A stretch of DNA of 32,367 bases from a virus, in the IMG/VR virus record IMGVR_UViG_3300036045_000047, positions 1-32,367 of that record; one strand, given 5' to 3'. The translations under genes and the position numbers were made by a program. Under the pieces are notes generated by a model. That model searched no databases and was not told the DNA's origin. It saw only the letters and a program-made list of their open reading frames with translations. Below, one piece after another: positions 1 through 32,367 of the stretch; position 1 is the stretch's first letter, and every line of letters starts with the position of its first letter.

Positions 1-1
1 C

Positions 2-1405
2 GCGACCCTCCAGGGTGCGAACTCGGAGCATACCAACATCCTGACGATCGACGAGGTCGACGTCATGCGGTTCCCGAAGGCGTACGCGGAGGCCAAGTTC
101 ATCCCCGGCTACGACGGCGCCACCGGGCAGTTCCCGATCACCATCAAGACCTCGACCCGCAAGTTCGCGTTCGGGATGATGGAGAAGGAGATCGAGAACA
201 TCCCGAACTCGGGCGACACCCTCCTCCGGTGGAACATCATCGACGTGACCGAGCGGTGCCCTAAGAAGAGGCATCGCCCTGACCTTCCGAAGGTCCAGCG
301 GTACATCCACCCCAAGCTGCCGCTGAGGAACCTGTCCCCGGAGGAGTACGACTCGCTCCAGGAAGAGAAGAAGTCCGAGTACTCGAAGATCGAGGCCTAC
401 GCGGGGTGCGCCAGCTGCCCGCTCCTACCGGTCTGTCGGACCCGCCTGGCCCACCGCCCACCTGGCGATCGCGGAGGCCTGTACAAGCCTATCGCCTTCA
501 CGATCGGTCAGTTCCGTGGGACCGAGTCGGACATGGCCGAGGCCCAGCTGATGTGCTGGAAGCCAAGCTCCGCCGGCCTCGTGTATGCCCGGTACGATGA
601 GACTCCCAAGAAGGGCAACCTGATGACCCTCCAGGAGGCCTGGGAGCGCTTCACCGGCGGCGCGCTCCCGACCCCCAAGAACCTCACCCTGAAGATCCTG
701 GTCGACCTGATGCTCCAGAAGGGCGTCAAGTTCGAGGCCATGGGGGACTGGGGCTACCGCCACGCGTTCGCGATCGTGGTCGGGGCCCAGGTCATGGGCG
801 AGTGGTGGCTGGTCGATAGCGTGGCCATCCCCGGGCTCGATCCAGACCAGCAGGTGTCGGTCGCCAAGGGGATCAGGGATCGGTACAAGATCCGACGCTG
901 GTTCATGGACCCCAGCCAGCCCGGCATGATGCAGATGTTCAAGAAGAACGGCATGCCGTGCAAGAAGTTCACCAAGGACGTCCAGCTGGGGATCGCCTGC
1001 GTGAAGACCCAGGTGGTGGACGCCATGAACGTCAGACGCCTGAAGGTCCTTGATCACGAGGACAACAAGTGGCTCCGGAACGGCTTCAAGAAGCACCCCT
1101 ACAAGCTCGACTCCGAGGGGGAGCCGACCAACGAGCCGGACGACGACGAGTACGCCGACACCATGGACTCTGTCCGGTACGGCGGCCAGAACCTCTTCGG
1201 GAAAGGCGGGAAGGCCATCGTCGGGACCGAGAAGGGCGGGCCGCCGCCGGACCCGAGGGTCATGGGGGTCATCCCGCACCAGGACCAGGTCTATGAATCT
1301 TGGATCACCCAGCGGGCACGCGCCCTTGCGACCGAGGGGGACGTCAGCGGGGCCAACCAGACCAAGACCATCTTCTGGACGTTCGGAGGGGACGACCCCT
1401 CCTAA
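2..1405 (+). CDS. terL: Terminase large subunit, 5'-truncated by the window edge
   Basis: This is the packaging motor ATPase/nuclease that translocates DNA into the prohead and cuts concatemers. The frame is open from base 2, upstream of the first in-frame ATG (65). Visible residues 12-19 read ILTIDEVD, a Walker B motif with D17 and the catalytic E18, so the N-terminal ATPase half lies outside the window. The C-terminal part fits an RNase H-like nuclease: D249 in MGDWGY, D303 in WFMDP and D386 in EYADTMD are candidate metal ligands. Between the two domains lies a cysteine cluster (C86, C136, C139, C145), possibly a metal site. Numbering counts from base 2. Portal and minor head genes follow, as is usual. 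The assignment rests on motifs and gene order, and I am confident in it. Confidence 0.9.
   Translation, partial: ATLQGANSEHTNILTIDEVDVMRFPKAYAEAKFIPGYDGATGQFPITIKTSTRKFAFGMMEKEIENIPNSGDTLLRWNIIDVTERCPKKRHRPDLPKVQRYIHPKLPLRNLSPEEYDSLQEEKKSEYSKIEAYAGCASCPLLPVCRTRLAHRPPGDRGGLYKPIAFTIGQFRGTESDMAEAQLMCWKPSSAGLVYARYDETPKKGNLMTLQEAWERFTGGALPTPKNLTLKILVDLMLQKGVKFEAMGDWGYRHAFAIVVGAQVMGEWWLVDSVAIPGLDPDQQVSVAKGIRDRYKIRRWFMDPSQPGMMQMFKKNGMPCKKFTKDVQLGIACVKTQVVDAMNVRRLKVLDHEDNKWLRNGFKKHPYKLDSEGEPTNEPDDDEYADTMDSVRYGGQNLFGKGGKAIVGTEKGGPPPDPRVMGVIPHQDQVYESWITQRARALATEGDVSGANQTKTIFWTFGGDDPS
1385..1402 (+). other. Perfect hairpin at the 3' end of terL
   Basis: GGAGGGG-ACGA-CCCCTCC forms a 7-bp GC stem with a 4-nt loop inside the last codons of terL. 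It ends one base before the TAA stop. No U-tract follows, so it is at best a weak terminator. It could also stabilise or insulate the 3' end of the terL message. Confidence 0.4.
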
Positions 1406-1410
1406 TCTTC
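1401..1410 (+). promoter_or_regulatory. CCTAATCTTC motif (copy 1), putative phage -10 element
   Basis: The motif overlaps the terL stop codon and recurs before genes at 5365, 14872 and 30540. Here it lies 14 nt before a tiny ATG ORF (1424-1444, six codons) and 32 nt before the next real start at 1442. The leaderless geometry is therefore poorer than at the other copies. A separate TAGTAT at 1417-1422 could also serve as a -10. Confidence 0.45.
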
Positions 1411-1441
1411 GGGGACGTAGTATCATGCGAGACGAGGGCAC

Positions 1442-2422
1442 ATGAGCCAGATCCTTAACGTCATTTCACAGTTGCTCTCCTACGGAGACTCGACGGGAGT
1501 GTCGGACAACCCCAAGCAGAGGGGGTTCGACTGGACCCGGAAGATCAACAGCGTGGCGATCTCCCGCCCCAGCTCCTCGGAGCCGGTCATCCCGCCGGGA
1601 GGCAGCCTAGTCCTGTTCGACGGTACCCGGTCCACCGGGCTGTCGTCGGGCACGTCCGTCCTCGAGGTAGCGCTCCTGTCCAGCCAGGACAGCGTCTACG
1701 CGCTCCGTGCGACCACCGGTCCGGTGACCTTCCGGACCGCGCGCTCCGTCTCCGGGATCACCGGGTGCGTGGTGACGGTCAACAACAACGCGATGGCGGT
1801 GTTCGACTTCATCGGCGCGACCCTGACTGCGGTCCAGGTAGGCGATACCATGAGGGTTGCCGGCGCAACCCTCTACGATACCGGCCCGTTCGCGTTCGGG
1901 GCCCTCAACTCGGGGCTCTGGGTGGTCATCGGGGTTGCCGGCACCAAGATCTCGGCGGTTCGTCCGACCGGTGAGACCTTCTCGGCCGGGGCGGAGACGG
2001 TCGTGACCGTTGGGTCCGACGTCCAGTTCTACTCGGCCGACGGCGTCCAGAAGGGCGACAAGTTCGTCCTCGGCGCCCCGTTCAGCCCCGCGTCCCAGCG
2101 CACCTATGCGGTCGCCGACGTGACCCCAGACGAGATCACCTTCGTGTCGACGATGCCTATCCCAGAGGAGTCGAGCCTCACCTACGTGGCCGGCACCCTC
2201 ACCGTCTACTCGGCCTCGAAGCGCCTTGTGTACCTCGAGGTTGACCAGGAGGCGGCGGTTCGGCTGAACGGTGACACCAGCTCGTCCAACATCGTCTCGC
2301 CGATCGCGGCCGGCGACCGTACTCAGATCGGGTGGATGCACAAGTGGGGCGACACCTGGAAGTGCGAGGTCGTCAACCGGTCCGTGAACCCGCTGAGGCT
2401 TCTCGCGATCACAGGGGAGTAA
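1442..2422 (+). CDS. Hypothetical beta-rich structural protein between terL and portal
   Basis: This 326-residue protein has no signal peptide or membrane segment. Its composition is rich in G, S, T and V, with alternating hydrophobic strands typical of beta-sandwich virion proteins (for example the stretches around residues 95-130 and 200-240). I do not recognise a family. Its position between terminase and portal suggests a virion role such as a head decoration or stabilising protein, but that is inference. The ATG at 1442 overlaps the stop of the six-codon ORF starting at 1424 (ATGA). A weak GAGG lies 8-11 nt upstream. The stop is followed after 3 nt by the portal start. Confidence 0.75.
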   Translation: MSQILNVISQLLSYGDSTGVSDNPKQRGFDWTRKINSVAISRPSSSEPVIPPGGSLVLFDGTRSTGLSSGTSVLEVALLSSQDSVYALRATTGPVTFRTARSVSGITGCVVTVNNNAMAVFDFIGATLTAVQVGDTMRVAGATLYDTGPFAFGALNSGLWVVIGVAGTKISAVRPTGETFSAGAETVVTVGSDVQFYSADGVQKGDKFVLGAPFSPASQRTYAVADVTPDEITFVSTMPIPEESSLTYVAGTLTVYSASKRLVYLEVDQEAAVRLNGDTSSSNIVSPIAAGDRTQIGWMHKWGDTWKCEVVNRSVNPLRLLAITGE

Positions 2423-2425
2423 CGG

Positions 2426-4543
2426 ATGGCTGGACCCAAGCGGAAGCCAGAGCCCATCGTAGCCCTCGACCCGGTAGCCTACAAGCAGCTTCGGGAGATG
2501 GAGCAGAAGGCCAACGGCGACCCCGAAAAGATGGGGGAGGAGATGGAGAAGCGCGACGGGGGCACCCTCGGGCTCATCCTGAAGTCCCTCCAGGGCGTTC
2601 AGCGCCTGCAGGCCGACCGGCTCTCGTTCGAGGTCGACCCGTCCCCGCAGTATCAGACCTACGCGGGCCTCTACCGCAACAAGTCCAACCTCACCCCGGA
2701 CCACATCATCAAGCGCGTCATCGGCCCCTCCGGTGACGACCTGGTATGCCAGATCCTGCAGGCGCGCTCCAACCACCTCGCCTCGTTCGGTCGCCCGCGC
2801 ATGTCGCGCTTCTCGAACGGGTTCGAGCTTGAGGAGATCCCGGGGGTCAACCTCCCGGACGAGAAGGAAGCTCAGCGCAAGCTGAACGACCGCATCGAGG
2901 CCGCCAAGAAGATCATCTGGAACTGCGGTCTTGGACCTGCCCGCAAGGAGTACTACCAGCCCAACTTCTCCCAGTACCTGAAGATGATCACCCGTGATGG
3001 CTGCGCGTTCGGCCGGTTCGCGACCGAGATCTTGACGGTTCCGGACCCCGCCACCGGCAAGGAGAAGTTCTACGGGTTCCGCCCGGCCGACGCCGGCACG
3101 ATCTACCACGTCACGCCCGACAAGGAAGAGGACCAGTCGGTCCGCCAGAAGGGCATCCAGCTCCTCGAGCAGCTCCGCAACACGAAGATCGACTCCTCGA
3201 AGTACAAGGAGCAGAAGTACAAGTGGGTCCAGGTCATCGACGGCGTGCCCGACCAGGGTTTCTCCGCCGAGGAGATGATCGTCTACAACCTGTACCCGAC
3301 CACCAACATCGAGTACAACGGGTACCCGCTCTCCCCGATCGACCAGTGCCTGAACGCGATCGTGACGCACATCAACATCACGATCCACAACAAGCTCTAC
3401 TTCCAGAACGGCCGCGCCGCTCGCGGGATGATCGTCTTCAAGTCGGACAACATCGACGAGGCGACGGTCCAGAAGATCAGGCTTCAGTTCCACCAGTCGA
3501 TCAACGCGGCCCAGAACAGCTGGCGCATGCCCGTGTTCGGGATCGGCTCAGACGACGCGATCGACTGGACGTCGATCGACGTGACCGGCCGCGACTCCGA
3601 GTTCCAGTACCTGATGGACCAGAACGCCCGGGTGATCCTCTCGAGCTTCCAGATGAGCCCCGAGGAGCTGCCTGGCTACGCGCACCTGTCGCGCGGCACC
3701 AACACTCAGGCGTTGTCCGAGTCCGACAACGAGTGGAAGCTGACGGCCGCCCGCGACGTCGGGCTGCGCCCGCTGATCTCCGACATCCAGGACTTCCTGA
3801 ACACCCACATCCTGCCGCTCATCGACCCAGAGCTGGCCAAGACTCACCGGATCATCCTGGCCGGCATCGATAAGGAAGGCCCCGAGAAGGAGGCTGCCCG
3901 CCTCCAGACCGACATGAACATCCACATGTCGATGAACGACGTCCTCCAGGAGGTCGAGAAGGAGCTTCTCCCCGAGGGGCTCGGCGGCCGGATGCCGCTC
4001 AACCAGATCTTTCACCAGCTGGTCCTTACCCCGTACCTGACGGTCGGGGAGATCCTCGAGAACTTCTTCGGCCGCAAAGGCGCGGCGGCGGACCCCCGCT
4101 ACAACTACGTCCGCGACCCGTTCTGGGTCCAGAACCAGCAACTCCTCGTCCAGCAGGCCCAGATGGCCATGCAGGCCCAGATGCAACAGCAGCAGATGAT
4201 GATGCAGCAGGCGGCCGGCGGCGACCCGAACGATCCGGAGGGTGGCGGGGACGACGGCGGCGGCCCGGGTGAACCTCCTCCGTCTGACGAGCCAGCTCCT
4301 CCTGGCGCCGACAAGACCGAGAAGGCCGAGGTGGCCGCCCGTAACCTCCGGAAGCGCGAGGAGTGGGTCGCCCAGAACATCGTGGCGCTCGACAAGACGA
4401 TCGAAGCTAACGGCCGCAAGATCAGCAAGATGATCCTGAAGCGTCACCAGGAGATCGTCGACCGGCACATGGCCAGCTGGGAGAAGAGCAGCCGTAGGGC
4501 GCTCCGGGAGATCACCAAGATCGTCGACGGCAAGAAGGACTGA
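2426..4543 (+). CDS. Portal protein
   Basis: This is the dodecameric portal that seeds head assembly and forms the DNA entry channel at the vertex. The protein has 705 residues, typical of large portal families. It sits between terminase and a Mu gpF-like minor head protein, which is the diagnostic position. The central region (about residues 80-480) is a mixed alpha/beta core. The region near residue 570-590 is extremely Gln/Met-rich and is followed by a Gly/Asp/Pro-rich acidic linker and a basic helical tail. Low-complexity C-termini of this kind are common in portals. The start ATG is preceded by GGGGAG at 2414-2419. The stop overlaps the next ATG (TGATG), which suggests translational coupling. 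Family membership rests on size, composition and context rather than a short signature motif. Confidence 0.85.
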   Translation: MAGPKRKPEPIVALDPVAYKQLREMEQKANGDPEKMGEEMEKRDGGTLGLILKSLQGVQRLQADRLSFEVDPSPQYQTYAGLYRNKSNLTPDHIIKRVIGPSGDDLVCQILQARSNHLASFGRPRMSRFSNGFELEEIPGVNLPDEKEAQRKLNDRIEAAKKIIWNCGLGPARKEYYQPNFSQYLKMITRDGCAFGRFATEILTVPDPATGKEKFYGFRPADAGTIYHVTPDKEEDQSVRQKGIQLLEQLRNTKIDSSKYKEQKYKWVQVIDGVPDQGFSAEEMIVYNLYPTTNIEYNGYPLSPIDQCLNAIVTHINITIHNKLYFQNGRAARGMIVFKSDNIDEATVQKIRLQFHQSINAAQNSWRMPVFGIGSDDAIDWTSIDVTGRDSEFQYLMDQNARVILSSFQMSPEELPGYAHLSRGTNTQALSESDNEWKLTAARDVGLRPLISDIQDFLNTHILPLIDPELAKTHRIILAGIDKEGPEKEAARLQTDMNIHMSMNDVLQEVEKELLPEGLGGRMPLNQIFHQLVLTPYLTVGEILENFFGRKGAAADPRYNYVRDPFWVQNQQLLVQQAQMAMQAQMQQQQMMMQQAAGGDPNDPEGGGDDGGGPGEPPPSDEPAPPGADKTEKAEVAARNLRKREEWVAQNIVALDKTIEANGRKISKMILKRHQEIVDRHMASWEKSSRRALREITKIVDGKKD

Positions 4544-5352
4544 TGGACCTGACGCCGGGACAGCGCAAGGCGCTCGAGAAGGTTCTGAGCGACCTGTACG
4601 ACGAGCTGCAGGCCAACCTGCTCGGCAGGTTCTTCAAGGGCCCGCAGGTCTGGGTCGAGGTTGCCCGGTCAGCGAGCCCGTCCCGGTCGATCGAGGGCCT
4701 GTTCCGGTACGCCCTCAAGATGATGTACGGGCCCGGCGCGGACGTCCCCGAGGATCGGCTCCGGCAGCTGGCCACGATCACGTCCAACTACATGGACGCC
4801 GAGAAGCTCAAGGCGATCAACAAGGTCCTGGCTGAGGCCGACCAGGCCAAGGACGCCAAGGACCTGCGCGGCCGGCTCGAGGAGGTCATCGAGGAGATGA
4901 CCAGCAAGGTCCACCAGCTCGTCGCCACCGAGACCAGGAACGCGTCGAACTTCGCGGAGCGCGAGGGGATCATGCAGGTCGCGGCTCCCATGGGCATCGA
5001 TGATCCTACGGTCGCCCGGCTCGGCCCGCACGATGCCAAGACCTGCAGGACCTGCCTGAAGCTGTGGCACGACGATAAGAACCCAATGATCCCGAAGATC
5101 TACAAGTCATCTGAGATCCAGGGCGGCTACTCGACCCACAAGGACCCGAAGCCGACCTGGAATGCGACCCACCCCCACTGCCGCCACGTGTGGATCATGG
5201 TGGCCCCCAACTATGGGTTCGACGACACTGGTCGGCTCAAGTTCATGGGGTTCGGCCATGACGAGTTCAAAACGCGCCGGAAGGGGCTCAAGAAGTTTGA
5301 GCCGGCTGAGCCGTGTTGGGAGCCCGACCACGACCACCACGTAACGGCCTAA
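4543..5352 (+). CDS. Minor head protein, Mu gpF / SPP1 gp7 family
   Basis: Proteins of this family bind the portal and are packaged inside the head; SPP1 gp7 affects DNA ejection. The 269-residue product has a helical N-terminal half. Its C-terminal half carries the family signature: TCRTC with C168 and C171, then HPHCRH with H210 and C213, the expected C-x2-C...HP-x-CRH metal-binding pattern. It overlaps the portal stop by one base, so the two are probably co-translated. Its TAA lies inside the next CCTAATCT motif, so the terL-portal-gpF run appears to end here. Confidence 0.88.
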   Translation: MDLTPGQRKALEKVLSDLYDELQANLLGRFFKGPQVWVEVARSASPSRSIEGLFRYALKMMYGPGADVPEDRLRQLATITSNYMDAEKLKAINKVLAEADQAKDAKDLRGRLEEVIEEMTSKVHQLVATETRNASNFAEREGIMQVAAPMGIDDPTVARLGPHDAKTCRTCLKLWHDDKNPMIPKIYKSSEIQGGYSTHKDPKPTWNATHPHCRHVWIMVAPNYGFDDTGRLKFMGFGHDEFKTRRKGLKKFEPAEPCWEPDHDHHVTA

Positions 5353-5356
5353 TCTT
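5348..5356 (+). promoter_or_regulatory. GCCTAATCTT motif (copy 2), putative leaderless promoter
   Basis: TAATCT at 5350-5355 ends 9 nt before the ATG of the GIY-YIG gene. A canonical -10 at this place would start transcription within a base or two of the ATG. There is no well-placed Shine-Dalgarno sequence (only TGGGG abutting the start) and no recognisable -35. Confidence 0.55.
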
Positions 5357-5364
5357 CCTGGGGC

Positions 5365-5916
5365 ATGGCCGGCTCCATCTACCTGATCACGAACAAGTTG
5401 AATGGGAACGTGTATGTCGGCAAGACGATGGTTTCTCCCCACGTCCGATGGTTGCACCATAACACCATGGCGCGACACGGAAGCCAAGCTCCGGTGCATG
5501 CCGCGATCCGGAAGTACGGGGCCGACAGCTTTAGCCTGACGGTTGTTGATGAGGCTGAGACCAGTCGGAGCCTGAACGCCAAGGAGCGACGCTACATCAA
5601 GATGTTCAAGCGTGAAGGCAGATCTTACAACGCCACCTTGGGCGGCGACGGGGTACTCGGGGCTGTGAGATCGGTTGAATCTTGCCTGAAGGCTTCGTTG
5701 GCCCTGAGCGGAGCCGGCGCCCAGCCTAAAACTCACGGGCACGCCCGGCCTAGCGCCAGAAAACCCGTCGTTGGGGTATCACTCCTCGACGGCCGTGAAG
5801 TTCGTTACGAGTTTAGTCGTCAGGCTCAGGCTGACGGCTTTTCTGCCTCTAAGGTGACGGAGTGCTGCTTGGGTCGACGTAAGGTCCATCGCGGTTTCCA
5901 GTGGAGGTACGCATGA
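5365..5916 (+). CDS. GIY-YIG homing endonuclease, free-standing
   Basis: This is a site-specific nuclease that promotes its own spread by cutting alleles lacking it. In the 183-residue protein, residues 4-20 give the degenerate GIY...YIG pair (SIYLIT ... VYVGKT). The catalytic Arg candidate is R28 in HVRW, and NAKERRYI supplies the Glu helix. The C-terminal 50 residues end in FSASKVTECCLGRRK...GFQWRY, which resembles the small DNA-binding repeat (IENR1/NUMOD type) of phage homing nucleases. No intron ends are visible. The gene stands between the minor head protein and the protease, and its stop overlaps the next start (ATGA), so it does not interrupt expression. Codon use is more AT-tolerant than in the head genes. 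A CCTAATCT motif lies directly upstream. Confidence 0.88.
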   Translation: MAGSIYLITNKLNGNVYVGKTMVSPHVRWLHHNTMARHGSQAPVHAAIRKYGADSFSLTVVDEAETSRSLNAKERRYIKMFKREGRSYNATLGGDGVLGAVRSVESCLKASLALSGAGAQPKTHGHARPSARKPVVGVSLLDGREVRYEFSRQAQADGFSASKVTECCLGRRKVHRGFQWRYA

Positions 5917-7577
5917 TCATTGACATGCCGATCACCACCCAGACCGTCGACAGTTCGGGTGAGATTCTTCACCTGAAGGGTTTGGACATCTCTGACTTCA
6001 ACGATGGCCGCGCGTTCGCCAACTTTGAGCACAACAATGATCACGCCGATAACATCGTAGGCAAGTTTGTGTTCGCTAAGAAGATTTTTAATTCTGGCGA
6101 CTGCGCTACCGAGCGTCAAAAGATGTACTGGGAGAAACTGCAGACCCCTTTCTTGTATGGGGTCTGCGAGCTGTTCGACCAGGAAGGCCATCCTGGCGCC
6201 GTAGCGATCGCAGCTATGATCAGGTACTTCGTGAAGCGCAAGGAACCCGTGATGGTCGGCGCCTCGATCGAAGGCCAGACCCTTGAGCGCAAGGATGGCG
6301 ACCTGCTGCGCACGGTTGGACGCCGTACCGCCCTGACTTTGCGGCCATGTAACAGGCAGTGTTGGACCGACTTCCTTGGGGAAGGCGAAGCCTCCGACAA
6401 GTTCATGAAATCCATGGAAGACGGGCTCGATCAAGAGCGCTTGGTGACCGTAGACTCCTCGATCGTCGAGGACATGGACACCGGCGATGTCGTCCAGGAC
6501 CTCAAGAAGGCGCTCGAGGCCCTCAACAAGACCCTGACGGCCGGCACCTACGCGGGGACCGCCCCCGAGGGGCTTACCGGTGGCGCCGCCCTTCAGGTCG
6601 AGGATCGTGGGCTCCGGAACCGTATGAAGGCCGTCTATCGGGACTGGGATCGCCGTCGACCGCTCCGCGAAGTCCTGAAGGCTGCGCTCCCGGACGTCGC
6701 CGACAGCTACGTGGACCACTTCGTCGATCTCACCCGGGATCTGGCCCTCAAGAAGGGGCTCCCCCACGAGAACCTCACCAGGGTGTCCGCCCAGCACTCC
6801 CTTGGGGCCGACGACAACGATGACCAGAAGAAGCTGCTCGAGGGGCTCTACTGGGACCAGTCGAAGCCCTTCCAGCCAAGCCATCCGCAGCACTCCGCCG
6901 AGATCCGCTCGCTACAGAACGATGCGGGAAAACGGGTCCTCGTGAAGCTCAACCGTGCCGCGCCGACCACCGCTAACCAGACCGCGACCGCGTATTATCG
7001 TCTCGCCAAGGACTTCTACGGGATGGGCGACCACGTCCCGGTCACTGCCCACTTCCGGCATGGTATGGTAAATGGTGGGATCCCCATGCAGGCCATCGAG
7101 TTCGTCGAGGGCGCCAAGACCCCGCTGGAGTCGTCGAAGATGATGCAGGATGCGTACATGAAGGCCCGTGAGGATGGCAGCATGCACAAGCTCGCCCTCA
7201 TGGACGCCATCAACGGTACAGCTGATCGACACGGCGGGAACATCATGATTCGGCCAGATGGCAAGTTGCTTCACATCGATAACGACGAGGGTATCTCTGA
7301 CATGCCGGTCGATCCCTCTTACCTGACGAGGTCGTACCTCGATAAGACCCAGCACTTTGACGGGATCGGGGAGGACACCTTACACCGCGATGCGGCTGAG
7401 TGGCTTGCCGGCCTCGATTGGCGTAAGCTTGCGGCTCACGCGCGGCGTCATGGGGTTGATCAGCCCACGATCAGCTCGATGGCTTCGAGGCTCGCGTTTC
7501 TGCAGCGTGCCGCCCGCCACGGGATGACGTTCCGGCAGATGTTCGATCACATGAAGGGCCAGGATCAGCTCGCATGA
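5913..7577 (+). CDS. Prohead protease fused to a PI3K/HipA-like kinase domain
   Basis: The 554-residue product has two parts. Residues 1-165 look like a phage head-maturation protease of the herpesvirus-assemblin fold: H40 in FEHNN and S118 in GASIEG, where G-x-SIEG is the usual nucleophile motif. Residues 197-230 repeat the N-terminal peptide of the major capsid protein. Residues about 330-500 resemble a protein/lipid-kinase-like fold: K345 in VLVKL, the catalytic loop D438-R-H-G-G-N443, and a metal motif HIDND with D456/D458. This pattern is close to PI3/4-kinases and HipA. Start ATG 5913 is chosen over GTG 5901 because GGAGG at 5903-5907 precedes it and ATGA overlaps the upstream stop. Base composition changes near 6480. 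The protease role is likely; kinase activity and its substrate are unproven. Confidence 0.8.
   Translation: MIIDMPITTQTVDSSGEILHLKGLDISDFNDGRAFANFEHNNDHADNIVGKFVFAKKIFNSGDCATERQKMYWEKLQTPFLYGVCELFDQEGHPGAVAIAAMIRYFVKRKEPVMVGASIEGQTLERKDGDLLRTVGRRTALTLRPCNRQCWTDFLGEGEASDKFMKSMEDGLDQERLVTVDSSIVEDMDTGDVVQDLKKALEALNKTLTAGTYAGTAPEGLTGGAALQVEDRGLRNRMKAVYRDWDRRRPLREVLKAALPDVADSYVDHFVDLTRDLALKKGLPHENLTRVSAQHSLGADDNDDQKKLLEGLYWDQSKPFQPSHPQHSAEIRSLQNDAGKRVLVKLNRAAPTTANQTATAYYRLAKDFYGMGDHVPVTAHFRHGMVNGGIPMQAIEFVEGAKTPLESSKMMQDAYMKAREDGSMHKLALMDAINGTADRHGGNIMIRPDGKLLHIDNDEGISDMPVDPSYLTRSYLDKTQHFDGIGEDTLHRDAAEWLAGLDWRKLAAHARRHGVDQPTISSMASRLAFLQRAARHGMTFRQMFDHMKGQDQLA
6501..6602 (+). other. Capsid-like 34-residue peptide inside the protease-kinase protein
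   Basis: Residues 197-230 match residues 5-38 of the major capsid protein at 25 of 34 positions without gaps. The core AGTYAGTAP is identical and is followed by LT, GAAL and VE. Synonymous codons differ throughout, so conservation is at the protein level. It is probably a shared scaffold-binding or cleavage segment. Confidence 0.8.
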
Positions 7578-8185
7578 TGCAGGTTTACGTCATCACCTCC
7601 GACGTCTCGTCGACCCCGCTCGCGGAGGTCCGTACAGACGGGAACCGCGTCGAGTTCATCGTCGACAACACCGACGGGGTCCTCCCCCAGGAGGTCGGCG
7701 GCAGCTACGAGCGGCTCATGAAGCTCGCGAACGGCTCGTCGCACATCAGGCTCCAGCAGCCCCAGAAGGCCACCGTCAACCTGATCCGCTACGTGATGGA
7801 CAACGGGGACGTCGTCGAGATCACGAGCGACGGCCGCACCTGCATGCTGAACGGCGAGCTGCTCGATGAGGCTCGCAAGAACGCTCTGTTCGTGGCGATC
7901 CGTCGCGGCGAGATCAAGGTGGCCAGGAAGGCTGACAAGCCGGTCCCGGTGATCCCGACGCAGCCGACCACCGCCCAGGCTGCTCCCGAGCCACCCCACC
8001 AGTCCCGAGAGGTGATCGGTCTCCTCGCGGACATGCACGCTCGTCAGAAGCAGATCGAGACCACGTACTCGGGCCGCAACGACCCCGCGATCGAGCAGGT
8101 CGACCGTAGCTACAGCGACGACCCGGCGTTCAGCAAGGCGATGGCCTACTATGCGAAGCATGGGACCGGAGGTGGTCGTGCCTGA
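7574..8185 (+). CDS. Hypothetical protein between protease and giant virion protein
   Basis: I do not recognise this 203-residue protein. The first 120 residues alternate strands and helices, with a repeated 'negotiated' pattern of short acidic turns (DGNRVEF, NGDVVEI, DGRTCML), suggesting a compact beta domain. Residues 125-150 are a Pro/Gln/Ala linker, and the tail is helical and polar. The start overlaps the upstream stop as ATGATG, and the end overlaps the start of the giant gene, so it is translationally coupled to both. A role in head assembly or in the function of the giant protein is inferred only from position. Confidence 0.75.
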   Translation: MMQVYVITSDVSSTPLAEVRTDGNRVEFIVDNTDGVLPQEVGGSYERLMKLANGSSHIRLQQPQKATVNLIRYVMDNGDVVEITSDGRTCMLNGELLDEARKNALFVAIRRGEIKVARKADKPVPVIPTQPTTAQAAPEPPHQSREVIGLLADMHARQKQIETTYSGRNDPAIEQVDRSYSDDPAFSKAMAYYAKHGTGGGRA

Positions 8186-11100
8186 CATGCCAAACCAAAC
8201 CCAGCAGCTCGAGCCCGTGACTCAGGACAACATGCTGGAGCATCCGGACACTCCTGCGCCCATGCTCCACGAGTGGATCAAGAACGCGGACTTCAGTGAT
8301 GGTGACGAGTCGTCAGAGAAGTTGATGGCGGCCGTCAAGCACCCGAACATTTCTACCGACGCCCTCAACCACCTGTACCAGCAGGTCAAGCCGCAGCAGA
8401 TGACGGCTGAGCCCAAGCGGGTCAAGTTCAAGCGCGACCACCACGAGAATCTCCTCCAAGAGGCCCTCAAGCATCCGAACTTCTCGGCCAGGGACGCTGA
8501 GGACCTGATCGCAACCCTCCACGGCAAGGAGGGGCGATGGGGCGAGAGCTTGGGAGATATCGTCGCGTCGGCCGCCAAGATCCCCGGGGTAGACCGGAAG
8601 GTTCTTCAGGAGTTGACCGAGCGCGGCATCGAGGATAACCAGCTCAAGCGCCAGGATTTCCAGACCGACCACGCCCAGAACCTAGACCCGTCCTACCTGC
8701 TCGGGCTGCTGCGCGGCGCGGGCCACTGGCAGCCCGTCACCGAGAACATGACGGAGGCTCAGAAGCGGTTCAACAACCGGGCAGGCAAGATCTACGACGT
8801 GGTCCAGCGCGGCCTCGCGAGCACGAACCTGCACACCCCCGAGAACACCGCCCAGGTGATCGCGGCCTTGCATGATCGGGTTCCTGGCGGGATCACGCCG
8901 TCGGAGCATCACCAGTTCTTCACCAACTACGTGCAGAACAACCCGCACCTTACTCATGACCAGCTCGAGAAGCTTTTCGTTGGGTCGAAGCCTGAGGACG
9001 AGGTTGGCCACAATCAGCACGACCTCCGTACCGCTATCTTGGGCCACAGGAACGTCGATCCCGGCTTCCTTGCTCGCGTGGCGACGGCTGCCAAGACTGA
9101 CCCGATGGTTCGCCAGTCTGGCCAGCATCACTATAGGTCTTTCGATGACCTGCGGGCGGAGGCGATCAAGCACCCAAGCTTCCCGGAGCAGACCAAGAAC
9201 AAGCTCGTCACGGCCGCGTCCAGCCCGGACAGCAAGCTCAGCGAGGACGTTATCGATGCCCTCATCGAGTCCCCGACGGTCACGGCCGACGATCGTCGCA
9301 AGATGTTCGCGGGTGGGGTTCGCAAGGTCCTGAACTCCAAGCAGGCCCCTCAAGACCTGATCGAGCAGGAGTTCGCGAGGAAGCGCGACGACTACCTGAA
9401 GAGCACCAACGACGCTCGTGACTTCCTCAGCATGCCGAACACCCCTGCGTCGGTGCTCCAGCAGCTGGTCAACCACAAGAACTTGAACGTCGCGTCCGAC
9501 GCTCTCCAGCACGGGAACGTCGACCGCTCGGTGGTGGACGCCGCGTTGGCCCGTAAGGCCAAGCAGGTCAACGAGGCAGCCGCCAAGCACCCGCTCGCGC
9601 CGGCCGACAAGGTCCTCGAGAACGTCCTGTCCGGGAAGACCTCCGCGCATGACCTACTGTTCGGCAGCAAGGAGAAGAAGCGCCGCAGCTGGCAGCGCCA
9701 GGAGGAGAAGCCTCAGTTCAACATGAGCGACGACGTCGCCCATAAGCTCCACGAGCGTTACCGGGGCTTCGACGACGAGCGTATCATCTCGACCGAGGGT
9801 AAGGGCGACAGCGCCTTCAACAAGTTCTTGAAGGTCAAGCACTTCCTTGCGACCAACCAGGAGGTACCCGGCTCCGTCCGAGCTGAGGCTGCCAAAGATC
9901 TGGCCGACAAGTACCAGCAGATCTCCCACGGGGAAGATCTAGGGATGGCGACCGGCCACACCGGCAACCTGGACAACGTGGTCCATAACTTGGCCGACAG
10001 CGGCAACGTGGACGCCCAGGAGGCGGTGCTCAAGACTGGCAACGTCCACCGGCTGAAGCTCGAGAGCCCGACCTATACTTCGAGCTTCATCGACAGGGCC
10101 GCCCAGGTTCTCGACGGTCCCGACGAGCACGACGAGCACGGTTCGATCGCCCACAAGATCATGAGCAACCCGAACTCCTCCGACGAGGCGTTCGAGAAGG
10201 CTGCGCTGAACCAAGGACTTCAGAAGGACCACAACAACTACGACGACCTCGTCGACAAGCGGATGGAAGGTAAGTCCGACGAGTACGTAGGCCAGTTCTT
10301 CAGCAAGCTGATGGCTCAGGGTACCTCGGGGGCCCACGAGCTGGTCGCGCGGTCCGCGTCCGCCCCGCTCGAAACCTGGGAGAAGGCGTGGCGCGCCCTT
10401 CCGGGGTCTGCCAAGGACGAGGTCGTGGGACAGTTCACCGAGCTGATGAACAGCCCCGAGATGAAGAATCGGGCGCTGTCCGGTATGTACGACTTCCGTC
10501 TCAGCGAGGACGATCGTGAGACCGCCGGCTATCGCCGGTACGACGACGTCAGGGATCCTCGTCGTGTACTCCATCGCCGCGCCTTGGCATCCTTGTCGCC
10601 CGAGGATCCAGAGGACATGGTGGCGGTCGACACCATGGTCCGACATCAGGCCCAGCTTCCGGATGATGACGAGGGCAGGCTGACTGGCAAGGACGTCGTG
10701 GACAGCCTGCAGGACGGTTTCTTCGAGCCGGCCGTGGTGCCCACGATGAACCAGAAGTTCTTCGGTGGTGACGAGCGTACGGCCCGAGAGTTTGGCGTCC
10801 CGTACGCTATGAAGGTCGCGAGCGACCAAGCAGGCAGCATTGGCCGCGACGCGCCCAACGCCATCCAGCAGCGCGAGCAGGTTGCCAAGCAGTTCATCGA
10901 GACCATCTCGACGTCTCCGGGCGGTTTTGAGAACCCCATGGCCCAGCAGAACGCGATCGCACAGCGCTGGCTGGACGTGATGGACGATGTCGACTTCCTT
11001 AAGAAGTTCAAAAACCTTCGGAACTTGAAGCTGTTCGACGGGCTGGCGAACCTCCAGGCCGCGCCCGAGTTGGCCACCAAGGTCAAGGACGTGGCGCTTC

Positions 11101-14100
11101 AGCATGGGCTCTTGTCGGACGAAGTGTCAGGCAACCTCTCGATCGAGGACCCGACCGAGTTCGGGTCGATCATGCGGTCCGCCTCCGGCAGCGACAAGGC
11201 CGGGGTCATGCAGAACACCATGGCGGTAGGTAGTGTTCATCCCGACGTGGTTAAGCTCGCGGCGGCGTACATGAGCGCCAAGAATCTCTTACCCGTCGAT
11301 CGCCTCAGGTCGTTCGGTCGTCATGGGGCCAACCGTACCCAGACACCTCCTGAGGAGCGCGCCGAGCAGCTCCAGCACGCCAAGGGTGTCATGGACAACT
11401 TCATGCGCCACGCGCTTGTTCACGACGACAGTAAGGCCGTCGGGACCGCCATCAGCAACCTCCTGAAGGATAGTGACGGTCCAGCTCAAGGTGGGTTCTA
11501 CAAGGACGAGATGCAGGACCTGGTCAACCACGCGGTGTCTAGGCTTATGCCGGAGCAGGCCGCCGACCCGCGCCGTGCGGTGCGGTCTCTCTTGAGCATC
11601 TACAACCAGGTCAACGAGAGCGATCGTGACAAGCTGCCCAAACAGCTCGTCTCGACCCTGGTTGGCAACGCCGTCCAGCAGAACGACGTGGGCCAGCTGG
11701 TCGAGATGTCCAAGCAGGGCATTGCTGATAAGCGAATTTACCAGGCGATCAAGAATAACCTGGCCAACCCGACTGCCATGACTGATGAGAACTTGGTTGA
11801 TGTGCAGTCGATGTCTCGAGACATGGACCCGAAGACGTTCCGGGCCGTCATGGACGAGTCGATCCACCGTGGCGCCAGCAACCCGACCCTTAAGGCTGCC
11901 ACGGTTCAGAATCTTGGAACTTCGACCCGGTCGGTCGGTGGCGCCTCCTCGAAGGAGGACCTGGCAGCCCATAAGCAGAACGATTACATCGTCACGAACC
12001 TGTTGGCCTACCAGGACGATCCCGTGGTCGGCGGTGCCGCAGTGGGGCACCTTTTGTACCAGATCGGGCCCGCCGCGACTGTCTCGGTAGAGCAGTCTCA
12101 AAGGATCTTCGCAGCGATCAGCAGGCCGGACGCCGAGGTGTCCGGTATGCTCGATGGCGGTCGGGTCAGGTCCGAATTGGCCAACGACCCGAAGACGATT
12201 GAAGCTGCTCAGGATGGTTGGCGCCTAGAGGCTTTGTCGAAGGCTGTCGATAAGTTCAACCCGGATACTGCCACGGTGGTCACCAACCGGGTCATGAACG
12301 CCACCCAGATGTCCCGCGAGGCCAAGGGTTGGTACGCCGCGCAGCTGATCCAGCATGACGGCATGAAGGCTGAGGACGTCACCAAGATGGCCCGGTCGGT
12401 TGGTCCGGACGCGATCCCGGAGACCATGAAGGAGATCTCGTCTCAGGCTGGCGAGGATGCTCCAGAGACCTCCCTTCATCATCTGGTCGACCCCGCCGTG
12501 GCTGACCTCCAAGAGTGGGTTGAGGGACGAAAAGGCATCTCAGCCGGCGGTCAGATGTACGATACCGACCACTGCGCCGCGATCCTCGGCCGGGTAAGCC
12601 CGCTGGTGGACGTCGTGCGCCGTTATGCCAGGGCAAACAACTACTCGAACGCTAGGGAGAAGAACGAGAAGATCGACATGATGACCGACCGCTGTCTCGG
12701 TGCGGTCAGCAAGGTCCTGGACGAGGCCGCCAAGCATGGCCAGACCTCACCGGTCGAGACCAAGACGGTTGTTAGGGTCGCGGGCGAGACGTTGAAGCAG
12801 CTCTTCTCCAAGAAGGGAGAGGCTGGCCGCGTATACACCGAGGACCAGTCCAAAGCTATCCTCGACGCGTTCTCCAAGACCAAGAGCTTCGGGGGCCTCC
12901 CTGCGACCGACGCTTCTGGCGGTCCGGTCAGCCCAGAGACACAGGCGGCGATCTTGGCCGGGTGGGTGCGGCAGGGTCGTACCTCGGACGAGTCGTGGCC
13001 TGAGATCCACGCCCAGCACCCCGAGATGGCTGTCGCGCTGTCGAACGCCAAGGACTATCCGGTCGCGGCCGTGGCGTCGATCGACATGGACCGCCTCATG
13101 GAGAGCGACCTGCCCCGCGACCATAACATCGGTGAGGTCTTGGATTCGGTCTTGGAGAACGCGGCCCCGTACGGTCGTTCCGAGCAGTATCCTCGGCTCC
13201 TCAAGAACGCCTTGGAGAGGGCCCAGAAGGGTAAGTCTGTTCTTGACTACGGGCACGCTCTCACCATCGCTCGTCACACGATCCGGTCGGCCCCCAACGG
13301 GGTGAGCGCGGAGCAGTTGATGGCCCTCGAACATGGGACCAGCCGGAACGATATGATGAACTCGAAGATCGTCCAGGATGCCATGATCGCTGGTGCCGGC
13401 GGCAAGGAGTACCTGGACCACGTCATGCGGTCGGCGAACGTGACGGTCTTGGAAGGTGAACCAGATCAGCGGCAAGCGCTCCTTGAGTCCGCAGCTACGT
13501 CCCCGCACCTGGACGAGAAGCATGCCAACGCCCTGATCGACGCCCATCTGGCCAGCCACGGCAGCATGAAGCGCGGGACCATCCTGGACAAGCTCTGCTC
13601 CAATCAGATGGCCCCGAAGTCTGCGCTCGAGCGACTCTACAGCTTGCACGAGAAGGGCGAGGTCGCGATCTTCGGGGCCGCCCTGAACAAGCTTGCGGCC
13701 AACGGAAACGTACCCCGCGAGGTGTTCGACAAGACCGCCGTAGCCCTTGACCTGCACGACGCCTCGGTCACCAAGCGCCAGCTCGACAATCCTTGTCTCA
13801 GGAACGGTTCCTTCGGGATCGACGCCTTCATGTCACTCCCGGACGCCCGGGACGTTCCCGAGAAGTTCCACCTTAACCAGCAGCAGGGCGCAGCCGGTGG
13901 AGCGGCTCCTGGCCGGGTCGACAAGAACAAGCTGATCGACAGCGCCAGGTATTCTGCCTCTCACGCGCGACTCCGCCAGGTGCTGACCAAGATCCCGGCA
14001 GAAGGTACCAGCTGGGTGGACTTCAAGCGGGCCAACAAGCAGATGGAGAGCTGGCCAGAGACCAGGAAGCTCTTCGAGGGCAAGATGGGGCCGGCCGACC

Positions 14101-14855
14101 GGGTCACCCCGGAGGACGTTGAGCGCACCATGCGCGCCTACCCCTCCAACGCGTTCGGGGTCACCTACACCGACTGGACCGGCGCGCAGCGCCACATGGA
14201 AAGCTCGAACGACGACAACTTCAACAACCTGGTCATGCAGCTGAACACCTCGGACGAGCTGCACCACGAGATGGCCAAGGATCCGAAGCTCTTCCAGTTC
14301 TTCCAGTTCGTCCAGGAGTCGGCCAACTACAGCTCTCACCCGGTCAACCCCCACTGCGTCGGCTGGACCCGTCTCGACGTGTCGGGCGGCAAGGAAGGCT
14401 GGGTCGTCGAGGAGTTCCAGTCTGACTTCAGCTCCCGGCTGCGCCAGGACGTCGAGAAGATCACGGTGGACGTCCAGAAGCGCCTACGCGAGGAGGCCGG
14501 GATCCACCTCACCCCCGAGGAGATTATCGACTACACCGGGAAGATAGAGAAGATCGTGTCTGGCTGGTACCACGCCGCGCTCCACGGGATCGAGGACCTG
14601 GCCAGGAAGCAGGGGGTCAAGAACCTCTACATCCACGGCCAGCACGTTCGGGCCAAGCTCTCCGGGATGAACACCGATCGCTCCTACCCGGTCAAGCTGA
14701 CCGAGATGTACCACAAGGAGCCTCCGAAGTTCGGCTACAAGGAGTGCCAGTATACCGATTACCCCAACTGGAGCAAGTCGATGGTCGAGGACATGAAGTC
14801 CCTCAGCCAGGACCCCAAGAAGAACGCTCTCCAGTGCTGGCGCAAGCGGCTCTGA
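8178..14855 (+). CDS. Giant virion-associated protein with HPN repeats and a C-terminal polyvalent-type domain
   Basis: The product is about 2225 residues from GTG 8178. I prefer that start because GGAGG at 8168-8172 is 5 nt away and it overlaps the upstream stop (GTGCCTGA); ATG 8151 and ATG 8187 are alternatives. The first 500 residues contain repeated helical units marked HPN/HPD/HPS (EHPDTP, KHPNIS, KHPNFS, KHPSFP), like HEAT or leucine-rich-variant repeats. The rest is mainly helical, without membrane segments. Near the C-terminus CVGWTRL is followed by VVEEFQSD (E2078-D2083) and then IEDLARKQGVKNLYIHG. This resembles the 'EIQSD' domain of large phage polyvalent proteins. No RNA polymerase or peptidoglycan hydrolase motifs were seen. 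An ejected internal protein or a large structural element is plausible; the function is unknown. Confidence 0.85.
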   Translation: MPDMPNQTQQLEPVTQDNMLEHPDTPAPMLHEWIKNADFSDGDESSEKLMAAVKHPNISTDALNHLYQQVKPQQMTAEPKRVKFKRDHHENLLQEALKHPNFSARDAEDLIATLHGKEGRWGESLGDIVASAAKIPGVDRKVLQELTERGIEDNQLKRQDFQTDHAQNLDPSYLLGLLRGAGHWQPVTENMTEAQKRFNNRAGKIYDVVQRGLASTNLHTPENTAQVIAALHDRVPGGITPSEHHQFFTNYVQNNPHLTHDQLEKLFVGSKPEDEVGHNQHDLRTAILGHRNVDPGFLARVATAAKTDPMVRQSGQHHYRSFDDLRAEAIKHPSFPEQTKNKLVTAASSPDSKLSEDVIDALIESPTVTADDRRKMFAGGVRKVLNSKQAPQDLIEQEFARKRDDYLKSTNDARDFLSMPNTPASVLQQLVNHKNLNVASDALQHGNVDRSVVDAALARKAKQVNEAAAKHPLAPADKVLENVLSGKTSAHDLLFGSKEKKRRSWQRQEEKPQFNMSDDVAHKLHERYRGFDDERIISTEGKGDSAFNKFLKVKHFLATNQEVPGSVRAEAAKDLADKYQQISHGEDLGMATGHTGNLDNVVHNLADSGNVDAQEAVLKTGNVHRLKLESPTYTSSFIDRAAQVLDGPDEHDEHGSIAHKIMSNPNSSDEAFEKAALNQGLQKDHNNYDDLVDKRMEGKSDEYVGQFFSKLMAQGTSGAHELVARSASAPLETWEKAWRALPGSAKDEVVGQFTELMNSPEMKNRALSGMYDFRLSEDDRETAGYRRYDDVRDPRRVLHRRALASLSPEDPEDMVAVDTMVRHQAQLPDDDEGRLTGKDVVDSLQDGFFEPAVVPTMNQKFFGGDERTAREFGVPYAMKVASDQAGSIGRDAPNAIQQREQVAKQFIETISTSPGGFENPMAQQNAIAQRWLDVMDDVDFLKKFKNLRNLKLFDGLANLQAAPELATKVKDVALQHGLLSDEVSGNLSIEDPTEFGSIMRSASGSDKAGVMQNTMAVGSVHPDVVKLAAAYMSAKNLLPVDRLRSFGRHGANRTQTPPEERAEQLQHAKGVMDNFMRHALVHDDSKAVGTAISNLLKDSDGPAQGGFYKDEMQDLVNHAVSRLMPEQAADPRRAVRSLLSIYNQVNESDRDKLPKQLVSTLVGNAVQQNDVGQLVEMSKQGIADKRIYQAIKNNLANPTAMTDENLVDVQSMSRDMDPKTFRAVMDESIHRGASNPTLKAATVQNLGTSTRSVGGASSKEDLAAHKQNDYIVTNLLAYQDDPVVGGAAVGHLLYQIGPAATVSVEQSQRIFAAISRPDAEVSGMLDGGRVRSELANDPKTIEAAQDGWRLEALSKAVDKFNPDTATVVTNRVMNATQMSREAKGWYAAQLIQHDGMKAEDVTKMARSVGPDAIPETMKEISSQAGEDAPETSLHHLVDPAVADLQEWVEGRKGISAGGQMYDTDHCAAILGRVSPLVDVVRRYARANNYSNAREKNEKIDMMTDRCLGAVSKVLDEAAKHGQTSPVETKTVVRVAGETLKQLFSKKGEAGRVYTEDQSKAILDAFSKTKSFGGLPATDASGGPVSPETQAAILAGWVRQGRTSDESWPEIHAQHPEMAVALSNAKDYPVAAVASIDMDRLMESDLPRDHNIGEVLDSVLENAAPYGRSEQYPRLLKNALERAQKGKSVLDYGHALTIARHTIRSAPNGVSAEQLMALEHGTSRNDMMNSKIVQDAMIAGAGGKEYLDHVMRSANVTVLEGEPDQRQALLESAATSPHLDEKHANALIDAHLASHGSMKRGTILDKLCSNQMAPKSALERLYSLHEKGEVAIFGAALNKLAANGNVPREVFDKTAVALDLHDASVTKRQLDNPCLRNGSFGIDAFMSLPDARDVPEKFHLNQQQGAAGGAAPGRVDKNKLIDSARYSASHARLRQVLTKIPAEGTSWVDFKRANKQMESWPETRKLFEGKMGPADRVTPEDVERTMRAYPSNAFGVTYTDWTGAQRHMESSNDDNFNNLVMQLNTSDELHHEMAKDPKLFQFFQFVQESANYSSHPVNPHCVGWTRLDVSGGKEGWVVEEFQSDFSSRLRQDVEKITVDVQKRLREEAGIHLTPEEIIDYTGKIEKIVSGWYHAALHGIEDLARKQGVKNLYIHGQHVRAKLSGMNTDRSYPVKLTEMYHKEPPKFGYKECQYTDYPNWSKSMVEDMKSLSQDPKKNALQCWRKRL

Positions 14856-14856
14856 G

Positions 14857-14865
14857 CCTAATCTC
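14857..14865 (+). promoter_or_regulatory. CCTAATCTC motif (copy 3), putative leaderless promoter
   Basis: TAATCT at 14859-14864 ends 7 nt before the ATG at 14872, the usual distance from a -10 hexamer to +1. The intervening bases are pyrimidine-rich and contain no Shine-Dalgarno sequence. Confidence 0.55.
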
Positions 14866-14871
14866 CTTCCC

Positions 14872-15324
14872 ATGGCGAAGGACATCAACGACCTGACCAT
14901 GGACATCATGATGAACGCGGCGTCCGAGGACCTGACCAAGGCCCTGCCGCCCCGCATCGCGTACCGGCTCCGCCGGTGGTTCCAGCGTCAGGGTCGCAGG
15001 GTGAAGATCGCCGGCCCCCAGGAGATCGCCGCCCAGGTCGCCCACAAGATGGAGCAGGCCATGGCCGCCAAGGAGCTGCGCAAGAACCAGTTCATGACGC
15101 GCGTCCACGACGACGGCGTGGTCCGGATGGACTTCGGGTCTGCCGTGCCGGAGCCGGTCCGCAAGGCGGCGATGGAGTGGGCCAAGCGTCGCGGCCTCAA
15201 GGCCATGGAGGCCAGCCTGGTCAAGCAGGAAACCGCCCCTTTTTCGATCACATACACGTCCGGTCGCCAGCCGAGCCCGTCCCAACAGCTCGTCGCGCAG
15301 TACGTTTGGGAAATTCAAGAGTAA
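14872..15324 (+). CDS. Hypothetical protein, possibly from a leaderless mRNA
   Basis: This 150-residue basic protein has no recognised family. Residues 20-45 are Arg-rich (RLRRWFQRQGRR) and could bind nucleic acid. The middle is helical, and the C-terminal 40 residues are polar with a short strand ending in VWEIQE. There is no Shine-Dalgarno sequence; the start codon lies 7 nt after TAATCT. It sits between the giant protein and the scaffold/capsid group, so a structural or assembly role is possible. A 136-bp gap follows. Confidence 0.7.
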   Translation: MAKDINDLTMDIMMNAASEDLTKALPPRIAYRLRRWFQRQGRRVKIAGPQEIAAQVAHKMEQAMAAKELRKNQFMTRVHDDGVVRMDFGSAVPEPVRKAAMEWAKRRGLKAMEASLVKQETAPFSITYTSGRQPSPSQQLVAQYVWEIQE

Positions 15325-15460
15325 TAACAACCAGTTGGGATGATAAGAAATCCCCCGTGATTTCCGGTAGATCCTAACTAACTGAAATCGTTCAATTCTT
15401 GGCCGAGATCCTAAGATTGAGCGTTAGACAGAGATCGATCTCACTCGTCGGAGGAACAAG
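15325..15460 (+). promoter_or_regulatory. AT-richer leader before the scaffold/capsid genes, with a repeated AGATCCTAA
   Basis: This 136-bp gap is unusually AT-rich for the window. It holds two copies of AGATCCTAA, at 15369-15377 and 15406-15414, 37 bp apart. They are followed by CTAAC and GATTGAG respectively, and both share the CCTAA core of the motif found at other gene starts. GGAGGAA at 15451-15457 is the ribosome-binding site for the next gene. I see no clear -35/-10 pair. It probably carries the promoter that gives high expression of the capsid genes. Confidence 0.4.
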
Positions 15461-15928
15461 ATGTCGGCCTTCAAAGCACAGTCCATGATGCAGAAACTCA
15501 AGGAGCAGCTCAAGCTCTCCGTTGCCGGGGTCTCCTTCGTCGAAGGTAGCGACGCCAGCTTCTTCCCGATCCTCCTGATCGCGAAGGGCACGTCGGGCAC
15601 CCGCGAGGCCGTCCTCGTCAAGATCGAGATGGTCCCGGACGACGCTGGCCACAAGGACGCGCTCGACCTCACCCAGCGCCTGTACAACCCCCACAAGGTC
15701 ACGATCCTCCGCGAGGACGCCGGTGGCTCCGAAGAGCCGCAGCAGCCCGACATGCGCGAGAAGATCACGGCCGAGTGCGCCAAGCTCGGCTCCAAGACCG
15801 AGATCTGGGAAGATGATGAGGTCCGTCTCATCACCGACCCGGCCGACTACGACCTCTCCGGCGCGACCAAGGTCGCCGAGTTCAGCCCGGACAACATGAA
15901 GCAGAACCCGCTGACGAACAGTCAGTAA
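15461..15928 (+). CDS. Hypothetical protein upstream of the scaffold and capsid
   Basis: I do not recognise this 155-residue protein. A helical, basic N-terminus (residues 1-20) is followed by strands (FFPILLIAKG, EAVLVKIEMV) and an acidic C-terminal half. There are no membrane or signal segments. A strong GGAGGAA ribosome-binding site precedes the ATG. The gene leads the block with the putative scaffold and the major capsid protein, so abundant expression and a head-assembly role are likely but unproven. Confidence 0.75.
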   Translation: MSAFKAQSMMQKLKEQLKLSVAGVSFVEGSDASFFPILLIAKGTSGTREAVLVKIEMVPDDAGHKDALDLTQRLYNPHKVTILREDAGGSEEPQQPDMREKITAECAKLGSKTEIWEDDEVRLITDPADYDLSGATKVAEFSPDNMKQNPLTNSQ

Positions 15929-15956
15929 GCGGTCGAAGGATCGAAGGGAGCACCGC

Positions 15957-16814
15957 ATGGGAGCAGCTGCTAAGAAACAGGTTGACCTCAACGACCAGGA
16001 GCTGGACGCGATCCTCGCGTCCGTCGAAGCTTCCCTGGAGAAGGCTGACAAGCTCGCGAAGAACCTTCCGAGCCAGCCGAACGGCGGTCAGCCGATGAAG
16101 AAGGACGACGAGCCGGGCGCCAAGAAGCCCGGTGAAGAAGATGCTCCCCCGGCCCCTCCGGCCGGCGACGAGCCGCCCGCCGACGGCGGAGCCCCCGATG
16201 CGGGCGCTCCTCCGGCCGATGCCGGCGCTCCCGACCAGGGCGCTCCCGCTCCGGGCGAAGGTGAGCTTGCCGGCGAGGCCGAGCAGCCCCTCAGCGACGA
16301 GGAGCTGGACCAGATCTACGGCTCCATGCAGCCCGAGGAGCTTCAGCGCCACTACATGGCGATCCGCGCTCACCTCGAGCAGGCCATGGGCGGAGCTTCC
16401 CCCGACCAGGGCGCCGCGCCTGCGGCTCCCCCGGCTGCCCCTCCGGCCGCTGCGGCTGCCATGGGCAAGTCCGAAGCTCCGGTCGCCGAGAACGAGGAGT
16501 TCAAGGCTCTGAAGGCGAAGAACGAGGAACTCGAGAAGGCCATCACGACCGCCGTCAAGGCCGTTGAGCTGGTCCTCCAGCCCGCCCGTAAGAGCGCGGC
16601 CGGTCTCGAGTTCGTGAAGAAGAACGAAGAACTCGAGGGCAAGGGGTCGGAAGACCTCGGAAAGCTCTCGAAGTCCGACATCGACGGTCGGATCCGTCAG
16701 ATCGGTGCAACCAACATGACGAAGTCCGAACGGGACACCGTCAACAACTACTTGCTCCATAACGAGGGCAAGGAACGAGTCCTGGACATCATCAAGTCCA
16801 AGGGAGGCAAGTAA
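15957..16814 (+). CDS. Putative scaffolding protein
   Basis: Scaffolding proteins template the prohead shell and are removed before or during DNA packaging. This 285-residue protein has the expected profile. It is hydrophilic, with a helical N-terminus (about residues 10-40) and a long disordered Pro/Ala/Gly/Asp region (about 45-110, with many GAP and PPA units). A second helix and an Ala/Pro linker follow, then a coiled-coil-like segment (about 178-225, rich in K, E and L) and a basic C-terminal helical domain. It lies directly upstream of the capsid gene, with 1 nt between its stop and the capsid ATG. GGGAG precedes its own start. The codon repetition in 16140-16450 is low complexity, not a tandem repeat. 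The assignment rests on composition and position. Confidence 0.7.
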   Translation: MGAAAKKQVDLNDQELDAILASVEASLEKADKLAKNLPSQPNGGQPMKKDDEPGAKKPGEEDAPPAPPAGDEPPADGGAPDAGAPPADAGAPDQGAPAPGEGELAGEAEQPLSDEELDQIYGSMQPEELQRHYMAIRAHLEQAMGGASPDQGAAPAAPPAAPPAAAAAMGKSEAPVAENEEFKALKAKNEELEKAITTAVKAVELVLQPARKSAAGLEFVKKNEELEGKGSEDLGKLSKSDIDGRIRQIGATNMTKSERDTVNNYLLHNEGKERVLDIIKSKGGK

Positions 16815-16815
16815 C

Positions 16816-18219
16816 ATGGGTAACGAACTCATCAAGACCCTGGAAACCTTGGTCAAGACGCTCGAAGCCGGGACGTACGCGGGTACGGCACCGGATCGGC
16901 TCACCCAGGGCGCAGCGCTCGGCGTGGAGAACCTCGAGACCGTGATGCAGAACGTCACGTTCGACGACTCGCACATCAAGCTCCAGAAGCTCTTCTCGGT
17001 CAAGAAGGCCAAGTCCCTTCTCGTCCAGTTCAACCGGCAGCTCAGCTACGGCCGGTTCGGCGGTTCGGCCCAGCGCGAAGGCGCGGTCGGCGACGTGGAT
17101 GTCGGCGACTACCTCCGGGCGACGGTTCCGATGTGCTTCTACAGCACCCTGAAGCGCGTCACGGTCGCGGCCGACATGGTCGAGACGTTCGACGGCAAGA
17201 AGGGCACGGACCGTGAAGCCGAGAACGCCGCGATCAAGCTCGCGGCCGACGTCGAGTTCGACTCGTTCAAGGGCAAGGCCGACTTCTCGAACGCGGGCGT
17301 CTTCGACGGCAACCCGATCGCGATCGCCGAGCTTCCGAACATCCTCGGGCTCGACCCGCAGGTCCGCATGTCCGACATCATGGCGTCCACCCAGGACCTC
17401 ATGTTCGCGGCCTACGGCTCCAGCCAGTCGGTGGTCCTCAACCAGAGCGGCGCTCTCGACCAGAACATCCTGGAAGACGCGGCCCTCCGGTCCCGCCTCA
17501 ACTTCGGCAAGGCCGAGCTGATGATGGTCGACCCCGTCATCCTCTCGGGCTACAACAAGCGCGTCCTCAACTACGGGAACAACACGATCCAGCGCATCAT
17601 CCTCGCTGGCTCGGCCCAGGATGCCTCCGGCGCCGACCTCCGTCGCCAGTGGGTCTCCAGCGGCACCGTGTCCCTCGAGGACTCGATGTTCCTCCGTGGC
17701 AAGTACACCCCGAACCGTCCGACGATCGGCGCCCCCGTGGCCCCGGCGGCGTCCGGCGCCCGCGCGGGCGGCTCCTCGGCCCTCCCGGCCCTGGGCACGG
17801 CCGTGTACCTCGTCTCGGCTGAGAACGAGCGCGGCGAAGGGATCGCGGCCTCGGCCTCCGTCTCCGGCATCCTGGCCGGCGACGAGGTGACGATCACGAT
17901 CACCCACCCGGGCGGCGCGACGCACTTCAACGTGTATCGCGGCGCGACGGCGGCCTCCGCGAAGTTCATCGGACGCGTCAAGAACGACGGCTCCGGCGCT
18001 TCGTTCATCGACCTGGGCAACAAGGCTCCTGGGTTCGTCACCGGGTACCTCATCCAGAAGGACACCTGGGGACTCCACGAGCTGGCTCCCTACAGCCGCC
18101 TCAAGCTGGCCATCAGCGACCTGAGCACCCCGGAAGCCCACTTCCGGTTCCTCACGCTCTGCGGATACCAGCCCCGCAAGAACGTCATCGTCGACAACCT
18201 CACGCACGACCGGTTCTAA
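16816..18219 (+). CDS. Major capsid protein with an Ig/FN3-like insertion
   Basis: This is the shell-forming protein, probably of the HK97 fold. The 467-residue product follows the scaffold candidate and has GGGAGG before its ATG. Residues 5-38 match a segment of the protease-kinase protein, so they are probably an assembly or delta peptide removed or recognised by the protease. The body contains the strand- and helix-rich core. Residues about 300-405 begin with an Ala/Gly/Pro linker and then show a fibronectin-III or Ig-like pattern (AVYLVSAENERGEG ... FNVYRG ... IDLG). This would be a surface decoration domain encoded within the capsid protein. The stop overlaps the convergent - strand gene by 3 bases, and a terminator lies 29 bp on. 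Confidence 0.88.
   Translation: MGNELIKTLETLVKTLEAGTYAGTAPDRLTQGAALGVENLETVMQNVTFDDSHIKLQKLFSVKKAKSLLVQFNRQLSYGRFGGSAQREGAVGDVDVGDYLRATVPMCFYSTLKRVTVAADMVETFDGKKGTDREAENAAIKLAADVEFDSFKGKADFSNAGVFDGNPIAIAELPNILGLDPQVRMSDIMASTQDLMFAAYGSSQSVVLNQSGALDQNILEDAALRSRLNFGKAELMMVDPVILSGYNKRVLNYGNNTIQRIILAGSAQDASGADLRRQWVSSGTVSLEDSMFLRGKYTPNRPTIGAPVAPAASGARAGGSSALPALGTAVYLVSAENERGEGIAASASVSGILAGDEVTITITHPGGATHFNVYRGATAASAKFIGRVKNDGSGASFIDLGNKAPGFVTGYLIQKDTWGLHELAPYSRLKLAISDLSTPEAHFRFLTLCGYQPRKNVIVDNLTHDRF
16828..16929 (+). other. N-terminal capsid peptide shared with the protease
   Basis: Capsid residues 5-38 correspond to protease residues 197-230 (25 of 34 identical). A predicted amphipathic helix (LIKTLETLVKTLE) precedes AGTYAGTAP and GAAL-x-VE. 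A maturation cut after the final VE would leave a mature capsid starting near residue 39; this is inference. Confidence 0.75.
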
Positions 18220-18398
18220 GCCGGTCGCCCGTCAGGGCAAGCATCAGAAGGGCTCTGAGGAACTTCCTCAGGGCCCTTCGCCGTTTCTGGAGGCACGATC
18301 GGGCCGAGCACGGCCTCCATCTCCTCCCAGGACTCGAAGCCAGCCTTCTTGGCTGCATCCTCAGCGATGAGCAGGGCGATCGGGATCAGCGGGTTCAT
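18216..18398 (-). CDS. Small hypothetical protein, last gene of the - strand block
   Basis: This 60-residue protein starts with a hydrophobic stretch (PLIPIALLIAED), continues with an acidic helix (WEEMEAVL), and ends in a Pro-rich tail. The tail is encoded across the terminator hairpin. The start lies 38 nt inside the end of the upstream gene with only a weak AAAGG before it. Its stop overlaps the capsid stop convergently. The N-terminal half looks like real coding sequence. The tail may be read-through of the terminator, so the call is moderate. Confidence 0.5.
   Translation of the reverse strand: MNPLIPIALLIAEDAAKKAGFESWEEMEAVLGPIVPPETAKGPEEVPQSPSDACPDGRPA
18248..18278. terminator. Bidirectional hairpin terminator after the capsid gene
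   Basis: AAGGGCTCTGAGG-AACTT-CCTCAGGGCCCTT forms a 13-bp stem with one G-U wobble and a 5-nt loop. On the + strand it ends the head operon 29 bp after the capsid stop. Only a short T run (CCGTTTC) follows, so it may rely on stem strength. It lies between convergent genes and inside the coding tail of the - strand ORF. Confidence 0.75.
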
Positions 18399-18651
18399 AA
18401 GGCCTTTCTGTCACGACGATCTCGAGGTGACGGGTGATGGGCTCGCCGCTCAGGTCCAGGCGGCCTGGCGGGCAATCTCCGAGAGGAGGCGCGTCGGGAT
18501 TGACCGGGCGGTACCCGTAGCCGTTGCACCGTCCGCACATCTCGTGCATGTACTCCTTGACCCCCATATGCTCGACGCCGCTTTCGAGCGCGAAGTCTCC
18601 CTCGCCCTGACACCAGCCGCAGACCCGGACGTCCAGGATGTTACCGTCCAT
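18361..18651 (-). CDS. Small protein with two DnaJ-type CxxCxGxG zinc motifs
   Basis: The 96-residue protein carries CGWCQGEG (C11, C14) and CGRCNGYG (C39, C42). This pair of CxxCxGxG motifs resembles half of a DnaJ zinc-binding domain and is common in small phage proteins. A single zinc ion could be held by the four cysteines. The tail is polar and proline-rich. The start follows the upstream stop by 4 nt without a strong Shine-Dalgarno sequence, so coupling is likely. The function is unknown; a small adaptor or nucleic-acid-binding role is possible. Confidence 0.7.
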   Translation of the reverse strand: MDGNILDVRVCGWCQGEGDFALESGVEHMGVKEYMHEMCGRCNGYGYRPVNPDAPPLGDCPPGRLDLSGEPITRHLEIVVTERPYEPADPDRPAHR

Positions 18652-18655
18652 GATC

Positions 18656-19036
18656 CTACTCGCACCGGCGCGTGCAGGCCTTGTACTGACACACTCTCCC
18701 GTACGGGTAGCCGCTGCACATGGCCGGCCGGTTCTCGTAGTTCATGCAGTTCCCGGTCGCGGTGTCGTGGTGCCGGCACGTGTAGTGATGGGTGGCCGTC
18801 TTGTACTGGTCCTTGGTGCCCCGGACCTTACGCTGTCCTCGAGGACGCTGCGGGGCCACGTTGTCGGTACGCAGGAAGATGACCATGTCGGCCACCTTGA
18901 GGATCTCCTCGGGGTTCCAGCGCGATTTCCGGAGCCTGGCCCTGGCAGCCTGGTGGTTCAGCTCCAGGGGGCTTAGCGGGAGCGTGAAGTCCTTGCAGCA
19001 GTGGCCGGTGCAGCGGGCGACCTCGACCTGGCTCAT
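18656..19036 (-). CDS. YkgJ-like cysteine cluster protein
   Basis: This 126-residue protein matches the pattern of the YkgJ/UPF0153 family of putative zinc- or iron-chelating proteins. CTGHCC (C9, C13, C14) lies at the N-terminus. A later TCRHHD...GNCMNYENRPAMCSGYP segment supplies the C...C-x-Y-x-x-RP-x-x-C signature. It ends with three more cysteines (VCQYKACTRRC). The biochemical role of the family is not established. Start ATG 19036 is chosen because it overlaps the upstream stop as ATGA and because the sequence upstream in this frame is only a shadow of the neighbouring gene. Confidence 0.75.
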   Translation of the reverse strand: MSQVEVARCTGHCCKDFTLPLSPLELNHQAARARLRKSRWNPEEILKVADMVIFLRTDNVAPQRPRGQRKVRGTKDQYKTATHHYTCRHHDTATGNCMNYENRPAMCSGYPYGRVCQYKACTRRCE

Positions 19037-19335
19037 CCGAGATCTCGGCTCAGCTCGTGGAGGGCCAGCGCGTCCCTGATCGAGGCGTACTCGCCGACCG
19101 TGAGCTTCTCGCAGAGCCGCATGAAGTCGTTCACGCTGATCGCCGGGTTGATGTAGTGGGGCTCGTTCTTGGTCTCGTTCCACATCCTGATGAGGAGCAT
19201 GGGTCGAGGTTCGTCCGGGGCACCCCACTCGGACAGGGTGTCGATGGACTCCTTGATGGCCCACGTGTAGTGGCCGATCTTCAGCTCCATGCCGGCCTCG
19301 AGCGCTCTCAGGACTGTCAGGTACCGCGATCCCAT
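19033..19335 (-). CDS. Hypothetical small protein behind a ribosome-site hairpin
   Basis: This 100-residue, mostly helical protein with several tryptophans belongs to no family I recognise. The ATG at 19335 is preceded by GGGAGGG with 9 nt spacing. That ribosome-binding site lies in the 3' arm of a 10-bp inverted repeat (19342-19374), so translation may be controlled by folding. The stop overlaps the next start (ATGA). Confidence 0.65.
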   Translation of the reverse strand: MGSRYLTVLRALEAGMELKIGHYTWAIKESIDTLSEWGAPDEPRPMLLIRMWNETKNEPHYINPAISVNDFMRLCEKLTVGEYASIRDALALHELSRDLG

Positions 19336-19341
19336 AAACAA

Positions 19342-19374
19342 GGACCCTCCCCGAATCAGGGAAAGGGAGGGTCC
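19342..19374 (-). promoter_or_regulatory. Perfect inverted repeat that buries the next gene's Shine-Dalgarno
   Basis: GGACCCTCCC and GGGAGGGTCC form perfect 10-bp arms around a 13-nt loop. Read on the - strand, the hairpin follows the exported-protein gene by 14 bp and is followed by TTGTTTATG. It could be an attenuator or terminator for the upstream genes. It also sequesters the GGGAGGG ribosome-binding site of the gene ending at 19033. Confidence 0.65.
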
Positions 19375-19388
19375 GAGGCTAGCTGGTC

Positions 19389-19838
19389 CTACCAGTTGTA
19401 GCCGACACCGAGAAGGCCGCCCTGGGCGCCGTTCCGGTTGAGGAGCAGGATCCCGTCGAGGGAGATCTCGTCGGTGATCTTCCGGCCGTACCCGACCCCG
19501 TAGTTGACCCCGTAGGCCTGGTCAACGGTCGTGGTGACGCCGTCGGTCTTGGACTTGATCCCGGCAGGTCCGCCGCCCAGGTAGAGCTTGACCGAGTTCG
19601 GTCTGTACTCGCCCTTGGAGAGCGGAGCGTCGGCGGCAGCCTCGTCGCCGGACTGGGTGCGCGGGACGACCGCGTACTCCTCCGACTTGAAGCTGTACTG
19701 CTTGCCGTCCTTGAGCGTGACCGTGATGGTCGCGCCGGCCAGGTAGGTAGGCATCGGGATCGTCTTGGCCGCCGCGTAAGCTACGGTAGCGACCAGGAGC
19801 AGGAGAACAGAGGCGAGGAGCATCTTGAGCTTGTTCAT
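19389..19838 (-). CDS. Exported protein, possible outer-membrane beta protein
   Basis: The 149-residue protein starts with a clear Sec signal peptide: K3/K5, then a Leu/Val/Ala core, with cleavage likely after A22 in AYA. The mature part is strand-rich and ends in GLLGVGYNW. A final beta-strand with alternating hydrophobics and a terminal aromatic residue is typical of Gram-negative outer-membrane beta proteins, though at about 127 residues this would be a small one. GVNYGVGYGRKI is a second candidate strand. AGAGGT precedes the start. It lies 13 nt after the lipoprotein gene and is surely co-transcribed with it. The pair may alter the host surface. The function is inferred. Confidence 0.75.
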   Translation of the reverse strand: MNKLKMLLASVLLLLVATVAYAAAKTIPMPTYLAGATITVTLKDGKQYSFKSEEYAVVPRTQSGDEAAADAPLSKGEYRPNSVKLYLGGGPAGIKSKTDGVTTTVDQAYGVNYGVGYGRKITDEISLDGILLLNRNGAQGGLLGVGYNW

Positions 19839-19851
19839 CGTCGGTACCTCT

Positions 19852-20508
19852 TTAGTTGGACGTGAAGGTCACGACGCGAAGCTTCGACCCGAGGCGGACC
19901 GCCAAGCGAGACCCGGAGATCTTGCTGGACCAGTCACCGTCGTTGAGCTGTTCGCTGCTGCCGTTGCAGCTCGACGAGCCGTAGTACAGCTTGTAGTCGT
20001 TGTTGTTGAACTTCTTGATCGACTGGCCGCCACCGATGCCGGTGCAGCTGGACGCGAACTCGAAGTCCTGCACGGTTCCGGAAGAGGCTCCTGCGGGTCC
20101 GGTCGGGCCGGTCGCTCCAGGGGCTCCATCGGTACCAGGCTGTCCGGCAGGTCCCTGCTCGCCGGTCTCGCCAGGAATCCCTTGCGGGCCAGGGGCTCCA
20201 TCGGCACCAGGCGCACCCGCCGCGCCGTTGCAGGCGAAGAGGCTGTTCTGGTACGCGTCACCCTCGCTGGCGGTGAGGCTTCCGTCGAGGTCGCTGTAGA
20301 TGTCGAGGCTGGTGCCGCCGACGCCGAAGCATTCGCATGATTCGGTCGAGAGGGTGCGGATCTCGGATACCAAGGACGCGCCCGTGGCGCCCGTGGGACC
20401 CTGTTCGCCCGGAGGGCCCTTGATGACGACGGTCGTGGACGGACCACCGCAGGCTGCCAGCGCGAGGCTGAGGGCCAGGATGGCGATGTTGATGATCTTG
20501 CTTCTCAT
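19852..20508 (-). CDS. Collagen-like lipoprotein
   Basis: The 218-residue product begins with a lipoprotein signal peptide and the lipobox LAAC (C20) followed by Gly, which favours outer-membrane sorting. A short Gly-X-Y run (residues 31-44) leads to a Cys-containing segment with SDLDGSLTASE, an EF-hand-like acidic loop, ending in ACNG. This pattern recurs in bacterial collagen-like lipoproteins. A second run of about 15 Gly-X-Y triplets follows, then a C-terminal domain with two cysteines. It probably forms a trimeric stalk on the cell surface. AGGAGA precedes the ATG, and a sigma70-like promoter lies upstream. A phage-encoded surface lipoprotein suggests superinfection exclusion or host conversion (inference). 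A tail fibre is unlikely because of the lipid anchor. Confidence 0.85.
   Translation of the reverse strand: MRSKIINIAILALSLALAACGGPSTTVVIKGPPGEQGPTGATGASLVSEIRTLSTESCECFGVGGTSLDIYSDLDGSLTASEGDAYQNSLFACNGAAGAPGADGAPGPQGIPGETGEQGPAGQPGTDGAPGATGPTGPAGASSGTVQDFEFASSCTGIGGGQSIKKFNNNDYKLYYGSSSCNGSSEQLNDGDWSSKISGSRLAVRLGSKLRVVTFTSN
20117..20211. repeat. Internal 72-nt duplication in the collagen segment
   Basis: A 23-nt stretch at 20117-20139 recurs at 20189-20211 with one mismatch, offset by 72 nt (eight Gly-X-Y triplets). It indicates slippage or duplication growth of the collagen repeat. Confidence 0.7.
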
Positions 20509-20545
20509 GTTCGTGTATCTCCTTGATACGGGTTAGTTGGTGGAC

Positions 20546-20574
20546 AGCTTAGCCCATCTTCGCTGGGCTGTAAA
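20546..20574 (-). promoter_or_regulatory. Sigma70-like promoter for the lipoprotein operon
   Basis: On the - strand TTTACA (20574-20569) and TAAGCT (20551-20546) are separated by 17 bp. The spacer contains an inverted repeat, AGCCCA at 20551-20556 and TGGGCT at 20564-20569, which could be an operator. The start codon is at 20508. Confidence 0.5.
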
Positions 20575-20903
20575 TTGGTGGACCCGGCGAGGTACCGCCC
20601 CTCGCGTCCGGAAGTCGTTCCAACAGTCGTGCTACGTGCGTATCCGGCGTTTCTCGACTCGCCGGCAGGTCTATCATCGTGTTGTGCAGGGTCGACGCCA
20701 ACCCCTGTCCCAGTACAGCTACCGACAGGGACGCTATTCTCGGCTTCGCCTTTCTCCTGTTGCCGGGCTCAGGCGGCCCCGCTGCTCTCACCTACAGGGT
20801 AGGATCAGGCAGCCACGGCCTCACGGACCGCCGAGCGCTTGCGCGCACGGAACTCCGCGAGGTTGACGACGTTGCTGTTGGCACGTCTAGGTGCCCTCTT
20901 TTT
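20575..20903 (+). other. Non-coding stretch with hairpins, possible + strand RNA
   Basis: No convincing gene fills 20575-20804. Several inverted repeats occur: GCGAGG/CCTCGC at 20587/20600, CCGGCG/CGCCGG at 20644/20660, and CCCTGTC/GACAGGG at 20703/20724. A + strand terminator-like hairpin at 20880-20903 then ends the stretch. Flanking genes all run on the - strand, so that terminator would serve only a + strand transcript. No + strand promoter could be recognised, and short GC hairpins are common by chance, so this is a weak candidate for a non-coding RNA. Confidence 0.3.
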
Positions 20904-20930
20904 AACGTGGCCTGAGGACGTCCACGGCAC
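20805..20930 (-). CDS. Possible 41-residue basic peptide
   Basis: A GTG-started frame reads into VVNLAEFRARKRSAVREAVAA, a well-formed basic helix with the GC-rich codons of neighbouring genes. GGAGGAG lies about 15 nt before the GTG, which is longer than ideal. It would follow the gene ending at 20986 in the same operon. It overlaps the + strand terminator-like hairpin, so the two interpretations compete. Confidence 0.35.
   Translation of the reverse strand: MPWTSSGHVKKRAPRRANSNVVNLAEFRARKRSAVREAVAA
20880..20903 (+). terminator. Short hairpin plus T-run on the + strand
   Basis: GGCAC-GTCTAG-GTGCC is followed by CTCTTTTT. A run of five T residues is rare in this GC-rich sequence. No + strand gene is known upstream of it. 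Confidence 0.45.
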
Positions 20931-20985
20931 GCTCGACTGTCTTCTCTCCTCCCGTCGAATCTAATTCGGGCCCAAACAAAGCCTA

Positions 20986-21195
20986 TCAGGCAGGTCGGTT
21001 AACGTCAAGGAGTTCCTGAAGCTCCTCGCGGGTCAGCTTGGCGGCGAGCTTCTCGGCCACGTAGCCGGAGATCCGGTCGAGCAGCTCCTCCTGCTTCTCG
21101 GACGACGGCTCGGCGGTCAGGATCCCGTAGGTGGACCTCATGATGGCCCATACGTCCTGGCGGACGGCCGTCCTGACCATCTCCTGCTTGGTCAC
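20986..21195 (-). CDS. Small hypothetical helical protein
   Basis: This 69-residue, almost wholly helical and highly charged protein is of no recognised family. The start is GTG 21195, which overlaps the upstream stop as GTGA. That overlap fixes the true end of the frameshifted upstream gene. It is likely translated by reinitiation. Confidence 0.65.
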
Positions 21196-21426
21196 ACGTC
21201 ACCGTTCTCGAAGATCTTCGCGTCTTCGTAGACGGCGACCTGTCGGCGGTACAGCTCGAGCTTGGCGGCCTCGAGCACACCAACCAGTTCGTTCAGGTGT
21301 GTATAGCTGATCCCCTACGTAGTTCAGGTCGCCGGGCGACATCGAGGCACCCTCGCGTACCTCGTGAAGTAGCGGCTCTAGGGCCGGCGACAGACGCTGC
21401 CTGTCGGCTTGCTTGATGTAGGGCAT
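21192..21426 (-). pseudogene. DUF6899-like small protein interrupted by a +1 frameshift
   Basis: Frame 1 from ATG 21426 gives MPYIKQADRQ...[10 protein letters not shown] second frame then gives [20 protein letters not shown]...[12 protein letters not shown] and stops at 21192. Together these reproduce the layout of a small conserved phage protein (MPYI...PGDLNY...LNE-x-x-GVLE-x-AK-x-E-x-YRR...YED...ENGDV) that I associate with DUF6899. The shift falls at a four-base run, CCCC at 21312-21315 (GGGG on the coding strand); removing one G restores a single frame of about 77 residues. The restored stop overlaps the next start as GTGA, which supports the restored frame. It may be a real mutation, a sequencing error or programmed +1 frameshifting. 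Confidence 0.75.
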
Positions 21427-22212
21427 TCAGGATCCTCCTTTGTGGTCCAGACGTAGGGTCTGGCCGATCTGTTGCTGATCGGACTGCTTGTCCGCCTCGA
21501 TCCCCATCGCGATCTTCATCTGCTGTCCTTGACGATAGCCCGCCATGAGGGCTTGCTGGTCGACGTAGTCCGTGCGCTTCGGTTGGTTGTCCTTCAGCTT
21601 ACCGAACATGTCCTCGATGAACTTGTCGATGTTTGGATCCTTCATGGCCGCGACCAGAGCCGTGGTGTCTGGCGAAACCTTCTGGAGGTTCTGGGCCAGC
21701 TGGTCCTGTAGGCCACGGATGAGTCCGTGGTAGTAGCCGTTGCGGACAGCACCCTTGCGCTCGCCAGTTGGGATCTCGCAGCGCCGGCAGAAGTCCAGGA
21801 ACGACGACCGGAACGCGCGGAGCAGGAAGTCGTAGACGTATCGGGCGATCTGGACGTTGTGGCGACGCCCGACGAGCGTGAACTTGTAGCGTTTCCGGTA
21901 CTGCCGGTTGACGTACGGCGAGTCCTGCTTCTCGTAGAACTTGTGGGTGAGGACCTTGACGTAGAAGAACTTCTGGAGGATCGAGTATATGAAGCGATCC
22001 TCGCGCGGCTGGGTCGAGCGGCCCATGTCTCGGTCGAAGGCTTCATACTCCTCGTCGAGCTTCGACGCCTCGACCTCGTCGAGCGACATGTTGTACTTGG
22101 TGAGCAGCTCGTGCGCCTTGGCGGCGGCAAGCTTCGCCTCGTTCTCGTTGGGGGAGGTGGCCAGCGCCAGAAGCTTCTGGACCTTCTCGATGATGTCCTG
22201 CTGGGCGCTCAA
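21427..22212 (-). CDS. DUF2786 family protein
   Basis: The 261-residue product begins with the DUF2786 pattern (residues about 5-45: IIEKVQKLLALATSPNENEA followed by KAHELLTKYNM). This is a small helical domain found in phage and bacterial proteins of unknown function. The remainder is basic and aromatic (VNRQYRKRYKFTLVGRR) with a conserved-looking helical core, and ends in a Gln-rich tail. The start is taken as TTG 22212: it overlaps the upstream stop as TTGA, has GGAGG about 10 nt before it, and the domain begins immediately after. The in-frame sequence upstream is a shadow of the preceding gene. The next gene starts directly after the stop (TGAATG). Confidence 0.8.
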   Translation of the reverse strand: MSAQQDIIEKVQKLLALATSPNENEAKLAAAKAHELLTKYNMSLDEVEASKLDEEYEAFDRDMGRSTQPREDRFIYSILQKFFYVKVLTHKFYEKQDSPYVNRQYRKRYKFTLVGRRHNVQIARYVYDFLLRAFRSSFLDFCRRCEIPTGERKGAVRNGYYHGLIRGLQDQLAQNLQKVSPDTTALVAAMKDPNIDKFIEDMFGKLKDNQPKRTDYVDQQALMAGYRQGQQMKIAMGIEADKQSDQQQIGQTLRLDHKGGS

Positions 22213-22445
22213 GTTAGGCCAGCCTCCGCCGCCGTCACCCGGAACATGCCGAGTTCCTCGAAGCGCTTGACGGCCCCGTAGAAGGTCTCGACGCGCTTGG
22301 TGGCGGTTCGCATGCAGCTGCCCTCGAACACCCCGGGCTCCACCTCGGCGAGCAGCGTGACCTTGGTGCCGCCGGACTTCTGCTTGAGCGCGGCGACGAT
22401 CGCGGGCTTCCGGGGATCCTGGGAGTGGACATGCTTCTTGGCCAT
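22209..22445 (-). CDS. Small basic hypothetical protein
   Basis: This 78-residue protein starts MAKKHVHSQDPRKP and continues with a helix and strands (TKVTLLAEVEPGVFEG, MFRVTAAEAG). I do not recognise a family; the size and charge would suit a small DNA-binding or regulatory protein. The ATG at 22445 has AGGAGA at 7 nt. It is the first gene after the promoter at 22465-22493. Confidence 0.65.
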   Translation of the reverse strand: MAKKHVHSQDPRKPAIVAALKQKSGGTKVTLLAEVEPGVFEGSCMRTATKRVETFYGAVKRFEELGMFRVTAAEAGLT

Positions 22446-22464
22446 GGGCGTTCTCCTGAGCCAC

Positions 22465-22493
22465 AGGATACCAGGCTGGACCGGGCCGGTCAA
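22465..22493 (-). promoter_or_regulatory. Early promoter TTGACC-N17-TATCCT (copy 1)
   Basis: On the - strand the -35 TTGACC (22493-22488) and -10 TATCCT (22470-22465) are 17 bp apart. The same two hexamers with the same spacing occur at 25117-25089. It lies in the gap between two - strand genes, 20 nt before the start at 22445. Confidence 0.8.
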
Positions 22494-22497
22494 GAAC

Positions 22498-22722
22498 TTA
22501 AAAACCTGAGTCGTCTCGGCCAGATAGGCTGGGCGGCCTGCCGCACGTCGTACATTTCATATACCAGGTCTTCTCCATGTCGGGCTGCTCGTGCCACTTC
22601 CAGGTGTGGGGCGGGCACTGCTTGGGCTTGTTCTTCTGGTCGAGCCCCTCGGCGGTCTTGGCCATGGCCTGCATGCCCTTGACTACGAGGATGAAGACGA
22701 TCAGGACGATGAGGAAGTCCAC
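22498..22722 (-). CDS. Small membrane-anchored protein with a CxxC motif
   Basis: This 74-residue protein has an N-terminal transmembrane helix (FLIVLIVFILVVKGM, about residues 3-17). A cytoplasmic tail follows, containing CPPHTW and KCTTCG, which could hold a metal ion. The GTG start follows the ligase stop by 2 nt with only a weak GGGAAG upstream, so it depends on coupling to the ligase gene. The function is unknown. Confidence 0.6.
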   Translation of the reverse strand: MDFLIVLIVFILVVKGMQAMAKTAEGLDQKNKPKQCPPHTWKWHEQPDMEKTWYMKCTTCGRPPSLSGRDDSGF

Positions 22723-22724
22723 GG

Positions 22725-24053
22725 CTACTTATCTTCCCGAATTCGGACGAAGGTTGGGTGCCATAGGCTCGGCTTGCCGTCGGTCTCGATCTCCTCGAAG
22801 TAGCGGACCTCCATGGTCTTGCCGATCATCTCGTCCCGCTTCTCCCAGAACTCGTCCACCTCGTCGGCGTCGTAGCCGGAGCCAACCCCGACTGGGTGGC
22901 CACGCAGGCTGATGATGAAGCATCCGAGCTTGCCGGTGCGCTTCCCGGTCGTGCTCTGCTCGTAGCCGATGATCTCGAAGTCGCCGGTCTCGAACTCCTT
23001 CACCTTGACGAGGGTGTTCTGCTTGAGGGTCGTCCGCTTCCAGGCGTAGCCGGCCTCGGGGTCCTTGAGCATGGCGCCCTCGTAGCCGTCGACCAGGAAC
23101 TGACGGTTCAGCTCCTTGGCCCGCTTGCCGTCCTCGATGTGGTGGCTGTCGACGATCTGGATGACCCCAGGGCAGCGCTCCATGAAGAACTGGAGGTCCG
23201 CGTACCTGCTCTTGTACGGCTTGACGGTCTGCTGCTCGGCCCACTCCTTGGCGGTCATGACGTCCCAGAGGTTCAGGGTGAGTTCCTGGGACTCCTTGAT
23301 CTTCAGGAGACCCTTCTCGGTGGACTCGTCGAGCTTCTCGGTGGTCGCGATCGACATGATCTTCTTGAGCTTCCAGCCGTGCCGGTAGATCTCGCCGTCG
23401 AACACGTAGCCGCGAAAGTCCCGGAGGGCCCGGCTGATCTTCTCGACCACGATCGGGTTCTTGACGGGCTTGCCGCTCCTGGTCATGATGGTTGCGGAGC
23501 CGTCCTCGTTGATGAAGGTCACGCACCGGAAGCCGTCGAGCTTCGGCTGGCAGATCTTCGGGTAGGTGATGTCCTTCTCGAGGTCCTCGGGAAGCTCGTT
23601 CGGGGCCAGCATGACGTCGAACTCGGGGATCAGGTTCTTGTGGACGGAGTTGACGAGCTTGCCGTCGACCCCGATGGCCTCGCGGAAGAGGATCTTGGAC
23701 AGGATCTTAGCCTCGCCGTCGGTGCAGCCCTTGAAGAAGTTCTCGGCGAGCGAGATCGCGGCGTGGCCGGTCACCTGGCGGGTGGACAGCTGGTCGGCCA
23801 CGTCCAGGAACCAGTCAACGATCCAGCGCTTGCGGAGGGGCGGCTCGAAGTCGCTGTGCTTCGGCTCGACGTTGACGGTCCGGCGGGTCACGTAGTAGTT
23901 GACCTGCGGGTTGAGCGCGTACTCGAGGAGCACTTTGCAGTCGTCGCTGGCCTCGGCCAGCAGGGCCTTCTTCTCGAGCGTCTTGGTCGTCGCCGAGACC
24001 TTGTTAAAGAACTCCACGAACGTGGTGTCCGGCACCCTGATCCTGTCGGTCAT
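22725..24053 (-). CDS. ATP-dependent DNA ligase
   Basis: This enzyme seals nicks in phage DNA replication, repair and recombination, forming a ligase-AMP intermediate. The 442-residue protein shows the nucleotidyltransferase motifs in order. Motif I is QPKLDGFR with adenylated K171, then SGKP, VFDGEI (motif III), YEGAMLK (motif IV) and LVKVK (motif V). An OB-fold domain follows, ending near the C-terminus. The 165-residue helical N-terminal domain places the lysine much as in T4 DNA ligase and unlike the short T7 type. ATG 24053 is chosen because it overlaps the upstream stop (ATGA); sequence further upstream in frame is a shadow. It belongs to the operon read from 25117. Confidence 0.92.
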   Translation of the reverse strand: MTDRIRVPDTTFVEFFNKVSATTKTLEKKALLAEASDDCKVLLEYALNPQVNYYVTRRTVNVEPKHSDFEPPLRKRWIVDWFLDVADQLSTRQVTGHAAISLAENFFKGCTDGEAKILSKILFREAIGVDGKLVNSVHKNLIPEFDVMLAPNELPEDLEKDITYPKICQPKLDGFRCVTFINEDGSATIMTRSGKPVKNPIVVEKISRALRDFRGYVFDGEIYRHGWKLKKIMSIATTEKLDESTEKGLLKIKESQELTLNLWDVMTAKEWAEQQTVKPYKSRYADLQFFMERCPGVIQIVDSHHIEDGKRAKELNRQFLVDGYEGAMLKDPEAGYAWKRTTLKQNTLVKVKEFETGDFEIIGYEQSTTGKRTGKLGCFIISLRGHPVGVGSGYDADEVDEFWEKRDEMIGKTMEVRYFEEIETDGKPSLWHPTFVRIREDK

Positions 24054-24310
24054 GCGAGTCCCTTCGTGAGCTTGTCGAGGTTGTCGAGCGCCTCGCGCTC
24101 GATGTAGGAGACCAGCGTGACCGCTGACCCTGGTTTGTCGTTCCACATCTTGACGTACGGGATCGAGCCTTCCGGAGCTTGAAACTCCACGGTTCGGTTG
24201 TCGCCCGGCTGGAGCACGAAGTCCTTGGCGGACACGTGGACGGAGACGCCCTCCTCGCGGACCAGCACCGTCATCGGGACCTTCTTGTCGTTCAGCACGA
24301 ATACTTGCAT
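24050..24310 (-). CDS. Small hypothetical beta protein
   Basis: This 86-residue protein has a strand-rich first half (MQVFVLNDKKVPMTVLV) and a Gly/Pro turn (QPGDNRTVEF), ending in a helix (ALDNLDKLTKG). I know no family for it. The start overlaps the RNase H stop (TGATG) and the stop overlaps the ligase start (ATGA). It is therefore locked between two DNA-processing genes and may help one of them, which is inference. Confidence 0.65.
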   Translation of the reverse strand: MQVFVLNDKKVPMTVLVREEGVSVHVSAKDFVLQPGDNRTVEFQAPEGSIPYVKMWNDKPGSAVTLVSYIEREALDNLDKLTKGLA

Positions 24311-24855
24311 CAGAAACCTTCTACCACCATCCCGGTGACCTTGTCTAGCGGCTCCTTGCCCTCGCCCACGTAGCGGGCTAGGCATGCCAGCTGGTCGGCC
24401 GCCTCGTTGCCTTCCACCCCGGTGTGCCCACGGACATGCTTGAACCGGATAGACGGCTTCTCGTCGTGCAGCTGGTGGGCGTACTTGATCAGGTCGACGT
24501 AGGAGATCGTCCTCCCCTCGACGGTTCGGTAGTTAGACGCCTCCCAGCGCCTGCGGTAGCCGCTGACGGCGTTGATGGAGTACTCGCTGTCCGAGACGAT
24601 GAGGGTAGGCTCGTCGGGACGGGCCATCCGCATTGCGTACACGAGCGCGATCAGCTCGGCGAGCTGGTTGGTGCCGTCACCGTAGCCGCAGCGTTTGACC
24701 TCCAGGTAGCCGAACCCGCCGCAGGTCGCGCACGACGCCACCGCGTGGTCAGGTGATCCCTGGCAGGCGAGGCAGCACATCCGGGCCACGACGGCCCACC
24801 CGCACTTCCCGCTCTTGGTCGAGCTGGACCCGTCTGTGAAGAGGACGGAGGTCAG
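24310..24855 (-). CDS. rnhA: RNase HI with a cysteine-rich insertion and a CTG start
   Basis: This enzyme degrades RNA in RNA-DNA hybrids such as replication primers. Starting at GTG 24789 would drop the first active-site strand. The frame runs further upstream and reads LTSVLFTDGSSS from CTG 24855, restoring catalytic D8 in TDGS. The other residues are E67 (NQLAELIAL), D89 (IVSDSEYS) and D154 (GNEAADQLA), with H144 in RGHTG. No ATG, GTG or TTG lies before D8, and the CTG overlaps the upstream stop as CTGA. Between strands 2 and 3 an insertion carries C28-x2-C31 and C42-x2-C45, likely a zinc ribbon. The total is 181 residues, slightly longer than the usual 150-160. Confidence 0.85.
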   Translation of the reverse strand: MTSVLFTDGSSSTKSGKCGWAVVARMCCLACQGSPDHAVASCATCGGFGYLEVKRCGYGDGTNQLAELIALVYAMRMARPDEPTLIVSDSEYSINAVSGYRRRWEASNYRTVEGRTISYVDLIKYAHQLHDEKPSIRFKHVRGHTGVEGNEAADQLACLARYVGEGKEPLDKVTGMVVEGF

Positions 24856-25067
24856 GCGACTTCCTGGTCTTCCTGCTGGCGATCGTCCATGCGCTCGACC
24901 GTGTCGCGGATGCTGCGGGTGCGGGCCAGGATGGCGCTTGTGCCGAGGAACCGGCGAACCTTGCTCTTGAGGTAGCCTTGGATCCGGTCGCTGAAGCGGA
25001 TCAGGAGCAGGGACCCGACCAGGTCGATCGTCCAGGCGATGAGCATTCCGTAGAAAATCTTGTCCAT
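24852..25067 (-). CDS. Small single-pass membrane protein, first gene of the - strand operon
   Basis: This 71-residue protein has one transmembrane helix (FYGMLIAWTIDLVGSLLLI, about residues 5-23). A basic amphipathic region and an acidic Gln-rich tail follow. ATG 25067 has GGAGG 4-5 nt upstream and is the first start after the promoter at 25089-25117. The function is unknown; small early membrane proteins of phages often affect host physiology. Confidence 0.65.
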   Translation of the reverse strand: MDKIFYGMLIAWTIDLVGSLLLIRFSDRIQGYLKSKVRRFLGTSAILARTRSIRDTVERMDDRQQEDQEVA

Positions 25068-25088
25068 GTGACCTCCAAAAGTAGATCC

Positions 25089-25117
25089 AGGATACAGCCT
25101 AGGTGGCGCCAGGTCAA
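25089..25117 (-). promoter_or_regulatory. Early promoter TTGACC-N17-TATCCT (copy 2)
   Basis: On the - strand TTGACC (25117-25112) and TATCCT (25094-25089) are 17 bp apart, identical in both hexamers to the promoter at 22493-22465. It is back to back with the + strand promoter beginning at 25120 and drives the membrane protein, RNase H and ligase genes. Confidence 0.8.
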
Positions 25118-25119
25118 GT

Positions 25120-25148
25120 TTGTTTTCTCGGGAGGGTCGTGGTATCAA
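25120..25148 (+). promoter_or_regulatory. Divergent + strand promoter TTGTTT-N17-TATCAA
   Basis: TTGTTT (25120-25125) and TATCAA (25143-25148) are separated by 17 bp and lie 20 nt before the ATG at 25168. The -35 is only 2 bp from the -35 of the opposite promoter. The match to consensus is moderate. Confidence 0.5.
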
Positions 25149-25167
25149 ACCTCTTGGAGGATCCCTG

Positions 25168-25473
25168 ATGTCCAAGAAGAAGAACGAGTTCCTGTCCCGC
25201 AAGGACCGCCGGCATTACAGCCGCCTGATCGCCAGCAAGCTCGAGACCTTGGGGGTCAAGGACCAGCTCGACTGGGTCCAGTTCAAGACCCGTACTGGCC
25301 AGCTGGTCACCAAGAGGTACGTGGACGAGGCCGGCAAGCTGGTCTTCGAGGGCGGGATCGGCAAGCTCTCCAACCCGGCCCGCAACCTGGTCCGGCGCCT
25401 CCGCCGGCTCCCGCGCGACGTGGTCCAGACCTTCCTGACCGCCAAGGTGGGGCAGGACAAGGCTTCCCAGTGA
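25168..25473 (+). CDS. Small basic hypothetical protein
   Basis: This 101-residue, strongly basic protein begins MSKKKNEFLSRKDRRHYSR and later has an Arg-rich helix (LVRRLRRLPRDVV). Such charge suggests nucleic-acid binding, but no family is recognised. ATG 25168 is chosen because GGAGG at 25156-25160 precedes it; a possible start at 25120 would fall in the promoter. The stop overlaps the next start as GTGA. Confidence 0.65.
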   Translation: MSKKKNEFLSRKDRRHYSRLIASKLETLGVKDQLDWVQFKTRTGQLVTKRYVDEAGKLVFEGGIGKLSNPARNLVRRLRRLPRDVVQTFLTAKVGQDKASQ

Positions 25474-25826
25474 TCGACCTCGAGTTTGCGGAGAGGTCCC
25501 GGCCGAGCCTTGGAAAGGTTCGGAGCCTGATCGGAGTCGACGAGTCCGAGGAGATCACGTTCGTGTCCTCCATCCCGTGCCTGTATCAGGGCTGGGAGGC
25601 TGACCCGTGGGCCTACGTGGTCAAGGACGGCTCGATGAATCGATACCTCCTCATGTCGGACCATGGGAGCTGGTACTTGGCCGACGAGTACGACCTTCGG
25701 AACCTCACCAAGCTCTACGCGGAGGTTGGCCAGGTCGCCATCAAGGCCCTGATCGAGCTGACCGAGGGGTCCGCCCAGGACGCGGCCAAGCTGCGCGAGT
25801 CCAAGGAGCGAGATGGCCAAGCATAA
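25470..25826 (+). CDS. Hypothetical protein of 118 residues
   Basis: I do not recognise this protein. It has a mixed strand/helix first part with aromatic patches (CLYQGWEADPWAYVV, YLLMSDHGSWYLADEYD) and a C-terminal helix (QVAIKALIELTEG). The start is GTG 25470, overlapping the upstream stop as GTGA; the longer open frame upstream only shadows the previous gene. It overlaps the start of the CYTH gene by 14 nt. Confidence 0.65.
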   Translation: MIDLEFAERSRPSLGKVRSLIGVDESEEITFVSSIPCLYQGWEADPWAYVVKDGSMNRYLLMSDHGSWYLADEYDLRNLTKLYAEVGQVAIKALIELTEGSAQDAAKLRESKERDGQA

Positions 25827-26409
25827 GGAGATCGAGGTCAAGTGGTCGGCCGACCACGTCGCCCGTCGCGCCTTCAACCGCAAGGCCAAGGCTCTGTTCA
25901 AGAACCTGCGGGTTCGGCACAGGCTCCAGCGGGTGTCGGGCCCCGACATGTACTTCTCGGACGGCAGCGGTCGCACCGTCCGGGTACGTCGCTCGAACGA
26001 GCTGTTCGAGCTGACCTCCAAGATGAGGCTCCACCAGAAGAGCATCACGGTCCGCAAGGAGGTCAACGTCCGGTTGTCCGACCGCCAGTCGCCGGACGAC
26101 GTCGTGGCCCTCTTGGGGATGCTCGGCTTCTACAAGGAGTTCTCGATCGTCAAGGACTGCGACATCTACACGGTCCCGGGGCCCGACAGGTCTCATGTTA
26201 CCCTGGTCTGGTATCGGGTCCACAACAAGGAGAAGGGCAACCGCACCTTCGTCGAGGTGGAGGTTGAAGGCCTGCCGCGCCGGAAGAGCATGAAGGTGCT
26301 CCGCGAGTGGTCGTCCTACCTCAGGGATGACTTCGGGCTCGACGATCGCCACGTGAGCGACCTCTCTCTTTACGAGATCTACAGCGGAAGGAAGTACCTC
26401 AGCGCATGA
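25813..26409 (+). CDS. CYTH / triphosphate tunnel metalloenzyme-like protein
   Basis: CYTH proteins hydrolyse triphosphates (thiamine triphosphate, tripolyphosphate) or act as class IV adenylyl cyclases inside an eight-strand tunnel. The 198-residue product starts with the signature ExExK (E6-I-E8-V-K10). It continues with the expected alternating basic and acidic strands: TVRVRR, FELTSKMRL, SITVRKEVNVRL, then VTLVWYRV and FVEVEVEG. A helix and GFYKEFSIVK lie in the middle, as in family members. AGGAG precedes the ATG. The substrate cannot be told from sequence. In a phage early operon with dUTPase it may act on nucleotides or on a signalling nucleotide (inference). Confidence 0.8.
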   Translation: MAKHKEIEVKWSADHVARRAFNRKAKALFKNLRVRHRLQRVSGPDMYFSDGSGRTVRVRRSNELFELTSKMRLHQKSITVRKEVNVRLSDRQSPDDVVALLGMLGFYKEFSIVKDCDIYTVPGPDRSHVTLVWYRVHNKEKGNRTFVEVEVEGLPRRKSMKVLREWSSYLRDDFGLDDRHVSDLSLYEIYSGRKYLSA

Positions 26410-27191
26410 ACGACCTGACCAGGCAGGCTGTGGCCCTGAGTCCGCGACTGCTCGACGTCATCAGGACGGCAAAGCGGGATGGGATCCTGAGGGCGATGCC
26501 CCAGGAGTGCTTGAGGTACAACCACGTCCGGGCCGGTGAGTCCTACGATGTAGTTGAAGCGGGCCCGAGGGAGAACGGCCACTACGACGTCGAGGGGCTG
26601 ACGTCATGCGACGTGGTTGGGTATTGGCAGCTGCGCTGGTGGCACCCGGGCGACGTCTGGGCCCTGATCGGCGGGACGGCGCGGTGGGTCCTCGAGACCA
26701 TCGACCTGTTCGGGCCAAGGAGGCTGCTGCGTCACGCCAGCGAGTGGCGCAACCTCGCGAGCTGGGTCGTGGCCACCTGGCCGCTTACGACCTGGCAGCA
26801 GGGCTGGGTGTGGACCATCGACCCTCTATCTGTCATGGCCGACGAGGCCGCGTACGACGTAGCCGAGGAGACCGTGGAGGAGCGGCGCCCGCCGGTCAAC
26901 CATCCGATCCTCCGGACTCGGGCCATCGAGGAGGTCCGCGCTAGGGTTCGTCCCACCATCACCCGCGAGCAGGTCCTTGCCTACATGGCCGACCAGAGCT
27001 ACGTCCAGGTCGACGAGTACATGTGGGTCTCGAGCGTCGACCCGACCGTCTTCGTGTTCGACGAGGCTCGGTGGCCGTTCGACATGAAGGACGGCTGGTC
27101 CTACCGAGCGCTCGAGCACGTTCTTGGGTACTGGTACGGGATCATGGTACACCAGGGCGGCAGGGAACCCGTGGTTCGGATCGACGGCTAA
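26406..27191 (+). CDS. Hypothetical tryptophan-rich protein
   Basis: This 261-residue protein has an unusual number of Trp and Arg residues (GYWQLRWWHPGDVWALIGG, WQQGWVWTI, MWVSSVD). It has no signal peptide and no clear membrane helix. The C-terminal part (about residues 180-255) alternates helices with aromatic strands. No family is recognised. The start overlaps the CYTH stop (ATGA), so the two are co-translated. It is the last gene before the dUTPase promoter. Confidence 0.65.
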   Translation: MNDLTRQAVALSPRLLDVIRTAKRDGILRAMPQECLRYNHVRAGESYDVVEAGPRENGHYDVEGLTSCDVVGYWQLRWWHPGDVWALIGGTARWVLETIDLFGPRRLLRHASEWRNLASWVVATWPLTTWQQGWVWTIDPLSVMADEAAYDVAEETVEERRPPVNHPILRTRAIEEVRARVRPTITREQVLAYMADQSYVQVDEYMWVSSVDPTVFVFDEARWPFDMKDGWSYRALEHVLGYWYGIMVHQGGREPVVRIDG

Positions 27192-27193
27192 CA

Positions 27194-27233
27194 CCACGTG
27201 GTATAGTAGGGTTGCAGGATGACCCTACGGAGG
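27194..27233 (+). promoter_or_regulatory. dUTPase promoter and leader: palindrome, -10, hairpin and ribosome site
   Basis: The 8-bp palindrome CCACGTGG (27194-27201) abuts a -10-like TATAGT (27202-27207); no good -35 is visible. Immediately after, GTAGGGT and ACCCTAC (27206-27212 and 27222-27228) form a 7-bp hairpin, directly followed by the Shine-Dalgarno GGAGG (27229-27233), 8 nt before GTG 27242. The palindrome is a candidate operator. Confidence 0.55.
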
Positions 27234-27241
27234 ATACCCGG

Positions 27242-27715
27242 GTGCAAGAGATCGACGTGAAGGTGGCCAAGTGCCGCGACGGGGCCGTGGTCCCCAGCTA
27301 CCAGACGGCCGGCGCGGCCGGCTTCGACTTCTACGCGACCGAGGACGTCATCATCCCGCCCGGCCACACGACCCTCGTCAAGACTGGGCTCAAGTTCGAG
27401 ATCCCGGAAGGGTACGAGATCCAGGTGAGGCCCCGCTCCGGGCTCAGTCTCAAGACCAAGATGCGGGTCGCGAACTCGCCCGGTACCATCGACTCCGACT
27501 ACCGCGACGAGGTTGGGATCATCGTCGAGAACATCGCCCCGTCCCAGTACGGAGCTTCTCCTGCCCAGTACGAGGCCACCATCATCAAGGTGAAGGCCGG
27601 AGACCGGATCGCCCAGGGGATCCTGGCCGAGGTGATCCGCGCGAGGTTCCAGCAGACCTTCGAGGATCTCTCCGAGACCGCCCGCAAGGGTGGCTTCGGG
27701 AGCACGGGAGCCTGA
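27242..27715 (+). CDS. dut: dUTPase
   Basis: This trimeric enzyme hydrolyses dUTP to dUMP and pyrophosphate, limiting uracil incorporation and feeding thymidylate synthesis. All five motifs are present in the 157-residue product: AGFDFYA (1), PRSGLS (2), GTIDSDYRDEVG (3), RIAQGIL (4) and RKGGFGSTG (5). In motif 3 the usual GE after the Tyr is replaced by RDE. The catalytic Asp should be one of the two in IDSDY. The start is GTG 27242 with GGAGG at 8 nt. It is followed closely by an exonuclease gene. Confidence 0.93.
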   Translation: MQEIDVKVAKCRDGAVVPSYQTAGAAGFDFYATEDVIIPPGHTTLVKTGLKFEIPEGYEIQVRPRSGLSLKTKMRVANSPGTIDSDYRDEVGIIVENIAPSQYGASPAQYEATIIKVKAGDRIAQGILAEVIRARFQQTFEDLSETARKGGFGSTGA

Positions 27716-27718
27716 CCG

Positions 27719-28306
27719 GTGCGGTACCTGGCCCTCGACACCGAGACCGGTGGCCTTACGCCCGCGAAGTCCGACCTCCTGACCGCGTTCTTCATCGTCC
27801 TGGACGAGGAGTTGTACCCCACGGGAGACTGGCTCGACCTCAAGCTCAAGCCGGCCGGCAACCTGCCGGTCCGCGCGGACCCTGGAGCCCTCGCGGTCAA
27901 CAAGATCAACCTGGCGAAGCACGTCCAGGAGGCCATCACGTACGAGGAAGGTCAGAGCGGGCTCGTGAAGCTCGTCGAGGCGAACAAGCCGGCCGACCGG
28001 AAGCTCGTGGTGGTAGGCCAGAACGTGCCGTTCGACCTGAAGTTCATCCAGGCGTACCTGATGCGACCCCTCCAGTGGTACCAGTGGTGCGACCAGGAAG
28101 TCGTCGACACCTACAAGCTCGCCCAGCGGCTGCGCGGTCGCGGTCTCCTGCCCGGAATCCCGGACCTGAAGCTCGAGACGATGGCGAACTACCTTGGGAT
28201 CCCGCAGGCGTCTGCCCACAACGCCAGGAACGACACCCTGATGACCGTCCTGGTGCTCCGCGAGTTGCGCAGGATCGAGAAAACGGCTAACTTAACGCTA
28301 AGTTAA
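27719..28306 (+). CDS. DnaQ-like 3'-5' exonuclease (DEDDh type)
   Basis: The 195-residue protein has the three Exo motifs. Exo I is ALDTETGG (D7, E9), Exo II is GQNVPFDLKF (D106), and Exo III is AHNARNDT (H167, D172), so it is of the His-containing DEDDh class. It is a stand-alone nuclease without a polymerase domain. Roles in proofreading, DNA degradation or RNA trimming are all possible. The GTG start lies 3 nt after the dUTPase stop, indicating coupling. The last codons form a palindrome that may be an operator for the next promoter. Confidence 0.88.
   Translation: MRYLALDTETGGLTPAKSDLLTAFFIVLDEELYPTGDWLDLKLKPAGNLPVRADPGALAVNKINLAKHVQEAITYEEGQSGLVKLVEANKPADRKLVVVGQNVPFDLKFIQAYLMRPLQWYQWCDQEVVDTYKLAQRLRGRGLLPGIPDLKLETMANYLGIPQASAHNARNDTLMTVLVLRELRRIEKTANLTLS
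28288..28305 (+). promoter_or_regulatory. AT-rich palindrome, candidate operator
   Basis: TAACTTA-ACGC-TAAGTTA has perfect 7-bp arms and lies within the last codons of the exonuclease gene, ending 9 bp before the -35 of the next promoter. Its AT content stands out in this sequence. A weak terminator is the alternative. Confidence 0.5.
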
Positions 28307-28314
28307 CAAGCCTG

Positions 28315-28342
28315 TTGACTTTAGCGGTCGGCGTGGTAACAT
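28315..28342 (+). promoter_or_regulatory. Sigma70-like promoter TTGACT-N16-TAACAT
   Basis: TTGACT (28315-28320) and TAACAT (28337-28342) are separated by 16 bp. The start codon of the DUF932 gene follows at 28365 with AGAGGT before it. The gene has its own terminator, so it is a single-gene transcription unit. Confidence 0.75.
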
Positions 28343-28364
28343 TGATCCAAGAGGTCAGATAATC

Positions 28365-29165
28365 ATGACGAACCCCGTTTTCCAAACCCAAGCCAAGCCC
28401 ACCTTGAAGCCGACCTACCAGTTCGCTTCCACCCAGGAGCTGATCGGCAGCCTCCAGGGCAGCGGCTGGTACCCGGTCGAGACCAAGGTCGCGGCTGCGC
28501 GCTCCAAGTCCAACGCCGGTTTCCAGCGGCACATCGTGCAGCTCCACAACGACTCCTTCCCGGAGATCCCGGGGATGACCGGCGAGAACAAGTCCCGCGT
28601 CCAGATCGCGGTCATGAACAGCCATGACGGCTCCACGGCCCTCCGGATGATGCTCGGCTTCCTCCGGTTCGCATGCCTGAACGGCGTCATCGCCGGCACC
28701 GGGCTCCGCGAGTTCCGCGCGATCCATACCGGCAGCCTCCGCGACAAGCTCGCGGTCGGCGTCGAGTACATGACGGGCGGCATCGACGACCTCGTCAAGA
28801 CGATGCAGCATCTCCAGGGCACGACCTTCTCCAAGGAGAACCTCGACGTCCTCGTCAAGACGCTCGTCGACGAGCGCCTCCGCAACGCGAACGTCGTGGA
28901 AGGTTCCGTGGACTACGGCTCGGCCCTCCAGGTGCGTCGCAACCAGGACACCAACGAGGACGCCTTCACGGTGTTCAACCGGCTCCAGGAGTCGCTCATG
29001 CGCGGCGGCATCCACTACCGCGCGGTGCGCCGGACCCTGGACCTGGACGGCAAGGTGGTCTCCGAGGAGGTCCGCAACGCGACCACGAGGAAGCTCAGCT
29101 CCATCCCGCAGGCCGTCCGTCTCAACACCCTGGCGTACGACCTCGCGGTCAAGCTTGCAGCCTGA
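28365..29165 (+). CDS. DUF932 family protein
   Basis: This 266-residue protein has the look of the DUF932 (phage/plasmid-like) family: an N-terminal helix, then RSKSNAGFQRHIVQLH, a strand pair leading to VAVMNSHDGSTALRMMLGFLRFACLNG, and a helical C-terminal half. Here the strand reads IAVMNSH and the conserved FACLNG is present. The family is widespread in phages and plasmids and its function is not settled. It has its own promoter, palindrome and terminator, suggesting early, strong and regulated expression. Confidence 0.8.
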   Translation: MTNPVFQTQAKPTLKPTYQFASTQELIGSLQGSGWYPVETKVAAARSKSNAGFQRHIVQLHNDSFPEIPGMTGENKSRVQIAVMNSHDGSTALRMMLGFLRFACLNGVIAGTGLREFRAIHTGSLRDKLAVGVEYMTGGIDDLVKTMQHLQGTTFSKENLDVLVKTLVDERLRNANVVEGSVDYGSALQVRRNQDTNEDAFTVFNRLQESLMRGGIHYRAVRRTLDLDGKVVSEEVRNATTRKLSSIPQAVRLNTLAYDLAVKLAA

Positions 29166-29218
29166 CGGATCAGGCTGATCAGGTCTGACGGCGCACGAAG
29201 CGTCGAAGGACCGTTTCG

Positions 29219-29256
29219 GGCGGAGGAGCCAAACCCCCTGGTTCCTCCGCCTTTGT
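29219..29256 (+). terminator. Strong terminator after the DUF932 gene
   Basis: GGCGGAGGAGCC and GGTTCCTCCGCC form a 12-bp stem with one G-U pair around a 9-nt loop, followed by TTTGT. The next start codon (29257) immediately follows. A perfect 6-bp-arm palindrome, GATCAGGCTGATC, lies just upstream at 29168-29180. Confidence 0.75.
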
Positions 29257-29574
29257 ATGAAGAAAGTCTCGTCGGAAGTCCGGATAGTCAAGTTTGTCTC
29301 GGTGGTCATGGCAGCCTCGATGTACCTCAACGCGTTCCTGACGGCCCCGTACCTGGCGGCTGCGATCGCGATGCAGGCCGAGGGCTGGTTCGGCTTCCTG
29401 CTGTTCAGCCTCCTGAACATGATCATCACGGTCAAGGTTCACCAGCAGGCCAAGTTCATGGTCGCGCTCCACGGGACGGTCCTCGAGATCGAGAAGGATC
29501 GCCCGGACATCCAGGGCCGCGAGGCGACCTTCGAGGAGGCCAAGCGTCGCCTGGCGCAGCGTGGTATCATCTAG
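29257..29574 (+). CDS. Small membrane protein
   Basis: This 105-residue protein has two likely transmembrane helices (about residues 12-38 and 44-60) and a basic, helical C-terminus. It could be an inner-membrane protein of unknown role. Holin-like topology is conceivable, but no lysis gene is adjacent. The ATG directly follows the terminator T-run with no Shine-Dalgarno outside the hairpin, so translation from here is doubtful. ATG 29308 within the same frame is an alternative start. Confidence 0.6.
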   Translation: MKKVSSEVRIVKFVSVVMAASMYLNAFLTAPYLAAAIAMQAEGWFGFLLFSLLNMIITVKVHQQAKFMVALHGTVLEIEKDRPDIQGREATFEEAKRRLAQRGII

Positions 29575-29588
29575 CCGAGGAGGTCCGG

Positions 29589-29924
29589 ATGGCGCGGATC
29601 TATCGCTTCGAGGTTCAGGTCATCGAGACCATCCCGTCCCACGAGAGCTTCCCTGCCCTTGACGAGTACGGGGCGGTGATCGGCGCGTTCGCCCGCCTCC
29701 ATGGCGACCAGGTCCGAGGCTGGCTTGCCGGCGCCGACACCCCGGTAGCCCTCAAGGTCACGACCGGCGATGGGTTCTGGTTCACCCCCAGGATCGCCAA
29801 CGACGGGCTCGTGAGCCACGCGGTAGTGTCAGAGCGCAAGCTGGGCCCGATGTCCGTCCGGGTGACCGCCGCCGAGGAGGAGAACATCCCGACGGACAGC
29901 TCCGACCCGTTCGAGGTGCGCTGA
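29589..29924 (+). CDS. Hypothetical protein before the ClpP-like protease
   Basis: This 111-residue protein is strand-rich in the first part (IYRFEVQVIETI) and contains VALKVTTGDGFWFTPRI and MSVRVTAAEEE. There is no known family. GAGGAGG precedes the ATG. The stop overlaps the start of the protease gene (TGATG), so the two products are probably made together. Confidence 0.7.
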   Translation: MARIYRFEVQVIETIPSHESFPALDEYGAVIGAFARLHGDQVRGWLAGADTPVALKVTTGDGFWFTPRIANDGLVSHAVVSERKLGPMSVRVTAAEEENIPTDSSDPFEVR

Positions 29925-30523
29925 TGCCGCGCAAGTTCAGCAGGGACGAGCTGGAGAAGTTCCACGACTACGAGATCTTCGTGCCCACCCGCACGATCTA
30001 CCTCGGCTCCGTGATGGCGGACGTCGAGGGTCAAGAGTCCGGGACCGACGCCATCATGGCGGAAAAGCTCATCAAGAACATGCACTTCCTTGAGCAGCTA
30101 TCCAAGGATCCGATCACCATCATCTCGAACAACCTCGGCGGGTCGTGGCACCACGGTATGGCCATCTACGACACCATCAAGAACTCCCCGTGCTACGTCA
30201 CGATGAGGGGCTGCGGACACGTCATGAGCATGGGCTCCGTCATCCTCCAGGCCGCCGACGAGCGCGTCCTGACCCGGGAGGCCGTCGTGATGGTCCACGA
30301 CGGCTACGAGGGGTTCATCGGGATCCCGAAGTCCTTCGAGAGCTGGGGCCGAGAGAGCAAGCGCGTCCGGGAGCGGATGTACGAGATCTACGCGGAGCGG
30401 TCTGGGCGCCCGCCCGAGTACTGGGAGGAGGTGTGCTCCAAGGACACCTTCATGACCTCCCACCAGGCGGTCGCGGAGGGGCTGGCCGACAGGGTCGAGC
30501 TGCCGGGCGGGGAAGAAGAGTAG
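29924..30523 (+). CDS. ClpP-like serine protease
   Basis: ClpP-family proteases form barrels that degrade or process proteins. The 199-residue product, about the length of bacterial ClpP, has the triad in the right order and spacing: S102 in VMSMGS, H125 in VMVHDG and D174 in KDTF. The Gly-rich stretch NNLGGSWHHGMAIYD corresponds to the substrate-binding strand. Phages use such proteins either as prohead proteases or to modulate host Clp. Here a separate head-maturation protease exists at 5913, so the role is open. It directly precedes virion genes. Confidence 0.85.
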   Translation: MPRKFSRDELEKFHDYEIFVPTRTIYLGSVMADVEGQESGTDAIMAEKLIKNMHFLEQLSKDPITIISNNLGGSWHHGMAIYDTIKNSPCYVTMRGCGHVMSMGSVILQAADERVLTREAVVMVHDGYEGFIGIPKSFESWGRESKRVRERMYEIYAERSGRPPEYWEEVCSKDTFMTSHQAVAEGLADRVELPGGEEE

Positions 30524-30524
30524 G

Positions 30525-30533
30525 CCTAATCTT
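30525..30533 (+). promoter_or_regulatory. CCTAATCTT motif (copy 4), putative leaderless promoter
   Basis: TAATCT (30527-30532) ends 7 nt before the ATG at 30540, with no Shine-Dalgarno sequence between. Its immediate context GCCTAATCTT matches copy 2 exactly. Confidence 0.55.
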
Positions 30534-30539
30534 GGCCTC

Positions 30540-30941
30540 ATGAACTTTGCGATCCGACTGCTCGACAACGTCTGCAACGTCAACGATTTCGCCCAGGTCG
30601 AGACGATCGAGCTGATCCGGGGTAACCCCTACCGGCTCTATTTCCAGGTGGTCCAGCCTAACAAGGATGGGCTCCGCTACTCGGCGGCCACGCCCGCCAC
30701 CGGGGTGGTTAAGTTCCAGCACAACGACGGTTCCAAGGCGATCTCCAGGGCCGCCACGATGCCGTTCTCGGAGGACCGGTCGATCTGGTACGTCGACATC
30801 CTGGCGACCGACGAGATCCAGTTCAACTCCATGACCTTCCAGCTGACCGAGGGTACCGGGCCGAGCGCGAAGGTCTACACCATGAACGTCCTAGGGGACA
30901 TCGTCACGGTCGACACCGACACGAGAAAGGCCTTCTGCTGA
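30540..30941 (+). CDS. Hypothetical virion-region protein
   Basis: This 133-residue, beta-rich protein (PYRLYFQVVQ, GVVKFQHNDG, WYVDILATDEIQF) ends in a cysteine. It resembles small phage baseplate or neck proteins that describe a beta-sandwich, but I do not recognise a family. The start is probably leaderless. The next gene follows after 8 nt. Confidence 0.65.
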   Translation: MNFAIRLLDNVCNVNDFAQVETIELIRGNPYRLYFQVVQPNKDGLRYSAATPATGVVKFQHNDGSKAISRAATMPFSEDRSIWYVDILATDEIQFNSMTFQLTEGTGPSAKVYTMNVLGDIVTVDTDTRKAFC

Positions 30942-30949
30942 GGTGACCG

Positions 30950-31825
30950 ATGGCTGACTATACCGACGTCAAGAAGGGCCAAGGGTCCGTATACCCGACC
31001 GACGCGTACGACGCGGGCGGCGGTCCGGACCGCGTCGAGCCCATCCTTACCCCTCAGGTCCTGAAGGACCGCTTCCTGTTCGGGATCCCGCTCGTGAACC
31101 CGTTCAACCCGAAGGAGAAGGTTACCTCGGCGATGCTCAGGGACTTCATCAAGCGCGGGATCGCCCAGGTCGAGATGGACACCAAGACGACGGTGAGCCC
31201 GGTGCTCCGCCGCGTGCGCCTGCCGTTCGACCCGAACCTGTACTACAACAACATCTGGTGCGAGATCCCGTACAAGCCGGTCCAGAAGGTCCTGAAGCTC
31301 GCGATCCAGTCGGCGTCCTACAAGGACGGCCCGCAGGAGAACGACCGCTACCCGGCCGGGAACCAGATCTACCAGATCCCGAACCAGTGGATCGACATGT
31401 CGTACGCGCCGCACGGCAAGATCTTCGTCAACCCGATCAACCCGGCGTTCGCGGCCGTGGGGTTCACGACCGCCGCCCAGACCTCTGGCGCCACGATCCT
31501 GCAGTTCATCGGGATCCAGGGCTGGGTGCCAGCCTACTGGACCGTCGAGTGCGAGGTCGGCTTCTGCTCGCCCGAGGGCAACGTCCCGGTCTACCTCAAC
31601 GAGGCGATCGGCGCCAAGGCGACCATCCTGCTGCTCGACACCCTCATCCCGATGTTCCGCGTCTCGAGCCAGAGCCTGAGCCTTGACGGTCAGGGCCAGT
31701 CCGCGAGCGACGACATGCAGCGGCTCCTGAAGCAGAAGCGGGACGACCTGGTGGAGGCCTACAAGGGCTACCGGGCCTCCATCAAGACCCACATCGGGGC
31801 CAACATGTTCGTCTCCAACATCTGA
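30950..31825 (+). CDS. Putative head-tail connector or neck protein
   Basis: The 291-residue product has a pattern seen in phage connector/neck proteins. A helical segment (LRDFIKRGIAQVEMDTKTTVSP) leads into RLPFDPNLYYNNIWCEIPYKPV, followed by strands. Residues 100-215 are beta-rich, and the tail is helical and basic. GAGGT lies just before the ATG. The assignment is by pattern and by position among virion genes; a tail or baseplate role remains possible. The stop overlaps the next start (TGATG). Confidence 0.6.
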   Translation: MADYTDVKKGQGSVYPTDAYDAGGGPDRVEPILTPQVLKDRFLFGIPLVNPFNPKEKVTSAMLRDFIKRGIAQVEMDTKTTVSPVLRRVRLPFDPNLYYNNIWCEIPYKPVQKVLKLAIQSASYKDGPQENDRYPAGNQIYQIPNQWIDMSYAPHGKIFVNPINPAFAAVGFTTAAQTSGATILQFIGIQGWVPAYWTVECEVGFCSPEGNVPVYLNEAIGAKATILLLDTLIPMFRVSSQSLSLDGQGQSASDDMQRLLKQKRDDLVEAYKGYRASIKTHIGANMFVSNI

Positions 31826-31980
31826 TGGCGCACCGCAGGCGAGGAAAGAGCAAGAGGTCGGTCCGATGCACCCTGTGTACCAAGCATCGGTGGCAGGGCA
31901 ACTCCAAGGGAAGGTTCAAGGCCAAGGAGACGGCCCAGAGAAGGGAAGATGAGCGGCAAGGTAGACTCAGGGCAGCTTGA
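31825..31980 (+). CDS. Small basic CxxC protein
   Basis: This 51-residue, Arg/Lys-rich protein contains RCTLCTKHRWQGNSKGRFK. The C-x2-C followed by W-x-GN-x-KGR is a pattern I have seen in short conserved phage proteins of unknown function. The start overlaps the upstream stop by one base. It overlaps the start of the transglycosylase gene by 32 nt in another frame. Confidence 0.6.
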   Translation: MAHRRRGKSKRSVRCTLCTKHRWQGNSKGRFKAKETAQRREDERQGRLRAA

Positions 31981-32367
31981 CGATGTTCTCGACAAGGCGA
32001 TCGGCGACAAGCTGCGCGCCCTAGGGGCAGCCTCGCTCATAGGCCTGTCGACCGCCACGGCCTCTCCGCCGTCGCCGGCTCCCAGCCCGTCCGCGTCGCC
32101 AGCGCCGATCACCGCCCAGGCCCCCAAGGATGACTTCGGGACCCAGCCCGAGGATCGGTTCCTCTGGACGATCATGCAGGTCGAGTCTTCCGGGGGCAAG
32201 AACACCAAGCACGCCAAGATCCAGCACGGGATCCATGCCGGTGAGGCTGGGATGGGCCGCTGGGGGCTCATGCCCAACACGGTCCGCGAGATGGTGACCC
32301 GCGCCCGCAAGGCCGGCAAGTCCACCCCGGCGTTCGACCAGCTCGGCGCCATGGACGGCCCCTCGAT
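31949..32367 (+). CDS. Lytic transglycosylase-like protein, 3'-truncated by the window edge
   Basis: The visible 139 residues have a helical N-terminus, an Ala/Pro/Ser linker (about residues 38-60), and a domain starting FLWTIMQVESSGG. E79 in VESSGG and the later GRWGLMPNTVREM match the transglycosylase (SLT/lysozyme-like) pattern of a catalytic Glu followed by G-x-x-GLMP. It probably cuts peptidoglycan as part of the virion or of lysis. There is no signal peptide. GGGAAG precedes ATG 31949. The rest of the gene lies outside the window. Confidence 0.7.
   Translation, partial: MSGKVDSGQLDDVLDKAIGDKLRALGAASLIGLSTATASPPSPAPSPSASPAPITAQAPKDDFGTQPEDRFLWTIMQVESSGGKNTKHAKIQHGIHAGEAGMGRWGLMPNTVREMVTRARKAGKSTPAFDQLGAMDGPS

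Follow-up and report, generated by a model that had tools for sequence, protein, structure and literature searches.

For many tailed phages, the route by which the prohead protease is recruited is still an open question, and the locus described here gives it a concrete form: what is a predicted prohead protease doing with a copy of the N-terminus of its own phage's major capsid protein (MCP)? The locus was analysed in a fragment of a virus record, a stretch of 32,367 nucleotides hereafter called the window. Capsid-targeting peptides have already been described, and so have prohead proteases that process themselves (PMC5694885). In the papers searched, no protease was reported to hold a coevolving copy of the MCP cleavage site and N-arm.

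The protease, the capsid protein and their shared segment

The genes of the window follow one another in the order terminase, portal (2426; Pfam PF04860), protease (5913), a 2,234-aa protein, scaffold (15957) and MCP (16816); features below lie on the + strand unless marked otherwise. The protease gene (5913..7577) encodes a fusion protein of 554 aa, identified from its ORF, its structural model, a match to phrog_1028, head maturation protease (E=2.4e-4), and 39.7% identity to the putative prohead protease of Myxococcus phage Mx1; tblastn related it to SPO1 gp3.2 as well as to the Mx1 protease. The MCP (16816..18219; 467 aa) matched phrog_752 at E=2e-35 over residues 4-165, that is, with its N-arm included, was 52.4% identical to the Mx1 MCP and had PDB matches to SPO1 Gp6.1 and the Kayvirus MCP. 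NCBIfam searches with both proteins, and Pfam with the MCP, returned nothing useful. The ORF at 15957..16814 was considered a probable scaffold protein on the basis of its position, its composition and its five K-S dipeptides, where 1.2 are expected; it matched no Pfam, PHROGs or NCBIfam family.

Several other features of the window were recorded. The 2,234-aa ORF between protease and scaffold (8151-14855) had no Pfam or PHROGs match, an ORF at 5365-5916 that overlaps the start of the protease by 4 bases reads like a GIY-YIG nuclease, possibly a homing endonuclease, and an ORF at 19852-20508 (-) contains collagen-like Gly-x-y repeats. The model of the MCP had a mean pLDDT of 41, and its sole confident part, residues 303-402 (about 17722-18021), is a beta-rich insert that matches phrog_19622 and looks like an inserted Ig-like domain.

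The protease is laid out as a catalytic domain, a flexible linker, the capsid-arm copy, a helical domain and a kinase-like domain. The catalytic domain (residues about 1-144; 5913..6344) was delimited from an alignment of 17 proteases, in which His40 of an FEH motif and Ser118 of an SIEG motif are invariant, and from a confident block of the AlphaFold model built with 17 sequences. After this block, the model showed a disordered linker, a helix at residues 193-209, a disordered arm (pLDDT below 50 for residues 203-233), the helical domain and the kinase-like domain. The part of the helix comprising residues 193-206 (6489..6530), which ends at Lys206 and resembles MCP residues 1-14, was considered propeptide-like. 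It is followed by the capsid N-arm copy (residues 207-231; 6531..6605), located by sequence comparison, and by the helical domain (residues about 232-282; 6606..6758), defined from the model and by hhalign, which found it common to kinase-type and other IMG/VR proteases with a probability of 85%. A PI3/PI4-kinase-like domain (residues about 289-540; 6777..7532) completes the protein. It is a lineage-specific fusion, recognized by Pfam PF00454 at E=2.8e-7, above the cut-off, and by Foldseek matches to PI3K/PI4K with low overall TM.

Pairwise comparison of the two window proteins aligned protease residues 197-230, LKKALEALNKTLTAGTYAGTAPEGLTGGAALQVE, with MCP residues 5-38, LIKTLETLVKTLEAGTYAGTAPDRLTQGAALGVE (ORF 16816-18219), at 25 of 34 identical positions. 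Counting from the ATG at 5913 as residue 1, the protease segment is encoded by 6501-6602 and sits between the catalytic and helical domains. This was the top-scoring 34-residue stretch between the two proteins, with a score of 109 against a mean of 29 and a maximum of 48 in shuffles (z about 16), and a search within the same record found it at E = 3.5e-11. The match and the coordinates given in a previous sequence-only reading of the window were thus exact. That reading had also described the codons as diverged, and this was borne out, since within the element core the same codon was used at 7 of the 20 identical residues with synonymous choices, against 8.8 expected from codon usage.

Occurrence and covariation of the two copies

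Relatives were collected through the MCP, which led to 27 viral contigs, 25 of them also with a protease match, and further ones came from searching with six kinase-type proteases. A scan for related loci with the window protease alone found no relatives, whereas the MCP and alignment queries did. Forty MCP-protease pairs were assembled, from 16 Herelleviridae-type phages, Mx1, the window and 22 IMG/VR phages. The closest named phage was Mx1 (52% for the MCP, 40% for the protease), then came Herelleviridae such as SPO1, whose MCPs are about 23-30% identical to that of the window. The sequence-only reading had proposed looking for the segment in related phages, and it was present in both proteins of all 40 pairs, covering the Mx1-like group and Herelleviridae that include SPO1, Kayvirus, Listeria and Enterococcus phages. 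For example, the element of Brochothrix phage A9 reads KSMTTGYNHGGTDQFNGQALRRQSL in its MCP and KSMTTGYEHGGTDQTDGSALRRQSL in its protease, and that of Mx1 reads KAMEAGNFNAKPSTLVQGSAMQ and KAMEAGNFNAAPSTLQGGSALQ, respectively. In wider tblastn searches, the N-terminus of the Kayvirus MCP gave 1,079 hits spread over 585 phage records, and the Kayvirus protease segment gave 1,110 hits over 576, a record typically having two. The capsid model phrog_752 itself matched the proteases of Kayvirus, SPO1 and A9, and did so precisely where the element lies.

Is the element a general packaging tag, present on several proteins? A profile of the element found MCP and protease in each of 26 whole records, and the best match among the other proteins of these records reached only E about 0.036. 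A general tag was therefore rejected, MCP and protease alone carrying the element in the 26 records. Outside the group, no segment common to MCP and protease was found in HK97, D3, T4 or the Bacteroidetes phages DAC19 and MA9V-3. In the last two, the MCP retains a K-A-M-x-A-G start and the protease has no copy, which hints, from these two phages only, that the MCP element may be older than the protease copy.

The survey also brought some unusual cases. The protease of relative G020 (L041) holds two capsid-like elements. In L094 (CALMSM010000181.1), a contig from a related phage that had been binned with a Candidatus Saccharibacteria MAG, both elements read AGNYNAAP. Gene 205 of Bacillus phage 010DV005 (L067 2353-2919), like gene 205 of 010DV004, is a protease fragment whose annotation as major capsid protein probably stems from the shared element. 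Very long proteases of 612-1,239 aa (L060 11956-15675, L094 9989-13540, L025 5775-8156 and L015 6545-8380) hold large lineage-specific insertions or additions, such as DUF5661 in L015, as if the protein were a platform for fused domains.

We then compared the two copies within and between phages. MCP and protease elements of the same phage were alike at 15.4 of 27 positions and those of different phages at 10.2 of 27, and of 738 decided comparisons, 721 showed a poorer match once partners were swapped (721:17). The own-phage excess held within each of three groups. Because permutation p-values on the full set count related phages repeatedly, thinned sets give the safer figures: six phages with MCPs under 50% identical gave 15:0 (permutation p=0.0016), and independent sister pairs gave 13:2 with 5 ties. 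The covariation for which the sequence-only reading had suggested looking was therefore seen. The coupling spanned P1' to about P25' and faded beyond. A duplication followed by independent drift predicts equal similarity within and between phages, whereas own-phage similarity was higher; this indicated that the copies must have been coupled.

A possibility was that this coupling had no function behind it and reflected a recent duplication, or conversion events recurring between the two genes, as gene conversion would also make own-phage copies more alike than cross-phage ones. As a matter of fact, identical residues over all pairs used the same codon 260 times out of 644, against 269.3 expected (z -0.78). 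Since same-codon use equals expectation, recent gene conversion fails to account for the match. The codon test refutes the recent form of conversion, as opposed to very old events, and the deep divergence of the group, all of whose phages have the element, also argues against such an origin, which we regard as extremely improbable.

The predicted cleavage site and the arm behind it

The first Lys of the element is found in 40 of 40 MCPs and 38 of 40 proteases (K14 and K206 in the window), the protease P1 Lys being replaced in two lactobacillus phages, Lpa804 and SAC12B. The next residue is Ser, Ala or Thr, except for a Gly in one MCP; a hydrophobic residue and an arm that ends near x-G-A-A-L-x-x-E come after it. 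In the window and close relatives, a helix common to both proteins precedes the Lys. The capsid chains of PDB 9row, 9rox and 9roz, as read from the deposited chain sequences, begin at S25 of the 463-residue Kayvirus MCP, right after the homologous Lys24. The 468-aa chain deposited for SPO1 Gp6.1 has no visible trimming, and the accessible text of a MALDI paper on Kayvirus gives no MCP mass.

By homology with the deposited Kayvirus chains, the cut probably lies at the start of the element, between K14 and T15 in the MCP and, at a conserved Lys, between K206 and T207 in the protease (6528..6533). Alignment to the Kayvirus MCP, whose deposited mature chain does not contain residues 1-24, would make window MCP residues 1-14 (16816..16857), ending at Lys14, a propeptide. 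Residues 15-38 (16858..16929), placed by homology and by the alignment of the element, are predicted to form an N-arm that should remain in the mature shell. The sequence-only reading had expected cuts near MCP residue 38 and protease residue 230. Because the Kayvirus chains begin directly after the homologous Lys, a cut near residues 38 and 230 is unlikely, and residues 15-38 would rather be a retained arm.

If the protease cuts after Lys, its specificity might leave a trace in other substrates, and dipeptide composition offered a possible read-out. In 38 scaffold proteins, that of the window among them, K-S occurred 299 times against 113 expected, a 2.65-fold enrichment, whereas it was not enriched in MCPs (0.82-fold) and none of the other dipeptides tested in the 38 scaffolds exceeded 1.2-fold. 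The enrichment fits a protease that would cut after Lys and shred the scaffold at many places, a cleavage inferred here from composition. These scaffold sites have no arm behind them. Therefore, the arm seems dispensable for cutting, which leaves room for a second role.

The best explanation, and one that we consider fairly probable, is that the element combines a maturation and self-cleavage site with a mimic of the capsid arm that docks the protease in the prohead. The element would be a two-part capsid module, made of a cleavage site (Lys, then Ser, Ala or Thr, then a hydrophobic residue) and an N-terminal arm of ~25 residues, borne by the MCP at its N-terminus and by the protease behind its catalytic domain. 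The arm copy would occupy a site made for the MCP arm, on the shell lattice or on the scaffold, and the protease would thereby be brought into the prohead as a capsid mimic. Once there, it would cut the MCP after K14 and itself after K206, so that the MCP would shed a short propeptide and the catalytic domain would be released from the C-terminal part of the protease. Both products would then start with a near-identical arm, TLEAGTYAG... and TLTAGTYAG..., respectively. Of what the sequence-only reading had proposed, a capsid mimic with a capsid-like autocleavage site thus stands as the best reading of a universal and covarying element, with the position of the cut revised.

A rather unlikely account, yet a serious one, is that the arm acts in substrate recognition only, as an extended recognition sequence and perhaps a pseudo-substrate until assembly, with no docking to the shell. 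The copies would then covary because both must fit one groove. The element does start at the predicted scissile bond, P1'-P4' are coupled, and C-terminal autoprocessing is documented for the phiKZ and SPN3US prohead proteases (PMC5694885). However, coupling reaches about 25 residues beyond the bond, although a long substrate groove on the protease could also yield this range, the enriched K-S sites of the scaffold do without an arm, and the model gives the arm no confident place, leaving it disordered. We counted this predicted disorder in the isolated protease toward docking. Docking was thus favoured because of the 25-residue coupling, the arm-free scaffold sites, the restriction of the element to two proteins and the arm kept on the mature Kayvirus MCP. 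None of these points is decisive, and docking is the preferred of the two readings.

Another possibility was that both arms bind the scaffold, which would gather MCP and protease. Prohead assembly in related systems is scaffold-driven, and the only two proteins with the element are those that need recruitment. However, the Kayvirus arm is still part of the mature MCP, at a stage when no scaffold should be left, suggesting a lasting contact, and the C-terminal domain of the protease showed no relation to the C-terminus of the scaffold, with hhalign probabilities of 18% or less. These values led us to reject a scaffold-like origin of the protease C-terminus. A scaffold-binding tag is accordingly improbable in our view.

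Fused domains and known systems

The sequence-only reading had also envisaged that the copy serves to hold the kinase domain to the shell. The domain lies C-terminal to the arm in the window, and would thus still be joined to it after the predicted cut. Yet the element comes without a kinase in SPO1, Kayvirus, Listeria phages and most IMG/VR relatives. The catalytic DRHxxN and DND motifs, kept in the window domain, are lost in two close relatives, G004 (L034) and G005 (L033). This indicated that some of these kinase-like domains are pseudokinases. Since most relatives lack the kinase and two close ones have lost its motifs, the kinase fails as a general explanation of the element, tethering is very improbable as the purpose of the copy, and the kinase is a lineage-specific passenger.

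What may happen to such passengers after the cut is a more tentative matter. The protease has been found in purified virions of the Herelleviridae fRuSau02 (PMC5618024), CKA15 (PMC12282133), Bc431v3 (PMC3601020) and JS1 (PMC12977511). A joint scenario, which we hold to be doubtful as a whole, is that the protease replaces an MCP N-arm on entry and that its C-terminal half, starting with the arm, stays docked as a low-copy internal protein. This half would carry the kinase-like or other fused domains, which would be packaged and possibly delivered into the host. In this scenario, as in the docking proposal itself, the cut position, self-cleavage, docking and retention of the C-terminal fragment are all inferred.

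Herelleviridae proteases (phrog_1028; SPO1 gp3.2, Kayvirus Pro and their Listeria counterparts) share with the window the gene order portal, protease, scaffold and MCP, the catalytic domain and an MCP-like element behind it. They differ in size, as they are about 250-275 aa long, whereas the window protease adds a helical domain of another family and the PI3/PI4-kinase-like domain. In herpesviruses, the protease has its tail in common with another assembly protein, the scaffold, and cuts itself near that segment. In contrast, the window protease shares its segment with the capsid protein, and relatedness to the scaffold was tested and not found.

The capsid targeting sequence (CTS) of the internal proteins of T4 is a short peptide by which passengers reach the inside of the prohead, and gp21 cuts it (PMC5694885). 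Likewise, the element is proposed to take a protein into the prohead and to be a cut site of the prohead protease. The CTS, however, is N-terminal, occurs on several cargo proteins and is removed by a cut after Glu, whereas the element is internal in the protease, restricted to protease and MCP and predicted to be cut after Lys, with the arm staying on the C-terminal product. No common segment of this kind was found between T4 gp21 and gp23. Removal by a prohead protease of its own C-terminal part, as proposed here, has counterparts in phiKZ and SPN3US, whose proteases nevertheless cut after Glu and for which the accessible text of PMC5694885 reports no copy of an MCP N-terminus. The HK97 and D3 proteases also remove an N-terminal extension of the MCP, and the HK97 gp4 and D3 proteases are present at low copy in Prohead I, with about 60 and 90 copies (PMC12749128). 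They differ by having no MCP-like segment and by an extension of about 102 residues that serves as scaffold.

The element is found throughout a family whose members are in intensive use, such as SPO1, Kayvirus and Listeria phages, and for these it names, to the residue, a candidate recruiting and self-cutting element. It also predicts the chemistry of cleavage, with Lys ahead of the cut and Ser, Ala or Thr behind it, and gives a possible cause for the annotation of some proteases of this family as major capsid protein. If the arm does dock, fusion behind it would be a natural way to load cargo into phage heads.
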